A stretch of DNA of 64,000 nt from Thioalkalivibrio sp. ALMg11 (lineage in GTDB: Bacteria > Pseudomonadota > Gammaproteobacteria > Ectothiorhodospirales > Ectothiorhodospiraceae). Numbering within the stretch: the first letter of the stretch is position 1; each line of letters opens with the position of its first letter. Below the pieces are notes generated by a model. That model searched no databases, had not been told where the DNA came from, and saw nothing but the letters and a program-made list of their open reading frames with translations. The translations under genes and the position numbers were made by a program. The stretch is taken from the NCBI RefSeq assembly GCF_000377905.1, contig NZ_KB898874.1:372001-436000 (forward strand), read 5' to 3'. Of this stretch, positions 1 to 64,000 are shown in pieces.

Positions 1-1
1 C

Positions 2-67
2 GGCGACGAGCTGAATATACGACTCGATGGCGAAGATTTTACGCTGCTGTCACTCGAACGCGATTGA
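2..67 (+). CDS. C-terminal end of an unidentified protein (partial)
   Basis: The reading frame open at the left edge encodes 21 residues ending in LLSLERD and a TGA at 65-67. The acidic, regular codon use resembles neighbouring genes, so this is probably the 3' end of a real gene running in from the left and converging on lysS. Too little is visible to name a family. Bases 68-171 between it and lysS show no clear terminator. Confidence 0.35.
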   Translation, partial: GDELNIRLDGEDFTLLSLERD

Positions 68-171
68 AGCGACGCTGACCCCTTCGACATAACAGTCAGC
101 CCCAGAGGCCAACCCACTACTCGCATCCCTCGAGCCGCCCTCGGTCGAAATGACCGACGCGCTGGCGTCGT

Positions 172-1662
172 TCAGGCCTCAGGGCGCAGGTGCGGGAACA
201 GCAGGACGTCGCGGATCGAGGCGCTGTCGGTCAGCAGCATGACCAGGCGGTCGATGCCGATGCCCTCGCCGGCGGTCGGCGGCAGGCCATATTCCAGCGC
301 TCGGATGTAGTCGGCGTCATAGTGCATGGCCTCGTCGTCGCCAGCGTCTTTCTCCGCGACCTGGGCCTGAAAGCGTTCGGCCTGGTCTTCCGGGTCGTTC
401 AGCTCGGAGAAGCCATTGGCAATCTCGCGCCCGCCGACAAACAGCTCGAAGCGATCGGTGACGAACGGATCGTCGTCGTTGCGCCGCGCCAGCGGCGAGA
501 CCTCGGTCGGATAGGCGGTAATGAACGTCGGGTGACGCAGCTGGTTCTCGGCGGTGTACTCGAAGATCTCGGTCCACAGCTTGCCCAGACCGAAGCTCGG
601 CTTGATCGGGATCTCCAGGCGCTCGCAGTGCGCGCGTACCTTCTCGATGTCGTCCAGGTCGCCTTCCGCGATCTCGGCGTTGTGGGCCAGGATCGCCTCG
701 CGCACGCTCATGCGCGTGAACGGCTTGCCGAAATCGTAGGTCTCGCCCTGGTACTCGATGGTGGTCGTGCCCAGCACGTCCTCGCACAGACCACGCAGCA
801 GCGTCTCGGTGCGGTCCATCAGCGCGCGGTAGTCCACGAACGCCTCGTAGAATTCGAGCATGGTGAACTCGGGGTTGTGTCGCGTGGACAGCCCCTCGTT
901 GCGGAAATTTCGGTTGATCTCGAAGACCTTCTCGAAGCCGCCGACCACCAGGCGCTTGAGATACAGCTCCGGCGCGACGCGCAGGTACAGCGGCATGTCC
1001 AGCGCGTTGTGGTGGGTCGCGAACGGCCGCGCGGTCGCGCCCCCAGGGATCACCTGCATCATCGGTGTCTCCACCTCGATGAAGTCGTGATCCTCGAAGT
1101 ACTCGCGGATGTAACGCACGATACGGGTACGAGTGCGGAACAGCTCGCGGCTGTCCAGGCTGGTGATCAGGTCCACGTACCGCTGGCGATAGCGCTGCTC
1201 CTGGTCGGTCAGGCCGTGGAACTTCTCCGGCAGCGGACGCAGACTCTTGGTCAGCAGACGCAGCTCATCGAGCTGGACCGTCAACTCCCCGGTCTTGGTC
1301 TTGAACAGCGTGCCCTGACCTCCCACGATATCGCCCAGATCCCACTGCTTGAACGCCGGGTACACGCCCTCCGGCAGGCTGTCGCGCTGCGCGAACAACT
1401 GGATGTCGCCCGACTGATCGCGCAGGCGGATGAAGCTTGCCTTGCCCATCACGCGCTTGCCGACCATGCGTCCAGCGACCGTCACGCGAATCCCCTGCCC
1501 CTCCAGCGCCTCGCCCTCGGTCTCGTCATGCGCGGCGTGCAGCGCACCGGCCAGCGCATCGCGGCGGAAGTCGTTCGGGAATGCCGGACCGTCCGCGCGC
1601 AGTTCGTTCAGCTTGCTGCGGCGCTGCGCGATCAGCTTGTTCTCGTCAGTGGTTTCGGTCAT
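172..1662 (-). CDS. lysS: Lysyl-tRNA synthetase, class II
   Basis: Charges tRNA-Lys with lysine in the cytoplasm. The 496-residue length fits the class II family. An OB-fold anticodon-binding domain covers about residues 55-150. The catalytic domain carries motif 2 ([19 protein letters not shown], about residues 255-273) and motif 3 ([13 protein letters not shown], about 465). I chose the ATG at 1662 (MTETTDENK), which fits the family N-terminus; a start five codons further up is possible. It lies 24 bases downstream of prfB on the same strand, the classic prfB-lysS pair, so the two are probably co-transcribed. Confidence 0.97.
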
Positions 1663-1686
1663 CAGAAATCCATGCAATAGGTAGAC

Positions 1687-2785
1687 TTACAAGCCACTCT
1701 TGAGACTGGCTTCAATGAAGGGGTCGAGGTCGCCGTCGAGCACGCCCTGAGTGTTGCCGACCTCGACGCCGGTGCGCAGGTCCTTGATCCGCGATTGATC
1801 CAGCACGTAGGAGCGGATCTGGCTGCCCCAGCCGATGTCGGACTTGGTGTCCTCCACCGCCTGCCGCTCGGCGTTGCGCTCCTGCAACTCGCGCTCGTAC
1901 AGCTTGGCGCGCAGCTGGTTCATCGCCATCTCGCGGTTCTTGTGCTGCGAGCGCCCGGCCTGACACGCCGCCACCACACCCGTCGGGACGTGCGTAATGC
2001 GCACCGCCGAGTCAGTGGTGTTCACGTGCTGGCCGCCGGCACCGGAGGAGCGATAGGTATCGACCCGCAGATCCGCCGGGTTGATCTCGATCTCGAAGTT
2101 CTCGTCGATCTCCGGAGAGGCGAACACGGACGCGAACGAGGTGTGCCGGCGGTTGCCGGAATCGAACGGTGACTTGCGCACCAACCGATGCACGCCGGTC
2201 TCGGTGCGCAGCCAGCCAAAGGCGTATTCGCCCTGGATGTGCACGGTCGCACTCTTGATCCCGGCGGTTTCGCCCTCGGAGAGCTCGGTGACCTCCGCCT
2301 TGAAGCCCTTGTGCTCGGCCCAGCGCAGGTACATGCGCAGCAGGATGTTGGCCCAGTCCTGGGCCTCGGTGCCCCCGGAACCGGCCTGGATATCGAGGTA
2401 GGCATTGGCCTCGTCCATGTCGCCGGAGAACATGCGGCGAAACTCGAGGCCCTCGATGCGCGCGATCAGTGCCTCGACATCGGCCTCGACCGAGGTCACC
2501 GTCTCCTGGTCGTCATCCGCCTCGGCCATCTCCAGCAGATCCCGGCTCTCGTCCAGCTGGGTGCCGATCTCGCGGATGTTGTCCACCACGCCCTCGAGCT
2601 GGGCCCGCTCCTTGTTCAGGGCCTGGGCCTGCTCCGGGTCGTTCCAGATATCCGGGTTCTGTTCCAGCTCGCGCTGGACTTCCTCTAGCCGTTCTTCCTT
2701 GGCAGGGTAGTCAAAGATACCCCCTAAGGCCTTCCAGGCGGCCTTTCAGGTCATCGATCAGGGAATACAGCGCGTTCAGTTCCAT
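1687..2785 (-). CDS. prfB: Peptide chain release factor 2, with programmed +1 frameshift
   Basis: RF2 terminates translation at UGA and UAA. Translation starts at the ATG ending at 2785 and reads 24 codons ([12 protein letters not shown]...) to an in-frame TGA at 2711-2713. It then shifts +1 and continues from GAC at 2712 to the TAA at 1687-1689, giving 365 residues, the E. coli length. The slip site reads AGGGGGTATCTTTGAC: an internal Shine-Dalgarno-like run followed by CTT TGA C, as in E. coli. The tripeptide SPF (in VRKSPFDSG) and the hydrolysis motif GGQ (SGAGGQHVN) are present. The frameshift makes RF2 limit its own synthesis. The product is one protein, not a pseudogene. Confidence 0.97.
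2706..2725 (-). promoter_or_regulatory. prfB +1 programmed frameshift site
   Basis: On the minus strand the sequence is CTTAGGGGGTATCTTTGACT. The purine-rich AGGGGG mimics a Shine-Dalgarno 3 nt before the CTT codon, and the following TGA is the RF2-decoded stop. When RF2 is scarce, the ribosome slips from CTT to TTT and enters the GAC frame. It matches the well-studied E. coli site base for base in its core. Confidence 0.95.
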
Positions 2786-2872
2786 GGCAGTTTCCGTCGG
2801 GTGCCGTGGCGCACACGGCAGGTTCGATCACGTGGCGAGAAAAGCCGCGCAGTATAACACCCGACAGCGGCT

Positions 2873-3841
2873 TCAGGGCCGGCGGGGACGGCGCCAGAAC
2901 GCCAGCGCGTCGCGGCGTTCCAGCACCAGGGCGCCGCAATCCGCGCCCGACCCGGCCGCGGATTGCGGATCAACAAATTCGAGCGTGCCCAGCCCCCCAC
3001 GGAGCAGAGCCCGCAGCTTCGGCGCCACCACGTCGTCGGCAACCGACTCCAAAAGCTCGAACCGGCGCTCGAGCGATGGGGGCGCCTCCAGCGCCTCGAC
3101 GACGACAACGGTATTCCCCGACTCTGCCGGGGCGGCCGCCGGGGCGGCCGCCCAGTCGATGCCGGCACCCCGAGCCAGCCAGTGCGCGACCACCCCACCG
3201 CCGCACACACGCTGCACGCCCGTCGGGCCACCGGGATGCCCGGGCGACCACAGCCAGAGGCCATGCACGGCCCCGCGCCCCTCCCGCTCGCGCGCCAGAT
3301 TCACCGGCTGCTGGAACCAGGCCATTTGCAGAGCATTCCCCAGCACCTGCAGCCGCCGCGCGACATCGCCCTTCATCGACGGCGCCACCATGGCGCGCCC
3401 CATACCGATCGACGGTGGCGGGCCCGACGCGTCGCCCTCGGCGTCCATCCGCAACTCCCACAAGCCGTCATCACTTAGCGCCAGGGTCGCCCCGGCCGCC
3501 TCCAGCTCCGGCTGTGCAGCCGACCACAAGGCCTCGCGCTCGGTCTCCGACACCGTATCCACCGGATACGCCACCAGGTCCTTCATCCCGGGCGTCAGCT
3601 GCACCGGCTGGGCCAGCCAGGTGCGCCACCCGGCTTCGGGCTGCCGGTATCCCAGCCGATCGGCCAACGCGGCCTCCCACCCCGGTGCTGTCTTGCTTGT
3701 GTCCACGCTCCGCGCTCGTCCGAGCCAACGCGCCAGACGTTTCACCGAGGTAGGAGGCGCATCCGGCGCCATGCCCCCGGGCGAAGCCCACAGGCCCGGC
3801 AGCAGGTGGATCACCCGGCGACTTGCATCCGGCCGTGTCAT
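2873..3841 (-). CDS. RpfE-like / phosphoglycerate mutase-like protein
   Basis: A 322-residue protein of the family found between prfB and recJ or in rpf clusters of beta- and gammaproteobacteria, annotated variously as regulatory protein RpfE or cofactor-independent phosphoglycerate mutase-like. The N-terminus (VIHLLPGLW) and the positional link to prfB-lysS support this. The alkaline-phosphatase-fold metal ligands of true phosphoglycerate mutases are not evident, so enzymatic activity is doubtful. Its ATG overlaps the psiE stop (ATGA), suggesting translational coupling. The true biochemical role is unknown. Confidence 0.7.
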   Translation of the reverse strand: MTRPDASRRVIHLLPGLWASPGGMAPDAPPTSVKRLARWLGRARSVDTSKTAPGWEAALADRLGYRQPEAGWRTWLAQPVQLTPGMKDLVAYPVDTVSETEREALWSAAQPELEAAGATLALSDDGLWELRMDAEGDASGPPPSIGMGRAMVAPSMKGDVARRLQVLGNALQMAWFQQPVNLAREREGRGAVHGLWLWSPGHPGGPTGVQRVCGGGVVAHWLARGAGIDWAAAPAAAPAESGNTVVVVEALEAPPSLERRFELLESVADDVVAPKLRALLRGGLGTLEFVDPQSAAGSGADCGALVLERRDALAFWRRPRRP

Positions 3842-4302
3842 TGATCGGATCCGTAGCGCCCCTTCGGTGCATCGCGTTCCTTCCCCGGATCATCCTCGAT
3901 GCCGGGCGTAATGCGGCCTTCGTCGTCATACGGAAGCCGGACATGACCATAGCGCAGCACCAGCACCGCGCCTGCCAGGATCAGGACCCCGGCAGTGACC
4001 GCGATCAGCTCCCAAACCGTCATGTCCTTCATGTCGATGATCACGTAGCGCGCCAGCGCGACGATCGCGATGTAGATCGGAAGGCGCACCGGGAGACGTC
4101 CGGAACGCAGGTAGATCCCGACCATCGCCAGTACCTCGAGAAAGATGAACAGCAACAACAGGTCGGCGAGCCCCACCCACATCGCCGAGATCATCGCGGC
4201 AATTTCCTGCAAGATCGCGATCACGGTGGCCACGGCGATCACCACCAGCACGGCCACTTCGACATGATGCAGGGCGCGGCGCCCGGCGCGTTCGACGTTC
4301 AT
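3838..4302 (-). CDS. psiE: PsiE family membrane protein (phosphate-starvation-inducible)
   Basis: A 154-residue inner-membrane protein with about four hydrophobic helices: AVLVVIAVATVIAIL, LADLLLLFIFLEVLAMVGIYL, IYIAIVALARYVII and LIAVTAGVLILAGAVLVL. The spacing and the segment RLPIYIAIVALARYVIIDMK are characteristic of the PsiE family, whose function is unknown beyond induction by phosphate limitation in E. coli. The hydrophilic C-terminal tail of about 35 residues is charged. Its stop overlaps the next gene by 4 bases. It is divergent from the DUF255 protein gene, with 115 bases between them. Confidence 0.85.
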   Translation of the reverse strand: MNVERAGRRALHHVEVAVLVVIAVATVIAILQEIAAMISAMWVGLADLLLLFIFLEVLAMVGIYLRSGRLPVRLPIYIAIVALARYVIIDMKDMTVWELIAVTAGVLILAGAVLVLRYGHVRLPYDDEGRITPGIEDDPGKERDAPKGRYGSDQ

Positions 4303-4417
4303 TCACTCACCAAAATTGCCCCAATAAGTCTGGCCATCCTACCACTCGCCCCGGGCACGAACGCTCAATCCTCCCATTGGTCTATACCATTAGACACAAC
4401 GATCTGAAGCACCCGCG

Positions 4418-5971
4418 ATGCCTAAACCTCTCCACATCAAAAGCCCGTCCGCTACGCACCGCATCCAGTGGTCCGCCGCACGCGGTTTCGTCGCGGGACT
4501 CGCCCTGCTGGCGCTCGCGCTGCCGAGCAACGCCGAGGACTACCCCGCCGACTCCGCGATCGACTGGCAGGACTGGGACAGCCAACTGTTCGAGGAGTCC
4601 GAGGCGCGCGAGCGGCCGATCTTCTTCTACTTCCACGGCCAGTGGTGCACCTGGTGCCGCGACTTCCAGGACGAATCGCTGGAGAACCCCGACGTGGTGG
4701 ACACCATTGACCAGCACTACATCCCGGTCCTGGTCGATCTGGACGAACGTGCGGACCTGTTCCGGCGCTACGGCGGCCGCGGCCTGCCCTTCGTGGTCAT
4801 CGTGAACCATGAGGACGAAATGCTGACCCGCTTCACCGGTCACGTGAATCCCCGCGACCTGCAGAGCATCCTGGTGGCCCAGCGGGACATGTTCTCGGTC
4901 ACCGGGCGCGAGATCACGCCGGACGACGCCGCGATCGACGATCTTGATCCCTTTATGGAGATGCTCGACGAGGTCTATGACGCCCGCGCCGACCGCCTGA
5001 GCGGCAGCGCCACCTTCGGCACCCTCAGCAAGCGCCCGCAGCCCTGGACCTATCGCTTCCTGCTCACCGCCGAAGACTGGCAGGACCGCATGCCCGGGCT
5101 ACTCGACCAGATCGCGGACGACCTCTACGACGAGGTCGAAGGCGGCTTCTTCTTCTTTCACGACCCGGACCAGCGCGACCCGGTCCTGGCACTGGAGACC
5201 TCCAAGCGCCTGGACCAGAACGCCGCATTCCTGTGGCTGTTCTCCGAGGCCCATGACGCCATCGGCGACGAGCGCTACGCCGAGATCGCCCGCGGCATCC
5301 GGGATTACCTGCACGACCACCTGTGGGACAGCCGCCAGCTGCGCTTCGGCAACAGTCAGTACGCCGACCGCGACTACTACCAGCTGGACCCGGAGACGCG
5401 CACACAAACCGACCCGCCGCAGGTCGACCGCAACACCTACGCCGACACCTCAGGCCAGGCGATCGCCGCCCTCGCCAACATGGCGCGGGTGCTGGAAGAC
5501 AGGGACACACTGGAGTGGGCACACGAGGCCCTGCGGGCGCTGGATCGCTACCTGCAGACCGAACAGGGGTACCTCCACGGCATCTCCGCTACCGGCCGCC
5601 CGGCGATGGAGGGCTACCTGCCCTCGCAGATCTGGCCGGAGATCGCCCGCCAGGAACTGGCGCGCGCCACGGAGGCACTGGACGGCGAGCAACCGGAGAT
5701 GCCCGACCCGGGCGCGGCGCTAGATCGGCTGGAACCGTTCTTCAACGAAGAGCTGGGCGCCCACGCCGAGCGTATCGGCACCGACCTCGAACCCTGGTCG
5801 GAGACCCGCACCCAGGCGGCGCTGGCCTGGTGGCTCTACCACCTGCCGGACGCTGCCATCGCGGAATCACACATCAATCGCGACAGGGTCCGCGAAGGCC
5901 TTCGCATCGAACCCGGTGCCGACCCCGACGACGTCGCCCTGGGCTTCGATGCCCTGCGCCGGGGCTTCTAA
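4418..5971 (+). CDS. Secreted thioredoxin-domain protein, DUF255/YyaL-like
   Basis: A 517-residue protein. Residues 1-40 form a signal peptide (hydrophobic core GLALLALALPSNAE), so it acts outside the cytoplasm. A thioredoxin fold follows (about 45-165) with the redox motif W76-C77-T78-W79-C80 and the cis-proline region GLPFVV (P124). The rest resembles the helical repeat region of the YyaL/SSP411 (DUF255) family, including GGFFFFHDP and the QNAAFLWLFSEAH helix. It is shorter than the roughly 680 residues of typical cytoplasmic YyaL. A thiol-disulfide or peroxide-related role is likely, but the substrate is unknown. Its stop codon lies inside a perfect hairpin. Confidence 0.8.
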   Translation: MPKPLHIKSPSATHRIQWSAARGFVAGLALLALALPSNAEDYPADSAIDWQDWDSQLFEESEARERPIFFYFHGQWCTWCRDFQDESLENPDVVDTIDQHYIPVLVDLDERADLFRRYGGRGLPFVVIVNHEDEMLTRFTGHVNPRDLQSILVAQRDMFSVTGREITPDDAAIDDLDPFMEMLDEVYDARADRLSGSATFGTLSKRPQPWTYRFLLTAEDWQDRMPGLLDQIADDLYDEVEGGFFFFHDPDQRDPVLALETSKRLDQNAAFLWLFSEAHDAIGDERYAEIARGIRDYLHDHLWDSRQLRFGNSQYADRDYYQLDPETRTQTDPPQVDRNTYADTSGQAIAALANMARVLEDRDTLEWAHEALRALDRYLQTEQGYLHGISATGRPAMEGYLPSQIWPEIARQELARATEALDGEQPEMPDPGAALDRLEPFFNEELGAHAERIGTDLEPWSETRTQAALAWWLYHLPDAAIAESHINRDRVREGLRIEPGADPDDVALGFDALRRGF

Positions 5972-5982
5972 AGCCCCGGCGC
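5956..5982 (+). terminator. Perfect GC-rich hairpin spanning a stop codon
   Basis: The arms GCGCCGGGGCTT and AAGCCCCGGCGC form a perfect 12-bp stem with a 3-nt loop that includes the TAA stop of the upstream gene. No T-run follows, so it is not a canonical intrinsic terminator. It may protect the 3' end or act bidirectionally against the converging MCP gene. Confidence 0.5.
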
Positions 5983-6095
5983 AAGCCCTCGCGGTCGCTC
6001 ACCCCGCGTCACCGCGAGATGCAACACATGGTCACCACACCGGCCCCGATTCCGCAGGACGGCGAGCCGAACCTGCGGTGTGCCTGGCTCGGCCG

Positions 6096-7325
6096 TTACG
6101 CCTGCTGACGGAAGCCCGCGACCTCGCTCTGTAGCTTCTGCGCCAGGGCCTCCAGGGCCTCCACCGCCTGCTGCATCTCGTTCGCCCCGTCGGCATTGCG
6201 CACGGCGATGTCGTTGATGTGGTGGATGTTGCGGTTGATCTCTTCCGCCACTTGGCTTTGCTCCTCGGTCGCGCTGGCCACCTGGCGGGTCATATCGTCG
6301 ATGGCGGTCACCGAGTCGTGGATGTACTCCAGGGTCTCACCGGCCTCGCCCGCCTTCGCCACCGAGGTCTCGGCATGCTGCTGGCTGACCTCCATCGCCT
6401 GCACCGCGCGGGTGGCCCCGCCCTGCAGGCGCTGGATGATCTCGCGGATCTCCCCGGTCGAGTTGTTGGTGCGTTGTGCCAGGTGACGTACTTCGTCCGC
6501 CACCACTGCAAAGCCCCGTCCGGCCTCGCCGGCCCGCGCCGCCTCGATGGCCGCGTTCAGCGCCAGCAAGTTGGTTTTCTCGGCGATCTCCTCGATCACC
6601 TGCAGGATCGTGCCGATGTTGTCGCTGTCACCCTTCAGCTCGACGATCACATTGTTCGCCTGACGAATCTCGCCGGCCAGCGTGTTGATCGCACCCTGGG
6701 TCGCCTGCACCACGGTGCGCCCGCCTTCCGCCGCACGGGTCGCTTGCCCCGCGCTCTCGGCCGTGCTCTGCGTATTGTTGGCGACTTCCTGCACCGTGGC
6801 AGACATCTGGTTCATCGCCGTGACCACCTGCTCCACATCACCGCGCTGCTCGTGGGTGGCACGCGTCATTTCATTGCTGCGCCCATCCAATTGCCGCGCC
6901 GAGGCGGCAATCCCGTCCGCCGCGTCCGCAACCTGGCGAATGAGCCCCGAGAGCCGGCCCATCACCGTGTTGAAGGCCGCGCCGGTGCGCCCGATCTCGT
7001 CGTCGGTCGTCACCTCCACCCGGTGCCCGAGATCCGCGCGGCCCTCGCCGATCGCCTCCAGACCCTCGGCCAGGCGCTCCATGGGGCGCGTCAGCACATT
7101 GGCGTAGAACCAGCCAATACCCAGCGCCACCACGAACGCGATGATCCATAGCGCCCATAGCAGCCACCACAACTGGGTCACCAGCGCCGCGTCCACACCC
7201 GCGGCGAGATCGCCTTTCATGGTGTGGAAGGTCACCCCGCCCATGATGGACAACGGCACCGTGCTGACCACGATCACCAGGATAATGAGCTTTAGCCGCA
7301 GCCCCCCCAGATTCCCTATCTTCAT
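6096..7325 (-). CDS. Methyl-accepting chemotaxis protein without a large sensor domain
   Basis: A 409-residue chemoreceptor. Transmembrane helix 1 is at about residues 12-32 and helix 2 at 52-75, with only about 20 residues between, so there is no periplasmic ligand-binding domain. A HAMP linker follows (76-128), then the coiled-coil signalling domain with its conserved hairpin tip ([19 protein letters not shown], about 249-267). It should act with CheA/CheW on the inner face of the membrane and may sense membrane state or a partner protein. It starts at the ATG ending at 7325, preceded by a strong AAAGGAGG ribosome binding site. A sigma-28-like promoter is upstream. Confidence 0.93.
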
Positions 7326-7346
7326 CGACGTCCTCCTTTGGGATCG

Positions 7347-7373
7347 TTAACGACCACCAGGCCCCGGCCTTGA
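7347..7373 (-). promoter_or_regulatory. Candidate sigma-28 (FliA) promoter of the MCP gene
   Basis: On the minus strand, TCAA, 15 bases, then GTCGTTAA. The flagellar sigma factor consensus is TAAA-N15-GCCGATAA, so the match is 3/4 and 6/8 with exact spacing. It sits 20-45 bases before the start codon of a chemoreceptor gene, a typical FliA target. No experimental support. Confidence 0.4.
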
Positions 7374-7454
7374 GTCCGGCGCAGTATCCGTCAGCCCTCG
7401 CAGCTACATCATGATCAAGCTCAATCCGAACCCCTGGCTGCAAGTTCAAAAGCG

Positions 7455-7700
7455 TTGCACCACAGAGAGCGCCGAGGGCACCAAGAGGAAAAACGACAGG
7501 TTCACCACGAAGCGCACGAAGACGCGACGTCAGAAAAGCTTTTTGTGGGGCGCCCGGGCAGCCGATGCGCCGAAACCGGCATCGCGCCGCCCGTGATCCA
7601 CCCGGCGTGCAACACCATGTGCCTACCCGCTTTTTGATCTTCGTGTGAATGGTTGCTGCCCTTGAACTTCTTCGTGCCTTCGTGCGGTTCGTGGTGAATA
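7455..7700. repeat. Inverted-repeat intergenic element with CACGAAG arms
   Basis: TTCACCACGAAGCGCACGAAG at 7501-7521 is repeated inverted at 7678-7698 with one mismatch across 21 bases. A purine-rich flank (CACAGAGAGCGCCGAGGGCACC, split around 7457) resembles ACCACGAAG/CACAGAG-type dispersed repeats seen between genes in many bacteria. No open reading frame is supported in 7326-7742. It looks like a small non-coding mobile or palindromic element. Confidence 0.5.
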
Positions 7701-7742
7701 AAGCCCTTGAGCGGGCGCTCGCCTCACCCCCGATACCCAGAC

Positions 7743-7780
7743 ACAAAAAACCCGCGGCCCCGAAACTCGGGACCGCGGGT
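7743..7780 (-). terminator. Rho-independent terminator of the rhlE-like gene
   Basis: On the minus strand, CCCGCGGTCCCGA, loop, TCGGGGCCGCGGG is followed by TTTTTT. The stem is strong, with a single mismatch. It lies 27 bases past the stop of the DEAD-box helicase gene. Confidence 0.88.
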
Positions 7781-7806
7781 TCGCGGTACTGCGTTAGCGG
7801 GTCGGT

Positions 7807-9126
7807 TTACCGGCTGCGAGCCGCGCGGTTGCCGTTGGCGGACGGGCGACCGTTGCCGCCGCGACCACCACCGGGCTTGCCGCCGCGACCGTTGCGCGGG
7901 GCGCCGCTGCGGGCACCACCGCCCGGCTTGCCACCCGGACCGCCACGGCCATTCGCGTTGCCGTCATTGGCGGCGGGCTTCGGCGTGGCGAAACCCTCGG
8001 TCTCGATGCGGTCGATCGGACGCTTGATCAGGCGCTCGATGCCCTTCAGCAGCTTGATCTCCTCGCCATCCACCAGCGACAGCGCGGCACCGGCGGAGCC
8101 GGCACGCCCGGTGCGACCGATGCGATGCACGTAATCCTCCGGCACGTTCGGCAGCTCGAAGTTGACCACCTGCGGCAGCTGGTCAATGTCCAGCCCGCGC
8201 GCGGCGATATCGGTGGCCACCAGGACCGGCACCTGACCGGACTTGAACTGCTTCAGCGCCTTGGTACGGGCCGCCTGGCTCTTGTTGCCGTGAATCGCCT
8301 CGGAGCGCACGCCGTCCTTCGACAGCTTCTCGGCCAGGCGATTGGCGCCGTGCTTGGTACGGGTAAACACCAGCACCTGTTCCCAGTTGTTGGTACGGAT
8401 CAGGTGGCTCAGCAATTCGCGCTTCTGGCTCGTCTCGACCAGGTGCACACTTTGCTCCACGCCCTCGGCGGCCGTGTTGCGCGGGGCAATGTCGATCTCC
8501 GCGGGGTTGGTCAGCAGGCCGTTGGCGAGCTTGCGGATCTCGTCGGAGAAGGTCGCCGAGAACATCAGGTTCTGGCGGTTCTTCGGCATCATCGCGATCA
8601 ACTTCTTGATGTCGCGGATAAAGCCCATGTCGAGCATGCGATCGGCCTCGTCGAGGACCAGGATCTCCACACCGGACAGGTCGATGGTCTTCTGGTTGGC
8701 GTGATCCAGCAGACGTCCCGGTGTTGCCACCACGATGTCCATGCGGTCACGCAGCGCCTTGATCTGCGGGTTCATGTTCACGCCACCGAAGATCGTCATC
8801 GAGCGCATTTTCAGATTGCGCCCGTAGGTCTTCACGGATTCGTGAACCTGCGCGGCCAGCTCGCGGGTCGGGGTCAGCACCAGGCAGCGCGGGCGGCCAT
8901 TGCCGGCCTGCGGCGCATCCGAGGTGGAAAGGCGTTGCAGGATCGGCAGGGTGAAGCCGGCGGTCTTGCCGGTGCCGGTCTGGGCGGCGGCCAGCAGGTC
9001 GCCTCCCTTCAGGACTTCCGGGATGGCCTGGGCCTGGATCGGGGTCGGGTGCTGGTACCCGGAGGTTTCCAGCGCACGCAAAAGGGTATCGGCCAACCCG
9101 AGGTCGGCAAAGGTCGTATCAGTCAT
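7807..9126 (-). CDS. rhlE: DEAD-box RNA helicase, RhlE type
   Basis: An ATP-dependent RNA helicase involved in RNA remodelling, ribosome assembly or the degradosome. The 439 residues contain the Q motif (F6 to Q31), motif [10 protein letters not shown] (47-55), [12 protein letters not shown] (MFSATFSD) and [10 protein letters not shown]. The C-terminal tail of about 65 residues is basic and rich in Gly, Asn and Arg, typical of RhlE RNA-binding tails. The start is the ATG ending at 9126 ([11 protein letters not shown]), with GGAGC upstream, rather than a longer in-frame extension. It is divergent from the Aer-like receptor gene. Confidence 0.95.
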
Positions 9127-9283
9127 GGAATGCTCCAACGCCACCCGCCACTCGTTCAACACAGAGCACCCATCGGGGGAAACGAAATCAGGGGGATCAC
9201 TGCGAGCCGGAAGGCTCAGGATCAAATGAACGGACGCTGACGGGCGGGGCGTTCGATCCGGGCACTATACGCCTTTTGTCAAT

Positions 9284-9310
9284 GAAAAGACACCGCTCCA
9301 TACCCGATCG
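9284..9310 (+). promoter_or_regulatory. Weak sigma-28-like promoter upstream of the Aer-like MCP
   Basis: GAAA, 15 bases, CCCGATCG compares with TAAA-N15-GCCGATAA (3/4 and 5/8). It lies about 130 bases upstream of the start. The rest of the 311-base divergent region (9127-9437) shows no other clear element apart from AT-rich GGATATATATTTG at 9310. Speculative. Confidence 0.25.
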
Positions 9311-9437
9311 GATATATATTTGTTTTGTGGGGGAATATCCGCTAGCTTCACCCAAACAAGACAAGCCGGCGCCCAAGGAGCGCCGGTGGGGCCGACGCGA
9401 CCCGCAACAACCACGATCGGCCTACAGGGGTTACAAC

Positions 9438-11021
9438 ATGAAATGCAATCTGCCCGTCACAGGGAATGAGGCGGAGTATCCGGAGAGCGCCAACATCCTC
9501 TCCACCACCGACCTCAAGGGTGCCATTACCTACGTCAACCCGGACTTCGTCGAAATCAGCGGATTCGAGGAACAGGAGCTTCTGGGCAAGAACCACAACA
9601 TCGTCCGCCATCCGGAGATGCCGCCCGCCGCGTTCGGCGAGCTCTGGCAGACTGTCCAGGGAGGGCAGTCCTGGATGGGCATGGTCAAGAACCGCTGCAA
9701 GAACGGCGACCACTACTGGGTCAGCGCATACGTAACGCCGGTCACCGAAGGCGGACAGACCGTCGAGTATCAGTCCGTTCGCACCAAACCCCGTCGCGAA
9801 CATGTGGAGATGGCCGAATCGGTCTACGCCGCCCTTCTCCGGGGCCGCAAACCCCTCGCCCTGCGCCTGCCACCGATTGGCATCAAGACCAAGGCCATCG
9901 CCTCGATCGCCGGCGGCGTCCTGGCTGGCCTGATCGCCAGTGCGGCGTTGACGACCATCGCCTGGGGCAGCGCGTTGGTGTTCGTCCTGACCACCCTGCT
10001 GGTCGGCAGTCTGTTCATCTGGACCAGCCTCACGCCGCTGTGCCGAGCGGTCGCCCATGCCCGTCGTATCGCGACCAATCCGGTGAGCCAGTACATTTAT
10101 ACCGGGCGCACCGACGAGGCTGGCGAGATCGCCTTCGCGATGCAAATGCTAGAGGCAGAGGCTGGCGCGCTCGTGGGGCGCATGGGGGATGCGGCCGATC
10201 ACCTAACCGGGACCGCCGACGCACTCGTCACGGCGGTCGGCGAAAGCCGCAACGCCTGCAATCATCAACAGACCGAGACCGAGCAGGTGGCAGGTGCCAC
10301 CCAGCAGATGGTGAACAGCGTGCAGGAAGTCGCGCGGAACGCCCAGGGGGCCGCCGACGCGGCGGACCGGAGCGACCACGAGGCCCGTTCCGGGGGCGAC
10401 GTCGTCCGCGACAGCACACGGGCGATCGAAGACCTGGGGCAACGCATTCGCCACGGATCCGGGGTGATGACCGAACTGGACCGGCACAGCCAGGACATCA
10501 GCAGCGTACTGGACGTGATCCGCGGGATCGCCGAGCAGACCAACCTGCTCGCCCTGAATGCGGCGATCGAGGCCGCGCGTGCCGGCGAACAGGGGCGTGG
10601 CTTCGCCGTGGTCGCGGACGAGGTGCGCACTCTCGCCAGCCGCACGCAGGATTCCACCGCCGAGATTCAGCAAATGATCGAGCGCCTTCAGGACCGGGCG
10701 CGAGCCGCCGTGGACACCATGGAGCAAAGCCGGAACCAGGCCGAAGCCAGCGTCGAGCAGGCGCGCCAAGCCGCCTCGGCGCTGGAGAACATCACCTCGG
10801 GCGTCGGCCAGATCCGCGACATGAGCACCCGGATCGCGGCGGCCGTGGAACAACAGGGGACGGCCGGCGAGGAGATTCGCCGCGGCGTCGACTCCATACG
10901 CAGCGCAGCTGATACCACCGCGAACCGGGCCGATCAGAGCGAGGCCGCGGCACGCGATGTCGCACGCCTGGCGACCCGCCTGCAAAGCCTCGCGCAGCAA
11001 TTCTGGGCGCACCATCGCTGA
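9438..11021 (+). CDS. Aer-like aerotaxis receptor (PAS-MCP)
   Basis: A 527-residue chemoreceptor. An N-terminal PAS domain (about residues 18-115) carries the Aer signature [10 protein letters not shown] (53-62), as in the FAD-binding PAS of Aer, so it should sense redox or oxygen through FAD. A hydrophobic segment at about 153-196 anchors it. The methyl-accepting signalling domain carries [20 protein letters not shown]. There is no periplasmic domain. I chose the ATG at 9438 ([11 protein letters not shown]), which matches Aer N-termini and has AGGGG upstream; a longer frame to 9276 exists but lacks similarity. The c-di-GMP gene follows after 15 bases, so the two are probably co-transcribed. 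Confidence 0.92.
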
Positions 11022-11036
11022 CGGGGCTGCACTGCC

Positions 11037-13562
11037 ATGATCTCCGACTCCGACAAGCTGCTGCGCCGACACGCGACCCTCGCCATCGGCGTGTTACTGG
11101 CGTTGCTGCTGGCACCCATAGTGATCTGGATGCTTGGCCTGGAGCTCCCGCGCATCGTCCCGCGCGAGCACCTGACCGCCTTTCACACCGGGGCCGAGCT
11201 GTTCGCCGTGGTGGTCGCCTCTCTCGTGTTCGCGGTCGGTTACCACGTCATCGATCGCCGTCGCGTCGTCGCCTCTCTCCTGCTGGCCTGCGCATTCCTT
11301 ACCGTCGCGGCACTGGACTTCCTGCACTTGATGACCTATCCGGCGATGCCGGACTTCATCACCCCCAACTCACCACAGCAGACGTTATTTTTCTGGCTGG
11401 CCGCGCGTCTGGTCGCGGCTGCGGCATTGCTGGCCTACGTGGCGTTGCCCATGGTCTCGCATACCGACGGACCGCCACGCCATGCCTACCTGATCGGGAG
11501 CCTGCTTCTGGTCGCCCTGCTGACGTGGGTCGGGCTGTGGCATGCGGGGATCATCCCGCCCCTGTTCGACCCGGTCAGCGGCCTCACGCCCATCAAGGTG
11601 GGGTTCGAGGCCCTGGTAATCGCACTGCACCTGGTCACCCTGGCCCTGCTCGCCCTGCGACCCGAGCTGCTGCAACGACCGGGCATGCCGCTGGTCGCCG
11701 CCGCCCTGGTCATCAGCATGGGCAGCGGGATGTTCTTCATGTTTTACGAAGACCTGACCGACACACCCTTCGTCCTGGGACATCTGTACAAGCTCGCGGC
11801 CTACCTCCTGATTTACCAGGGCCTGTTCCTGGAGAGCGTGCGCTCGCCACTGCAGCGCCTACACGAGGCCCACCGCGATATCGAGATGCGCGAGCAGCGT
11901 TACCAGCAACTGGTAGAGACGGCCCCCGACGGCGTGCTGGTCACCGACATGGAAGGCCGCATCGTGATGGCCAACCGCAACATCGAACGCCTGTTCGGAT
12001 ATCCACGCCAGCAATTGATTGGCCAACCGGTGGAACGCCTGGTCCCGGAGCGGCTGCGTGAATGCCACCGCATGCACCGGCGAACGCATGCCCACACCAT
12101 CAACCGCCGCACCATGGGCCAGGTGCCCCACCTGCGCGGCCGACGCATCGACGGCACCGAGTTTCCGGTCGACATCAACCTGAACGTCTTCGACGGCACC
12201 GAAGGCCGCCGCATTACCGCCTTCATCCGCGACATCACCGACCGTCAGCGCCGCGAGGCGCGCATCCAGCACCAGGCCACCCACGACAGCCTGACCGAAC
12301 TGCCCAACCGCTGGCTGCTGCACGACCGCCTGACCCAGGGGATCGCCCAGGCCGAACGTCACGGCCACCCGATCGCGGTGATGCTGCTGGATCTCGACAA
12401 CTTCAAGATGGTCAACGACACCTTCGGCCATCACGAGGGCGACCAGCTGCTGAAGGCCGTGGCCGCGCGCCTGCAGGGCGCACTGGATCAGGAGGCCACG
12501 ATCGGGCGTTTCGGCGGCGACGAGTTCATGATCCTGCTGACCAACGTCAAGGACGAACAGGCCATCGGCCAGGTCGCCCAGCGCATCCTCGGCATCTTCG
12601 ACAGCCCGTTCCAGACCGAACACGCGCGCAACCTCGCCTCCACCGGGAGCATCGGTATCGCCCTGTTCCCGCGCGATGCCTGCGACGAACGCACCCTGGT
12701 GCGTTACGCCGACATGGCGATGTACGAGGCCAAGCACTCCGGACGCAACACCTACGCCTTCTTCTCGCAGCGCCTGGACGCCCAGGTGCATGAGGAACAG
12801 CGCCTGCAGCAACGCCTCCAGCAGGCCCTCGAGAACCACGAACTCGAGCTGCACTACCAGCCCCTGCTCGATGTCGCGTCGAATGGCATCATCGGCGTCG
12901 AGGCCCTCGCCCGCTGGACGGACGCCGAACTCGGCCCGGTCGCCCCAGCCCGCTTTATCGCCAGCGCCGAAGGCAACGGCCTGATCCTGCCACTGGGCGA
13001 CTGGGTCATATGCGAGGCCTGCGAGCAGCTCGCCCAGTGGTCCCGTGCGGGTCTCGAGCTCCGCGTCGCCATCAACGTCTCCGCGATGCAGTTCCGCCAG
13101 CACGACCTCGTCCAACGCCTGGACGCGACACTCAAGGCCACCGGCGCCCCGCCCGAGCGTCTCGAGATCGAGGTCACCGAGACCGTGGCCATGGCGGACG
13201 TCGCGCTGACCCGCGATCAGCTGCGCGGCCTGAAGGCCCTGGGCATCCGGGTCGCACTGGACGACTTCGGCACCGGCTACTCCTCGCTCGCCTACCTGAA
13301 GTCGCTGCCGATCGACAAGCTGAAGATCGACCGCTCGTTCATCGCCGACATCGGCCAGGATTCGGAATCCGACATGATCCTGCGCTCCATCGTCCACCTC
13401 GGCCACAGCCTGGGCCTGACCCTGGTCGCCGAGGGCGTGGAAACCCCGGCACAGCGCGATTTCCTGCACGAAATCGGCTGCGACGTCTATCAGGGCTGGC
13501 TCCACTCCAGGGCCATGCCACCCCTCGCACTGTCCGACTGCCTGCAGACAACTCGGGTCTGA
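11037..13562 (+). CDS. MASE3-PAS-GGDEF-EAL c-di-GMP turnover protein
   Basis: An 841-residue membrane protein. Residues 8-255 form a multi-helix MASE3-like sensor with LDFLHLMTYPAMPDF between helices. A PAS domain spans about 280-400. The GGDEF domain (410-570) has an intact RFGGDEF near residue 490, and the EAL domain (580-830) has an intact EAL near 622, with DDFGTGYSSLAYLK. Both catalytic sites look complete, so it could make (diguanylate cyclase) and break (phosphodiesterase) c-di-GMP, linking an unknown membrane signal to motility or biofilm. It lies directly downstream of the Aer-like receptor. Confidence 0.94.
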   Translation: MISDSDKLLRRHATLAIGVLLALLLAPIVIWMLGLELPRIVPREHLTAFHTGAELFAVVVASLVFAVGYHVIDRRRVVASLLLACAFLTVAALDFLHLMTYPAMPDFITPNSPQQTLFFWLAARLVAAAALLAYVALPMVSHTDGPPRHAYLIGSLLLVALLTWVGLWHAGIIPPLFDPVSGLTPIKVGFEALVIALHLVTLALLALRPELLQRPGMPLVAAALVISMGSGMFFMFYEDLTDTPFVLGHLYKLAAYLLIYQGLFLESVRSPLQRLHEAHRDIEMREQRYQQLVETAPDGVLVTDMEGRIVMANRNIERLFGYPRQQLIGQPVERLVPERLRECHRMHRRTHAHTINRRTMGQVPHLRGRRIDGTEFPVDINLNVFDGTEGRRITAFIRDITDRQRREARIQHQATHDSLTELPNRWLLHDRLTQGIAQAERHGHPIAVMLLDLDNFKMVNDTFGHHEGDQLLKAVAARLQGALDQEATIGRFGGDEFMILLTNVKDEQAIGQVAQRILGIFDSPFQTEHARNLASTGSIGIALFPRDACDERTLVRYADMAMYEAKHSGRNTYAFFSQRLDAQVHEEQRLQQRLQQALENHELELHYQPLLDVASNGIIGVEALARWTDAELGPVAPARFIASAEGNGLILPLGDWVICEACEQLAQWSRAGLELRVAINVSAMQFRQHDLVQRLDATLKATGAPPERLEIEVTETVAMADVALTRDQLRGLKALGIRVALDDFGTGYSSLAYLKSLPIDKLKIDRSFIADIGQDSESDMILRSIVHLGHSLGLTLVAEGVETPAQRDFLHEIGCDVYQGWLHSRAMPPLALSDCLQTTRV

Positions 13563-13566
13563 AGCA

Positions 13567-13748
13567 GGTTAGCCCCACACCACCCCGTCACCCCGCACAC
13601 CGCCCAACTCCACCCCGTCATCCCGCACACCGCCCAACCCCACCCCGTCATCCCGGACAGCGCGTAGCGGTGATCCGGGATCTCCCAGGCCGGGGAACCC
13701 CCAACGCCGGAGATCCCGGCTCTGCGCTACGCTTCGGCCCGGATGACG
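13567..13748 (-). repeat. Composite palindromic repeat, copy 1 (inverted) with short tandem repeats
   Basis: About three tandem copies of a 30-base unit (CACCCCGTCATCCCGCACAC...) lead into two hairpins: GTCATCCCGG...CCGGGATC and GATCCCGG...CCGGATGAC. This is the same composite repeat that recurs in the 31-40 kb island, but here in the opposite orientation. No gene is supported between 13563 and 13947. Confidence 0.8.
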
Positions 13749-13868
13749 ACATGTGGGGTAGTCACGCATCCATCCCGCCAAATGCCAGCCACCATCGCTG
13801 ACGCCCAGGGGATCAGTTCCCGAGTCGCGCTCCTCATCGGGTCCAAAGCAAACGTCCCAACCAGAAAC

Positions 13869-13896
13869 AGAAAGGCCGCCCGAAGGCGGCCTTTGC
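13869..13896 (-). terminator. Terminator hairpin of the Rossmann-fold protein gene
   Basis: The perfect inverted repeat AAAGGCCGCC-CGAA-GGCGGCCTTT is followed on the minus strand by a T-rich stretch (CTGTTTCTGG). It lies about 50 bases past the stop codon at 13948. Confidence 0.75.
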
Positions 13897-13947
13897 TGAA
13901 GCAGCGAACCGTTCGCGCCGCCATCAAGTCGGCGACGCGTCGCCTTG

Positions 13948-14319
13948 CTAGTAGCCGGTGCTGCCGTGCACGTCCGGCGGGGCCTCGCGGGTCAGCATGG
14001 CCCAGGTCATGTGCGCCATCACCTCCGGCGCCACCACGGTATGCCGGTTACCGCTGTTCTGCATCCCCTCGCGCAGCTCCTGGCGGACCTGCGGCTGCCC
14101 GGTCAGATCGAAGATCACATCCACCTGATCCCCGCGTGCCACGAGATCCGCGACTGACTCCAGCGGGATCCCCTTCGCCTCGGCCAGCCGGCGGCCCTCG
14201 GTCTCGCCCTGCTCCGAGGCCGCGCAGATCGTCATCCCCGGCAGGCCGGTCTCCAGCAACATCTCCAGGAAACGGCCGCCCACCCGGCCAAGCCCCACCA
14301 CTGCAATCTGAATCGACAT
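13948..14319 (-). CDS. Small NAD(P)-binding Rossmann-fold protein
   Basis: A 123-residue protein that begins MSIQIAVVGLGRVGGRFLEM. The GLGRVG loop at residues 9-14 is a dinucleotide-binding glycine motif, and VDVIFDLTG resembles the second half of a Rossmann fold in homoserine or aspartate dehydrogenase-type proteins. It has only the nucleotide-binding domain and lacks a C-terminal catalytic domain, so it may be a redox sensor or partner subunit, not a full dehydrogenase. The ATG ending at 14319 follows GGAG, which decides the start over a longer in-frame extension. It is divergent from the XPF-like nuclease gene. Confidence 0.7.
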   Translation of the reverse strand: MSIQIAVVGLGRVGGRFLEMLLETGLPGMTICAASEQGETEGRRLAEAKGIPLESVADLVARGDQVDVIFDLTGQPQVRQELREGMQNSGNRHTVVAPEVMAHMTWAMLTREAPPDVHGSTGY

Positions 14320-14524
14320 ATGCACTCCATCCTTTTCTATTTTTGTTGTTTCCCTGCATGCCCACGGTTGCCACCGCCGGGCACGCTCCCCGACTGTAGG
14401 CCATGTGCGGCGTCCACGCACGCCAACCCGTACGCCCGGCTCGCCCCGCCCGCCATCCGGCCATTTGGAGCGGCCCGCGGCACGCCCTAGAGTGCCCTGA
14501 GTTTGCCAACCAACCGGAGCCCCC

Positions 14525-15172
14525 ATGGAAAACGTTCACCTGCCAATCCGCGCAGACCGCCGCGAACAGGGCAAGATCATTCAGCGCATCGAACGCCTGG
14601 AGGGAGTCGAACTGGAATTCACCGACCTCGACGTAGGTGACTACCTGCTGCCGAACGGCGTCGTGGTCGAACGCAAATCCGCCACCGACATGGTGCTCAG
14701 CGTCGTCGACAAGACCCTGTGGGAGAGCGCCGCCAAGCTGAAGGCCAACTACCAGCAGGTCGTCTACATCGTGGAGGGGGACCTCTACGAACCGCGTTTC
14801 CACCAGCAGGCGCTGGACATCCACCGCGCCCTGGCCCACCTGACAATCGCCCTCGGCATCAGCGTCCTGCCCAGCTCCGATGCCGACAACAGCGGCATGC
14901 TGATCTACCTGCTGGGCCTGAACGCACAGATCGAGCCGGACCCGTCTGACCGCCCGACCAAGCCGGACACCCGGCGCAAGGCCGCCGAATTCATCGTTAG
15001 CGGCCTGCCCGGCGTCGAGGCCGACCAGGCCCGCGACCTGCTCCGCGACATCGGCAGCGTGCGCGACATCATCAACGCCGACGCCGCCACCCTCGCCCAA
15101 GCCGACGGCCTCGACGCAGAACGCGCCGAACGCATCGAATCCGTCGTCACCTACGGCAGCCGCACCAGCTGA
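14525..15172 (+). CDS. Free-standing XPF/ERCC4-type nuclease with helix-hairpin-helix
   Basis: A 215-residue protein. The ERCC4 nuclease core has D11-R12-R13-E14, GDY at 38-40 and the catalytic signature ERKSATD at 49-55 (family pattern GDX(n)ERKX3D). A helix-hairpin-helix DNA-binding segment fills about 152-205, with two repeats around VSGLPGVEADQARDLL and ADGLDAERAERI. This architecture resembles archaeal XPF without the helicase. It should cut branched or flap DNA near duplex-single-strand junctions, possibly as a dimer. CGGAG precedes the ATG. There is no obvious operon partner. Confidence 0.85.
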   Translation: MENVHLPIRADRREQGKIIQRIERLEGVELEFTDLDVGDYLLPNGVVVERKSATDMVLSVVDKTLWESAAKLKANYQQVVYIVEGDLYEPRFHQQALDIHRALAHLTIALGISVLPSSDADNSGMLIYLLGLNAQIEPDPSDRPTKPDTRRKAAEFIVSGLPGVEADQARDLLRDIGSVRDIINADAATLAQADGLDAERAERIESVVTYGSRTS

Positions 15173-15177
15173 ACCTA

Positions 15178-15310
15178 GGGAAACACTGAGTAATGGACAC
15201 ACTCGAGTTGGTACCCCGGAGGGGCTCGGCCGCCCGTTGTTGACGAAAACGTGCGCGGGAACGGCGTTGCGGCGCCCTTATGCAGAATGACTGCACAGCG
15301 GTCACCACGC
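15178..15310. mobile_element. Truncated IS630-like MITE, copy C
   Basis: After a TA at 15176-15177 the sequence starts GGGAAACACTGAGTAATGGA, matching the terminal repeat of the element at 37598-37909. It then skips the inner hairpin and matches its distal part (GTTGTTGACGAAAACG, GGCGTTGCGGCGCCC, TGCAGAATGACTGCAC). The far terminal repeat is missing. It begins 5 bases after the nuclease stop codon. Confidence 0.75.
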
Positions 15311-15314
15311 CTTC

Positions 15315-15701
15315 CTATACGAATTGAATGGGACCTGGGTAACGGCCAACGTGGGCGTCACTGGTCAGCAGCGTGTACCCCTCCGTTTCCGCCTGGGCAA
15401 TCAGGATGCGGTCGAATGGGTCCTTGTGAATATCGGGCAAATGGGTGACCGCCAGGGTGTGTGGACCGGTGATCGCAAGCTCCTCGTAACCATGCTCCAG
15501 CAACTCGCGACGAAGGACATGGGGCTCGACCACGAAATCCCTGCGCCCCAGCCCGTGCTTGATCACGATCTCCCACAAGCTCGCCGCACTAAACGCGATT
15601 GCGTTCTCCGGATTCAGGATGAGCTCGCGAGCACTGGCGGGCAATTTCGGGGAATCGGCCGCCGCCCAGAGCAGCAGATGCGTATCAAGAAGCAGGTGCA
15701 T
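15315..15701 (-). CDS. PIN-domain toxin (VapC-like)
   Basis: A 128-residue PIN-domain ribonuclease beginning MHLLLDTHLLLWAAA. The acidic metal ligands visible are D6, the E in SLWEIVI, and the Asp pair in DPFDRILIAQA. Such toxins cleave tRNA or rRNA. The ATG at 15701 has AGGGTG nine bases upstream; a GTG four codons earlier is less likely. It overlaps the 3' end of its antitoxin gene by 17 bases, so translation is coupled. Confidence 0.88.
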   Translation of the reverse strand: MHLLLDTHLLLWAAADSPKLPASARELILNPENAIAFSAASLWEIVIKHGLGRRDFVVEPHVLRRELLEHGYEELAITGPHTLAVTHLPDIHKDPFDRILIAQAETEGYTLLTSDAHVGRYPGPIQFV

Positions 15702-15951
15702 TCGGCTTATCACCCTGAAACAGCGCTGCGATCTCCGCCTCGCCCATCCGATCCAGATCGTCCGGGATCTCGAGCTGCCCTTTCAGGAAACCGATCCGGT
15801 CCGAAGCGGACTCTGGCGACGCCTCAATACGCGACAAACGCGCAATGGGCTTGCCCGCCCGAGCGATCACTACCGGCTCGCCCCGACTGACCTTCTCCAG
15901 CAGCCTGGAGAAGTGCGTCTTTGCCTCATGAATGTTGACAGTCTCGGTCAT
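15685..15951 (-). CDS. Phd/YefM-family antitoxin
   Basis: An 88-residue antitoxin beginning MTETVNIHEAKTHFSRLLEK, the classic Phd/YefM N-terminal fold with GEPVVIARAGKPIARL. The N-terminal half binds DNA and the C-terminus should neutralise the overlapping PIN toxin. GGGGGC precedes the ATG at 15951. It probably represses its own operon through the palindrome just upstream. Confidence 0.88.
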   Translation of the reverse strand: MTETVNIHEAKTHFSRLLEKVSRGEPVVIARAGKPIARLSRIEASPESASDRIGFLKGQLEIPDDLDRMGEAEIAALFQGDKPNAPAS

Positions 15952-15966
15952 GGTGCCCCCGACAAG

Positions 15967-15990
15967 GTTAGTCCGATTGATCAGACTAAC
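15967..15990. promoter_or_regulatory. Palindromic operator upstream of the Phd/PIN pair
   Basis: GTTAGTC and GACTAAC form a 7-bp inverted repeat around GATTGATC, starting 16 bases before the antitoxin ATG. The location and symmetry fit an autoregulatory operator bound by the antitoxin. Inferred only. Confidence 0.5.
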
Positions 15991-16064
15991 GCACAAGGAC
16001 CGCACTCGCCATTACTTGCCTGGCACACCGAAGGGCAAGAACGTAGCTACGGCGAATCGCCCAG

Positions 16065-16286
16065 CACCGTAGGATACGAAGAGCCTTGCGAATCGCATCG
16101 TTCACGGGCGATCCGGCGAAGTGATGCGATTCGCGGGGCTCATCGCATCCTACGATGCTGCCGAAAGCGGCCTCGGACAACGGACGTCGGACAACGGACG
16201 TAGGATGTGATGAGCGAAGCGAATCGCATCAGGGGGTGGGCGCTGCCACAAGACCGGTGCGTTTCGCGAAGCTCAACGCACCCTAC
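16065..16286. repeat. Cluster of GTAGGATG...GCGAATCGCATC intergenic repeats
   Basis: Four related palindromic units occur at about 16070-16100, 16127-16153, 16200-16231 and 16256-16286. They share GTAGGATG(C/T)GATGAGC...GCGAATCGCATC or its GGTGCGTTTCGCGAAGC...GCACCCTAC variant. Together they fill the gap between the TA pair and recD; no gene is supported there. Confidence 0.75.
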
Positions 16287-18373
16287 GGCGAGTCACGAAG
16301 CCACTGGCGCAAGCCGCCGCTGCGGCGGATCTGGCGCTGGCTGGCCGCGGCCAGCGTGCCCGCACGGGGTTCCAGCAGGCTGAACCAGCGGCTGGCGCGG
16401 GTGATCGCGGTGTAGGCCAGCTCGCGGGTCAGGATCGGGCTGTCCGCCTCCGGCAGGACCAGGGCCACATGCTCGAACTCCGAACCCTGGGCCTTATGCA
16501 CGGTCAGGGCAAAGGCGGTCTCGATGGCCTCCAGGCGGTTGGGCAGCACCCAGCGCACACGACCGCCGTCCCCGGCGGCCAGGAAGGCTACTCGCAGCAC
16601 CGGGGCATCTCCGTTGTCCGCTCCCGCCTCCGGCTCGCCCCGCGCCAGCCAGGCCGGGACCGCCAGGGCAATGCCGATATCGCCGTTGATCAACCCCAGC
16701 GCGTAGTCATTGCGCGTGACAATCACTGGGCGCCCCTCGACCCATTGCCCGTCGATTCGGCCCGCATCGCCCTCCAGCAACCCGCGCGCCTGTAGCGCTG
16801 CGGCGATGCGGCGGTTCAGCGTCTCCAGCCCCCACGGGCCGCGCCGCACCGCGCACAGGAGCTGGAATCGCCCGTGCGCCGCCAGCACGTCGCGCGCCCA
16901 GTCCTCCCAGGCCGCGCGCGGCGCCGCCGGGGCCGGCCGGGCCGCGCGCAGGCCCTCCAGATACCCAGCATAGCCCACCGCCTCGCCCTCCAGCGTGTCG
17001 GCGCGCCCGTCCACCGCGAGGGTCACCAGGGCCGGGTCCTCGGGCCCCGCGAGCACCTTTTGCAGGACGGCATCGTCCCCGTCCGGCGCATTCAACGCCT
17101 CGCCGCTATTCACCGCGGCGGCCAGCCGCCCGATCCCGCTGTCCGCGCCGAAGCGATGACTCTCGCGCAGCATCACGATGTGCTGGTCCAGGGCCTGGCC
17201 GGCCGCATCCTGCATGGCCTCCGGCACGGCCATCCCGGTCACGGCCTCCAGCCACTGCGCGGTCGACGGCGTGTAGTGGCCGCCGCCCGCGCGGTGGCAC
17301 AGCTCGCCCAGCACCGCGCCGGCCTCCACCGAGGCGAGCTGATCGCGATCCCCCAGCAGGATCAGGCGTGCCGTGCGCGGCACGGCCTCGACCAGGCTGG
17401 CCATCAGCTCCAGGTCGATCATCGAGGCCTCATCCACCACCAGCACGTCCACCGCTAGAGGGTTGCGCGCCCCGTGCCGGAAGTGCCGGGTATCCGGCCG
17501 CGCCCCGAGCAGGCGATGCACCGTCACCACCTCGGCCGGCAGGTTCCGGCGCAGCGCATCGCCATCGGGCAACTGGTCCAGCCCCAGGCGATCCAGCGCC
17601 CCGCTGACCGACGCATTCAAGCGCGCCGCCGCCTTGCCGGTCGGCGCGGCTAGGCGGATGCGCAACGGGTCCTCCGGACCCTGCAACCCCTGCAGCAGCG
17701 CGAGCAGCCGCAGTACCGTGGTGGTCTTGCCGGTCCCCGGCCCGCCGGTAATCACACTGAAGCCGGAACCCGCCGCCAGGGCACAGGCCAGGCGCTGCCA
17801 GTCCGGATCGGTGGTGGCCTCCGCCGGCGGCCCGAATAGATGATCCAGCCAGTCCCGCGCTGCCTGCTCGTCCAGCGCACCCTGCCAGGCCTCGCGGTCC
17901 GCGAGACGCGCGCGGATCGCCTGCCCGATGCGGCGCTCGCTCTCCCAGTAGCGGCGCAGATAGACCTGCTCCCCCGTGTACACCAGCGGCGTTCCGCCCG
18001 CCTCGCCCGGTCCCGCCAGGCCACTGCCCTGCAGGGCCTCCGCGACCTTGGCGGCGGACACCCCCTGCAGCACCGACGAGGGCCGCGGCGGGGGCCGCGA
18101 ACCCGGCTCGCCCTCCGGCGGCAGGGACAGCGTGGCGTCGGGGGCCTGCAGCAATGCGTCCAGTTCCAGACACACATGGCCGCGCCCGACCTGATGGCTG
18201 GCCAGCGCCGCCAGCAGCAGGGCCAGCGGCGACGCCGCCGGGGCCTGTTCGTGCAGGAAGCGCACCAGCGCCCGGTCCACGCCGCGCAGCCAGCCGGCGT
18301 CTTCCCACTCGCGCAGCAGCTCGAGCACGGCCTCCGCCGAGGCCAGAGGGCCCGTTGTCATCACCGCGCTCAT
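16283..18373 (-). CDS. recD: Exodeoxyribonuclease V, RecD helicase subunit
   Basis: The alpha subunit of RecBCD, a 5'-3' motor helicase in double-strand break repair. It has 696 residues with Walker A ITGGPGTGKTTTVLRLL, VLVVDEASMIDLELM (motif II) and the C-terminal helicase motif FALTVHKAQGSEFEHVALVLP. The start is the ATG overlapping the recB TGA (ATGA), which fits family N-termini better than the longer frame. It is the last gene of recC-recB-recD. Confidence 0.95.
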   Translation of the reverse strand: MSAVMTTGPLASAEAVLELLREWEDAGWLRGVDRALVRFLHEQAPAASPLALLLAALASHQVGRGHVCLELDALLQAPDATLSLPPEGEPGSRPPPRPSSVLQGVSAAKVAEALQGSGLAGPGEAGGTPLVYTGEQVYLRRYWESERRIGQAIRARLADREAWQGALDEQAARDWLDHLFGPPAEATTDPDWQRLACALAAGSGFSVITGGPGTGKTTTVLRLLALLQGLQGPEDPLRIRLAAPTGKAAARLNASVSGALDRLGLDQLPDGDALRRNLPAEVVTVHRLLGARPDTRHFRHGARNPLAVDVLVVDEASMIDLELMASLVEAVPRTARLILLGDRDQLASVEAGAVLGELCHRAGGGHYTPSTAQWLEAVTGMAVPEAMQDAAGQALDQHIVMLRESHRFGADSGIGRLAAAVNSGEALNAPDGDDAVLQKVLAGPEDPALVTLAVDGRADTLEGEAVGYAGYLEGLRAARPAPAAPRAAWEDWARDVLAAHGRFQLLCAVRRGPWGLETLNRRIAAALQARGLLEGDAGRIDGQWVEGRPVIVTRNDYALGLINGDIGIALAVPAWLARGEPEAGADNGDAPVLRVAFLAAGDGGRVRWVLPNRLEAIETAFALTVHKAQGSEFEHVALVLPEADSPILTRELAYTAITRASRWFSLLEPRAGTLAAASQRQIRRSGGLRQWLRDSP

Positions 18374-21300
18374 GCCGTCGCCTCCCGGTCCGGGCCAACC
18401 GCCATCCGGTGATCCAGCCATTCAATCAGTGCGCGCGGCGGGCAGTGGTGGAATACCCCGTGCCCCGGCGCATCCACGCCACGCAGGAACAGGTACACCC
18501 CGCCGCCCATATGCTGGTCGTAGTCGTAGCCCGGCAGGCGTGCGGCGAGCTGGCGATGCAGCGCCAGGGTGTAGAGCACCAACTGCAGGTCGTAGCGGTG
18601 CTCCAGCACGGCCGCCTGCAGGCGTTCCGGGGTATAGGCCTGCGCCGAAGTCCCCAGCCAGTTGGACTTGTAGTCCGCCACGTAATAGCGCCCGTCGTGC
18701 TCGAAGACCAGGTCGACGAACCCCTTCAACATCCCGTTCAGTGTCACGTTCCCCAGCGGCGGGCGCGGCTGTCCGGGCAGGATCTGCGCGCGTACCCCCT
18801 GATCCAGCTCAGCCGCCGATAGATTGAGCGTCGGGTACAGGAACTCCAGCTCCGGCTGATAGGTGGTCAGGCCACCCAGACTGAAGTGCTCGCCGTCCTC
18901 CAGCGGGAAGGCGACCCCGAGCAATTGCTGCATCCAGTCGTCGACCGTTGCCGACCACTCGCCCCAGCCTCGCCGCTCGCAGCGTGTCGCTACCTCCTGC
19001 GCCATCCGCTCGGGATACGCCGCCTGCGCGGCCAGTCCCTGCTCCGCCGCCCACTCCAGCAGGCCATGGAGGAAGGTGCCGGGCCCCGGCCCGCGCGGGA
19101 AGGCGTGCAGCCCGTTGGCCACGCGCGGCTCGGGCTCCGGCACCTCCACCAGCGGGCGGCTCGCATCCGCGACCCCCTCGCGCAGCACATCCTCGCGCGC
19201 CGAGTCGGGCGCCACAGGCGCCACCCCCTCGTCATGCGCGGCAATCGCACTGTAGCTGGCCACCCACCAGCGCTCGAAGCGGCGCGACGGCGGCACCCGG
19301 GCCGGCCCGGTAACGGTCGCGGCACCGCCCATCTGCGCGGCCACCGCGCGCACCTCCGGCAACGGGCCCACATGGATCGCCGTCTCGCCGCCGGCTGCCT
19401 CCCGCAGCGCGGCCTCCAGCCCGCCATCCGGCACCCCCGCGGCTCCGGCCAGCAGATATCCGGCTGCCGTGCGGTCGAAGTGGTTGGTCTTGCTGGTACC
19501 CGAGACGATCGGCGCAATCCCCAGCCAGCAGGCATGGCGCGCCCGGGTCATGCCCACATACAGCAGGCGCAGGTCCTCGGCCAGGCGCTCGCGCTCGGCC
19601 CGCTCGAACACCTCGTCGTCCATGCGGAACACCCAGCGCGCCCCGCCCTGCGGCGGATGGTCGCGGTAGGGCACGTCCTTCTTCGTATCCGTCTGGCGGA
19701 AATTGCAGACGAACGGCAGGAACACCAGCGGATACTCCAACCCCTTCGCCTTGTGCAGCGTGACCACCTTCACCAGGTCCTCGTCGCTCTCCAGACGCAG
19801 GACCTGCTCCTCGCCGGTCTCGCCTTCGCCACCGCGATGTTCGGTCAGGTGCCGGATCAGGGCCTGTTCGCCGTCCAGCTCGGCGGCCGCCTGCTGCAGC
19901 AGCTCACTCAGATGCAACAGGTTGGTCAGGGCACGCTCGCCCTCGGCCGTGGCCCGCAGCCGACGCGGGACCTCGAAGTCGTGCAGCAGCCGTCGCAGCA
20001 TCGGCAACACCCCGCGGGACTGCCACAGGCGCCGATAGTCGCGGAACTGCTCGACGCGCACCTCCCACGCCAGCTCGTCCACCGTCAGCCGGTGCAGCTC
20101 GGCGAGCGACTGCCCCAGCGTCGCGGTCGCCAGCGCCGCGCGTAGCAGACGCTCGCTGGTCGGCTCGGCGCAGGCCCGCAACCAGCGCAGCAGGTCCCCG
20201 GCCTCAGCGGTCGCATACACCGACTCGCGATCTGATAGGTACACACTCCGCACGCCGCGCCGGCGCAGCTCGGCCCGGATCACATCCGCCTCGCCACGTC
20301 CACGCACAAGCACGGCCATGTCGCGCGGGCGCAGCGCCGCCAGCGCCTCGCCCTTGCGGAAACCACAGGTACCCGATTCCCCGCCGTTGAGTAGCTCCAC
20401 CATGTAGCTGGCACAGGCCTGCGCCATGCGGTCGCGGTAGGCCCCCTTGGGCACCGGCTCGCCCGGATCAAAGCTCCACAGCGTGACGGCCGGCACCGCC
20501 TGCCCGCCACTCTCGAAGACCTCCGATCGACCGTTCGCGTCCACCGGCAGAAACGGCAGCGGGTTGTCCGTGCCCGAGCGGAACAGGAAGGCCCCGTCCG
20601 CCCAGCCCTCGGCGTGCTGGAACAGCCGGTTCACGCCCTTCACTAGGGCCTCGGTCGAACGGAAGTTGCGCTCCAGCGTGTAGTGCCGCCCGGCGGTGGC
20701 CGCGCGCGCGGCGAGATAGGTATGGATATCCGCCCCGCGAAAGCGATAGATGGACTGCTTGGGGTCGCCGATCAGCAGCACGCCCTGATCGCGCGGGTTC
20801 TCGTCGATGCGGTAGACGCGGTGGAAAATGCGGTACTGCACCGGGTCGGTATCCTGGAACTCGTCGACCAGCGCCACCGGGAACTGGGCGCGCAGGGTCG
20901 CCGCCAGGTGCTCGCCGCCGGGTCCGTCCAGGGCATCGCGCAGCCGGGTCAGCAGGTCATTGAAACCCATCTGCGCGCGCTGCCGCTGCGCCTGACGGAA
21001 CCGCGCGTCCACCTGCCGCGCGGCCGCCTGCAACAGGCGCTCGCGGTCATCCACGCAGACCTCGGCATGATCGTCCAGCCCCGCAAAGGCCGGATGCAGA
21101 TCGTCCGGAAGCGCCTGCCCGGCCTTCAGCCGCGCCTGCATGCCAGCCGCACTGAAGCGCACCAACGGCGAGTCGCCCGAGACCCCGCTTGGACGTAACG
21201 CGCCGGGGTCCTCCGCCCAGTCGCGCATCGCCCCCAGCAGCTTTTCCGGGTTGCTGTACTTCTGCTTGTTCAGCACCGAGTCGCGCAGCGTCTCGAACTG

Positions 21301-22062
21301 CTCGGCCACCGCCGCGAACGCCTCGCGCCAGGGCCGCTTCATGGCCTCCAGCCGCGCCAGTCGATGGCCGAGGGCGGCCGTCAGCCCTTCCGGCGTCTCC
21401 AGTTCGGCATCCGCCGCGCTGGGCGGGAGATGCCCCACCAGCGGCCGGATCTTCTGCAGCAGCGTGTCGGGATCGGCACCGAAGGCGTTGCGCAGCAGCG
21501 CGAGTGGCTCCGGCGGTTGCGGATAGACAAAGCGGCGCCAGTAGTCGCGTGCCGCGTCCGCCAGCAGCTCCTGCTGGTCGCTCGCCAGGTCCTGGGTAAA
21601 CAAGCTCCCGCTGTCGAAGGCGTGCTCGCGCAACATGCGGTAGCACCAGCCGTGGATGGTGGAGACCGCAGCCTCGTCCATCCACTCTGCCGCCAGCTCC
21701 AACCGGCGCGCGGCACCCGGGCGCTCCGCCTCGGTGTATTCGTTGCGCAACTGCTTGTGGATGTCCTGGACGCCCGGCACTGCGTCCGGGTCTTCCGCGC
21801 GGAACACGCGCGCCGCGGTCGCCAGCGCGTCGCGGATGCGCTCGCGCAGCTCCTGGGTCGCCGCCTCGGTAAAGGTCATCACCAAGATCTGCGGCGGCGT
21901 CAGGGCATCGGTGCCCTCCGGCAATTCGCCGTGGCCCAGCACCAGGCGCAGGTACAGCGCGGCAATGGTGTAAGTCTTGCCGGTGCCGGCACTCGCCTCG
22001 ATCAGGCGGCTGCCGTGCAGGGGTAGCGCCAGCAGATCCAGCTTGTGTGCAAAACCGGTCAT
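18370..22062 (-). CDS. recB: Exodeoxyribonuclease V, RecB helicase-nuclease subunit
   Basis: The beta subunit of RecBCD, a 3'-5' helicase and the complex's nuclease. Its 1230 residues match the family. Walker A ASAGTGKT lies at about residues 24-31. UvrD-type motifs follow (ALVDEFQDTDPVQYRIF, GDPKQSIYRFRGADI, VVTLHKAKGLEYPLVFLP). The C-terminal RecB nuclease motif is YYVADYKSNWLG, with catalytic D and K near 1129. Its ATG overlaps the recC TGA by one base. Confidence 0.97.
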   Translation of the reverse strand: MTGFAHKLDLLALPLHGSRLIEASAGTGKTYTIAALYLRLVLGHGELPEGTDALTPPQILVMTFTEAATQELRERIRDALATAARVFRAEDPDAVPGVQDIHKQLRNEYTEAERPGAARRLELAAEWMDEAAVSTIHGWCYRMLREHAFDSGSLFTQDLASDQQELLADAARDYWRRFVYPQPPEPLALLRNAFGADPDTLLQKIRPLVGHLPPSAADAELETPEGLTAALGHRLARLEAMKRPWREAFAAVAEQFETLRDSVLNKQKYSNPEKLLGAMRDWAEDPGALRPSGVSGDSPLVRFSAAGMQARLKAGQALPDDLHPAFAGLDDHAEVCVDDRERLLQAAARQVDARFRQAQRQRAQMGFNDLLTRLRDALDGPGGEHLAATLRAQFPVALVDEFQDTDPVQYRIFHRVYRIDENPRDQGVLLIGDPKQSIYRFRGADIHTYLAARAATAGRHYTLERNFRSTEALVKGVNRLFQHAEGWADGAFLFRSGTDNPLPFLPVDANGRSEVFESGGQAVPAVTLWSFDPGEPVPKGAYRDRMAQACASYMVELLNGGESGTCGFRKGEALAALRPRDMAVLVRGRGEADVIRAELRRRGVRSVYLSDRESVYATAEAGDLLRWLRACAEPTSERLLRAALATATLGQSLAELHRLTVDELAWEVRVEQFRDYRRLWQSRGVLPMLRRLLHDFEVPRRLRATAEGERALTNLLHLSELLQQAAAELDGEQALIRHLTEHRGGEGETGEEQVLRLESDEDLVKVVTLHKAKGLEYPLVFLPFVCNFRQTDTKKDVPYRDHPPQGGARWVFRMDDEVFERAERERLAEDLRLLYVGMTRARHACWLGIAPIVSGTSKTNHFDRTAAGYLLAGAAGVPDGGLEAALREAAGGETAIHVGPLPEVRAVAAQMGGAATVTGPARVPPSRRFERWWVASYSAIAAHDEGVAPVAPDSAREDVLREGVADASRPLVEVPEPEPRVANGLHAFPRGPGPGTFLHGLLEWAAEQGLAAQAAYPERMAQEVATRCERRGWGEWSATVDDWMQQLLGVAFPLEDGEHFSLGGLTTYQPELEFLYPTLNLSAAELDQGVRAQILPGQPRPPLGNVTLNGMLKGFVDLVFEHDGRYYVADYKSNWLGTSAQAYTPERLQAAVLEHRYDLQLVLYTLALHRQLAARLPGYDYDQHMGGGVYLFLRGVDAPGHGVFHHCPPRALIEWLDHRMAVGPDREATA

Positions 22063-25000
22063 CAAGAGGTCTCCGCCTGGCCCACGACGACGTACACCGG
22101 CCGGTAGATCCGGTCGCGCCAGAAGGCGAAGTCCGGATCGTCCAGCAGGGTCTCAGGGTCGGGCCAGGCGCGCGCCAGCGCCGGGCTGCGCGACCACTCG
22201 CCCGCGACGAAGTCGTTCCCGCGCAGGGTCTTCACGGCCTCTTCATAAGGATCCTTCGATCCGTCTTCCGCCGCGAGCCAGGCAAAGGCCGCACCACAGG
22301 CCAGCGGCAGCGGCCGTGCCTGCCCCGCCACCCAGGCCTCCAGCAACGTGCCCAGCAACTCCTCGGCCAGCCCCGGTTCCAGCCCCGGGAGCTCCAGGCG
22401 CTTGTCCAGCCCGACCAGCTCGGAACCCACGCCGCCCGCGCCGGCATTCGCCAGCAGATGCATCACCCAGGGCGCCATCAGCTTGTCGAAGCGCCACTTC
22501 TTGCCATCCCCGATGCGGCTCGCGGTGTAGTCGAGGCACACCCGCGCCTGCCCGTCGCTGCGCAGGGCGGGCGGCACCCCCTCCAGGCCCCAGTGCTCGT
22601 GTTCCAGCCGCAAGGGCCGCGCCGCCGGCAACCACTCGGGGTACAGCGCATAGCGCTCCCCGATCCGCTCCAGCAGCCGCGCGGCCTCCTCCACCATCGC
22701 GCCGCGCTCCAGCTCGCCCGCCGCCCCCAGCGGCAGGCGACCCGCGCGCTGCAATCGACCCGACTCCGCCTCCAGGATCGCCGGCCAGGCCTCCGCGTCG
22801 TCGGTCGTCTCCAGTGCCGCCGCGACCAGCTGCTGGCGCACCTGCCACTGCTCCAGCCCGGCCAGTCCGAAGGGTTCCAGGTCGTCGCCGGCCTCTTCCT
22901 CCTCGTCGAAGAACACCCCCAGGCGATGGCGGAAGAAGGCCTCCACCGGAAAGCGCAGAAAACGCGTCAACGCCTCCGGCCCCAGGGCGCGCGGCTCGCG
23001 CTCGGCCTCCAGCAGCGGCACGGCCGCGGGGGCGCCACCATCGGCATCCGCCGCAGGGGCCGACACCGTGTCGTGCACCGCCTCCCATTCCCGCGCGTAG
23101 GTAAAGTGCCGATCGCCGGCGGCGTCCGCCGCCGGGAAGTTCACCGGCGAGAACGGCTGCAGCGGGTGCCAGGTGGTCAGGTGTTTCACCAGGGCCGGGC
23201 CAGCCTCCGGCCCGTCGGTCTCGACAAGTCCCCAGCCCGCGGCCAGGTGATCGCGCAGCTGGCCGACCAGCACCGACGGCGGGCGCGGCTCGTTGTCGCG
23301 CACATGCCGCCCCACCCAGCTCACATGCAGCTGGCGCCGCGCGGAGAGCAGCGCCTCCAGGAACAGGTAGCGGTCGTCCTCGCGGCGCGAACGATCGCCC
23401 GGGCGGTAATCGTTCGCCATCAAGTCGAAGTCGACCGGCGTCGGACTGCGCGGGTAGTCGCCGTCGTTCATCCCCAGCAGGCAGACCACCTGGAACGGGA
23501 TTGCCCGCATCGGCATCAGGGTGCAGAAATTCACCTGCCCGGCCAGGAAGCGCTGACCAACCCCGGAATCGTCCTGGCTCGCCAGCCACTGCTCGCGCAC
23601 CACCGCCAGCGGCAGGGCCTCTTCCAGGCCCGCCGCCGCGCAATCCTCGCGCCACTGATCCAGGGCCTCGCCGAGCTGCTCCAGGGTGAACAGCTCGGCA
23701 TCGGTCTCGGCCGCGAGGAACTGCTCCAGCAGCCCGCCCAGGTGCACGGCCCAGTCCTCCGGCGTATGCGCCTGGCGCAGCCACGCCCAGGCATCCTCCA
23801 GGGCGGTGATCAGGGCATCCATCGGCCCCAGCAGCGCGGCACTCAGCCCGCCGATCTCGTCGTAGGGCTCCAGGCCCTGCCACGGCCCCTGATCGCCCAT
23901 CGCGTAGCCCAGCAGCATCCGCCGCAGGCCGAAGCGCCAGGTGTTCTGCTCCAGCCCCTCGGGCAAGCCCAGCCCGGCGCGCTGCGCGGCATCCAGCCCC
24001 CAGCGCACGCCAGACCCCTCGGCCCAGCGGTGCAGCTGCCCCAGGTCCTCCTCCGCGATCCCGAAGCGCCGACGCACCGCCGGGACATCCAGCAGGTCCA
24101 GCAACTCGCTGACGCCCACCCGGCTCTCCGGCAGCGACAGCAGTTGCTCCAGCGCGATCAGTACCGGGTCGCGGCCGCGCGGGCCCTGGTCGGACAGCGT
24201 GTACGGGATAAACCGGGGATCATCGGTCTCCGGCTGACCGAACACCGCCTCGATATGCGGCGCGTACTGATCGATGTCCGGCACCATCACAATTACGTCG
24301 CGCGGGCGCAGTGCGGGGTCGCGCTCGAAGTGGTCCAGCAGACGGTCATGCAACAGCTCCACCTCGCGCAGCGGGCTGTGCGCCACATGGAACTGGATGG
24401 AGTGATCCTCGGCCGCAACGGCGGGCCAGGCTGCCCGGGTCTCCGCCAGCGGGCGCAGCTCGCGGATGTCGTCCTGCAGCTGGTGCAGCAGGCAGTCCTC
24501 GGGCCCGCGCACGCCATGCGGCTCGAAGACATCGACGCGTTCCCAGTCCAGCGTCCGCAGCACCCGGCCGTAGTGTTCGGGGTCGTCGTGCTCGTCCAGC
24601 AGCCCGATGTAGTCGCGGCCCTGCTTGCCCCAGGCCGCCAGCAGCGGGTGGGCATGGTTGTGCAGCTCCGCCTCGTCAAGGGCCTCCGGCATCCCCGCCT
24701 TGCGCGCCTGGCGCCGGCGCGTGGCGCGCAGCAGGTCCTTGTCGGCCACGATGTCGGCCCAGTAGTACTCGCAGGGGTTGTGCACGCAGACCAGCACCTG
24801 GCAGAACCGCGCCAGGCCCTCCAACGCCTCCAGGATTTGCCCCGGCAACGAGGAGATACCGAACACGATAATCCGCCGGGGCAGACCGGCCGGGCGCTGC
24901 TCCAGCGCGCGCACCGCGTCCATGTAGCGCCCATGCACCGCGGAGCGGCTGACCGCCTCCCGCGCCACACCGATATCCGCCTGCAGCAGGCGCCACAGCT

Positions 25001-25607
25001 CGGCCTGCCAGCGCTGCCCGAGCGCCAGCTCGCGCTCCTGACCACGAGGGTCGCGCAGGATGTCGCGCCCGGCCGCCCAATCGGTCAACCAGTCGGCACG
25101 GTACACCTGATACTGGTCGAACAGGTCCGCCAGACGCTCGGCCAGCTGGAAGCGCTTGCGCAGATCACCACCCTGGCCCGGGTCGTCGTCCTGCAGGAAC
25201 TGGCGCAGCGGCGCGAAGGCCTCCTGCGCCAGGCACTCCGGCAGCAGGCGCATCAGGCGCCAGGTCAGCGGGCGCTTGGCGTAGGGGGATTCCAGCGGGA
25301 CCGCCTCGGCCCCGAGGACCGCGCGATAGGCCGACCACACGAAGCGCGACGGCAGCTGCATGTCCAGCGCGGCCGCGATTCCGCAGCCTGGCGGGTCGGC
25401 GTCCGGCGGCGCGGCCAGCGCATGCCGCAGCCACTGCGCCATGCCGTTGCTCTGCACCAGGATGGTCTCGTTCTCCAGCGGCGCCAGCGGTGCGCGGCGC
25501 ATCCATTCCACCGCCAGCGTACGCAGCGACTCCAGGTGATTGCCATGCAGCACCACCATCCCTGGCTGCAACTCGCGCGACTCCACCAACCCGGCTCCTC
25601 GATCCAT
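22062..25607 (-). CDS. recC: Exodeoxyribonuclease V, RecC subunit
   Basis: The gamma subunit of RecBCD, which splits the strands and scans for Chi. It has 1181 residues, close to the usual length. QSNGMAQWL near the N-terminus, DVIVMVPDIDQYAPHIEAVF and NFCTLMPMRAIPFQVVCLLGMNDGDYPR (split across two conserved blocks) are RecC hallmarks. The ATG at 25607 has a weak ribosome binding site. MVVLHGNHLESL, 16 codons later, is preceded by AGCCAGGG and aligns better with other RecC starts, so the true start may be 25559. Confidence 0.95.
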   Translation of the reverse strand: MDRGAGLVESRELQPGMVVLHGNHLESLRTLAVEWMRRAPLAPLENETILVQSNGMAQWLRHALAAPPDADPPGCGIAAALDMQLPSRFVWSAYRAVLGAEAVPLESPYAKRPLTWRLMRLLPECLAQEAFAPLRQFLQDDDPGQGGDLRKRFQLAERLADLFDQYQVYRADWLTDWAAGRDILRDPRGQERELALGQRWQAELWRLLQADIGVAREAVSRSAVHGRYMDAVRALEQRPAGLPRRIIVFGISSLPGQILEALEGLARFCQVLVCVHNPCEYYWADIVADKDLLRATRRRQARKAGMPEALDEAELHNHAHPLLAAWGKQGRDYIGLLDEHDDPEHYGRVLRTLDWERVDVFEPHGVRGPEDCLLHQLQDDIRELRPLAETRAAWPAVAAEDHSIQFHVAHSPLREVELLHDRLLDHFERDPALRPRDVIVMVPDIDQYAPHIEAVFGQPETDDPRFIPYTLSDQGPRGRDPVLIALEQLLSLPESRVGVSELLDLLDVPAVRRRFGIAEEDLGQLHRWAEGSGVRWGLDAAQRAGLGLPEGLEQNTWRFGLRRMLLGYAMGDQGPWQGLEPYDEIGGLSAALLGPMDALITALEDAWAWLRQAHTPEDWAVHLGGLLEQFLAAETDAELFTLEQLGEALDQWREDCAAAGLEEALPLAVVREQWLASQDDSGVGQRFLAGQVNFCTLMPMRAIPFQVVCLLGMNDGDYPRSPTPVDFDLMANDYRPGDRSRREDDRYLFLEALLSARRQLHVSWVGRHVRDNEPRPPSVLVGQLRDHLAAGWGLVETDGPEAGPALVKHLTTWHPLQPFSPVNFPAADAAGDRHFTYAREWEAVHDTVSAPAADADGGAPAAVPLLEAEREPRALGPEALTRFLRFPVEAFFRHRLGVFFDEEEEAGDDLEPFGLAGLEQWQVRQQLVAAALETTDDAEAWPAILEAESGRLQRAGRLPLGAAGELERGAMVEEAARLLERIGERYALYPEWLPAARPLRLEHEHWGLEGVPPALRSDGQARVCLDYTASRIGDGKKWRFDKLMAPWVMHLLANAGAGGVGSELVGLDKRLELPGLEPGLAEELLGTLLEAWVAGQARPLPLACGAAFAWLAAEDGSKDPYEEAVKTLRGNDFVAGEWSRSPALARAWPDPETLLDDPDFAFWRDRIYRPVYVVVGQAETS

Positions 25608-25741
25608 TCAGGAAATGCCGCGCAAGGCCTCAAGGCCCGCGTGGTCCAGATGCGCCTACCCTACCATCCCCAAGCGACGATCCCCGTCGCGGTATTCACC
25701 GTTACGGCGTGAAATCCGGGCTATCCTCAAGGCAACAGGCT

Positions 25742-28700
25742 TCAGGCCCGAGGCGCAGCCAGCAAGGCCTCGAACTCGAGCGCCGGCACAGGGCGGCTGG
25801 CGTAGAACCCCTGATAGTGGTCGCAGCCCAGCTCGCGCAGGACCGCAAGCTGCTCGGCGGTCTCCACGCCTTCCGCCAGCACGGTCAGCCCAAGGCCGTG
25901 GCCCAGACCGACGATGGAGCGGGCAATCGAGCGGTCATCCGCGCTACCGGCCATATCGTCCTCGGCCAGGCCGTCGACGAAGCTCTTGTCGATCTTGAGC
26001 GTATCCACCGGGAAGCGCTTGAGCTGCGCCATGGAGGAGTACCCGGTGCCGAAGTCGTCGATGGCGAAGTGCACCCCGCGCTCGCGCAGGCGCAGCAGGA
26101 TGCGCCGGGCACGGCTTGGGTCCGCCATCAGTGCGGACTCGGTGATCTCCAGTTCCAGCTGATCCGCCGGGAACTCGAAGTCCTCCAGCAACTGGCCCAC
26201 CTGCTGGTCGATCGGCACGCGCTGGAACTGCAGCGCCGAGACGTTCACCGCCAGGCGGATCGGCGGGTACCCGGCCGCGCGCCATTGATGGCCCTGCTCG
26301 ATCACCCGGCGCAGCACCCAGCCCCCCAGCTCCACGATCAGCCCGGTCTGCTCGGCCAGCGGGATAAAGCGCCCCGGCGAGATCGGGCCCAGCTCGGGAT
26401 CGGTCCAGCGCAACAGCGCCTCCGCCCCCAGCAGTCGCCCGTCCTCGACGTTGTACTGCGGCTGGTAGTGGACCTCCAGCGCATCCGCCTCGATGGCGCG
26501 ACGCAGGCGCGCCGACAGGTCGATGCGCTCGCGCGCCGCACGAGTAAACTCGTCGGAGTAGTAACGGTAGCTGCCGCGCCCGTCCATCTTGGCCTGCGAC
26601 AGCGCGGTGCTCGCCTGCTGCAACAGGGTGTCGGCATCCGCCGCATGGTCGGGGAAGACCGCGATGCCAATCGTCGCGGCAACCTCCATCTCCACCCCGT
26701 TGCCGAGGTCGCAGGGGTAGCCCACCTCGCGGATGATGTTCTCCGCCACCAGCGCGGCGTCGTCCACATGCCCCAGGTTCTCCACCAGCACCGCGAACTC
26801 GTCGCTCGCCAGGCGCGCCACGGTATCGGTCCCGCGCCGTCCGACCTGCAGCCGTTCGGCAACGATCTTGAGCAAGCGGTCGCCCGCGGCATGGCCCTGG
26901 CTATCGTTGATGTCCTTGAAGCGGTCGATATCCACGAACAGCAGCGCCAGGTGCCCCTGGCGCCGGCGCATCAGCGAGATGCCGTGCGTCAAGCGCGCGC
27001 GCAGCAGCCGGCGGTTGGGCAGCTCGGTCAGCGGATCGTGATGCGCCAGGAAGTCGAGCTCCGCCTCCGAGGCCTTGATCCGCGAGATATCCGCGAACAC
27101 CGACACGTAGTGTGTAAGGTGGCCCTGCTCGTCGCGCACCGCGGTAATGCTCTGCAATTCCGGGAAGATCTCGCCGTTCTTGCGCCGGTTCCAGATCTCG
27201 CCCTGCCAGTGACCGTTCGTCAGAAGCTCGTGATACATGCTGCTGTAGAACACCTGGTCGTGGCGCCCGGACTGGAACATCTTCGGCGTGCGTCCCACCA
27301 CCTCGTCCTGGGTATATCCCATCAGCTGGGTAAAGGCGCGATTCACCGACAGGATATGGGCGGTGGCATCGGTAATCACCACGCCCTCGCGGGTATTCTC
27401 GAACACCACCGAGGCCAGGCGCTGGCGCTCTTCCTGTTCGCGCTGTTCGGTGATGTCCTCGACCGTCGCCACCACCCGGTCCAGCTCGCCTTGCGGCGTG
27501 CGACTGCACTTGACGTCGATATCCGCGACCATCACTCGGCCATCGCGGCGCAACAGGCGCTTCACGACGCTGTAGCCCGAACGGTCGCCGCGGCGCATCT
27601 CGGCGTCCAGCGCCGCCTCGCAGCCACGATCCCCGGGTATGGCCAGGCGGTCCCAGTCCATCGCCGCCAGCTCGTCCGGTGCATAACCCAGCATGTCGGC
27701 CAGGCACGCATTCACGCGTTCCCAGCCCTGACCCCGCGGCCCGGAAATCGCCATGCCGACAAACGGCATATCGAAAAAGATCCCGAGCAGCCGATCCTGA
27801 TCGGCGTGGGCCCGCACCAGGGCAAGGTTGCGCCGCAACCACTGCTGACGCCACAGCAACGCCCCCGCCCCGAGCACGACCAGCCACACGAACAGCGTTG
27901 CCCCGGCCGCCCACGCCGCCTGCTGCCGTGGCGGCGCCTGAAGGGCGTCGATATCGCGCTTTAGCACCAGATCCCAGCCAGCGGGTGCGAGCCCCTGCAC
28001 ACCGGCAAGGAAAGGGCTGGCCGCGTCATCAAAGCGTTCGACCACGACCTCGGCGCGGGGATGATCCAGGACCCGCTCGCGTAGCCGGGGGAAGGCCGCA
28101 GGCGCCGGGATAATCAGGCCCCCCGCCTCGGTGATCCGGGCAATCAGGGCACGCTGGTCGCCCTCGCGCACCACGATATGCGCCTGGGCATCCACGCCGT
28201 TGCGATTCTCGGTCAGTGTCAGCAACGGATGCAGGTTCTCGAGCGTCGATGACAGCAGCACCAGCCCCACCACCGGATCCTGCGGCGCCGCACGGTCGCG
28301 CACCGGCACCGCCCAGCTGATCCGCGGGCGCCGGTCCGAGTCCGCGTGCAGGATTGGCTCACTGGTCTGGCCACTGCGACGCACCTCGCGCAGCACCGCG
28401 TCCATCACGGCCTCGTCGAGGGCACTGCGGCCCAGTTCGATCACCGGCTGACGGTCGGCATCCAGCAGGGCCACGCTGTCGTAATCATAAGCCGTGCGCA
28501 TCAGCTCCAGCCGATCGCGCACCTGCTCCAGCGCCAGCGTCGAACGCCGCTCCAGGGCCGTTACCGCGAACAGGTTAAAGCCACGCGCCTCGCCCAGAAC
28601 CATCGCGTCGCCGGTGCGCTCCGCCAGCCATTGGTCGATCACGCCGCCCTTCAAAAAAGCAGCGCGTTGCAGATCCTCACGCGCCTGCGACTCGGCGGCG

Positions 28701-29062
28701 GCCCCCTGAAAATGCCACGTCCCCAGCCCTACGCCTGCGGTGGAGGCGGCCACCGCCACGGCCAGCACCAGCCATGGCCAGTAGCCGAAACGCGCCAGCT
28801 CCTCGCGCGCACCCGTACCCGACGCCTCGTCACGCCAGGCCGGCAGCCAGCGCATCGCGAGATACAGCAGCACCCCGGAGACCAGTACAAACCCAAAGCC
28901 CTTGCCCAGGCTCACGCGGGCCAGCGCGGTCGTCACGTCCGTCCCCGTCCACCAGGCCAGTGCCACGTCGGACAGGGCAATCCACAGCAGCCCCAGCACG
29001 ACATAGGCGCCCACGACCAACCCGGCCGCGAAGCGCCGCGACACTGGACGACGGGGCGTCAT
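25742..29062 (-). CDS. Membrane sensor with PAS, degenerate GGDEF and EAL domains
   Basis: A 1106-residue protein. Two N-terminal transmembrane helices (within 10-80) and a third near 105-125 precede a large extracytoplasmic CHASE-like region and another helix (AAWAAGATLFVWLVVLGAGALLW). Two PAS domains follow, then GGDEF and EAL. The GGDEF signature reads ASDEF (near residue 752), so cyclase activity is doubtful. The EAL site is intact (AEALLRW, near 879), with DDFGTGYSSMAQLK. It is probably a c-di-GMP phosphodiesterase. The ATG at 29062 is preferred because a terminator lies just upstream. recC begins 134 bases after its stop. Confidence 0.9.
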   Translation of the reverse strand: MTPRRPVSRRFAAGLVVGAYVVLGLLWIALSDVALAWWTGTDVTTALARVSLGKGFGFVLVSGVLLYLAMRWLPAWRDEASGTGAREELARFGYWPWLVLAVAVAASTAGVGLGTWHFQGAAAESQAREDLQRAAFLKGGVIDQWLAERTGDAMVLGEARGFNLFAVTALERRSTLALEQVRDRLELMRTAYDYDSVALLDADRQPVIELGRSALDEAVMDAVLREVRRSGQTSEPILHADSDRRPRISWAVPVRDRAAPQDPVVGLVLLSSTLENLHPLLTLTENRNGVDAQAHIVVREGDQRALIARITEAGGLIIPAPAAFPRLRERVLDHPRAEVVVERFDDAASPFLAGVQGLAPAGWDLVLKRDIDALQAPPRQQAAWAAGATLFVWLVVLGAGALLWRQQWLRRNLALVRAHADQDRLLGIFFDMPFVGMAISGPRGQGWERVNACLADMLGYAPDELAAMDWDRLAIPGDRGCEAALDAEMRRGDRSGYSVVKRLLRRDGRVMVADIDVKCSRTPQGELDRVVATVEDITEQREQEERQRLASVVFENTREGVVITDATAHILSVNRAFTQLMGYTQDEVVGRTPKMFQSGRHDQVFYSSMYHELLTNGHWQGEIWNRRKNGEIFPELQSITAVRDEQGHLTHYVSVFADISRIKASEAELDFLAHHDPLTELPNRRLLRARLTHGISLMRRRQGHLALLFVDIDRFKDINDSQGHAAGDRLLKIVAERLQVGRRGTDTVARLASDEFAVLVENLGHVDDAALVAENIIREVGYPCDLGNGVEMEVAATIGIAVFPDHAADADTLLQQASTALSQAKMDGRGSYRYYSDEFTRAARERIDLSARLRRAIEADALEVHYQPQYNVEDGRLLGAEALLRWTDPELGPISPGRFIPLAEQTGLIVELGGWVLRRVIEQGHQWRAAGYPPIRLAVNVSALQFQRVPIDQQVGQLLEDFEFPADQLELEITESALMADPSRARRILLRLRERGVHFAIDDFGTGYSSMAQLKRFPVDTLKIDKSFVDGLAEDDMAGSADDRSIARSIVGLGHGLGLTVLAEGVETAEQLAVLRELGCDHYQGFYASRPVPALEFEALLAAPRA

Positions 29063-29093
29063 CGGCCGGCCCCGCTCGTCTGCGACGCGGACG

Positions 29094-29132
29094 CAAAAAA
29101 GCGCCGCGCCCCGTTTCCGGTCTGCGCGGCGC
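29094..29132 (-). terminator. Rho-independent terminator between DUF302 and GGDEF-EAL genes
   Basis: On the minus strand the arms GCGCCGCGC and GCGCGGCGC form a perfect 9-bp stem followed by TTTTTTGCG. It would stop transcripts coming from the DUF302 gene, and it limits how far upstream the GGDEF-EAL gene can start. A second small hairpin (CCCGC-CGAA-GCGGG) lies at about 29284-29298. Confidence 0.85.
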
Positions 29133-29371
29133 CCCATCGGGCCGAATCACTGCTGGTCGCGTCGTTTCTCGTCAATGCCAACGGCATCTGCATCGGGGGA
29201 CACCCCGTCTCCATTCAAGCGATCAATCCACATTCCAGGGGAACCGGCGGGCCGCCATCCCCTCGGCCCCAACAACAAGGAACCCGCCGAAGCGGGCCCC
29301 ACTGCACCGGCAACGTCAGATCCAAACCAGCCTGACGCCCGGCCTGCGGTACTGGACTGTACCGGATTGCG

Positions 29372-29887
29372 TTACTCGGCGATGGCCCGATCGATGATCG
29401 CCTCGATCTCTTCCGAGGATTTTTCCATCACCTCGGCCACGCCTTCCGGCATCATCGGCAGGAAGCCCGGCACGTTCATCCGCGAGATGAATACATCACC
29501 CTGGCTGTCCTGGTAGATGCTCACCCGGCATGGCATGAAGGCCGACACCGGCCGATACGCATCCTCTTCCAGGATCTGCGCGCTGTAGCGCCCGCTGCAC
29601 ACATCCAGGATCACCACCGGATCAATGGTAAACCCGCGCTCGGACAGGGTTCCGGCCATATTGTTGCGGTTCAGGATGCTCCAGCCGGCCTCGGACGCCT
29701 CGCGCTCGAACGCTTCCAGCGTCTGCGGGAACGAATGCGGGCTTGGCGTCACCTTCACCATGTCCGGCTGTTCGCCGCCATGGCTACCGGCCTGCACCGC
29801 ACCGGCGAACGCCAGCGCCATCAGCATCGTCACCAGCGCGAGGAACCGCGGGCCGTGGCGCATGGTCATCAATTTAGACTGCATCAT
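29372..29887 (-). CDS. DUF302 family secreted protein
   Basis: A 171-residue protein with a signal peptide (FLALVTMLMALAFAGAVQA), so it is periplasmic or exported. The mature part carries DUF302 features: SFPQTLEAFEREASEAGWSI near the start and FMPCRVSIYQDSQGDVFIS, with a conserved cysteine in FMPC and another in ILDVCSGRY. The family's function is unknown. AAAGGAG sits just upstream of two adjacent ATG codons (29887 and 29884). An FNR-type site and a correctly spaced -10 lie upstream, suggesting expression under low oxygen. Confidence 0.85.
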   Translation of the reverse strand: MMQSKLMTMRHGPRFLALVTMLMALAFAGAVQAGSHGGEQPDMVKVTPSPHSFPQTLEAFEREASEAGWSILNRNNMAGTLSERGFTIDPVVILDVCSGRYSAQILEEDAYRPVSAFMPCRVSIYQDSQGDVFISRMNVPGFLPMMPEGVAEVMEKSSEEIEAIIDRAIAE

Positions 29888-29964
29888 GGTTTCTCCTTTC
29901 CCGATAAGCGGGAATCGTCGTAATGGCCTGCCTCTTGGTTACGTTAGGGCAGAACCTGCTTAGA

Positions 29965-30006
29965 AGGATAACGGCAAACGAACCCGGCCCTCTTGATGCA
30001 GGTCAA
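29965..30006 (-). promoter_or_regulatory. FNR/Anr-type class II promoter for the DUF302 gene
   Basis: TTGAT-GCAG-GTCAA at 29993-30006 matches the FNR consensus TTGAT-N4-ATCAA in 9 of 10 positions. On the minus strand a TATCCT -10 element lies at 29965-29970, its centre 32 bases from the centre of the site. That is the geometry of an activator at -41.5, giving a predicted start near 29958. The divergent small gene at 30081 could also use the site, but no good -10 is seen on that side. Confidence 0.65.
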
Positions 30007-30080
30007 CCGAACGCGAATCAGACCCGTTCCAGACGGGTGCAATCGACGACACGAACATCGCAACCAACCAGGAGATCGAC

Positions 30081-30305
30081 ATGGAAGCCACACTGAAGGA
30101 CGGAACGGTCACCCTGAAGATCGACAAGAAGACCGCGAAGGACATCGCCGGCAACATCACCGAGCTCAAAGGCGAGATCAGCAACGGCGCACGGGCACTG
30201 GGCTCCGTGCTACAGGACGGCATCTACGAGCTGGAAAACGAATTCCGCCAGCCGCCGCATGCCTTCGACGAGCAGGCCCCCAAGCAGCCCTCCATCGAGG
30301 ACTGA
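30081..30305 (+). CDS. Small hypothetical protein (74 aa)
   Basis: It begins MEATLKDGTVTLKIDKKTAKDIAGNITEL and is preceded by CAGGAG at good spacing. It is soluble, with a predicted beta-rich start and a helical middle, and has no signal peptide or cysteines. I do not recognise the family. A second small gene follows after 54 bases and the two share a terminator, so they probably form a unit. A divergent FNR-type site lies about 75 bases upstream. Confidence 0.65.
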   Translation: MEATLKDGTVTLKIDKKTAKDIAGNITELKGEISNGARALGSVLQDGIYELENEFRQPPHAFDEQAPKQPSIED

Positions 30306-30359
30306 ACCAGCCGCCGCAAAGGCATCATCGAGTCACAACAAGACACTAAGGAGCAGCAC

Positions 30360-30566
30360 ATGCACCTGGAAAAAGCGGAAAACGGGGAACTCGTCATCAC
30401 CATGCCCGAAGCCGAGGCCGCCGACACCCTGGCCACGCTCAAGAAGCGCGCCGACGACCTCGACGAATGCGAGGAGCTAACCGAGGCCCTGGAAAACGCC
30501 GGCGTCCAGCTCGCGGAACCGGAAGACCACATCCGCCACGAATACATGCCCCCCGCCGACCACTAA
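30360..30566 (+). CDS. Small acidic hypothetical protein (68 aa)
   Basis: It begins MHLEKAENGELVITMPEAEA. The protein is strongly acidic and mostly helical (TLATLKKRADDLDECEELTEAL), with one cysteine. AAGGAGCAGCAC precedes the ATG. It shares the HLEKAENGELVI-type opening logic with the upstream gene (a short strand then helices), so the two may be distantly related or partners. No known family recognised. A terminator follows immediately. Confidence 0.65.
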   Translation: MHLEKAENGELVITMPEAEAADTLATLKKRADDLDECEELTEALENAGVQLAEPEDHIRHEYMPPADH

Positions 30567-30573
30567 ACCAAGC

Positions 30574-30603
30574 GCCGCCCCACAACCCCGTGGGGCGGCT
30601 TCT
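30574..30603 (+). terminator. Rho-independent terminator after the small-gene pair
   Basis: GCCGCCCCAC-AACCCC-GTGGGGCGGC is a perfect 10-bp stem followed by TTCTC. It ends the two-gene unit 30081-30566 and marks the border to the repeat-rich island. Confidence 0.8.
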
Positions 30604-30673
30604 CGCCGGAGACCCCCCTCTGGCAACCGCATAGTTGCATCGCCCCAACGGATACGGCCCTTGTGGGATCAGA

Positions 30674-30702
30674 CCCTGTGGGAGCGGCCCTGGCCGCGAA
30701 GC
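30674..30702 (+). repeat. Pseudomonas-type REP unit
   Basis: TGTGGGAGCGGCCCTGGCCGCGAAG carries the GGCC...GGCC hairpin with the TGTGGGAGC 5' part that defines REP sequences in Pseudomonas and relatives. A similar unit lies at 33121-33155. Confidence 0.65.
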
Positions 30703-31061
30703 CCCCGCCCGCGCCAGACAACACCCCCATACCCGTGATTCCCTATGGGGCCCGCCAGCAAACAATCACCCCGGCAAGCGTCACGAGCCCGCGCATTGCC
30801 GATTACGCGCAGAAATGCTCGCCCGCCAAGGCCCCAACCATCCCCACCTGCCACCCAAAGACGGCCGGCTTCGCACTGAGGACCCGGCCGCGGTCCGCAT
30901 TCCGGGCATCACCGCAGGTATCGCGCGCACCCTCCACTTGGTGCCCGTCCGCCCGCCTCAAAGTGCGCGCGCGAAGCCTGCATGCCCGGCGAGGAACAGA
31001 AGAACGGGCCGCCGAACCACACCCTCCGATCACCAGCCAGAGAGCCTCGCTCTTCACCAGC

Positions 31062-31215
31062 CCCACAAAGAGAAAGAGCCACCTCGGCGTCCATGCCCAG
31101 GCGGCTCTTTCGGCGACATCCTTGTCACCGCGGCAAAAATTAACACACCGACAAAATTATTCCATCCACACACCCGGAAAATACGTCAGCGGTCGATTTC
31201 CACCCCTGAGCGGTA
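31062..31215 (-). repeat. Diverged duplicated segment, copy 1 (possible IS end relic)
   Basis: It contains GAAAGAGCC...GGCTCTTTC (terminator-like hairpin), then CGCGGCAAAAATTAACAC and CAGCGGTCGATTTCC. A second, diverged copy is at 31721-31900 with the same element order. Read on the minus strand, it resembles sequence downstream of IS21-type istAB genes, but no transposase remains. The IS assignment is a guess. Confidence 0.4.
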
Positions 31216-31324
31216 GTTTCGGCTCCCGTCACAGCCCCTGACCTACGACGCAACTCACCTCTTCCACGCGCACTTCCCCACCGCACCACCCGAACCACCG
31301 GTCAGCCGCCAGGGCACCAGGCTT

Positions 31325-31640
31325 AACCCCGTCACCCCGAAACCGCATCCCTACCCCGTCACTCCGGGGGCAGCCCTAGCCCGTCATCGCGAGGAGCAAA
31401 GCGACGTGACGATCTCCTCGAGCTACCCCAACGCCCGCCCATTACCTGCGACCGCAGCGCCCCCACCCGACATCCCGGCCGCAGCCCCACCACTACAATG
31501 TCACCCCGGCCGCAGCCCCCCGTCACCCCGACCGCAGCGCTACCCCCACCCTGTCATCCCGGCCGCAGCGCTACCCCCACCCTGTCATCCCGGCCGCAGC
31601 GCAGCGAAGAGCCGGGATCTCCAGCGCCAGGAACACCCCC
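31325..31640 (+). repeat. Composite palindromic repeat, partial copy
   Basis: It begins with the GTCATCGCGAGGAGCAAAGC hairpin (31383), continues with tandem GTCATCCCGGCCGCAGC units and ends with the left hairpin GTCATCCCGG...GAAGAGCCGGGATCTCC. The right-hand hairpin is missing. Confidence 0.75.
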
Positions 31641-31720
31641 AATGCCGAAGACCCCGCATAGCCGCCGAAGGGCCAGCCGTCGCGGGCCGACCTGCCCGAA
31701 AGGCGGGCTTCCTTCACAAC

Positions 31721-31900
31721 ACCCAGAACGAGAAAGAGCCACCCCAGCATCCTTGCCCGGGCGGCTCTTTCGGGAACGTCCGTGTCCCCGCGACAGAAAC
31801 TAGCACATCAAGTAGAGGATTCCAGCCCCGCAGAAGAAAACTCGCCAGCGGTCCATGCCCGCCTGTCAGCGGTAGATTCTCATGGTCTCAGGGGCCCACA
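31721..31900 (-). repeat. Diverged duplicated segment, copy 2 (possible IS end relic)
   Basis: It shares with 31062-31215 the blocks GAGAAAGAGCCACC, GGCGGCTCTTTCGG, CCGCGACAGAAACTAGCACA and GCCAGCGGTC...CAGCGGTAG. Identity is patchy, so the duplication is old. Confidence 0.4.
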
Positions 31901-32039
31901 CAGTCCCGCCCCTACCAGTTTCCCCTATCCCGCATCCCAGGATTGCGGGCGCCCAGCCCCGGCCGTGACACACGCGCTACCCCGCCCGGCTCCTGGCCGG
32001 GACGAATCCCCGCAACATCCTCAAGTTGCTCCCCCCACC

Positions 32040-32235
32040 CCTTCATCCCGGCCACTGCGCTACTCCTCCCCTGCCATCCCGGCCGAAGCGCCACCACTAC
32101 AACGTCATCCCGGCCGCAGCACCACCCCACACCGTCATCCCGGCCGTAGCGCAGCGAAGAGCCGGGATCTCCCACGCGTGAGCCACCCCAACGTACGAGA
32201 TTCCGGATAACCGCTACGCGGTTTCCGGGATGACG
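32040..32235 (+). repeat. Composite palindromic repeat, island copy 1
   Basis: Tandem short units are followed by the left hairpin (from 32134, GTCATCCCGGCCGTAGCGCA) and the right hairpin ending CGGTTTCCGGGATGACGA. It lies in the same orientation as the five to six copies that follow at about 1-kb intervals. Confidence 0.85.
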
Positions 32236-32319
32236 AAGCACCCGCAAAACTGCAAGCCGCATCGCGCTCTAGAATCCCCACCAAGAGCATTCCCGATGCA
32301 TCCCGTGTTCACGGAACCA

Positions 32320-32360
32320 TTGGCCAGACAACGCACTGACACATATAATCCCGCTTATAT
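32320..32360 (+). promoter_or_regulatory. Promoter and operator of the first vapBC pair
   Basis: TTGGCC (32320), 18 bases, then a perfect TATAAT (32344-32349). The -10 is embedded in the inverted repeat ATATAA-TCCCGC-TTATAT (32343-32360), a likely operator for the ribbon-helix-helix antitoxin. AGGAGG at 32368 precedes the ATG. Confidence 0.65.
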
Positions 32361-32378
32361 GCTTAACAGGAGGAACGT

Positions 32379-32606
32379 ATGGGCCAAGTCACCATCTACC
32401 TCGACAATGAACACGAACAGCGCCTCAAGCGCGCGGCCCGATCGGCCGGCATCCCCGTCAGCCGGTACGTCGCAAGGCTAATAGAAGAAAACACCCGAAC
32501 CGTGTGGCCCGACTCCGTCCGCACCCTGGCCGGTCAATGGCAAGACTTCCCCAGCGCCGAGGAACTGCGCGACACGCCCCCGGACAGCCGCCGGGAGACA
32601 CTGTGA
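32379..32606 (+). CDS. vapB: Ribbon-helix-helix antitoxin (VapB-like)
   Basis: A 75-residue protein with an N-terminal RHH fold: strand GQVTIYLD, then helices EQRLKRAARSAG and SRYVARLIEEN. It should bind DNA as a dimer at the palindrome over its promoter, while the C-terminal half wraps the PIN toxin. An optimal AGGAGG site precedes the ATG. Its stop overlaps the toxin GTG. Confidence 0.88.
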   Translation: MGQVTIYLDNEHEQRLKRAARSAGIPVSRYVARLIEENTRTVWPDSVRTLAGQWQDFPSAEELRDTPPDSRRETL

Positions 32607-33001
32607 AATACGCCCTGGACACCAACACCCTCATCTACTTCTTCAAGGGTCAGGGCAAGGTCGCCGAAAAGCTGTTAGCCACGGCACCCTCCGACGTCCT
32701 CATTCCCGCCATTGTGGTGTACGAGCTCGAAACCGGCATCGCCAAGTCCAGCGAGCCCGAAAAGCGCAAAAAGCAGCTGGCCGAGCTACTCGACGTCGTC
32801 ACCGTCCTCCCGTTTGACCGACCCACGGCCAGCCATGCCGCCGGCATCCGCGCCCACCTCGAACAGCAGGGCACACCCATCGGCCCCATGGACACCTTGA
32901 TCGCCGCCTCCGCCCTCGCCTGCAACGCCACCCTCGTCACGCACAACATCGCCGAGTTCCAACGCGTCCCCAGTCTCCCACTCGCCGACTGGTTCACCTG
33001 A
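32603..33001 (+). CDS. vapC: PIN-domain toxin VapC
   Basis: A 132-residue PIN ribonuclease that starts at a GTG overlapping the vapB stop, with GGGAGA upstream. It begins with KYALDTNTLIYFFKG (first Asp of the active site). The sequence also has VVYELETGIAKS, GPMDTLIAASAL and ATLVTHNIAEFQRV, as in VapC/FitB toxins that cleave initiator tRNA. Complete length. Confidence 0.93.
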   Translation: MKYALDTNTLIYFFKGQGKVAEKLLATAPSDVLIPAIVVYELETGIAKSSEPEKRKKQLAELLDVVTVLPFDRPTASHAAGIRAHLEQQGTPIGPMDTLIAASALACNATLVTHNIAEFQRVPSLPLADWFT

Positions 33002-33022
33002 CCCGCAAAGCCCCTCCAGCCG

Positions 33023-33032
33023 CCCCCCCCCC
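33023..33032. repeat. Intergenic run of ten C
   Basis: Ten consecutive C residues just past the vapC stop. It is non-coding, so unlike the tracts at 45162 and 49830 it cannot switch a reading frame. Confidence 0.9.
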
Positions 33033-33046
33033 AAACCCCTCTACAA

Positions 33047-33390
33047 CCCCGTCACCGCGAGGAGCAAAGCGACGCGGCGATCTCCACGGTCAGCCCCAAC
33101 GACCGACCTTGCCACCGCTGTTGTGGGAGCGGGCTCGCCCGCGAAGCCCCCGCCAGCACTCGCCATTGCACGACTGTCCCGGCCGCCCGTCATCCTGCCG
33201 ACACCCCGTCATCCCGGCCGTAGCGCATCCCCCGCACCGTCATCCCGGCCGTAGCGCCACCCCACCCCGTCATCCCGGCCGTAGCGCAGCGAAGAGCCGG
33301 GATCTCCCACGTCGGACCAACACCAAACGCCAGTACCACCACCCACGCCAGAGATCCCGGATAACCGCGACGCGGTTTCCGGGATGACAA
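33047..33390 (+). repeat. Composite palindromic repeat, island copy 2
   Basis: In order it holds the GTCACCGCGAGGAGCAAAGC hairpin, a REP unit TGTGGGAGCGGGCTCGCCCG (about 33122), three tandem GTCATCCCGGCCGTAGCGC units, the left hairpin (33269) and the right hairpin ending near 33388. It fills the gap between vapC and the MNT gene. Confidence 0.88.
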
Positions 33391-33470
33391 GAAAGGGGAA
33401 ACGACGGGCTGGATCACACAGGGACGATGGCGCCGCTCACACGCAGACCCCCGAACCGCGCAGGACCGGC

Positions 33471-33806
33471 TCAACCGCTAACCGCACCCGCCCGACAGAA
33501 GTCCACCCCGACTCGGCGAATATGGTCGCGCAGGTCGGGGGCATCGATCTGGTGCCACAACGAAAGATCCACCTTCCAGGGCAACAACAAGTCGTCGATC
33601 TTGCCCTCGATCTTCAGCAGATCCGTCACACCCAGAGCATCTGCCTGCACGCACAGATCAATATCGGACGCTTTTCGAAACGTGCCCTTCGCACGGGAAC
33701 CGTACAACCAGACCGCAGAGATCTCCGGCCAGCCGTCAAACACCTGGCACAACCGCGCCACCACATGACGCGGGAGCCCGAATTTCGTATCCGCCGCGAC
33801 CGCCAT
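33471..33806 (-). CDS. MNT-type nucleotidyltransferase antitoxin
   Basis: A 111-residue minimal nucleotidyltransferase with the GS...DXD site: YGSRAKGTFRKASDIDL. Partner of the HEPN protein encoded just upstream. In such modules the MNT protein adenylylates and silences the HEPN RNase. Its ATG overlaps the HEPN stop by one base (TGATG). The longer upstream frame is rejected in favour of MAVAADTKFGLP. Confidence 0.88.
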   Translation of the reverse strand: MAVAADTKFGLPRHVVARLCQVFDGWPEISAVWLYGSRAKGTFRKASDIDLCVQADALGVTDLLKIEGKIDDLLLPWKVDLSLWHQIDAPDLRDHIRRVGVDFCRAGAVSG

Positions 33807-34225
33807 CACGCACGCGCCTCCAATTCGCCCATGCCCGTCGCAAATGCACGAAAAAGCACGCAATAGCGCTCGACCACCTGATCCGAGATCTCCCGCGCGA
33901 CCTTCTCGTTGTAGGCATGGGCCGTGAGATTCCGACTGTGGATCATCTCCATCCAGCCTTCACCATCCTCAATCAACCCCTTGCCAAAAGCTTCCCGAAC
34001 CGCATCGCGCGAACCGGTAATCGCCGTATTCCCCTGCCAGGCGAAATAGTCCTTCATCACATTCCAGGCCAGCTCGTGGTTGAACTCGAATGCCTGGATC
34101 AGCCCTAGACACTCCAGGTCCGAAAGCTCGCGCTGGCCAGCCAGCTCGACCGCTCCTTCCAGCTGCTCCAGTGCCCGCCGAAAATTCGCCAGCCGCTGTT
34201 TCCAGCGTACATCCACATCCGTCAT
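33806..34225 (-). CDS. HEPN-domain protein, HI0074 family (toxin of HEPN/MNT pair)
   Basis: A 139-residue helical protein of the HI0074 'nucleotidyltransferase substrate-binding' family. The segment AFEFNHELAWNVMKDYFAW and the RNLTAHAY motif (R-X4-H) match HEPN RNase sites. The start is MTDVDVRWKQRL at 34225. It pairs with the MNT gene downstream, as HI0074/HI0073 do in Haemophilus. Confidence 0.9.
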   Translation of the reverse strand: MTDVDVRWKQRLANFRRALEQLEGAVELAGQRELSDLECLGLIQAFEFNHELAWNVMKDYFAWQGNTAITGSRDAVREAFGKGLIEDGEGWMEMIHSRNLTAHAYNEKVAREISDQVVERYCVLFRAFATGMGELEARA

Positions 34226-34309
34226 CAGAAACTCCATCGACACCCAGCCTCAACGCTACGTGACAACGCATCCTGCCTCACGCAGCGAAATCCTGGCCCG
34301 CTCCCATCA

Positions 34310-34515
34310 TCCCGACCGCAGGACCAGCCCACCCCGTCATCGCGAGGAGCAAAGCGACGCGGCGATCTCCACGGACTACCCCAAAGGCCAGCCCATTACC
34401 CCGACCGCAGCGCCACCACTACAACGTCATCCCGGCCGCAGCGCAGCGAAGAGCCGGGATCTCCCACGCCGGACCAACACCAAACGCCGGTGCCACCATC
34501 TACACCTGAGATCCA
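34310..34515 (+). repeat. Composite palindromic repeat, island copy 3
   Basis: GTCATCGCGAGGAGCAAAGC hairpin (34338), one tandem unit, left hairpin (34426) and a decayed right hairpin (GAGATCCAGGACAACCGC). It separates the HEPN/MNT and ccdAB modules. Confidence 0.8.
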
Positions 34516-34571
34516 GGACAACCGCTACAACCGAAACCCCGAACGCATCACCAGCTCTCAAATGACCGTAA

Positions 34572-34616
34572 TTGACCCATATGATGAATGCGCACATTCT
34601 ATGCGCATCGCATATG
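34572..34616 (+). promoter_or_regulatory. Promoter/operator palindrome of ccdAB
   Basis: TTGACC at 34572 is a good -35. A nested palindrome, CATATG ... ATGCGCA-CATTCTA-TGCGCAT ... CATATG (34578-34616), covers the -10 region. The CcdA dimer is a plausible ligand. Confidence 0.6.
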
Positions 34617-34634
34617 AACAGACCGGGAGACACC

Positions 34635-34883
34635 ATGAACCTCATGCCCTACAACACCGACGCCCCGCGCAAGGCCACCAACCTCACCGTCAATTCCGAC
34701 CTTCTGGCTCAGGCGCGTGAACTGGGCATCAACCTCTCGGCCCTTTTCGAGCAGCAGTTAGTCCAGGCCGTGCGAGAAGCGCGCCGCGATGCCTGGATCG
34801 CCGAGAACCGCCAGGCCCTGGCCGAATACAACCAGCGTGTTGCCGAGCGTGGCAGCTTCGGTGACCGCGCTCGCCGCTTCTGA
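34635..34883 (+). CDS. ccdA: CcdA-family antitoxin
   Basis: An 82-residue antitoxin. RKATNLTVNSDLLAQARELG forms the RHH DNA-binding part, and the C-terminal WIAENRQALAEYNQRVAERG is the CcdB-binding tail typical of CcdA. The ATG at 34635 has GGGAGA upstream; earlier in-frame ATGs lie inside the operator. TGATG overlap with ccdB. Confidence 0.93.
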   Translation: MNLMPYNTDAPRKATNLTVNSDLLAQARELGINLSALFEQQLVQAVREARRDAWIAENRQALAEYNQRVAERGSFGDRARRF

Positions 34884-35197
34884 TGGCCCAGTTCTCGGTC
34901 CACCGCAACCCATCAGCCGATACCGCATCCTGGGTACCGTACCTGCTGGTACTCCAGAACGACCTGCTCGCGGAGATCAGCACCGTGGTCGTGGCCCCGC
35001 TGATACACGCGGAGTCATTTGGCCTCCCCGCCCACATCCTCAACCCCGCCTTCACTATCGAAGGTCACCGGGTGGTATTGTCCACCGCCGAGCTTGCCGG
35101 GGTCTCCCGGACCACGTTAGGCGAAGAAGTCCTCTCCCTCGGCGGCGAACGAGACACCATCATGGCCGCCTGCGACTTCCTGTTTACGGGCATCTGA
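34883..35197 (+). CDS. ccdB: CcdB-family gyrase-poisoning toxin
   Basis: A 104-residue toxin beginning MAQFSVHRNP. Conserved CcdB features are PYLLVLQNDLL, VVVAPL, and the C-terminal end CDFLFTGI, matching the W/F-G-I terminus that contacts GyrA. It should trap DNA gyrase-DNA complexes. Complete and coupled to ccdA. Confidence 0.94.
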   Translation: MAQFSVHRNPSADTASWVPYLLVLQNDLLAEISTVVVAPLIHAESFGLPAHILNPAFTIEGHRVVLSTAELAGVSRTTLGEEVLSLGGERDTIMAACDFLFTGI

Positions 35198-35379
35198 GCG
35201 AGGCCCACGCACCGCCCATCGTGTTCTGTGCCCGCCTCTTCAAGGTGACAATCCACCTGTGTCCGTTTCCTTCCCACGAGAGGCCCGCACGTCTCCGCAT
35301 CCCTGTATTCGCTCAGAGCCGATCCTGCAAAAGCAGCCGGAACCAGAACCTCATGGCCTCGATATTGACCAAACCTTCC

Positions 35380-35585
35380 GTCATCCCGACCGCAGCGCCC
35401 CCATCCCGTCACCCCGGCCGCAGCCCCCACCCCGTCATCCCGGCCGCAGCCACCCCACCCCGTCATCCCGGCCGTAGCGCAGCGAAGAGCCGGGATCTCC
35501 CACGCCGGAACAACGCCAAACGCCAGTACAACCCCCCAACGCCAGAGATCCCGGATAACCGCGACGCGGTTTCCGGGATGACGAA
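35380..35585 (+). repeat. Composite palindromic repeat, island copy 4
   Basis: Four tandem GTCATCCCGGCCGCAGC units, the left hairpin (35462) and the right hairpin ending at GGGATGACGA (about 35583). The preceding 35198-35379 holds nothing recognisable. Confidence 0.88.
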
Positions 35586-35667
35586 GGATGGAGATATGGC
35601 TTTCCGGTGGAGGTAAAATCCCCGGGGACCCGGGCCAGGGCAACCCCGATCGTCCGGGGCTAGACTG

Positions 35668-36039
35668 CTACTTGGGGAAATAGCGCACGCCGGGGAGTGC
35701 CTCGAAATCCGAATCCTGCGTCCAGAGCGTCGCGTCCCGGTCCATCGCCGTGGCATAAATGATGCTGTCCGCCAGTGGCAACCGCTTCTCTGCACCAATC
35801 CGCGCCGCCGACAGCGCAATCGACGACGACAACTCCACGACCATCCCCTGTTGCATTAATGCGACCGCCTGTAACCCCGCCCCCTCGTCGCGCTGCTGCA
35901 AAACGCGCTTGAAGACCTCATACAAGGAGATCACCGGAACAATCAGTTCGCCGGTCGCCTCGATCGGCTCCGCAAAGGAATCGGCATTCGGCCCGTTCGC
36001 GAAATACTCCAGCCAGGCCGACGAGTCGACCACGTTCAC
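35668..36039 (-). CDS. vapC: PIN-domain toxin VapC (AbrB-paired)
   Basis: A 123-residue PIN toxin beginning MNVVDSSAWLEYFANG (first catalytic Asp). VISLYEVFKRVLQQ and LADSIIYATAMDRDATLWT contain the other acidic ligands. Its ATG overlaps the antitoxin stop by four bases (ATGA). Confidence 0.93.
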   Translation of the reverse strand: MNVVDSSAWLEYFANGPNADSFAEPIEATGELIVPVISLYEVFKRVLQQRDEGAGLQAVALMQQGMVVELSSSIALSAARIGAEKRLPLADSIIYATAMDRDATLWTQDSDFEALPGVRYFPK

Positions 36040-36242
36040 ACGCGATCCCCTTCCCTTGGAATCGAGAGGTCGATTCCCGCCAGGAATCCGCGCATATCCT
36101 GCATCTTGCGCTCGGGGATCAGCTCAATGCGGCCATCGTACGCAATCACCTGCACTTGCTGGCCAGCCCGCAGGTGCAACGCCTCCCGAACGGCCTTGGG
36201 TATCACCACCTGATACTTCGGAGAAATCGTCAATGTGTCCAT
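36036..36242 (-). CDS. vapB: AbrB/MazE-type antitoxin (VapB)
   Basis: A 68-residue swapped-hairpin DNA-binding protein: MDTLTISPKYQVVIPKAVRE, then LRAGQQVQVIAYDGRIELIP. The C-terminal tail should bind VapC. GGGAGG precedes the ATG at 36242. Confidence 0.93.
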   Translation of the reverse strand: MDTLTISPKYQVVIPKAVREALHLRAGQQVQVIAYDGRIELIPERKMQDMRGFLAGIDLSIPREGDRV

Positions 36243-36252
36243 GCTGCCTCCC

Positions 36253-36294
36253 GGATCGATCAACCAATCGTACTACCAACCCAGGATCGATCAA
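36253..36294. promoter_or_regulatory. Direct-repeat operator upstream of vapB
   Basis: GGATCGATCAA occurs twice (36253-36263 and 36284-36294), 31 bases apart, just upstream of the AbrB-type antitoxin. Each contains the palindrome GATCGATC. A likely autoregulatory site. Confidence 0.5.
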
Positions 36295-36394
36295 AACACC
36301 GAGGCGCACTGACAACATCGCTTCCTGATACCCCAAAGCGCCGGGGTGCCACCATCCCGGCCGCATCAACACCCCATCTTCAGCTGCAGCCCCC

Positions 36395-36605
36395 CCTATC
36401 GGTCATCCCGACCGCAGCGCCTCCACTACAACGTCATCCCGCCCGTAGCACCACCCCACCCCGTCATCCCGCACCACTACAACGTCATCCCGGCCGTAGC
36501 GCAGCGAAGAGCCGGGATCTCCCACGCCGGAACAACACCAAACGCCGGTGCCACCATCTACGCCTGTCATCCCGGATAACCGCTACACGGTTTCCGGGAT
36601 GACGA
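36395..36605 (+). repeat. Composite palindromic repeat, island copy 5
   Basis: Tandem units (CACCACTACAACGTCATCCC), left hairpin (36484) and right hairpin ending near 36603. It separates vapBC from mntA-hepT. Confidence 0.88.
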
Positions 36606-36768
36606 GGGATGGGGATATCGCTTTCCGGTGAGGATATAAAGTCCGGCGGGATCCAGGGACCGGGGCAATCCCCGATCACTGGAACACACCGCTTCGGCCC
36701 AATCCGACTCCATAGCCAGGCATGACCGCGGATCGCGCCGCCCAACCGCTTCCTTCGGCTACACGACC

Positions 36769-37203
36769 ATGTCAACGCACGCTTTCACCAGTAGACTAGA
36801 CAGCATGACCGCCAGCACCGACATCGACCGCATACGCGCCACTGTGCAACGCCATGACGAACTGGAACTCGCCATCCTGTTCGGATCGCTGGCTCGCGGC
36901 ACGGCAGGCCCCGACAGCGACGTGGACCTCGCGGTCAGCGCAAGGGGGCCGTTGTCCGCGGACGCACGGATCACCCTGATCGAAGAACTCGCCGCAGCCA
37001 CCGGGCGTCCCGTGGACCTCGTGGACCTTGCGCGGGCCGGCGAACCCCTGCTGGGTGAAATCGTCACGAGCGGCGTGCGTCTGACAGGCAGTGACGAGGC
37101 CCACGCCCGCTTTCTCACCCGCCACCTGATCGAACAGGCCGACTTTCTTCCCTATCGGGACCGCATCCTGGCCGAACGGAGGAAGTCATGGATCGGCGGA
37201 TAA
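36769..37203 (+). CDS. mntA: MntA-type nucleotidyltransferase antitoxin
   Basis: A 144-residue nucleotidyltransferase with the exact GSX10DXD motif of MntA (FGSLARGTAGPDSDVDLAV). In the HepT/MntA system MntA transfers AMP to the tyrosine of the HEPN toxin's RX4HXY motif. A second possible start is the ATG at 36805 (MTASTDIDRIRA); neither has a strong ribosome binding site. It overlaps hepT by 16 bases. Confidence 0.9.
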   Translation: MSTHAFTSRLDSMTASTDIDRIRATVQRHDELELAILFGSLARGTAGPDSDVDLAVSARGPLSADARITLIEELAAATGRPVDLVDLARAGEPLLGEIVTSGVRLTGSDEAHARFLTRHLIEQADFLPYRDRILAERRKSWIGG

Positions 37204-37598
37204 TCGAACAAAAGCTCGAAACCCTGCGGTACTGCGTGCAACGCGTTGCCGAACGCTGTCCCGCGGAGCCTGCCGACCTGCTTCAAGATTTAGATCGCCA
37301 GGACATCATTGCCCTCAACCTCTCCCGGGCTGTGCAGCAATGCGTGGACATCGGCGCCCATCTCGTCACATCACTCGACCTAACGCCTCCGGGCACCATG
37401 GGCGAAACCTTCGACCGACTCGCCGAAGGCCAGATCATCGATTCCAGCCTGGCCGACCGACTCAAGAAGGCCGTGGGCTTTCGCAACATCGCTGTCCACA
37501 ACTACGAGCGTATCAACTGGGAAATCGTCCACGCCGTATGCTCACGCCACCTGGATGACTTCCGCACCTTCGCCCGCGTAGTGGCGGAACGCCTCTAG
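37188..37598 (+). CDS. hepT: HepT-type HEPN RNase toxin
   Basis: A 136-residue HEPN protein with the complete RX4HXY motif RNIAVHNY near residue 103. GGAGGAAG precedes the ATG. The stop codon TAG is the exact insertion point of a MITE: its TA is the target dinucleotide. The protein end (FARVVAERL) is unchanged relative to the duplicated remnant at 39807-39838. Confidence 0.93.
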   Translation: MDRRIIEQKLETLRYCVQRVAERCPAEPADLLQDLDRQDIIALNLSRAVQQCVDIGAHLVTSLDLTPPGTMGETFDRLAEGQIIDSSLADRLKKAVGFRNIAVHNYERINWEIVHAVCSRHLDDFRTFARVVAERL

Positions 37599-37909
37599 GG
37601 AAACACTGATCAATGTACACGCTCGCGCTCGAGTCGCTTTTGCGTGCGAACAAGGCGCGGCGACTGCCGTGCAGTCACTCTGCACAAGGGAGCCGCAACG
37701 CCGTGCGCGCGCCCGTTTTCGTCAACAACGGGCGACCGAGCCGCGTCTTTCAATAGGTTGTGGGGTTGGTACCCCAGGTTCCCCGATCCTGCGTTGCGCC
37801 CCGAATCCATCAAAAACGGGCGGGTAGAACCACTACCCGCTGCACGACGCGCCTGGTCTCGGAAAACCTGGGGTACCAACGCGAGTGTGTACATGAATCA
37901 GTGTTTCCC
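37598..37909. mobile_element. IS630-like MITE, copy A (312 bp)
   Basis: Ends GGGAAACACTGATCAATGTA and, inverted, GGGAAACACTGATTCATGTA give near-perfect terminal inverted repeats of about 30 bases flanked by TA. The interior is itself palindromic (GGGTAGAACCACTACCCGC and GGTTGGTACCCC...GGGGTACCAACG). There is no coding capacity. TA target and end structure fit the Tc1/mariner-IS630 group. The empty site survives at 39836-39839. Confidence 0.85.
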
Positions 37910-37964
37910 TAGGTTTCGAGTCTCACTCCGATGCCCACCACACGGCGGACGCAAGCGCCTCCCC

Positions 37965-38245
37965 CGTCATCGCGAGGAGCGAAGCGACGCGGCGATCTCC
38001 ACGAGCCACCCCCGCACCCGATCCATCATCGCGGCCGCTGCACCACCCCACCCCGTCATCCCGGCCGCAGCGCCACCACTACAACGTCATCCCGGCCGCA
38101 GCACCACCCCACCTCGTCATCCCGGCCGTAGCGCAGCGAAGAGCCGGGATCTCCCACGTCGGACCAACACCAAACGCCAGTACAACCCCCACGCCAAAGA
38201 TCCCGGATAACCGCGACGCGGTTTCCGGGATGACGAAGGATGGAG
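37965..38245 (+). repeat. Composite palindromic repeat, island copy 6
   Basis: Full-length: GTCATCGCGAGGAGCGAAGC hairpin, tandem units, left hairpin (38116) and right hairpin ending near 38240. Part of duplication unit 1. Confidence 0.88.
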
Positions 38246-38348
38246 ATATGGCTTTTCGACGGTTCGAGAAGCCGAAGAGAGGGGCGTGATCCGGGTGCTA
38301 GAAAGCAAAGGACGCAGCGCCCGGTTTGAGGGGCCCGGCCAACGCCGA

Positions 38349-38416
38349 ATCGGCCAGAGGGCTGGCGTCCTACAACACCGGTGGCCAAACCTGTAGGAGG
38401 CCAGCCTCTGGCCGAT
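38349..38416. repeat. REPIN (inverted REP pair)
   Basis: ATCGGCCAGAGGGCTGGCGT...CCTACA is followed after 18 bases by TGTAGGAGGCCAGCCTCTGG...GAT, its inverse. Both arms have the GTAG tetranucleotide next to a GGCC hairpin, the hallmark of REPINs mobilised by RAYT proteins. Confidence 0.75.
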
Positions 38417-38489
38417 GGGGCATGACCCAACACCCCAATCGCCTGACCCCAACCACCGGCCCCGAAAATGCCCACCGCCATACTCAGCG

Positions 38490-38811
38490 CTAAGGCCCAA
38501 CCCGATCCCCCGATCCGCGCCCCAGCACCGTCAGCACCAGATACCGGAAATACGCCCGAAGCGTCAGGGCATCCAGCATCTGCCGGTCCACCTCGGCCAG
38601 CTCGCGCGGCGTAGACATATCGATCCCACGAACCTGTGCCAGCCCGGTAATCCCCGGCCGCACATCCAGCACCCCACGCGATGCACGCTCCTGCAGCAGC
38701 TCTTCCTGGTTGAACAGCCCCGGCCGCGGCCCCACCAGGCTCATCTCGCCCTTCAGCACATTCCACAACTGCGGCAGCTGATCCAGCTGCGTCTTGCGCT
38801 GGAAGTGGCCC
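38490..38811 (-). pseudogene. Remnant of an undecaprenyl-phosphate sugar transferase
   Basis: The C-terminal half only: QRKTQLDQLPQLWNVLKGEM, SLVGPRPGLFNQEEL and VRPGITGLAQVRGIDMSTP are the conserved blocks of WcaJ/PglC-type transferases that load the first sugar onto undecaprenyl phosphate. The reading frame continues to a normal C-terminus at 38490, but the membrane anchor and cytoplasmic N-terminal half are absent upstream of about 38811, where the RelE-like gene region begins. It is an orphaned end of the polysaccharide locus. Confidence 0.85.
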
Positions 38812-38851
38812 CACGCGTACCCTGTACACCAACGAGAACCGGCATAAGGAT

Positions 38852-39466
38852 ATGCCTCAAGTAAGCCATGCCATTGAATTCATTGAGACCCCAACCTTCA
38901 CCCGACAATTCCAGGCGATCGCCACAGATGATGAACTGAAAGAACTCCAGCGCGTGCTCATCGCTTAAGGAGACGCTGATTGAATCGCGCGCTCGCGCTC
39001 GAGTCGCTTTTGCGTGCGAACAAGGCGCGGTGACTGCCGTGCAGTCATTCTGCACAAGGGAGCCGCAACGCCGTGCGCGCGCAAAAGCGGCCGAGCCCCT
39101 TCGGGGTTGGTGCCCCCTGTTCCCCGATCCTACGTTGCGCCGCTTGCGGGTAGAACCACTACCCGCTGCACGACGCGCCTTGTCTCGGGAAACAGGGGGC
39201 ACCAACGCGAGCGCGCGATTCAATCAGCGTCTCCTTAACCCGATAAAGGCGACGTAATCCAGGGAACCGGTGGGCTGCGCAAGATCCGTATGGGGTTAGG
39301 CCATCAGGGAAAGCGTGGCGGCGCTCGCGTCATCTACTTCCTGGTCAGCGCAGAGACCATCTACCTGATACTGGCCTACCCCAAGAGCGCGAAAGACAAC
39401 CTGGCGCCTGCCGAAAGGGCTACATTAAAAATACTCACCGACCAGTTGAGGGAGGAAGCCTCCTGA
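38852..39466 (+). pseudogene. RelE/HigB-like toxin gene interrupted by a MITE
   Basis: The first part (38852-38965) encodes 38 residues, MPQVSHAIEFIETPTFTRQF..., and stops at TAA where the MITE begins. The second part (39239-39466) encodes 75 residues, PDKGDVIQGTGGLRKIRMG...GKRGGARVIYF...TIYLILAYPK, in a frame that restores the family sequence. Together they make a 110-115 residue RelE/ParE-superfamily mRNA endonuclease. The 3' part still overlaps the antitoxin start (TGATG). The toxin should be inactive. Confidence 0.88.
38968..39235. mobile_element. IS630-like MITE, copy B (268 bp)
   Basis: Perfect terminal inverted repeats of about 30 bases (AGGAGACGCTGATTGAATCG at the left, its inverse at the right), flanked by TA on each side. 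The interior matches copy A closely (GCTCGAGTCGCTTTTGCGTG, GCCGTGCAGTCATTCTGCAC, GGGTAGAACCACTACCCGCT). It has no coding capacity and splits the RelE-like toxin gene. Confidence 0.88.
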
Positions 39467-39750
39467 TGAATATCTACGACGAACTCCAGACATCACTGCA
39501 GGAAGCAGTCGATATCAAACAGGGCAAGGCAAAGGCTAGCCGCGTCACCCGCCACGAAGTGGCGGACGTGAAGGCGATTCGGGCCAGCTTGCACGTTTCC
39601 CAGGCGGAATTTGCCAAAGCCATGGGAACGAGCGTCGACACCATCAAAAGCTGGGAAGCCAAACGGCGCAACCCCACCGGCCTGGCAGCCAAGGTACTGG
39701 CAACGATCCAGACCAACCCGAGCTACTTCGCCGAACTCGCCTCGCACTGA
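39466..39750 (+). CDS. HigA/NadS-like HTH antitoxin (toxin partner broken)
   Basis: A 94-residue protein with an XRE-type helix-turn-helix in its C-terminal half (VSQAEFAKAMGTSVDTIKSW, then EAKRRNPTG). This arrangement is typical of antitoxins paired with RelE/HigB-type toxins encoded upstream. GGGAGG precedes the ATG. The gene is intact although its toxin is cut by a MITE, so it is an orphan antitoxin. Confidence 0.88.
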   Translation: MNIYDELQTSLQEAVDIKQGKAKASRVTRHEVADVKAIRASLHVSQAEFAKAMGTSVDTIKSWEAKRRNPTGLAAKVLATIQTNPSYFAELASH

Positions 39751-39806
39751 CCCGAGCGACGGGCAAAGCTCGACCCCTTCGCCCAACCTCTCAACGCACG
39801 AAGCCG

Positions 39807-40230
39807 ACCTTCGCCCGCGTAGTGGCGGAACGCCTATAGGTTTCGAGTCTCACTCCGACGCCCACCACACGGCGAACGCAAGCGCCTCGCCTCCCCCGTC
39901 ATCGCGAGGAGCAAAGCGACGCGGCGATCTCCACGAGCCACCCTCGCACCCGATCCATCATCGCGGCCGCAGCGCCACCACTACAACGTCATCCCGGCCG
40001 CAGCACCACCCCACCTCGTCATCCCGGCCGTAGCGCAGCGAAGAGCCGGGATCTCCCACGTCGAAGGCACACCAAACGCCAGCGCTACCACCTACGCACG
40101 AGATCCCGGATAACCGCGACGCGGTTTCCGGGATGACGAAGAATGGGACCTGGCTGTCCGGGGGGATGCGGAAACTCTGCGAGGGGGCGTGATGCGGGTG
40201 CTCGAAGGCCAAGACGCAGCGCCCTCTCGG
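39807..40230 (+). repeat. Direct duplication, unit 2 (empty MITE site)
   Basis: It starts with the last codons of a hepT copy (FARVVAERL, TAG at 39837-39839) running straight into GTTTCGAGTCTCACTCCGAC, with no MITE. It continues through composite repeat copy 7 (left hairpin at 40018) to the end of the aminotransferase gene. Confidence 0.85.
39896..40140 (+). repeat. Composite palindromic repeat, island copy 7
   Basis: GTCATCGCGAGGAGCAAAGC hairpin, tandem units, left hairpin (40018), right hairpin ending GGGATGACGA. Same orientation as the other island copies. Confidence 0.88.
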
Positions 40231-40233
40231 CGA

Positions 40234-41415
40234 TTATCCAGCCCTGTAGCCTTCGGCGGCGGCCCACATCACCCGCCCCACCGCATCCGCCACGGTGTGC
40301 ATATCCGCCTCGCTCAGCGTGTGATCCACCAGGAACATGACGCTGGTCTCGCCCAGCTCACGCGCGATGGGCAGACGCTGCGCCGGCCGGTAGTCCGTGC
40401 CGTCAAACGCCTTCTCCAGGTACACCTCGCTGCAGCCACCATGCAGGCACGGCACGCCCTCGGCCTGGACGGCCGCCACCACGGCGTCGCGGTCCCAGCC
40501 ATCGGCCAGGGACTCCGGCTCCACATAGGCGTAGAACTTGTACCAGGCGTGCCCCGCACGCGCCGGTGCCGCGGGAACCCGCAGACCCGGTAGCCCGGAC
40601 AACCGCTCAAGCAGTACCTGCGCATTGGCGCTGCGCTGCGTCAGCCACTGCGGCAGCTTGCGCAACTGCGCCCGGCCAATGGCCGACTGCATCTCCGTCA
40701 GCCGCCAGTTGGTGCCAAACGACTCGTGCAACCAGCGAAACCCCGCCGCATGCTCGCGGTTGTACACCGCATCCCAGGCCTTTCCATGGTCCTTGTAGCT
40801 CCAGGCACGGCGCCACACCGCCTCGTCCCGCACCAGCAGCATGCCGCCCTCGCCACCCGTGGACATGATCTTGTCGGTGCAAAAGGAAAACGCCGCCGCA
40901 TCCCCGAACGATCCAACCGGCTGGCCATCCAGCGTCGCCCCGTGTGCCTGCGCACAATCCTCGACCAGGAACAGTCCCTGCTCGTCCGCCAGCGCCCGCA
41001 GACCCTGCATATCGCACGGCCATCCCGCCAGATGCACGGCGATCACCGCGCGCGTGCGCTGCGTCAACACCGCGCGTACCGTATCCGGCGTGATGTTGCC
41101 CGACTCGCGGTCCACCTCCGCGAACACCGGCCGCGCCCCGCGCATCACAATCGCCGAAGCCGAGGCCAGGAACGTCCGCGGCGTCACCACCACCTCGTCG
41201 CCCTCGCCCACACCCAGCGCCATCAACGCCAGTTCCAGCGCCAGCGTGCCGTTCGCCACGGCAATCCCGTACGCCGCCCCATGAAACGCCGCGAACTCGC
41301 GCTCGAACTCGCGCCCCTCGCTACCATTCCAGTAGTTCACGCGGCCGGAACGCAGTACACCCTGCACCACAGCCAGCTCATCGTCTTCATGTTGCGGCCA
41401 AGAACTTGTTACCAC
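40234..41415 (-). CDS. DegT/DnrJ/EryC1-family sugar aminotransferase
   Basis: A 393-residue PLP-dependent aminotransferase that adds an amino group to a keto-sugar nucleotide. The PLP lysine is in SFCTDKIMSTGGEGGML, with VEDCAQAHGA (PLP-ring Asp) before it and TNWRLTEMQSAIGRAQL after it. Complete. It starts at a GTG (41415) with AAAGGA upstream. It lies at the downstream end of the polysaccharide locus, next to the sugar transferases, so the product sugar is probably an amino-deoxy-hexose. Substrate unknown. Confidence 0.93.
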   Translation of the reverse strand: MVTSSWPQHEDDELAVVQGVLRSGRVNYWNGSEGREFEREFAAFHGAAYGIAVANGTLALELALMALGVGEGDEVVVTPRTFLASASAIVMRGARPVFAEVDRESGNITPDTVRAVLTQRTRAVIAVHLAGWPCDMQGLRALADEQGLFLVEDCAQAHGATLDGQPVGSFGDAAAFSFCTDKIMSTGGEGGMLLVRDEAVWRRAWSYKDHGKAWDAVYNREHAAGFRWLHESFGTNWRLTEMQSAIGRAQLRKLPQWLTQRSANAQVLLERLSGLPGLRVPAAPARAGHAWYKFYAYVEPESLADGWDRDAVVAAVQAEGVPCLHGGCSEVYLEKAFDGTDYRPAQRLPIARELGETSVMFLVDHTLSEADMHTVADAVGRVMWAAAEGYRAG

Positions 41416-41455
41416 CGAGGTATTCCTTTAATCCAAATGGGAGTGGCCCCTTTCT

Positions 41456-42007
41456 CTAACCTGCTTCATCCACAAGCCGCTTCACAGTTCCAACCGGCAG
41501 GAAAAGCCGCCGCGGATTGGAAGGAAGCGGGGTAAACCCATACCCCTCGTATAGCGTCTGCCGTCGCGCCACCCGCTCCGGGTCACCACAATCCAGAACG
41601 TCGAGCATCACGACCGCAATACCGATCTGGTCGGCCGCGCGGGCGATGCGCGTCAGGGCATCGACAAGCAGATCGCCACCATAACCGCTCCCGCGATAAC
41701 GCTCGTCGCGACCCATCATCGAAATGAACGCGGCGGGTATCGAACCGTGCGCGGGGCGGGTTCGGGCGTAGTGTGCAGGCAGCGCCTCGTAGCACACGGC
41801 GTGGGCATTGAGCGTGTAGAACCCGGCAACCGCGCCATCGGGCGCTGCCATGACATACAACCGGACGTTGCCGGCTTTCGCCAGCTTGTTCGCAGTGTGG
41901 TGGAAATAGTTGTCGACGGCGGTAACGCCGCAGCGGAATCCCTTCCGATCGTGCCGCTCGGGATCGAACGGCTCAATGACGAAGGGCCGTTCAACGGCCC
42001 CCGACAC
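41456..42007 (-). CDS. GNAT acetyltransferase toxin (TacT-like)
   Basis: A 183-residue GNAT protein. The acetyl-CoA loop is in RDERYRGSGYGGDLLVDAL, and YEGYGFTPLP is the C-terminal signature of TacT/AtaT-type toxins that acetylate aminoacyl-tRNA. It starts at a GTG overlapping the stop of the DUF1778 gene (TAGTG), a standard arrangement for this TA family. Confidence 0.92.
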   Translation of the reverse strand: MSGAVERPFVIEPFDPERHDRKGFRCGVTAVDNYFHHTANKLAKAGNVRLYVMAAPDGAVAGFYTLNAHAVCYEALPAHYARTRPAHGSIPAAFISMMGRDERYRGSGYGGDLLVDALTRIARAADQIGIAVVMLDVLDCGDPERVARRQTLYEGYGFTPLPSNPRRLFLPVGTVKRLVDEAG

Positions 42008-42315
42008 TACCCGGAAACCGTCCGCGCGCGACTGCGCCGAGCGGCCTCGCGCAACGCTTCCGTCGGCTCCGGCGGCTCGTCCAGGGCCGCGAAAAACGCC
42101 GCGTGGTCCTCGGCACTCAGCACCGTGCGCTCATGGGTGGCGATCGTCGCCAGAGCCGCGTGATAGGCCGCATTGATCACGAACGACGAATCATCCATGC
42201 CGGCCAGCGATGCTGCCCGGTGGATCGCCTGCTTAATCCGGGGACGGGTCCGGAAGTGCATCCGGGCGTCATTACGCTCGTCCCCTTCGTTAGGCTGCTC
42301 ATTGACCGGATTCAT
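42007..42315 (-). CDS. DUF1778 RHH antitoxin (TacA-like)
   Basis: A 102-residue protein. The RHH segment is RMHFRTRPRIKQAIHRAASL with the DUF1778 continuation DDSSFVINAAYHAAL. The C-terminal half (FFAALDEPPEPTEAL) is the toxin-wrapping segment. GAGGGAG precedes the ATG at 42315. It probably autoregulates through the palindrome upstream. Confidence 0.92.
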   Translation of the reverse strand: MNPVNEQPNEGDERNDARMHFRTRPRIKQAIHRAASLAGMDDSSFVINAAYHAALATIATHERTVLSAEDHAAFFAALDEPPEPTEALREAARRSRARTVSG

Positions 42316-42350
42316 CGCGACTCCCTCGCGCATATTGATCTCGGCTCAAG

Positions 42351-42371
42351 TGTACGCCCGACAAGCGTACA
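42351..42371. promoter_or_regulatory. Operator palindrome of the tacAT-like operon
   Basis: The perfect inverted repeat TGTACGC-CCGACAA-GCGTACA lies 36 bases upstream of the antitoxin start, suited to an RHH dimer pair. Confidence 0.6.
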
Positions 42372-42416
42372 AACCAATGCATCCGACAAAGAGGCCAGCC
42401 CCCTCCCCACACCCCC

Positions 42417-42483
42417 GTAGGAGGCCAGCCCTCTGGCCGATCGGGCCGTTCCAACGCCCATCGCCAAGAGGCTCGGCTCCTAC
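42417..42483. repeat. REPIN (inverted REP pair)
   Basis: GTAGGAGGCCAGCCCTCTGG...CCGAT is followed by ATCGCCAAGAGGCTCGGCTC...CTAC in inverse orientation. Confidence 0.7.
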
Positions 42484-42504
42484 ACGTCCGGAATCCACAC
42501 CCCC

Positions 42505-42573
42505 GTAGGAGCCCAGCCCCCTGGGCGATCAGAGCCGAACCAGCCCCATCGCTCAAAGGCGCCACGCCCCTAC
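42505..42573. repeat. Degenerate REPIN overlapping the sugar transferase stop codon
   Basis: GTAGGAGCCCAGCCCCCTGG...GCGAT, then CATCGCTCAAAGGCGCCACG...CTAC inverted. The last CTA (42570-42572) is the TAG stop of the sugar transferase on the minus strand. Confidence 0.6.
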
Positions 42574-43178
42574 CGGAACGCGGTACGCCAGATATACCCA
42601 AGATCCTTCCGCAACGACCACTGCTGCACATACTCGCGGTTGATCCGCACCTTGTCGGGAAAGATCACCTCCCGGTTGTACCGCTCGGGGTCGTCCACCC
42701 CCGCCAGCAGCGTCTCCTCGTCACGGTATTTCAGCGTGGCCGGCCCGGTAATACCCGGGCGCACCGTCAGGATCACGCGATCCTCCCCCTCCAGTGCATC
42801 GGCATACCCCGGCACATCCGGCCGCGGCCCGACAAAGCTCATCTGCCCCAACAGCACATTGATCAGCTGTGGCAGCTCGTCGATCTTGGCCCGCCGAAAT
42901 AAACGCCCCAGCGGCGTAATGCGCGGATCGTGCCCGGTCGTCACCGTCGTATCCAGCCCGGTTCCCACGCGCATGGTGCGGATTTTGATTACCCGGAACA
43001 CCCGCCCGTTGCGCCCCACCCGCTGCTGGGTAAAAAACCCGTTCGCGCGCGTATCCACCGTCGCCGCCAGCCACGCCAGCGCAATCAGCCAGAACGTCAG
43101 CGCCAGCCCCACGGCTGCCCCAAACACGTCAAAGCCGCGCTTCAGCGCGGCCTGCCCGGTACTCAAACCTTCCTGCAT
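42570..43178 (-). CDS. Undecaprenyl-phosphate sugar transferase (WcaJ/PglC type)
   Basis: A 202-residue monotopic membrane enzyme that transfers a sugar-1-phosphate to undecaprenyl phosphate, the first step of repeat-unit assembly. It has one hydrophobic anchor (VFGAAVGLALTFWLIALAWLAA), then RVGRNGRVFRVIKIRTM, KIDELPQLINVLLGQMSFVGPRP (split blocks) and VRPGITGPATLKYRDEE. I chose the ATG at 43178 (MQEGLSTGQAALKRGFDV), although a longer frame exists. Complete, unlike the remnant at 38490. Confidence 0.93.
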   Translation of the reverse strand: MQEGLSTGQAALKRGFDVFGAAVGLALTFWLIALAWLAATVDTRANGFFTQQRVGRNGRVFRVIKIRTMRVGTGLDTTVTTGHDPRITPLGRLFRRAKIDELPQLINVLLGQMSFVGPRPDVPGYADALEGEDRVILTVRPGITGPATLKYRDEETLLAGVDDPERYNREVIFPDKVRINREYVQQWSLRKDLGYIWRTAFR

Positions 43179-43247
43179 CGAACAAACAATCCTTGGAATC
43201 AATTCCGTGGTTGACTCGACCCCGTCAGTTGCAAGCACGGGGACGCC

Positions 43248-43881
43248 CTACCCCACCTCCAGCACCGGCGTTTCCGGCCGCCCCGGCGGGAACTCGATCA
43301 GCAGATAATCGTTCGGCAGATCCGCCACGATCTCGAACTTCGCCACCGCCTCGTGAGAACGCAACGAAGCCGGATTATCCCGGCTGATCGTCGAGCGCGC
43401 CCGCAGGCCCGCCTTCGAGGCCTGCAGCCCATCCTTCGCCTCACGCTTGGACACACCGTAAAGGTCCTCCGGCGCCGGCGTATCCGCCTCGCGGAACGGC
43501 CGACCCGTCGGAGTCTCCTCGCCGTTCACCTTCACCGAGCTGACAAACACGAACCGGCGCACCCCGGCCTCAGCCGCCTGGCGCGCCAGCCGCAGCGTGC
43601 CTCGCACACCCTCCCGGAACGCCTCCAGCGGATCCCCCTCCGGCTCATCCATCACATGCACCCGTGCCGCCGCATGCACCACCGCCTCCACGCCCTGCAG
43701 CGCGCCGCTCCAGTCCGCGTGTCGGGGCCAAGCGATGGCGTCACTGCCTGCTCCACACCCTCCGGCACCGAGACACTACGACGACAGTCCGCTACCGGAA
43801 CCCGGCGACCCTCCTCGCCAGCCTTGCGACCACGGCACCGCCCACAAAGCCCGTCGCACCTGTCAGCAGAACCTTTCCCAT
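43248..43881 (-). pseudogene. Frameshifted, chimeric NAD-dependent sugar epimerase remnant
   Basis: The start MGKVLLTGATGFVGGAVVARLA (ATG at 43881, GXXGXXG motif; 22 residues in two blocks) runs into a frameshift near 43807. The other frame then continues with VEAVVHAAARVHVMDEPEGD, RRFVFVSSVKVNGEETP and YGVSKREAKDG, an extended SDR epimerase/dehydratase. After residue K of the YXXXK motif the similarity ends, and an unrelated tail of about 50 residues follows to the stop. Both frameshift and truncation make it non-functional. Confidence 0.82.
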
Positions 43882-43965
43882 TGCCACTCTCGAGAGTTCA
43901 TGTTTTGAGCCTGCCACTTGGCAGCCGGCTCCTGCGTCGCTGCCAACCCACGAGAACGCACCTTC

Positions 43966-45216
43966 CTATGCGTTCCTCGTCCCCTCGACGACCATGTCTG
44001 ACCAGCGCCGCAAGATTTTCTCCTCCGAGAACTCGCTCTCGAATACACGCGAAGCATTCTTCTTCATCTCCGCCTTCCATTTGGAATCGTCGGCGAGGGA
44101 CGCAAGCAACGCTGCCAACCGGTCCGAGTCGCCCGGCGGCACACTGAAGCCGCATCTCTGGTCCCGGATTTGCCTCGCCAGATCACTCTCGTCTTCCACC
44201 GCAGCAATGATGGGGCAGCCTTGCTCAAGGTATGCCATGGTCTTGCTTGGGTAGGCGTAACGGTACATCTCTGGAATCAAACTCACGAACCCAATATCCG
44301 CCCGCCGCATCGCGGCCTTCGCGGTCTCGACTGGGTGGGTACCCAAAAAACGCACCTTCGCCCCACTCCGTTTTGCCTGGGCTTCGAGTTCGCTCCTCGC
44401 CACACCGTCGCCCATCAGCAGGAGCTCGATGTCCGTTCGCTCAGTCAACTTTTCCATGGCCTCGACAATCGTCTGCAAGCCCTGGAAGCGCCCCAGGTTT
44501 CCGGCGTAAATCACGGTTAACCGGTCCGAGCCCATCTCTTCCGGGCTGCCCGCCCCCCCATCATCCGGTAGCGGAAAGTTATTCAGCACTTCTACCCGGA
44601 ACCGATCGCCGCCAGCCCTCCCCCGCAGTGTTTTCTCCATATCGCGGGAGAGCACCACGACCGGATCCGCCTGCCGACAACTCCAGCTATCCAGTTTTCG
44701 GAGCGTTTTAAAGACCAGCGGCTGAGAAAACTCGCCGGAAATCCTTCCAATCTCCGGATGAATATCCATGGCGTGATAAATAAAGCGGGCTCCCGAGAGT
44801 CTCGCCGCAAGCGCTGCGGAAAAGCCTCCCAGAATAGGCGGCACGGTCGAAATCACGATCACGTCGTAACGTCGCGTGAGGACTCGGTATAACAGCGACG
44901 TTCCGAGCCGGAGGGCATTAAGGATCCGGACGACCGGACGGCCGATCTCCGTTGGAAGGTTCAGCCTCTCAACGGTAACGTCATCAATGACATCCCGCTT
45001 CGGACGTCGTTCATTAGAGGCCGTGGCCCGGTAGGATGGCTGAGAAGACAAAACATGGACCTGGTGCCCCTCCTGCCTCAAATGCGCTGCGATTCGCCGA
45101 AGCAACGAAGCGCAGGGAGGAGTGTCCGGCCAGTAATAACGATGGACGACAAGAATGCGGAGGGGGGGGGCTCCTCCGCCAGCCCCGTTAGCCCCAGTCA
45201 TAGCGGCTGAACTCAT
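43966..45216 (-). CDS. GT4 glycosyltransferase, WbuB-like (L-FucNAc transferase)
   Basis: A 416-residue GT-B glycosyltransferase: ILVVHRYYWPDTPPCASLL at the N-terminus, VIYAGNLGRFQGLQTIVEAM for the donor domain and MAYLEQGCPIIAAVEDESD near the C-terminus. Position just after fnlC matches wbuB of E. coli fnlABC loci, so it probably transfers L-FucNAc. The start overlaps fnlC; ATGs at 45216 and 45201 are both possible. A run of nine C (coding strand) lies in codons GCC CCC CCC CTC around residue 17, upstream of the whole catalytic domain: gain or loss of one base abolishes the protein. Confidence 0.9.
   Translation of the reverse strand: MSSAAMTGANGAGGGAPPLRILVVHRYYWPDTPPCASLLRRIAAHLRQEGHQVHVLSSQPSYRATASNERRPKRDVIDDVTVERLNLPTEIGRPVVRILNALRLGTSLLYRVLTRRYDVIVISTVPPILGGFSAALAARLSGARFIYHAMDIHPEIGRISGEFSQPLVFKTLRKLDSWSCRQADPVVVLSRDMEKTLRGRAGGDRFRVEVLNNFPLPDDGGAGSPEEMGSDRLTVIYAGNLGRFQGLQTIVEAMEKLTERTDIELLLMGDGVARSELEAQAKRSGAKVRFLGTHPVETAKAAMRRADIGFVSLIPEMYRYAYPSKTMAYLEQGCPIIAAVEDESDLARQIRDQRCGFSVPPGDSDRLAALLASLADDSKWKAEMKKNASRVFESEFSEEKILRRWSDMVVEGTRNA
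45162..45170. repeat. Homopolymer G9 (C9 on coding strand) near the 5' end of a GT gene
   Basis: Nine consecutive G on the plus strand inside the first 20 codons of the WbuB-like gene. Tracts of this length are prone to slipped-strand mispairing and are used for phase variation in surface glycosylation genes of several bacteria. The present length is the in-frame state. Confidence 0.7.
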
Positions 45217-46336
45217 CCATGTTGCGCCAGCGGTTTGCCAGCTTGGCCGTACCGGTGATCAGTCGAACGACGCGTTCGGAGGTGTTGCGAACCAGGTACT
45301 CTTCCGGGGTCTCGCGCTCAGCACCCGAAAACGTTTCGCGGGCCGCCGTCGCGATGCGTACGCCATCCACGAGCACGTCCCGGTCCAGCCCGGTCAGCGC
45401 AATGGCGCCCGTATCCAGTGCCTCCGGGCGTTCGATTGATCGCCGCAGCGTGACCGCGGGGAACCCGAGGATCGAGGATTCCTCGCTAATGGTGCCACTG
45501 TCGGAAATCGCGCAGAAGGCGTTCATCTGCAGGTGGTTGTAATCGAGGAATCCGAACGGCTTGAGATACCGGATCGCATCACTGTCCTCGGCAAGCCCGA
45601 GCTTTTCCAGGCGATTGCGCGTCCGAGGATGCGTGGAGACCACGACTGGATAGCCAAACGTGTCATGCAGCGCCTGGAGGCCTCCAACCACCTCCTTCAA
45701 GTTCTCGCGACTGTCCACGTTCTCCTCGCGGTGAACACTCACGATGAAGTAGCGCCCCGCCTCCAGACCCAGGGTTTCCAACGCCTTCGACTGCTGGATC
45801 CGCGGCAGCATGTGCTCCAGCACCTCGCGCATGGGCGAGCCGGTCAAATAGATGAAGCGATGGGACAGCCCCTCGCTGATCAGATGGCGGCGGGCGTGCT
45901 CGGTGTACACCAGATTGAAATCCGCCAGATGGTCCACCATCTTGCGGTTGATCTCTTCCGGTACGTTCGCATCAAAGCAGCGGTTCCCGGCCTCCATGTG
46001 GTAGGTCGGGGTCTTCATCCGCTTGGCCATCAGCGTGGCGATCGCGCTGTTCGTGTCGCCCAGAACCAGCACCGCATCCGGCCGTTCCTCCAGCAGCACC
46101 GCCTCGGTCTTGATCAATATCTCCCCAAGGCTGCGCCCCAGCGACGACGTGTCCACGTCAAGAAAATGATCCGGTCGCCGCACGCCGAGCTCGTCAAAGA
46201 ACACATCGTTCAGCTCGTAGTCGTAATTCTGCCCGGTGTGGACGATCTTGTGTTCAACAAACTGATCCAGCGCCGCCATCACGCGGGACAGCCGAATAAT
46301 CTCCGGGCGGGTGCCCAGAATGGTCATAACCTTCAT
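45188..46336 (-). CDS. fnlC: UDP-N-acetylglucosamine 2-epimerase type enzyme FnlC/WbjD
   Basis: A 382-residue WecB-family epimerase. MKVMTILGTRPEIIRLSRVM at the N-terminus, HMEAGNRCFDANVPEEINRK and FIVSVHREENVDSREN are conserved. In the FnlA-B-C pathway it performs the last C2 epimerisation to UDP-N-acetyl-L-fucosamine. Its ATG overlaps the fnlB stop by four bases. Confidence 0.94.
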   Translation of the reverse strand: MKVMTILGTRPEIIRLSRVMAALDQFVEHKIVHTGQNYDYELNDVFFDELGVRRPDHFLDVDTSSLGRSLGEILIKTEAVLLEERPDAVLVLGDTNSAIATLMAKRMKTPTYHMEAGNRCFDANVPEEINRKMVDHLADFNLVYTEHARRHLISEGLSHRFIYLTGSPMREVLEHMLPRIQQSKALETLGLEAGRYFIVSVHREENVDSRENLKEVVGGLQALHDTFGYPVVVSTHPRTRNRLEKLGLAEDSDAIRYLKPFGFLDYNHLQMNAFCAISDSGTISEESSILGFPAVTLRRSIERPEALDTGAIALTGLDRDVLVDGVRIATAARETFSGAERETPEEYLVRNTSERVVRLITGTAKLANRWRNMDEFSRYDWG

Positions 46337-47469
46337 GATTCTTCCCTGGCGCCGAGTACCGGATCGGCATAGGTGTCCGGGTTATCCGGGTCAAAGAGTT
46401 CGTGGCTCCAGAACAGGGTCAGCAACGGCCGATCCCCGATGTTCTCGATGCTGTGAGTGTGCAGCGTCGGCATATCCACCGCCGCCGGCGCGTCGCCGGA
46501 TACGCGGTATTCCAAGATATCGTCGCCTAGCACAGGACGCATCCGAATCACCGCCTCGCCTTCCAGCACGAGGAAGCGCTCCACCTTCCGCAGGTGAAAG
46601 TGATCCCCTCGGCTCACACCCGGTTCGGTCCAGCTCAGGAACGTCTGTCCGCCGCACCCACCCTTGACCGCCTCGAACAGGGTGCCCCGCGCATCGGCAT
46701 TGACCTTCAGCGGACGCGGAAAACCATCCGGATAAAGTGCCGAACGGTAGCTGTTGAACAGTGCGAGGTCGAACGGATCGGTCAGGTCCGGGTAGATGTT
46801 CGCTTGCCAGCCCGCATGGAACGTCTGGATCCGTTCCAGCAGGTCGGGAACCCGCACTAGCCGCGCTTCAGGCTCCAGACGCCCGGTCACGCCATCAGTC
46901 ACTGCGGCAATCGCCGCTTCCACCGCTTCGCCCGCGTGCAGCAGCTCCACCACGCCATCGGGGTTCACCTCGGGGCTCTCGCCCCGAATCACCGCGTCGA
47001 TGAACGTGGCCGTCACATTGTTGTAGTTCGGCCGCGCCCGTTCCCCGAAGATGTGGGGCAGCACCAGATCGGTAAACCGCGTGCTCCCAGCAGCAAGAAT
47101 TCCCCCCGCCCGGCGCTTCGACCGCCCGTAAGGCGTATCAGCACCCGCATGCACCGAGTTCGCATACACGATATGCGGGTCCTCCGCCACATCCCTGCAG
47201 GCATCCAGCAACGCCTCGGCGATGGCCGGGTTCCCCCGCTCGAGCTCGTCATCCGGTGCTCGGTTCACCCCCGCGAAATGCAGCACCCCGGCCGCCCCGC
47301 GCACCGCCTCGCGAAGGCGTGCCGCATCCGAAAAGCCCGCGCGATTGAGCACCACCAGCTCGAATGGCTCCACCTCGCCACGAAATCGCGCCGCTGCGTT
47401 GCGCGCGTGGATACGCGCGGCCGCGTGCCAGCCAAGCAGCCCACCGCCACCCGTAACAACGATCTTCAT
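46333..47469 (-). CDS. fnlB: UDP-sugar epimerase/reductase FnlB/WbjC (SDR plus cupin)
   Basis: A 378-residue bifunctional protein. The N-terminal SDR begins MKIVVTGGGGLLGWHAAARI, and YGRSKRRAG carries the Y-XXX-K pair. The C-terminal cupin (about 250-375) contains FLSWTEPGVSRGDHFHLRKV and LHTHSIENIGDRPLLTLFW. It follows FnlA in making UDP-L-FucNAc. The ATG at 47469 overlaps the fnlA stop (TGATG). Confidence 0.93.
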   Translation of the reverse strand: MKIVVTGGGGLLGWHAAARIHARNAAARFRGEVEPFELVVLNRAGFSDAARLREAVRGAAGVLHFAGVNRAPDDELERGNPAIAEALLDACRDVAEDPHIVYANSVHAGADTPYGRSKRRAGGILAAGSTRFTDLVLPHIFGERARPNYNNVTATFIDAVIRGESPEVNPDGVVELLHAGEAVEAAIAAVTDGVTGRLEPEARLVRVPDLLERIQTFHAGWQANIYPDLTDPFDLALFNSYRSALYPDGFPRPLKVNADARGTLFEAVKGGCGGQTFLSWTEPGVSRGDHFHLRKVERFLVLEGEAVIRMRPVLGDDILEYRVSGDAPAAVDMPTLHTHSIENIGDRPLLTLFWSHELFDPDNPDTYADPVLGAREES

Positions 47470-48497
47470 CACCGCGCCCGCACCCAGGCATCCAGTTCGG
47501 CGCGGATCTCCGGCAGCGAAAGCAGAAGCTCCTTCCCCCCCGCAACATCCAGGCGCTCCGTATTGTGCGAGTGATAATCCTCATGGTGCACCGTTTCCTG
47601 GTCGCCCTCGCTGAAGAACGCCTGATAGTTCAGGTCGCGCCGATCCATACTGATACGGTAGTAGTCGCCCATGTCCTCGCTGTAGGCGAGCTCATGCGCC
47701 GTAGCAAGCGTCTCGTACAGCTTCTCGCCGTGACGCCAGCCAATCGTCTCCACCGGATGGTCCGGCACCTCGAACAGCTCTTTGAGCCCCTGTACCAGGT
47801 CCGCCACCGTCGAGGCCGGTGCCTTACGGATGAAGAGATCGCCCTGCTCGGCATGATCAAACGCGTAATGGACCAGATCAACGGATGCCGAAAGCGGCAT
47901 CAGGAAGCGCGTCATGGTCGGCTCCGTAACCGTGATCGGCTTGCCTGCACGGATCTGGCGAACAAACAGCGGAATTACAGAACCACGGGAGTACATCACA
48001 TTGCCGTACCGCACCATCGACACCGTCGTCTCTTCTTCCGGATCCATGGACCGCGCGACACTCTGGGCAACCTTTTCCATCATCGCCTTCGACATGCCCA
48101 TGGCATTGACCGGCGCCACCGCCTTGTCCGTCGACAGGCACACGACGCTGCGTACCCCGGCATCCACCGCCGACCGCACCACATTCTCCGACCCAAGTAT
48201 ATTCGTCCGCACCGCCTCCACGGGAAAGAACTCACAGGAAGGCACCTGCTTGAGCGCCGCCGCGTGAAACACGCTGTCGACCCCCTTCATCGCCCGGTCG
48301 ACACTCTCCCGGTCGCGGATATCCCCTAAGTAAAACCGCACACGCGCATCACCCAGCTCGTTACGCAGCGCGTCCTGCTTCTCCTCGTCGCGGCTGAGGA
48401 TACGGACCTCCCCTGCTTGCTTTTCGAGCAGATCCTGAACCATCGTTCTCCCGAACGACCCCGTTCCACCCGTAATCAAAACCTTTCTTGCGGCCAC
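47469..48497 (-). CDS. fnlA: UDP-GlcNAc 4,6-dehydratase/5-epimerase FnlA/WbjB
   Basis: A 342-residue extended SDR. KVLITGGTGSFGRTMVQDLL binds NAD(P). The usual YXXXK is MGMSK (NAMGMSKAMMEK), the Met variant seen in WbjB/CapE enzymes. RFLMPLSASVDLVHYAF is conserved. First step to UDP-L-FucNAc. I chose the GTG at 48497 because AGGAGG lies seven bases upstream; an ATG at 48524 is in frame but poorly placed. Confidence 0.94.
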   Translation of the reverse strand: MAARKVLITGGTGSFGRTMVQDLLEKQAGEVRILSRDEEKQDALRNELGDARVRFYLGDIRDRESVDRAMKGVDSVFHAAALKQVPSCEFFPVEAVRTNILGSENVVRSAVDAGVRSVVCLSTDKAVAPVNAMGMSKAMMEKVAQSVARSMDPEEETTVSMVRYGNVMYSRGSVIPLFVRQIRAGKPITVTEPTMTRFLMPLSASVDLVHYAFDHAEQGDLFIRKAPASTVADLVQGLKELFEVPDHPVETIGWRHGEKLYETLATAHELAYSEDMGDYYRISMDRRDLNYQAFFSEGDQETVHHEDYHSHNTERLDVAGGKELLLSLPEIRAELDAWVRAR

Positions 48498-48527
48498 CCA
48501 CCTACCTCCTGTTCTCTCGCACATGCT

Positions 48528-49703
48528 TTATCCATTTCCCGCTTCGATCACACGTCGGAACATCTCCCGATGGGCGGCCACGTCGTCTCGATCATTCCAG
48601 TGCTTCACTACAGCGGCATGGGTATCCAGCCGAATCTGCGTCCTTTCTTCTGGGGGCATCTCGCCAAAGCGTTCAATCACCTCGACAAACTGCTCCCTTT
48701 GATCTAGCGCAAAGTCGAACCCTAACCCCTGATCACGAAGCCCACGCCACGGAGTCTGATCCGAGATCAGAACCGGGGTCCCCACCCCAAGTGCTTCCGC
48801 TATGACATGCCCGAAATTCTCCCCGCGAGTAGGAAGAAAAAAAAGGTCGTTTGCGCGCATTGCCGCCGGAACCTGCCGCGGTGTCAGCGCACCGTGATAG
48901 TGCGCACTGACATGTGCAGGCAGACGAGCGATCTTTTCCTGGCAGCGGACCCAATATCCCTGATCTTCCGCCGGCCCGTATATATTAAACGTCACCGGAA
49001 CGCGTACTTCACGAAGCACATCTAACGCATATTCCAGATTCTTCTTCGGCGATATACGCGACAAAAATGCCACGTGAAACCCTGCATCCTCATTACGATC
49101 CCCAAACCGACCAAGCGCCGCGGGCGGACTTGAAAGATTCGATGCCACATACACCTTCTCCACACGCGCCCGTATGACTCGACGAATATCCCCAGATTCA
49201 TAACTGCTGGATGCGTGCCAGAATAATCCGGGCAAAATCCCCACCGCTCTAGCCACCTGCACATAGCTACGTTTCTTGAAGCGCTTCAGGGCAAGCGCCC
49301 CCTCGGAAAACTCGCCTCGCGGCGCAATCAGAATCCGCTGTTTCGACAGCAGCCCAAGCCTCCTGCCTACCAGCGGCGCGATCGAACCCCACGGCGAGAA
49401 AAAACTATTGAGGTACAACAGATCATGTTCAACATCGGCGATGGCTCGGCAGACATCGCGAATTCCGCGCTCAGCGGGGCCAAGGTAACGCACACGCGCT
49501 TTGCCGACATCCTGCCATTTCCCTTTCCTTATATCCGGATAAGATTCCGAGTCTCCCAAATCGCGATCTGACGTAAGAATAAAGAATTCAAACTCCGCCC
49601 CGAGGCTATTCACGAGATTCAGAACACTTCGGAGCGGCCCGCCCGCCCTGAAACCCGGGAGGTAATGCCCCGTAACTACGAGGATCCGCGGCTTGTCCAT
49701 CAC
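48528..49703 (-). CDS. GT4 family glycosyltransferase
   Basis: A 391-residue GT-B enzyme: RILVVTGHYLPGFRAGGPLR at the N-terminus, FHVAFLSRISPKKNLEYALD for the donor domain and LPTRGENFGHVIAEALGVGT with the EX7E-type glutamates. Adds one sugar of the repeat unit; donor unknown. The ATG at 49703 overlaps the stop of the next upstream gene (ATGA). Confidence 0.92.
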   Translation of the reverse strand: MMDKPRILVVTGHYLPGFRAGGPLRSVLNLVNSLGAEFEFFILTSDRDLGDSESYPDIRKGKWQDVGKARVRYLGPAERGIRDVCRAIADVEHDLLYLNSFFSPWGSIAPLVGRRLGLLSKQRILIAPRGEFSEGALALKRFKKRSYVQVARAVGILPGLFWHASSSYESGDIRRVIRARVEKVYVASNLSSPPAALGRFGDRNEDAGFHVAFLSRISPKKNLEYALDVLREVRVPVTFNIYGPAEDQGYWVRCQEKIARLPAHVSAHYHGALTPRQVPAAMRANDLFFLPTRGENFGHVIAEALGVGTPVLISDQTPWRGLRDQGLGFDFALDQREQFVEVIERFGEMPPEERTQIRLDTHAAVVKHWNDRDDVAAHREMFRRVIEAGNG

Positions 49704-50878
49704 TTGACCTCATCCATCCCGGCCAATTTTCCACCGCTCCATTGCCATGGCGGTCCCGGCCGAGATCCACCTTCTCGTTGATACGCCAAGATCTCCATCA
49801 AATAGCGTGCCCCCGCGCGATCACCCAAGCCCCCCCCCCACTTTGCGATAGCCTCACGGCGCTGGCGAGACAGCCGTCCCTGTCCCTTAACACTCGCTAA
49901 CACCTCGGCCAGCCCCGTTTTATCACCCTTACGAAATACACCTCCAACACCGCTGGCCTCGACGACTTCAGACGCTCCACACGCATCCGAACAAACGGCC
50001 GGCGTGCCCACCATCAACGCCTCCGATACCACCGCCCCCCAACCGTCGTGATCGCTAGGAAGAACCAAGCAGTCGGAGTCGGCCATAAAGCTTGGCACTT
50101 CCTCCATCCTTCGAGTCCCCATGAACCTGACACAACCCGGAATCTCCTCCTCTGCCTGCCGTTTCAGAGAAGATTCCAAGGGTCCCGACCCAACCACGAT
50201 CAATTCCACATCACTCAGCATCGCAACCGCGGATACCAAAATATCAACCCGTTTTCGTTCAATGAGTTGACCTACATAGATAAAACGGAACACTGCCTCC
50301 GCTCCCCCTTGCCGCTTCACCGGTACCGGTACGCGATACGGCAAAAAATATGAAAACGGGTATATCCGATTCTGTGGCATCCCCCGCGCACTGATCCAAC
50401 CCGGAGTCCCTTTGCCGATCGCCAAAACCGCCGAAATCTCTCCTTGTTTACGCCAGAATAACGTGCGGTAGAGAGCTCGGCGTACCAAGCCCCGCCACCC
50501 TCGTCCATCCACCGTCTCCATTATCACCACTAGAAAGGAGCCACGCCGCGCCAGCATCCTTTCCGCCACCGACACTAGGCCGTTCGCCCGCAATCCCTGA
50601 CACAGATGACTACTCCCAGGCGGTGCGCTCCCCACCGCACGCTCCACGTCGTTCGAATTCCGGACCCGCAACAACCGGGCGTTCCCAAGCTCGGGTACAA
50701 TCCAACCTTGAGCCCTTCGATCCTCTGACAAGCTCTCCTCCGCCACATAGGTAACCGATATCCCTTCATGAGCCAACGCTCTAGCGAGCCCAGCCATATG
50801 CGGAGAGATTGTTTTTTGCCAAAACCAAATTGAATCATCCAAAACAATCGCCCCTTCGCCGAATCCGGCCCGCCGCAT
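49700..50878 (-). CDS. GT4 family glycosyltransferase with G10 tract
   Basis: A GT-B enzyme of about 390 residues: FRFIYVGQLIERKRVDILVS and LPSDHDGWGAVVSEALMVGT are the donor-site blocks. A run of ten G on the coding strand encodes W-G-G-G near residue 346, about 45 residues before the end. A slip would replace the C-terminal helix. The start is uncertain: ATG at 50878 lies inside the upstream gene, and a TTG at 50842 after GAAGGGG fits the protein's first beta strand (LDDSIWFWQK) and a short overlap better. Confidence 0.85.
   Translation of the reverse strand: MRRAGFGEGAIVLDDSIWFWQKTISPHMAGLARALAHEGISVTYVAEESLSEDRRAQGWIVPELGNARLLRVRNSNDVERAVGSAPPGSSHLCQGLRANGLVSVAERMLARRGSFLVVIMETVDGRGWRGLVRRALYRTLFWRKQGEISAVLAIGKGTPGWISARGMPQNRIYPFSYFLPYRVPVPVKRQGGAEAVFRFIYVGQLIERKRVDILVSAVAMLSDVELIVVGSGPLESSLKRQAEEEIPGCVRFMGTRRMEEVPSFMADSDCLVLPSDHDGWGAVVSEALMVGTPAVCSDACGASEVVEASGVGGVFRKGDKTGLAEVLASVKGQGRLSRQRREAIAKWGGGLGDRAGARYLMEILAYQREGGSRPGPPWQWSGGKLAGMDEVK
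49830..49839. repeat. Homopolymer C10 (G10 on coding strand) within a GT gene
   Basis: Ten consecutive C on the plus strand inside the 3' quarter of the glycosyltransferase gene at 49700. It is the longest coding homopolymer I saw in the window. Confidence 0.75.
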
Positions 50879-52241
50879 ATGCCCAGCCAAACAACACCAG
50901 CATCAGTAAGCCATTACCACCAGCAGCGAACATGAACGCCTCCCCCAGGTTAATCAGGAGAAAACACAACACAACCGCAAGCGGCGCTAGACCTCCATGG
51001 GAAGACCCAATAATCAACATCAACACCCAAATGCCCACAAGCACCGCCCCAACGATCCCCAACTCCTCCAAAACGGCTAACGGCGCCAGACCCTTTTCAA
51101 CTGGTGCATTTACCGGAATTCCAAGAAACCCTAAACGGTCGACTCCCATCTGCTCCGGATTCGATGCTATTCCGAAGCCAATCCCCGATAAAGGGCCCTG
51201 TCGAATATTCTCGATCATTGTGTCCATCAAGAACCCCCTAGAGGCCATATACTGATTTATGACCCCGCCTTGCTGCGAGGCATATTGATTCAAGAACTCC
51301 TGCCACACTGAGGAGACTATCGGAATGAAGAGAATCCCGCCAACCAATAAACTCATAAGCCCTATTAATACACGGGCGTCCGTTAGCCCGAAAAAAAACC
51401 TCCGAGCCGTCAACCGACTAAACACAAGTCCAACAGCGGCAGCAGCAAGTAGCCCCAGAACCATGGCGACCCCAGCGGTTCGCGCGCCGGACAGGAAGAC
51501 CATACCAATAGCGGAAAGCGCCACCAAGACAAGCCAAGCACGAGCCTCACCCTGTCCAATGATACGAGAGGCCGCCCACACGCCCAAGATCGCCATAACT
51601 GGCCCTAAAGTCTGCGAATGGGTCATGGCACCCTGAAAAACATGCTGGTGCCTAAAATACCCGACCGGATGAAACATCAACGCTACGCTGACCACCAGAA
51701 GCGTGACAAGAACTGCGAACACCCATCTAGCGGTCTGCTCCCGCTCCAGGATCGACATATTCATCCAAGCAGAAAATGACGCAGCAGCGGCAGTTACCCA
51801 CAAGGTTGCTTTCAGAAACGAAACATCTGGAATTGAGCTAAAAAACGCCGAGTGGAACCCGAGAAAGAGCGCCAAGATAAACAAAATGAGCGACATTCGA
51901 CTAATTTTATAGGCGCTTTCCCAGAACCTAGTGTGAATCATGACAGACACAAACGCGGAGAGAACCACGATACTACGCCCAACCCCACCGAACGCAGGAT
52001 CGCCCAGCGTGATACCGGGGTTGATCATCGTGAACATCCACGAAAAAACAAGGGCTTGAATTACCTGCGGCAGACCGAGAAAAGCATACCCAGCTAACAG
52101 AATATAACTTACGTCAGCTGCATGGCCGCCCGAAAAACGCAACGAAATTACGAGCGATACGAAAACCATCGACACTGTCAACGCCCTTCGACCAAGCGAA
52201 GGATCTGGAAATCTGCGGACCTCTATTCTTCCCCTAGACAC
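50835..52241 (-). CDS. O-antigen polymerase/ligase-like membrane protein (Wzy/WaaL type)
   Basis: A 468-residue protein with about 11-12 transmembrane helices and a large loop (VWQEFLNQYASQQGGVINQY) late in the protein. THSQTLGPVMAILGVW and FLSGARTAGVAMVLGLLAAA match the Wzy_C/O-antigen ligase signature region. It should polymerise or ligate repeat units at the periplasmic face. It starts at a GTG (52241) with GGAAG upstream. Lower GC than neighbours. Confidence 0.85.
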   Translation of the reverse strand: MSRGRIEVRRFPDPSLGRRALTVSMVFVSLVISLRFSGGHAADVSYILLAGYAFLGLPQVIQALVFSWMFTMINPGITLGDPAFGGVGRSIVVLSAFVSVMIHTRFWESAYKISRMSLILFILALFLGFHSAFFSSIPDVSFLKATLWVTAAAASFSAWMNMSILEREQTARWVFAVLVTLLVVSVALMFHPVGYFRHQHVFQGAMTHSQTLGPVMAILGVWAASRIIGQGEARAWLVLVALSAIGMVFLSGARTAGVAMVLGLLAAAAVGLVFSRLTARRFFFGLTDARVLIGLMSLLVGGILFIPIVSSVWQEFLNQYASQQGGVINQYMASRGFLMDTMIENIRQGPLSGIGFGIASNPEQMGVDRLGFLGIPVNAPVEKGLAPLAVLEELGIVGAVLVGIWVLMLIIGSSHGGLAPLAVVLCFLLINLGEAFMFAAGGNGLLMLVLFGWAYAAGRIRRRGDCFG

Positions 52242-52392
52242 GTTGGCTTCCAGCCATATTATCCGGGCTCGAATCCAATCGACCAGAAAACCTAGACCGC
52301 CAAACTCTTATCACCTTACGACTGAAGAAGCTTCCCGGTTTTCGCACTCTCAACACGATTTCCACTAACCACATTATTAATCCAGCCTCTTC

Positions 52393-53619
52393 CTAACTTG
52401 TCCGATGACCACCATGCATCAATTGTGTGTACAGCTGTGTATAACGTTCCGCATTACGCTCCCAAGTAAAGAATGCCGCATGCTGCCGCGCTGACGACGC
52501 AATCCTTTCCCGGAGAGCTGGATTCTCGATTACCCTAAGTATGAGATCCGCCAACCCCTGGGAGTCCTGTGCATCCACCAGAAACCCCGTTTCAGCGTGC
52601 ACGACAGACTCTTCGGCGCCGGCACCCTTACACCCTATAGCAGGCACACCTCTCGCCATCGCCTCCAAGTAAACAATTCCGAATGCCTCGCCCCAGCTAG
52701 GCAGCACGAAAAGATCTCCGCTCGCCACAACAGACATCGCCGCCTCGTAACTAAGATGCCCTAAGAAATGAACATTGTTTTCTAGCCCCAACTTATCAGT
52801 TAGCGCCTGAAGCTTCGCCCGATCTGGCCCATCGCCCACATGGAGGTAAACCCACCTTTCTCTGCCAATCGCTGCATTGACCCTTGAAAGCGCTTTAAGA
52901 TTAATCTCCAGCCCTTTCCAATTGACCATTCTCGCAACTGATACAATGATAAATTTGCCACGATATCGGTCGGCAATTTCAGCGACAATGGACGGCACAG
53001 CCGTGTCGGAGTCATGACCGTTCTGAATCTTCGTAATCCGCGCGCCTTCCACCCCGAGATTTAATAAGTGCTCCCTCAAAGGTTCGCCAACAATAATTAT
53101 ACGATCAATATTGTTCATAGCTGAAGCCGATATCTTGTTCAAGGTAGCCCCGGAGCTCCGAAAATCAATATTGTGCGATATTCCGTGCGACGTCAAAACC
53201 ACCGAAACGCGAAACATTTTTTTTGCTGCAGGAGCTAGAATTAAATAACCGCGGTCACCATGGAAATGTATGATTTGAACATTCCATTTTACTTTATAAT
53301 AGAGAATCACTGGGAGCATGAATGCCGCGAAAAGTAATTCGTTCAAAAGATTGCGGAGTACAATTAATTTTGTGCCGCCCATGGGGACACCAAGAAATGT
53401 CGGCGACACAAACGCAAATGGCTTTGGAGTACACTTTTCTAGCCATATTTTTTTTGATCGGAATGCGTTATGAGGAGCGAGAACAATTAGCTTACAGAAC
53501 TTACTTCGGGCGGAAATTTGCTGAACCAACTGGGTCGCACTATTTTGATTCTTGCGACTCGGCCACAAAGAAGCAATACACAAGACTACATTTTTATCCA
53601 TTTTTTGGCTTGAAATCAT
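52393..53619 (-). CDS. GT4 family glycosyltransferase, AT-rich
   Basis: A 408-residue GT-B enzyme: IIHFHGDRGYLIL, VVLTSHGISHNID and FVLPSWGEAFGIVYLEAMAR are conserved. The 5' half is markedly AT-rich compared with the rest of the window, suggesting recent acquisition. Two starts are possible (53619, or MDKNVVLCIASLWP at 53601). The 151 bases between it and the Wzy gene hold no feature I can name. Confidence 0.9.
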   Translation of the reverse strand: MISSQKMDKNVVLCIASLWPSRKNQNSATQLVQQISARSKFCKLIVLAPHNAFRSKKIWLEKCTPKPFAFVSPTFLGVPMGGTKLIVLRNLLNELLFAAFMLPVILYYKVKWNVQIIHFHGDRGYLILAPAAKKMFRVSVVLTSHGISHNIDFRSSGATLNKISASAMNNIDRIIIVGEPLREHLLNLGVEGARITKIQNGHDSDTAVPSIVAEIADRYRGKFIIVSVARMVNWKGLEINLKALSRVNAAIGRERWVYLHVGDGPDRAKLQALTDKLGLENNVHFLGHLSYEAAMSVVASGDLFVLPSWGEAFGIVYLEAMARGVPAIGCKGAGAEESVVHAETGFLVDAQDSQGLADLILRVIENPALRERIASSARQHAAFFTWERNAERYTQLYTQLMHGGHRTS

Positions 53620-53839
53620 CTAGGCGGTATCTGTTATGGTGCATGCCAACTAAATCGGTGGGGAGAGTTGCATGGGGGCTATAACAACTCTCTGCTTTCT
53701 CCGGATTCAGATGGACTTACTCGGGAAGTCGGAATCCGCGGAGGTCGCCCGCCCAGCGTTCGGAGCGTGCGGCGTCCGCACTAAAACCCAAGACGGTAGC
53801 AAACAGGGACCGATTGACGTTCTTAGGCACACACGGCAC

Positions 53840-53960
53840 TGAGCTCGATGTACCGTATGCAGGCCGGAAGGCACGTCGCCGTTTGCACTGGGCTGGACCC
53901 TGTAGCGCCCTTTCCATGGGGTCCTGGCGGTCAATGCCTTCATTATACGGCCCCTGTTCC
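53840..53960 (-). pseudogene. Second, badly decayed RAYT (REP-associated transposase) fragment
   Basis: On the minus strand, MKALTARTPWKGRYRVQPSA and GLHTVHRAQC align with the RAYT segment MKALAARATRYRNR...LWEGRYKSS...YLLACMRYIELN. About 100 bases remain, with internal deletion. It lies beside the larger RAYT pseudogene. Confidence 0.65.
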
Positions 53961-54004
53961 GGCAACCGCTGAGCTCGAGCCCCGCAACGAGTGCACATGG
54001 TTTG

Positions 54005-54035
54005 ATATCGAAAACGGGGACAGATTTATTTTCTC
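54005..54035. repeat. RAYT-associated GGGGACAGATTTATTTTC motif
   Basis: AACGGGGACAGATTTATTTT flanks many Y1-type REP transposase genes and is found here immediately downstream of the RAYT pseudogene. This is recognition from memory, not a search. Confidence 0.45.
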
Positions 54036-54719
54036 ACGCCCGGCGTGATGACGGGCGGCCAGGTCGGCGGCGCTCAATGCGGCAGCCGATGATCTGTTCC
54101 ACCGCGTCCACGAACCGCTGGTTGCCCGTGAGCTGGCCGCGCTGCAGGGCCTCGCGCACCAGCGACAGCTCCTGCTCCGGTACGCCCTGCTCCACGAAGC
54201 GGGTATAGCGTGCACGCCGATCGGATTCGTTGTCTGCCAGGTCCAAGTACGCCGGGTCCAGATCGATCCAACGATCCTCCTCGCCGATACGCTGCCGGTA
54301 ACTGGACCAGGCGTAGTCACCGGCTACTGGCACCATGCGCGCCCGCACCGGGTTCAGTTCGATGTACCGCGTACAGGTACCTCTCTAGTCTGCACCGGAC
54401 TGGACTTATAACGGCCTTCCCACAAGGTTCCCGAACGCCCCTCGACGCGATTGCGATACCGCGTCGCACGGGCCGCTAACGCCTTCATCAGACGACCCAT
54501 GGCGGCCACCTCCTCGCCGGGGCACAACAACAGATGCACGTGGTTCGTCATCAAGCAGTACGCATACACCCGGATGTCCAGCGCACTGCTCAGCTCCCGC
54601 AGATCCTCCAGGTACCGCTCGTAATCCTCGGCCCCGGCAAACACCACCTGCCGATTATGCCCGCGCTGCACCACATGGTGCGGCATATGCGGCAACACCA
54701 CTCGCGCCATCCTTGGCAT
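54034..54719 (-). pseudogene. REP-associated tyrosine transposase (RAYT), frameshifted
   Basis: The first part (from MARVVLPHMPHHVVQRGHNR, start about 54710) has the HUH motif TNHVHLLL and the helix MKALAARATRYRNRVEGRSG with the likely catalytic Tyr. After SSPVQT the frame is lost. The second part resumes with the conserved ELNPVRARMVPVAGDYAWSS in another frame and ends at 54034. A small deletion near 54375 explains the shift. RAYTs mobilise REP/REPIN elements, several of which occur in this window. Confidence 0.88.
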
Positions 54720-54787
54720 ACCTTCTCTCCTGAATCACACCCGCCGCATCCCACCGCCTGAACTGAACCGCCCCGTTAGTTAATTCA

Positions 54788-56197
54788 TCATGCCTCCACC
54801 AGGCGACAGACATCCTCGACCGGATCGGAAAAATAGCTCCGCGCTGACCCTTTTGGAAGGGATTCGATACAACCCGCCAATTCCTCGCCACTTTGCACAG
54901 CGTGTGCATCTCCATCATCCAGCAACGATTGGAAATACGAGCCCGCACTGGGCAAGCGCAGCATCGCAACCTTGCACCCACCCAAGAGACTCTCCACCAT
55001 GGCTGTCGAACACACCCCGAACACCACACTCGCCTGATTGCAGGCCTGTCCCAAGGACGTCTCCTTTTCGAATTGAATCAACCCACCAATGTCGCCGCCG
55101 AGACTCTGCAGGTACGAACTAAGACTGGAAACGCTCTCGCTGGGATGAGGCCGAACAACGATTTCCCAATCCGGTCGCAAGCGAGAAAACACAATGACGG
55201 CCTCCATCAGCTTCGCTGCCACAGATCCCTGAGAAAGCACCAGCAGCCTCTTTTCGCGGCGAACACACCCTTGACCTGTGTGGCGCATCGACGTTTCTAT
55301 ATACGGTGCCCCCACCGCGTGCACCATGCATTCCCGCGGCAACGCCGTATCGCGATGCCAAGCGCCACCCCAAGTCAACAGATGGTCGGCAAAATAAGGC
55401 ACCTGTGCCCAGCCCCGATAATCGTATGCCAAGTGGCCTCGATCCATTGAGCCGTGCTGGAACTCCGCAACGGGAATACATCGCTCCTGGGCTGCCGCAA
55501 TCGGACCCTCTAGCCCGTAGCCAGCGACCACATACAATGCTCTCGGCTGCGTTTTCCAAAACAGCGTACGATACATTGCTCGCTCCGCCAAAAACCCCCG
55601 AACCACCCGAAGAACCTGCTCATCCAACGACCAACCATCAGTCACCAAGTCTGTACCCAGCCGTTGCTGAATAGAGCGAATGCGGGTTTTGTCGCCCTCA
55701 TCAAAGCGTACCCGGCGAAATTGCCGAGCAATCCATCCCAGCCTAGCCATCACGTCATAGTCCGCAGCCCCGGGCAACGGAGCGGGATCCAAAGGCGAGG
55801 TACGGTCAAGCACAAGACTTCGCGCTTCGATCTGGCCAAGCCAAGCTCGCGCCGATATCGGATCTACCAGCCGATCGCCCATCGAGTGCTTACGGCTGTG
55901 TGGGATAATGATACGGTCCGTCTTTCCCCGACTCGCTCGATAGGGATTACGCTTGATGAACCGCCCAGGGAATTCCTTGACCAGCTGGGCCTTTGTCTTT
56001 CGCAAACGTTTCGCTTCCGGATGCGCATCGCCCGCCAGGCCGTGATCCATCCTAAACTGACGAAATAGCGTAAATCGCACCAGCTTCCAGACATAGACCC
56101 CATTGATCTGCCAGCTTGGGAGATCCAGATCTATCTCCATGCGCTCAAACTTCTCCAGCGCCTCATAGAACGACGTAATACCTTTAATACGCTTCAC
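54788..56197 (-). CDS. GT-B fold surface-polysaccharide transferase (family uncertain)
   Basis: A 469-residue soluble protein. The sequence has the look of capsule-type GT-B transferases: PVAEFQHGSMDRGHLAYDY, VGAPYIETSM, RLLVLSQGSVAAKLMEAVIV and WEIVVRPHPSESVSSLSSYL, then CSTAMVESLLGGCKVAML. Because SpsF-, SpsE- and SpsG-like genes lie directly upstream, it may transfer their nonulosonic acid from its CMP donor. That role is inference from context; no conserved sialyltransferase family is firmly recognised. Confidence 0.65.
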   Translation of the reverse strand: MKRIKGITSFYEALEKFERMEIDLDLPSWQINGVYVWKLVRFTLFRQFRMDHGLAGDAHPEAKRLRKTKAQLVKEFPGRFIKRNPYRASRGKTDRIIIPHSRKHSMGDRLVDPISARAWLGQIEARSLVLDRTSPLDPAPLPGAADYDVMARLGWIARQFRRVRFDEGDKTRIRSIQQRLGTDLVTDGWSLDEQVLRVVRGFLAERAMYRTLFWKTQPRALYVVAGYGLEGPIAAAQERCIPVAEFQHGSMDRGHLAYDYRGWAQVPYFADHLLTWGGAWHRDTALPRECMVHAVGAPYIETSMRHTGQGCVRREKRLLVLSQGSVAAKLMEAVIVFSRLRPDWEIVVRPHPSESVSSLSSYLQSLGGDIGGLIQFEKETSLGQACNQASVVFGVCSTAMVESLLGGCKVAMLRLPSAGSYFQSLLDDGDAHAVQSGEELAGCIESLPKGSARSYFSDPVEDVCRLVEA

Positions 56198-56381
56198 CTC
56201 GAAAATGGCCGACCTTTATACTGACGACAGTGTCCAGGCTTAGCGTCGCTCGCCGGTCATAAGGCTTACGCCCCCGCGCGCACGCTGCCACCATTAGATA
56301 AACAATTACGCCAGTTTCTTGGCAGACCGTAAACGGAACTTCACAGGGCGACTTACTACTAGACACACCCTAATGGCCTAA

Positions 56382-57062
56382 TTAAACTTTCCTCGCCGTG
56401 AAGGTTGGCGCTTCCCGATCCAGAAGCGCCCAATAAGGATCAACAGAAATGTTCCCTTTTTCTACTAACCGTCCCAACCGCAACCGGTCCTCCGCGTTGT
56501 CTAGTGTTAGGCGCAAGTCACTATCGTCCCGGCGTTGTTCAATCGAGAGTGTTTCGATCTCCGACGCCAACCGGTAGAGATGCTGCGTAACGTGCTCCAC
56601 TTCTTTTTTCTGCGCGTGGCGCGCGAACTCACGATAAAGTTCCGAGTCCACCCACTCCACAGCCACCCCATAAGGAAAACGCCGCTCAAAAAGATTACTC
56701 ACAAGACGATAGCGACCCATGCGCTGCATCGCCCAAACGGCCATGCTCGGCTCGAAAAGAGGCGAATCGGCGTTCAGCCGAAGAAAGCATGTTGCCTCAG
56801 TTTCAGTAATCGCCTGTAGAGTCCGCGTAATTAGATCGTTGGCATCACCTCGGATCACTCGTAGACCCCTTTCCTTAGCATGGCTAGCCAGCCCATCGTC
56901 CACAGGTCGAGCGCTTGTTAACAACGCCCATCCATCAACTGGAACTCGGCGGGCGCGATCACAGACTATATCCAGGACCGCACGCCCACCAAGCGGTAAA
57001 AGAACCTTGCCAGGCAGGCGGTGCGAATCGGTGCGGGCATAAATAAAAACAAACCTACGCAT
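56382..57062 (-). CDS. SpsF-like CMP-sugar cytidylyltransferase
   Basis: A 226-residue cytidylyltransferase (SpsF/CMP-KDO synthetase-like). It opens MRRFVFIYARTDSHRLPGKV, the family's IXARXXSXRLPGK nucleotide loop, and has CFLRLNADSPLFEPSM with the metal-binding Asp. It should activate a nonulosonic acid with CTP. It lies three bases after the SpsE-like gene. The 184 bases downstream to the next gene hold nothing clear. Confidence 0.85.
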   Translation of the reverse strand: MRRFVFIYARTDSHRLPGKVLLPLGGRAVLDIVCDRARRVPVDGWALLTSARPVDDGLASHAKERGLRVIRGDANDLITRTLQAITETEATCFLRLNADSPLFEPSMAVWAMQRMGRYRLVSNLFERRFPYGVAVEWVDSELYREFARHAQKKEVEHVTQHLYRLASEIETLSIEQRRDDSDLRLTLDNAEDRLRLGRLVEKGNISVDPYWALLDREAPTFTARKV

Positions 57063-57065
57063 GTC

Positions 57066-58172
57066 TCACCCCGAAACAGACCCTGTGCCATCGCCCATCC
57101 CTTTTTCCTCCATCTCCCGGCCCCAGTACGATTGGGCACCTTCCCAATTCGACTGCACGATACGCGCCGACGAGGCATCAATACCCAAGGCCGCATAACG
57201 GGAAACCGGCGTTTGAAGGCGTGACCCAATCAGATCTGCCAGACCATTGAAAGAACATTCCGTACTCGGTCGCACAAAAAGCAAATCTTCTCGTTTAAGA
57301 ACATGCCCTTCGGGCAGCACGCGGGCGGCGTAAACACCACGCCTTGCGCGAAGTTTCGTAATTTGCTCTTGCGCGGACCCCTCATTAGCCGGACGCGCAA
57401 GGCTAGCCGCACCATCACGCAAGGTCTGTACATATGAAGCCAACTCAGGACCATCAAGCGCGTGCGCATGATCAAATCCGGGCAGATCCCGATCGGTTGT
57501 AAAATGCTTCTCGAAGAATTCAGCGCCGTGCGCCAACGCCATCCCAGCCGAAACCTCACCTCTCGTATGATCCGAATAGCCTACTGGTACGCCAAAACAC
57601 CGACTCAGCATTGCGACTCGCTGAACATTGGCATCTCTCAGCGCACAGGGATAGGCAGAAACACAATGCATCAAACGAAGCTCGGTACCGGGATGTGTGG
57701 ATTGCACAAAATTGACCATGGCCGCGATCTCCTCGAGCGTGGCCATCCCGGTGCTGACAATCACCTGTCCAAAAACGTCACAGGCTCGACCAATCAGCTC
57801 GTGATTGGTCAAGTCGGTCGAGGCGATCTTCACATATGGCGCGCCAAGCCGGCCCAATAGGTCCACCCCTTTTTCGCAAAACACCGAGCCTGAAATCGAG
57901 ATGCCTCGCTCATGAGCATATCCCCACAGATCCGACCACTCGGCTTCGGATAGCTCTTCACTCTTCCGCTGCCTAAAAACCGGATTATCCACATAGCCAA
58001 CCCCGTTGAACAATTGGGGCAGATACAGCCCTTCAGAAAATATCAACTGAAATTTAACCGAACTAGCCCCAACGTCGGCCGCTAGATCGACCAACGTTTT
58101 CGCACGCTTGATCGATCCATTGTGGTTGCTACCGGCCTCGGCAATAATTTCAGGCATTGCTATATCAGTCAT
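57066..58172 (-). CDS. NeuB/SpsE-like nonulosonic acid synthase
   Basis: A 368-residue TIM-barrel enzyme with a C-terminal SAF (antifreeze-like) domain. EIIAEAGSNHNGSIKRAKTL, SSVKFQLIFSEGLY, YVKIASTDLTNHELI, FEKHFTTDRDLPGFDHAHAL and SLYAARVLPEG-like VYAARVLPEGHVLKREDL are family blocks. It condenses a 6-carbon sugar with phosphoenolpyruvate to a 9-carbon acid. Its ATG overlaps the PseG-like stop by four bases. Confidence 0.92.
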   Translation of the reverse strand: MTDIAMPEIIAEAGSNHNGSIKRAKTLVDLAADVGASSVKFQLIFSEGLYLPQLFNGVGYVDNPVFRQRKSEELSEAEWSDLWGYAHERGISISGSVFCEKGVDLLGRLGAPYVKIASTDLTNHELIGRACDVFGQVIVSTGMATLEEIAAMVNFVQSTHPGTELRLMHCVSAYPCALRDANVQRVAMLSRCFGVPVGYSDHTRGEVSAGMALAHGAEFFEKHFTTDRDLPGFDHAHALDGPELASYVQTLRDGAASLARPANEGSAQEQITKLRARRGVYAARVLPEGHVLKREDLLFVRPSTECSFNGLADLIGSRLQTPVSRYAALGIDASSARIVQSNWEGAQSYWGREMEEKGMGDGTGSVSG

Positions 58173-59140
58173 TTAGGGTAATCTCCTGCGCTCAGTAAAT
58201 CCACGATGCGTCCAACCAAGGATTCGCCGGAATTGACACCGACGTTGTGCAAGGCCGATTTGTGCATCTCTTCCAAACTTCTGCGATCACTCAACATTGA
58301 TATCAAACTCGCGGGCTCAAAAGGAGCACGCGGAATGAGTTTTACGGATCCCGTATCAACTAAAGCAGTATTTTTCCCACCATCGCTAGTCGCACTAAGT
58401 GAGAAGGCAGGAATGCCTTGCGCAACCGCCTCGGCCAACATCACTCCCTCGCCGCCTAGAAACACATTCGCTGGTCCCAAAAACACCCAAGGTCTGCGGG
58501 TGCTTTGGGTATGCATTAGTTTCGGACCATAATCAGGAAGCACCTCCGGGATACGCCGATCCAACAGGCGTATTTCGTCCAATCCACGCACCCAAGACAG
58601 CTCCCCAAGCAACCCATTTAAATCAAACCTGTCATCCCCGCCCGAGAGACAGATACCCAAAGTCAGCGAGGCATAGTCCCGCGGCTGCGCCCTAAGCCCC
58701 CGGGCCGTGATAAAGCCAAACGCCAAATCGGTGACTAACTCCGATTGGTCCGGCAGATCCCCTCGCAGTTTTTCGGGTGCCTCGCGCACCAGCGCATGCG
58801 TAGCAAGATCGGCCCTGTCGCAGACCGGCGAAATTAGAATACGAAGTGAAAAGTCAGCTAGCCAAGTAGCGGCGGCATCGGGGATAGACACTGCATCAAT
58901 TACTACAGGGCCAGGACCCGAATGAAAGAAGGAATCGCCACCCAATCCCAATGCTGCGGCTTCCTCCTGTCCAAGGGTATCGGCGTCAAGACGAACACGA
59001 GCAGAAATCCCTTTCTCTGCCAGTCCGCGTATCACCGCGGCACTCCGGAACAGATGCCCTAACCCGACGTGCGATCCGGCCTGGACATAAAAGGTGACGG
59101 GATTGGGTGGCGCGGACAGGATGGAGGCCTTGTTATTCAC
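58169..59140 (-). CDS. SpsG/PseG-like nucleotide-sugar hydrolase
   Basis: A 323-residue GT-B-fold protein with YVQAGSHVGLGHLFRSAAVI, the GXGHXXR motif of PseG/SpsG, and GGEGVMLAEAVAQGIPAFSL near the C-terminus. PseG removes UDP from the precursor sugar before the synthase step. It forms a coupled trio with the SpsE- and SpsF-like genes, as in the sps clusters. Confidence 0.85.
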   Translation of the reverse strand: MNNKASILSAPPNPVTFYVQAGSHVGLGHLFRSAAVIRGLAEKGISARVRLDADTLGQEEAAALGLGGDSFFHSGPGPVVIDAVSIPDAAATWLADFSLRILISPVCDRADLATHALVREAPEKLRGDLPDQSELVTDLAFGFITARGLRAQPRDYASLTLGICLSGGDDRFDLNGLLGELSWVRGLDEIRLLDRRIPEVLPDYGPKLMHTQSTRRPWVFLGPANVFLGGEGVMLAEAVAQGIPAFSLSATSDGGKNTALVDTGSVKLIPRAPFEPASLISMLSDRRSLEEMHKSALHNVGVNSGESLVGRIVDLLSAGDYPK

Positions 59141-60240
59141 CCTCCACGTACGCCTTTCATCAGGTACTGCTCCATCATCACCTTAAAGTCGGCGAAACTC
59201 TCAAATTGGCTTTTTTCGATCCGGCCCCACTCTTGGTCCAAGACCGCATGATCGTTTTTCGTATAACCACCGTTTTGAACCTGAGCCATCATCTCTTCAC
59301 TAAAATTGTGACCCATCTGAACCATATCCAGGTAAGCCCCCGAAATCCCCAGATCGTCGAATAATGATTGGGCACGCTCATCGTATACGACATTTATTGT
59401 TGGCGTTCCAAACGAGATAGCTGGCAAAGTCGCATGTAACCGGTAACTGACTACCATCTTGGCCTGCCGCAATAAAGCAAGATACAGATAAACATCGTTT
59501 GTATAAATCGAATCGACGTTTTTTGTGTAACGAAACGATGCCGCAAAATCGAGATCTCGGCTGTCATTGCAAAGAATACGAATTCGCTTGTGACCTGCCT
59601 TTCTCAATCGGTCAATCACCGCCTCAATATGGTCTTGGATGCGAGCCTGAAAGCGGTAAGGAACGTTCATCAATCCTGGGGTTCGCACGGAAATTAGCGT
59701 GCCCACATCCTCGGTTTCAGGAAGAACGGGCAACCTGTCGGCATAACGATTCACGTTGATGGTGGGGCACCACCCCAGCCGATCACGAGCATCAATGGAC
59801 CGGAGATAATGGTGTGTCGCGCTATCACGCGAAAGGGACATATCTGCCCGAGACAGCAATGCTTTCAGCTTACTATCGTCTATTACATCCGAACGCTCAG
59901 TCAGCCGACCATACCGATCATATATTCGGCCACGTGAATTAGAGAACAACATTAGAGGCGGATTCAGCGCTCGCAACGCGCGCGCATCGACGTCAATCTC
60001 GTCATTTTCGTAGAGATTGCCGCCGCCGACAATTACGCCGTCCGCAAAACGATTTATATCATGCACTGTAGCAGACGTAAGGCCGGCCTTGGCCGTGCTT
60101 TCGTGTTTGGATGTTGCCGGATATTCAATTACAGAAACAAGCCTACCGAACACCTCATACAGCATGTGCCTGAGGGCAAAATGAATAGCGTTATTTCCAA
60201 CATTATACCCCAGCGGGCGAATATTCACGATCGTGTACAT
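59137..60240 (-). CDS. Polysaccharide pyruvyl transferase family protein
   Basis: A 367-residue protein of the PS_pyruv_trans family: NVGNNAIHFALRHMLYEVFG at the N-terminus, GVIVGGGNLYENDEIDVDAR, and the C-terminal MVVSYRLHATLPAISFGTPT with VVYDERAQSLF. Members add pyruvate ketals or act as unusual transferases on surface glycans. Lower GC than the core. It overlaps the PseG-like gene by four bases. Confidence 0.88.
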   Translation of the reverse strand: MYTIVNIRPLGYNVGNNAIHFALRHMLYEVFGRLVSVIEYPATSKHESTAKAGLTSATVHDINRFADGVIVGGGNLYENDEIDVDARALRALNPPLMLFSNSRGRIYDRYGRLTERSDVIDDSKLKALLSRADMSLSRDSATHHYLRSIDARDRLGWCPTINVNRYADRLPVLPETEDVGTLISVRTPGLMNVPYRFQARIQDHIEAVIDRLRKAGHKRIRILCNDSRDLDFAASFRYTKNVDSIYTNDVYLYLALLRQAKMVVSYRLHATLPAISFGTPTINVVYDERAQSLFDDLGISGAYLDMVQMGHNFSEEMMAQVQNGGYTKNDHAVLDQEWGRIEKSQFESFADFKVMMEQYLMKGVRGG

Positions 60241-60276
60241 TTACTCTCCTTCAGGAACATTTACAGCAACGCCTCT

Positions 60277-61269
60277 CTAGTTTTCCAACTGGCTGAGCAT
60301 CCTTTTAGATTCCCACTCCAGACTATGTCTAACAATAACATCTAGGTCGTCGTACTGAGGTTTCCAGTTAAGCGCACGCCGCAAAGCACGGGCATCCGCA
60401 ACAACTTCGGCCAAATCTCCGGGCCTCGCCGGGGCGACGTTTACTGGCAACACCTCCCCCGTAGCGCGCTCTACGGCATGGATTACGTCACGGACACTAC
60501 TTCCACGTCCGTATCCACAATTCAAAGTGGAATTATGCGCAGGGCCATCTAAGCTTTTCAGCGCCGAAATATGTGCCTGAGCCAAATCGCTAACATGAAC
60601 GTAGTCACGAACGCCGGTACCGTCAGGGGTAGGCCATTCCGTTCCAAAGATCGTCAGCGTCGATCTCGCGCCACAAGCAACCTCCGCGGCAACCTTGATA
60701 AGATGTGTGGCCGCCGGTGTCGATTGGCCAGAACGACCCATCGGATCGGCGCCGGCAACGTTAAAGTACCGTAAGATTGTAAAGTCGACATCGCCCGCCA
60801 CCGCCATGTCGCGCACCATTCTTTCGGCCATTAGTTTGGAGGCCCCATACGGTGATACAGGATCCGGATTTTCGTGCTCGGAAATCAGAGAGCGACCTTC
60901 TGGGTTGTAGACGGCCGCGGTAGATGAAAAGATGAGGCGACGCACCTTGCCAGCCTGCATTGCTTGCAAGAGCGTTAACGTACCGAGAATATTGTTTTCG
61001 TAATAACCTAGCGGATCCATCACAGAATCCGGTACCACGGTAGATGCGGCGCAATGAATGACAGCCTCAACACCGTACTCCACCATAAGGTCCGCCAGTT
61101 TTTCTCGATCACGCAAATCCACCCGCTCAAACGCTGCGCCTGCTGGGACGAGCGCGCGCAATCCGGTACTCAGGTTGTCAGCAACGACAACGTCGCTACC
61201 GTCGTCTAAAAGTGCCAGGGCTATGTGACTTCCTATATAACCCGCTCCACCGGTAACAAGGATACTCAT
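60277..61269 (-). CDS. galE: UDP-glucose 4-epimerase
   Basis: A 330-residue SDR. MSILVTGGAGYIGSHIALAL binds NAD, FSSTAAVYNPEG and SPYGASKLMAERMVRDM contain the catalytic S and YXXXK, and GDLAEVVADARALRRALNWK is the GalE C-terminal block. Interconverts UDP-glucose and UDP-galactose (or the N-acetyl forms) for the polysaccharide. Confidence 0.95.
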   Translation of the reverse strand: MSILVTGGAGYIGSHIALALLDDGSDVVVADNLSTGLRALVPAGAAFERVDLRDREKLADLMVEYGVEAVIHCAASTVVPDSVMDPLGYYENNILGTLTLLQAMQAGKVRRLIFSSTAAVYNPEGRSLISEHENPDPVSPYGASKLMAERMVRDMAVAGDVDFTILRYFNVAGADPMGRSGQSTPAATHLIKVAAEVACGARSTLTIFGTEWPTPDGTGVRDYVHVSDLAQAHISALKSLDGPAHNSTLNCGYGRGSSVRDVIHAVERATGEVLPVNVAPARPGDLAEVVADARALRRALNWKPQYDDLDVIVRHSLEWESKRMLSQLEN

Positions 61270-61299
61270 GGCATGTTTCCCTTCTCATAGCTAGAATCT

Positions 61300-61774
61300 A
61301 TCGAGGCCTACGGACACTCGGTTCGCAACGACGAATCGCGTGTCCGTCGCTAGCTTGGTGCCACCTTACCGGTTGATGGGCCTAGCCGCCTTGCCGGCGG
61401 AAAGCGCAATCATCATCTGAACGCCCCTTGCCCAACGCTGCGTGTATGACGTCTTGGGCGCCATGGACCTTGGGCTTCACACACTCAAAGGAGTTGTATT
61501 AGCCGGACGCGACGATCTTAGAGGCGGCTGCGTGGGTCACGTAGCCGCCTCCGTCAAGTGCGCAGTAGACACTTTCGCGGGAGCGCACGTCGCCAAGGAA
61601 GAAACGCACGCGCGGATCGCCTTCGAACTTGTTGGCCATCTCCCACTGCTTCATCTCGTCGCGCGAGAAGATCATCACTCGCCTGGGGTTGTATCGCTCC
61701 AGGAGCATGGGGATAAAGGTATGACCGAACGAGCCCGTGCCGCCGGTTACCAAGATGGATGAGTCATTGAACAT
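61300..61774 (-). pseudogene. Decayed pseB (UDP-GlcNAc 4,6-dehydratase, inverting)
   Basis: The first 91 codons are intact: MFNDSSILVTGGTGSFGHTF, VMIFSRDEMKQWEMANKF and FFLGDVRSRESVYCALDGGG. After YVTHAAASKIVASG comes a stop. Beyond it the PseB sequence is still readable on the minus strand with stops and frame changes: YNSFECVKPKVHGAQDVIHA, then KAARPINR-stop-GGTKLATDTRF. So a full pseB once stood here. It would have been the first step towards pseudaminic acid, feeding the PseG- and NeuB-like genes. Confidence 0.85.
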
Positions 61775-61801
61775 GAGTCGACTTTTCCTTTTCGACGATC
61801 G

Positions 61802-63598
61802 TTATGCGTGGTCGGCCATACGCCGGAAGGTGGGGTTCCGCGCGACCAACTGAGAATAGGAACCGTGATCCGCCACCTTTCCTTCGGACAGCAGGTAGAT
61901 GCTGTCGCACTGCTTCACGGTAGCCAGTCGGTGGGCGATCATGATGATGGTCTTCTTCCCAGAAAAATCGTGGATGGCATCCATGACCAATTTCTCGGTG
62001 ATCCCATCCAGCGCGCTGGTCGCCTCATCCAGCACCAGCACATCGGCATCGTCGTAGAGGGCGCGGGCGATGCCAATGCGTTGCCGCTGACCGCCAGAGA
62101 GTTGTATTCCGCGCTCGCCAACACGGGTATCGAGGCCTTCCGGGAGATCGACCAGGAGTTGGTCCAGGTGGGCCATCCGGGCTGCACGGCGAACGCTCTC
62201 CTCGTCGATCTGTTCCGGTGGCAAGCCAAAGGCGATATTTTCCCGGATACTGGCGTCGGCTAGGAAGATCGACTGGGGCACAAAGCCCATGCTGTTCTGC
62301 CAGGCTCGCTTCTGTTCGGGCTGTAGTGGCTGCCCATCAATGGTGAGGCGCCCCTCTTGCGGTTCAATCAGCCCAAGCAGGATATCGATGGCCGTCGACT
62401 TCCCGGAGCCGGACGCCCCGACCAGGCCGACCACGTGGTTTACTGGCAGGCTTAGATCCAGGCCCTGTAGTGCTGGCTCTTCCTTACCGGGATAGGTGAA
62501 GGTCACCTCATCCAGACGGATTTCTTCCTTTGGACGCCAGTGCCCGAATCGCTCTGCCGAGACGCCGATGCTTGCATCCTGACTGTCTCTGAGATCCGCT
62601 TCTAGATTGTCGAACGCGGCCAGGTTGCCCCGTATCTGGGCGACGCTGGTGAATATCTGCTGGAATGCTGGCAGCAGCTTGAAACCTGCCAGGGCATAGA
62701 TCGCCAGCATGGGCAGGATCTCGCCCAGATTCCCTTCATGGGCGGCCAGCAGGTAGAGCACCAGGAAGATGACCGAGCCATAGGCGATCAGTTCCATGGC
62801 ATAACGAGGCACCTGCGAGAGCGCCTGGGTCGTTCCCTGCGCCCGTCCAAAACGGCGGCTGGCGGCCTCGAAACGCTGGTTGAAATCGGCCTGCCGCCCC
62901 AGCAAAAGGGTGTCCTTGATCCCGCCGAAGCCTTCGTTCATCAGCTTGAAGCGTTGCTGATTGGTCTGCGTAATGGTGGCCCCATTACTTACGAGGCGTC
63001 CGCGCACCACACGGTAGAGAATCAGGTAAGCAGCGGCAAAGATCAGCAAGCCGGTCAGCGCCACCATGGGGTTGTAGACGAAGATGACGATGGCCATGAA
63101 GAGGGCCAGCACCACTTTCGCATTCATCATCATCAAGGGTCGGAGGATGGTGTTTGTGATGCGCTGGCATTCCTGCGCGATCTTGTTGGTGAGCTGGCTG
63201 CTGCTGCCGTCGGCGTGAAAGAGCCACGGCTGATGCATGTAGTGCTTGTAGAGCCGGGAGCTCAATTCGGCGCCGACCTGGTTCGCGTACAGGGCCAAGC
63301 GCCATGTGGTGATCATGGCAAGGACCGCCCCGGCTGCCAACGCCATGAGGACAGCGATGCCCAGCCAGAACAGAAAATCGGCGGGGTCTGTGAAGCCGCT
63401 TGCCTCGTAGAGCTGTGCCAGCGTTCCGTCGCCTTCCAGTCGGCTCATATCGCCGACCAGGGCCATGAACGGGCCGATGGCGACCACGCCACCGACTTCC
63501 GCGAACGCCATCAGCACGACCAGGATCTGGAGGCGAAGCAGGCGCGCGCGTTGTTCGCGGGTAAGGAGGCTGAAAAAGACTCTGAGGCGCTGGAGCAT
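61802..63598 (-). CDS. ABC transporter with fused permease and ATPase, PglK-like flippase
   Basis: A 598-residue half-transporter. Six transmembrane helices fill residues 20-325. The ATPase has Walker A GASGSGKST, signature LSGGQRQRIGIARAL, Walker B VLVLDEATSALD and the switch His in IMIAHRLATV. PglK/WlaB-type proteins flip lipid-linked oligosaccharides across the inner membrane, and no Wzx is visible in the window, so this may be the flippase for the locus. Confidence 0.92.
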   Translation of the reverse strand: MLQRLRVFFSLLTREQRARLLRLQILVVLMAFAEVGGVVAIGPFMALVGDMSRLEGDGTLAQLYEASGFTDPADFLFWLGIAVLMALAAGAVLAMITTWRLALYANQVGAELSSRLYKHYMHQPWLFHADGSSSQLTNKIAQECQRITNTILRPLMMMNAKVVLALFMAIVIFVYNPMVALTGLLIFAAAYLILYRVVRGRLVSNGATITQTNQQRFKLMNEGFGGIKDTLLLGRQADFNQRFEAASRRFGRAQGTTQALSQVPRYAMELIAYGSVIFLVLYLLAAHEGNLGEILPMLAIYALAGFKLLPAFQQIFTSVAQIRGNLAAFDNLEADLRDSQDASIGVSAERFGHWRPKEEIRLDEVTFTYPGKEEPALQGLDLSLPVNHVVGLVGASGSGKSTAIDILLGLIEPQEGRLTIDGQPLQPEQKRAWQNSMGFVPQSIFLADASIRENIAFGLPPEQIDEESVRRAARMAHLDQLLVDLPEGLDTRVGERGIQLSGGQRQRIGIARALYDDADVLVLDEATSALDGITEKLVMDAIHDFSGKKTIIMIAHRLATVKQCDSIYLLSEGKVADHGSYSQLVARNPTFRRMADHA

Positions 63599-63614
63599 GG
63601 GAATCTTTCGCGGC

Positions 63615-63902
63615 TTAGAGCCGCATTGCGCCCGCTTGGTTGGGCAGCATAGATGTCACATCAGGCAGTGCGCTGTTCTCAGCGCCCAAGGCGCGGATGT
63701 CCACCACCGCCGCCACGAATTCTCGATGCGGTACGGCGAGGATCCCGGCCTGGTAGATACCCGGCACCTTCGCCTCTTTCTGCGAAACGTCGTAGTCGCC
63801 GTTCAGGGTGTCACCGCCGATCACCTGGTCGCCGCGCTCTAGCCGGCGCAGGCTCGAGGCGCTGCCAATGAAGCCGGCCGAGCCGGCTATGAGAATTTTC
63901 AT
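63615..63902 (-). pseudogene. Fusion scar of a UDP-sugar epimerase start and a UDP-sugar dehydrogenase end
   Basis: 95 residues. The start MKILIAGSAGFIGSASSLRR...GDTLNGDYDVSQKEAKV is the N-terminus of a TviC/UDP-glucuronate 4-epimerase-type SDR. From about residue 50, AGILAVPHREFVAAVVDIRA...ALPDVTSMLPNQAGAMRL is the C-terminus of a TviB/WbpO-type UDP-GlcNAc(A) dehydrogenase. An internal deletion joining two neighbouring genes in frame explains it. Neither active site remains. Confidence 0.8.
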
Positions 63903-63941
63903 TTTGTGCTTTGTGCTGGTGTGTGTTGATCGATGGGTTGT

Positions 63942-64000
63942 TCGCGGGCGGGCCCGCTCCTCCGTCATCCCGGAAACCGCGAAGCGGTTATCCGGGATCT
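63942..64000 (-). repeat. REP unit and start of an inverted composite repeat (cut by window end)
   Basis: GTTCGCGGGCGGGCCCGCTC is a REP hairpin. From 63964, GTCATCCCGGAAACCGCGAA...CCGGGATCT is the right-hand hairpin of the composite repeat in inverted orientation, continuing past the window. Confidence 0.75.

Follow-up and report, generated by a model that had tools for sequence, protein, structure and literature searches.

A stand-alone XPF/ERCC4-type nuclease with a helix-hairpin-helix region in the bacterial genus Thioalkalivibrio

Background

XPF-family nucleases have been treated mainly as repair enzymes of archaea and eukaryotes. The crenarchaeal XPF (Aeropyrum pernix, PDB 2bgw/2bhn) is a short protein in which an ERCC4 nuclease domain is followed by tandem helix-hairpin-helix (HhH) motifs and from which a helicase is absent. 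Euryarchaeal Hef (Pyrococcus furiosus, PDB 1j22 and 1x2i) has an N-terminal SF2 helicase in addition. The XPF-ERCC1, MUS81-EME1 and FANCM-FAAP24 complexes belong to the same superfamily and are heterodimers formed within larger proteins. PMC7776575 describes the XPF of S. solfataricus as PCNA-dependent, and the Hef of Haloferax volcanii as an enzyme that cuts branched DNA and is linked to fork restart rather than to excision repair. According to the same paper, Hef is dispensable in H. volcanii but cannot be deleted in the absence of Hjc, and it is needed when homologous recombination is lacking. A review (PMC7690668) likewise links XPF and Hef to the restart of replication and to the processing of Holliday junctions. 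The bacterial nucleases RuvC and UvrC, whose nuclease domains are unrelated to ERCC4, act on recombination intermediates and lesions, which is partly the job proposed below for the protein described here.

The bacterial branch of the family is apparently annotated but uncharacterised. Searches of the open-licence literature for the function of bacterial XPF/ERCC4 proteins returned only eukaryotic or archaeal work and annotation lists, such as a bacterial genome paper that lists COG1948 'ERCC4-type nuclease' without studying it (PMC10710014). No functional study of a bacterial member was found in print there, which agrees with the original prediction that the role of such a nuclease is not established. 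Because the family is already annotated, the surprise is moderate. A compact, intact and conserved bacterial XPF in a culturable genus nevertheless raises the question of why it is kept beside RuvC and UvrC.

Domain architecture and active site

The gene lies in the window, a 64,000-nucleotide stretch of the genome of the sulfur bacterium Thioalkalivibrio sp. ALMg11. It is a single open reading frame with an ATG start and a GGAG sequence (14516-14519) located 5 nt on its 5' side (Table 1). Pfam assigns an ERCC4 domain to residues 11-129 of the 215-residue product (68.4 bits against a cut-off of 24, E = 7.9e-19) and an HHH_5 domain to residues 160-204 (30.6 bits against a cut-off of 27). The catalytic line reads GDY-LLPNGVVV-ERK-SAT-D, and D11, G38, D39, E49, K51 and D55 are invariant in an alignment of 17 relatives (17/17). 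The strict pattern GD[YF]...ERKxxxD is present in all 27 Thioalkalivibrio-type rows (clades A and B, see below) and in 46 of the 53 bacterial rows examined; the seven that deviate are L022, L023, L081, L082, L086, L089 and L091. Two of these, L022 and L023 (genomes G166 and G280), form a sister lineage of the Thioalkalivibrio clade and have E/D-Y-K in place of ERK.

The protein therefore combines an ERCC4 domain above its cut-off, the GD...ERKxxxD motif and a C-terminal tandem HhH region, and no helicase domain was matched in it by the Pfam and NCBIfam searches. Pfam, the alignment and the PDB matches agree on an intact ERKXXXD site and a C-terminal HhH region without a helicase in 215 residues, just as originally described. 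The sequence match is well beyond chance, and by this measure the protein is an XPF/ERCC4-HhH nuclease. A single-chain AlphaFold model, for which ten near-identical sequences served as input, is poor (mean pLDDT 53) and was set aside.

Table 1. Positions of the nuclease gene and neighbouring features in the window.
Feature	Position	Strand	Basis
Divergent context gene with weak Rossmann-like similarity (under Pfam cut-offs); no partner of the nuclease	13948..14319	-	ORF, Pfam
Promoter-like pair TTTGGA - 18 nt - TAGAGT (predicted)	14464..14493	+	Upstream alignment
ERCC4/XPF-type nuclease with C-terminal HhH region, 215 aa	14525..15172	+	ORF; Pfam ERCC4, HHH_5; PDB matches
Active-site stretch G38-D39-Y40 ... 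E49-R50-K51-SAT-D55	14636..14689	+	Alignment of 17 relatives
Tandem helix-hairpin-helix region, residues 160-204	15002..15136	+	Pfam HHH_5
PIN toxin/Phd antitoxin pair; inserted neighbour, outside the nuclease unit	15315..16005	-	Pfam
Imperfect inverted repeats, 33 + 38 nt (candidate MITE of the original prediction); neighbour only	16062..16231	.	Repeat search
recD; adjacent to the nuclease gene in some Thioalkalivibrio only	16283..18421	-	Pfam RecD_N; context comparison
recB	18370..22065	-	Pfam UvrD-helicase, PDDEXK_1

Similarity to described nucleases

In the PDB, the nuclease is closest in sequence to the nuclease domain of P. furiosus Hef (E = 7e-20), then to A. pernix XPF (E = 3e-19), and FANCM and XPF rank after them. 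The A. pernix alignment spans residues 10-208, which include both the nuclease and the HhH domains, and a profile built from 17 relatives strengthens this match to E = 4e-53. Among NCBIfam models the nearest is also Hef, followed by archaeal Xpf. The Hef model (NF010337) scores 140.7 bits against a cut-off of 610 and aligns residues 7-209 with model positions 572-776; the score falls far below the cut-off because the helicase part is missing. The archaeal Xpf equivalog (NF040956) gives 82.6 bits, under its cut-off of 300, and the host here is a bacterium. Hef is thus the top match by both NCBIfam score and PDB nuclease domain but differs by its helicase, whereas crenarchaeal XPF shares the length, the domain order and the lack of a helicase. 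Judged from the sequence, the architecture is that of the short crenarchaeal form, a nuclease followed by tandem HhH motifs.

Unlike the eukaryotic heterodimers, which share the fold and motif by sequence match, the window protein is the only ERCC4 match in its host genome (3.04 Mb), and a heterodimer of two ERCC4 proteins is consequently unlikely. The protein ends 7 residues past the HhH region, and a search of the tails found no clamp-binding motif either in it or in any of the 27 Thioalkalivibrio-type rows (27/27), whose tails are 4-7 residues long. 'ERCC4 domain-containing proteins' encoded on plasmids and chromosomes of Pseudomonadota have the same domains and, in the best records, approximately 32% identity over 92-97% of the query. 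Differences include extensions or tails in several of them and changed or missing catalytic residues in a few.

Distribution among genomes

The nuclease is rare among the sampled bacteria and nearly fixed in Thioalkalivibrio. Of 30 genomes of the genus, host included, 26 have an ERCC4 protein, and the nine near relatives in named genomes, which are 83-99% identical, all belong to this genus. The gene is missing from G013 and G014, both complete (3.8-4.0 Mb), from G032 (66% complete) and from G038; two of these assemblies are only 66% complete or split into 320 contigs. Absence from 4/30 implies that the gene is dispensable. Sampling was confined to Pseudomonadota, in which the count is 29/47 for the family (the order sample is the identical 47), 11/274 for the class (host included, with two from the genus itself) and 6/398 for the phylum (host included). 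It is 3/74 in another family of the phylum and 3/3 in the small family that contains G166. Among 14 control genomes the search is positive in four, all of them archaea. The bacterial XPF-type nuclease of the original prediction is real, but it is not a one-off: at least 152 plasmid records contain relatives.

When the family profile is compared with the 11 matches in the class, G135 has no match and G082 a weak one, and these may be other ERCC4 proteins. Genome G072 has a Thioalkalivibrio-like ERCC4 reading frame (L072:7229-8301) in which similarity stops near residue 138 and the HhH region is missing or out of frame.

Phylogeny and selection

The tree comprises 53 rows, with L002 (159 aa, no HhH), L021 (141 aa, truncated) and L025 (weak match) left out. 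Its archaeal references are two solved proteins, one of them a nuclease domain only, and three viral proteins. Chromosomal Thioalkalivibrio copies make up clade A (15 rows, support 100/99) and clade B (12 rows, support 99/97), the latter including one genome from another family (L020, G172). The two clades unite at 100/98, and L022 and L023 join next at 100/99. A phylogeny against archaeal XPF, the check attached to the original prediction, therefore recovers the Thioalkalivibrio chromosomal copies as one supported clade, while the join with archaeal proteins is not fixed among long deep branches and few archaeal rows. A topology that groups all bacterial rows against the rest is compatible with the data (p-AU = 0.31). 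Taking the copy of plasmid pTK9001 (L067) out of that group leads to rejection (p = 0.026), which indicates that this copy may fall among the bacterial rows.

The window gene has dN/dS values of 0.043-0.221 against nine clade A relatives and of 0.41-0.53 against four clade B sequences, for which synonymous sites are near saturation. Its GC3 is 0.874, compared with 0.875 for the neighbouring recB. Given the presence in 26/30 genomes of the genus, the low dN/dS, the single supported chromosomal clade and the recB-like GC3, the gene looks like an old resident under purifying selection.

Genomic context

In an alignment of ten upstream regions, TTTGG of the promoter-like pair is kept in 8/10 relatives and TAGAGT occurs with one variant, which suggests a dedicated promoter for the nuclease gene. 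A search of 14320-14524 that allowed up to one mismatch found no LexA-like box, and the whole window contains 10 such matches where 14.5 are expected. SOS control was rejected for want of a LexA-like box just upstream.

Downstream, Pfam matches support the toxin-antitoxin (TA) pair of the original prediction: the PIN-domain protein spans 15315-15713 (-) and the Phd/YefM antitoxin 15685-16005 (-). The window, L027 and L028 have this pair between the nuclease gene and recD. It is absent there in L026 and L029, where recD is within about 0.3 kb of the nuclease gene. Presence at three of the five recD-adjacent loci indicates that the TA pair is probably a separate, later insertion. Another inverted-repeat pair with 40 nt arms occurs upstream at 13646-13748, and a similar repeat is found in the L026 spacer, from which the TA pair is absent.

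The adjacency to recD itself, seen in five genomes (window and L026-L029), is limited to a part of clade A, and in the window the two genes are convergent. Downstream of the nuclease gene, the five loci of a second group have a ferredoxin gene, and an LrgB gene lies close by in seven loci of clade B. An intercomparison of the reading frames of 41 loci and the window shows no gene other than the nuclease that is shared by all groups; a small partner could be missed here because these reading frames were called mechanically rather than curated. Pfam searches of 19 chosen neighbours likewise reveal no shared repair partner. A conserved operon partner was rejected, as neighbours differ from group to group and outside the recD group are mostly unrelated to repair. 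The promoter-like sequence together with the lack of a conserved partner suggests a free-standing function.

A different arrangement occurs in genome G008, where at L042:5627-8379 a RecD2-type helicase reading frame (HHH_RecD2) directly follows, on the same strand, a 159-aa ERCC4 protein without HhH. These two could form a nuclease-helicase pair.

Proposed function and alternatives

We consider it probable that the protein is a stand-alone XPF-type structure-specific endonuclease that serves as a back-up at stalled forks and recombination intermediates, with its substrate, polarity and dimeric state taken from homology. The enzyme would be a homodimer held together by its nuclease and HhH domains. 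The HhH pair would grip the duplex arms at a branch, and a Mg/Mn-dependent site would cut one strand, most likely of a 3' flap, fork or joint molecule. If duplex opening is needed, it may be supplied in trans by a housekeeping helicase. Such an activity would back up RuvABC and the Uvr system, much as Hef acts beside Hjc in H. volcanii. Among the family's 47 genomes, 44 have a RuvC match and 46 a UvrC match, and the host genome has both, which implies that the nuclease adds to these enzymes and is not a stand-in for them. A replacement of either was rejected, as both are kept in the host and in nearly all family genomes. Two nuclease-bearing genomes have no RuvC match, G031 (58% complete) and G040 (100% complete); the latter could reflect an assembly gap or a broken gene.

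The gene might instead have been brought in recently on a mobile element that it serves; in this view, which takes up the transfer suggested in the original prediction, the TA pair and MITE would be marks of the event. Relatives reside on many large plasmids, the Thioalkalivibrio plasmid pTK9001 has a divergent second copy, distribution outside the genus is patchy (11/274 in the class and 6/398 in the phylum) and the genus clade includes one copy (L020, G172) from another family. However, the gene is present in 26/30 genomes of the genus in a chromosomal clade with 100/98 support, it combines low dN/dS with recB-like GC3, and the TA pair, missing at two of five loci, comes and goes beside a constant gene. 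These observations do not support the flanking elements as a sign of transfer and lead us to reject a recent transfer together with the TA pair; service to a mobile element is improbable, although the gene may have come from a plasmid long ago and been domesticated since. The patchy distribution and mobile relatives could also fit a nuclease of anti-phage or anti-plasmid defence that acts on branched or replicating DNA of foreign origin, and one plasmid copy has a neighbour annotated as Shedu-like. This explanation is quite improbable in view of the PADLOC models, no family of which matches the nuclease at E up to 1, the lack of a fused toxin-like or sensor domain, the inconstant TA pair and the fact that archaeal viruses themselves carry relatives.

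The neighbouring recD in five genomes might be taken to mean that the nuclease is an accessory of RecBCD in DNA end processing. This is very improbable, because the neighbours in other Thioalkalivibrio groups are ferredoxin, LrgB or other genes and the convergent orientation in the window leaves no operon shared with recD. A mainly structural DNA-binding role in which the nuclease is unused in the cell, as in ERCC1 or the nuclease-like domain of FANCM, would have precedent in some Pseudomonas plasmid relatives that lack the catalytic positions. The full motif in 27/27 Thioalkalivibrio-type rows makes such a role hardly credible here, and a catalytically active back-up endonuclease is the reading we prefer.

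Relatives on plasmids and in viruses

Among 72,556 plasmid records, 152 contain a match that covers 80% or more of the window protein, and 136 of these are from Pseudomonas. Plasmid sizes range from 138 kb to 1.32 Mb among the 60 matches listed, and most relatives are annotated 'ERCC4 domain-containing protein', which places the nuclease in a known but uncharacterised bacterial family. No matching record shows a second ERCC4 place (163 places in 163 records), so that at the sensitivity of the search no single plasmid encodes a partner pair. The matches include pTTS12 of P. putida S12, an IncP-2 plasmid whose description does not mention ERCC4 in its main text (PMC9537497). In Thioalkalivibrio sp. 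K90mix, plasmid pTK9001 encodes a divergent ERCC4-HhH protein that is extended at its N-terminus and 343 aa long (L081:7608-8639), and genome G016 also has a chromosomal copy.

Five of ten Pseudomonas plasmid rows (L039, L040, L088, L089 and L090) have the pattern Q-[PQ]-[ST]-L-[FL] in a 27-residue tail after the HhH region, which we take to resemble a beta-clamp binding motif. The pattern was defined after the tails were viewed, and when one tail is shuffled a like pattern appears in 62 of 20,000 trials. Two ERCC4-HhH proteins, L086:4983-5690 (pKF715A) and L091:1483-2190 (a P. aeruginosa plasmid), have lost catalytic positions and are encoded next to an annotated plasmid recA; a third record has an identical protein of this type. 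A broader scenario, unlikely as a whole although conceivable, is that bacteria have an XPF branch of their own, acting on branched DNA, which is maintained by large, low-copy plasmids and became domesticated on the Thioalkalivibrio chromosome, with some plasmid members tethered to the sliding clamp through a C-terminal Q-x-S/T-L-F/L tail and catalytically dead paralogues beside plasmid recA. As part of this scenario, the putative clamp tail might be the bacterial counterpart of PCNA tethering in archaeal XPF. The relatives in Pseudomonas and other Pseudomonadota raise the questions of whether such enzymes help large plasmids to replicate or repair their DNA and whether bacteria, like archaea, evolved a tether between XPF and the clamp.

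Three single-protein scans of viral contigs yielded no relatives. In a phage collection, the window protein matches two records of one Methanobacteriales virus, and the L079 protein matches nine records, of which seven are archaeal viruses and two are uvrC HhH matches. ERCC4 proteins are found in the archaeal viruses L084, L085 and L041, whose hosts are Methanobacteriales and Haloarcula. In vir249, the ERCC4 gene lies near genes annotated as a DNA repair exonuclease and a sliding clamp.
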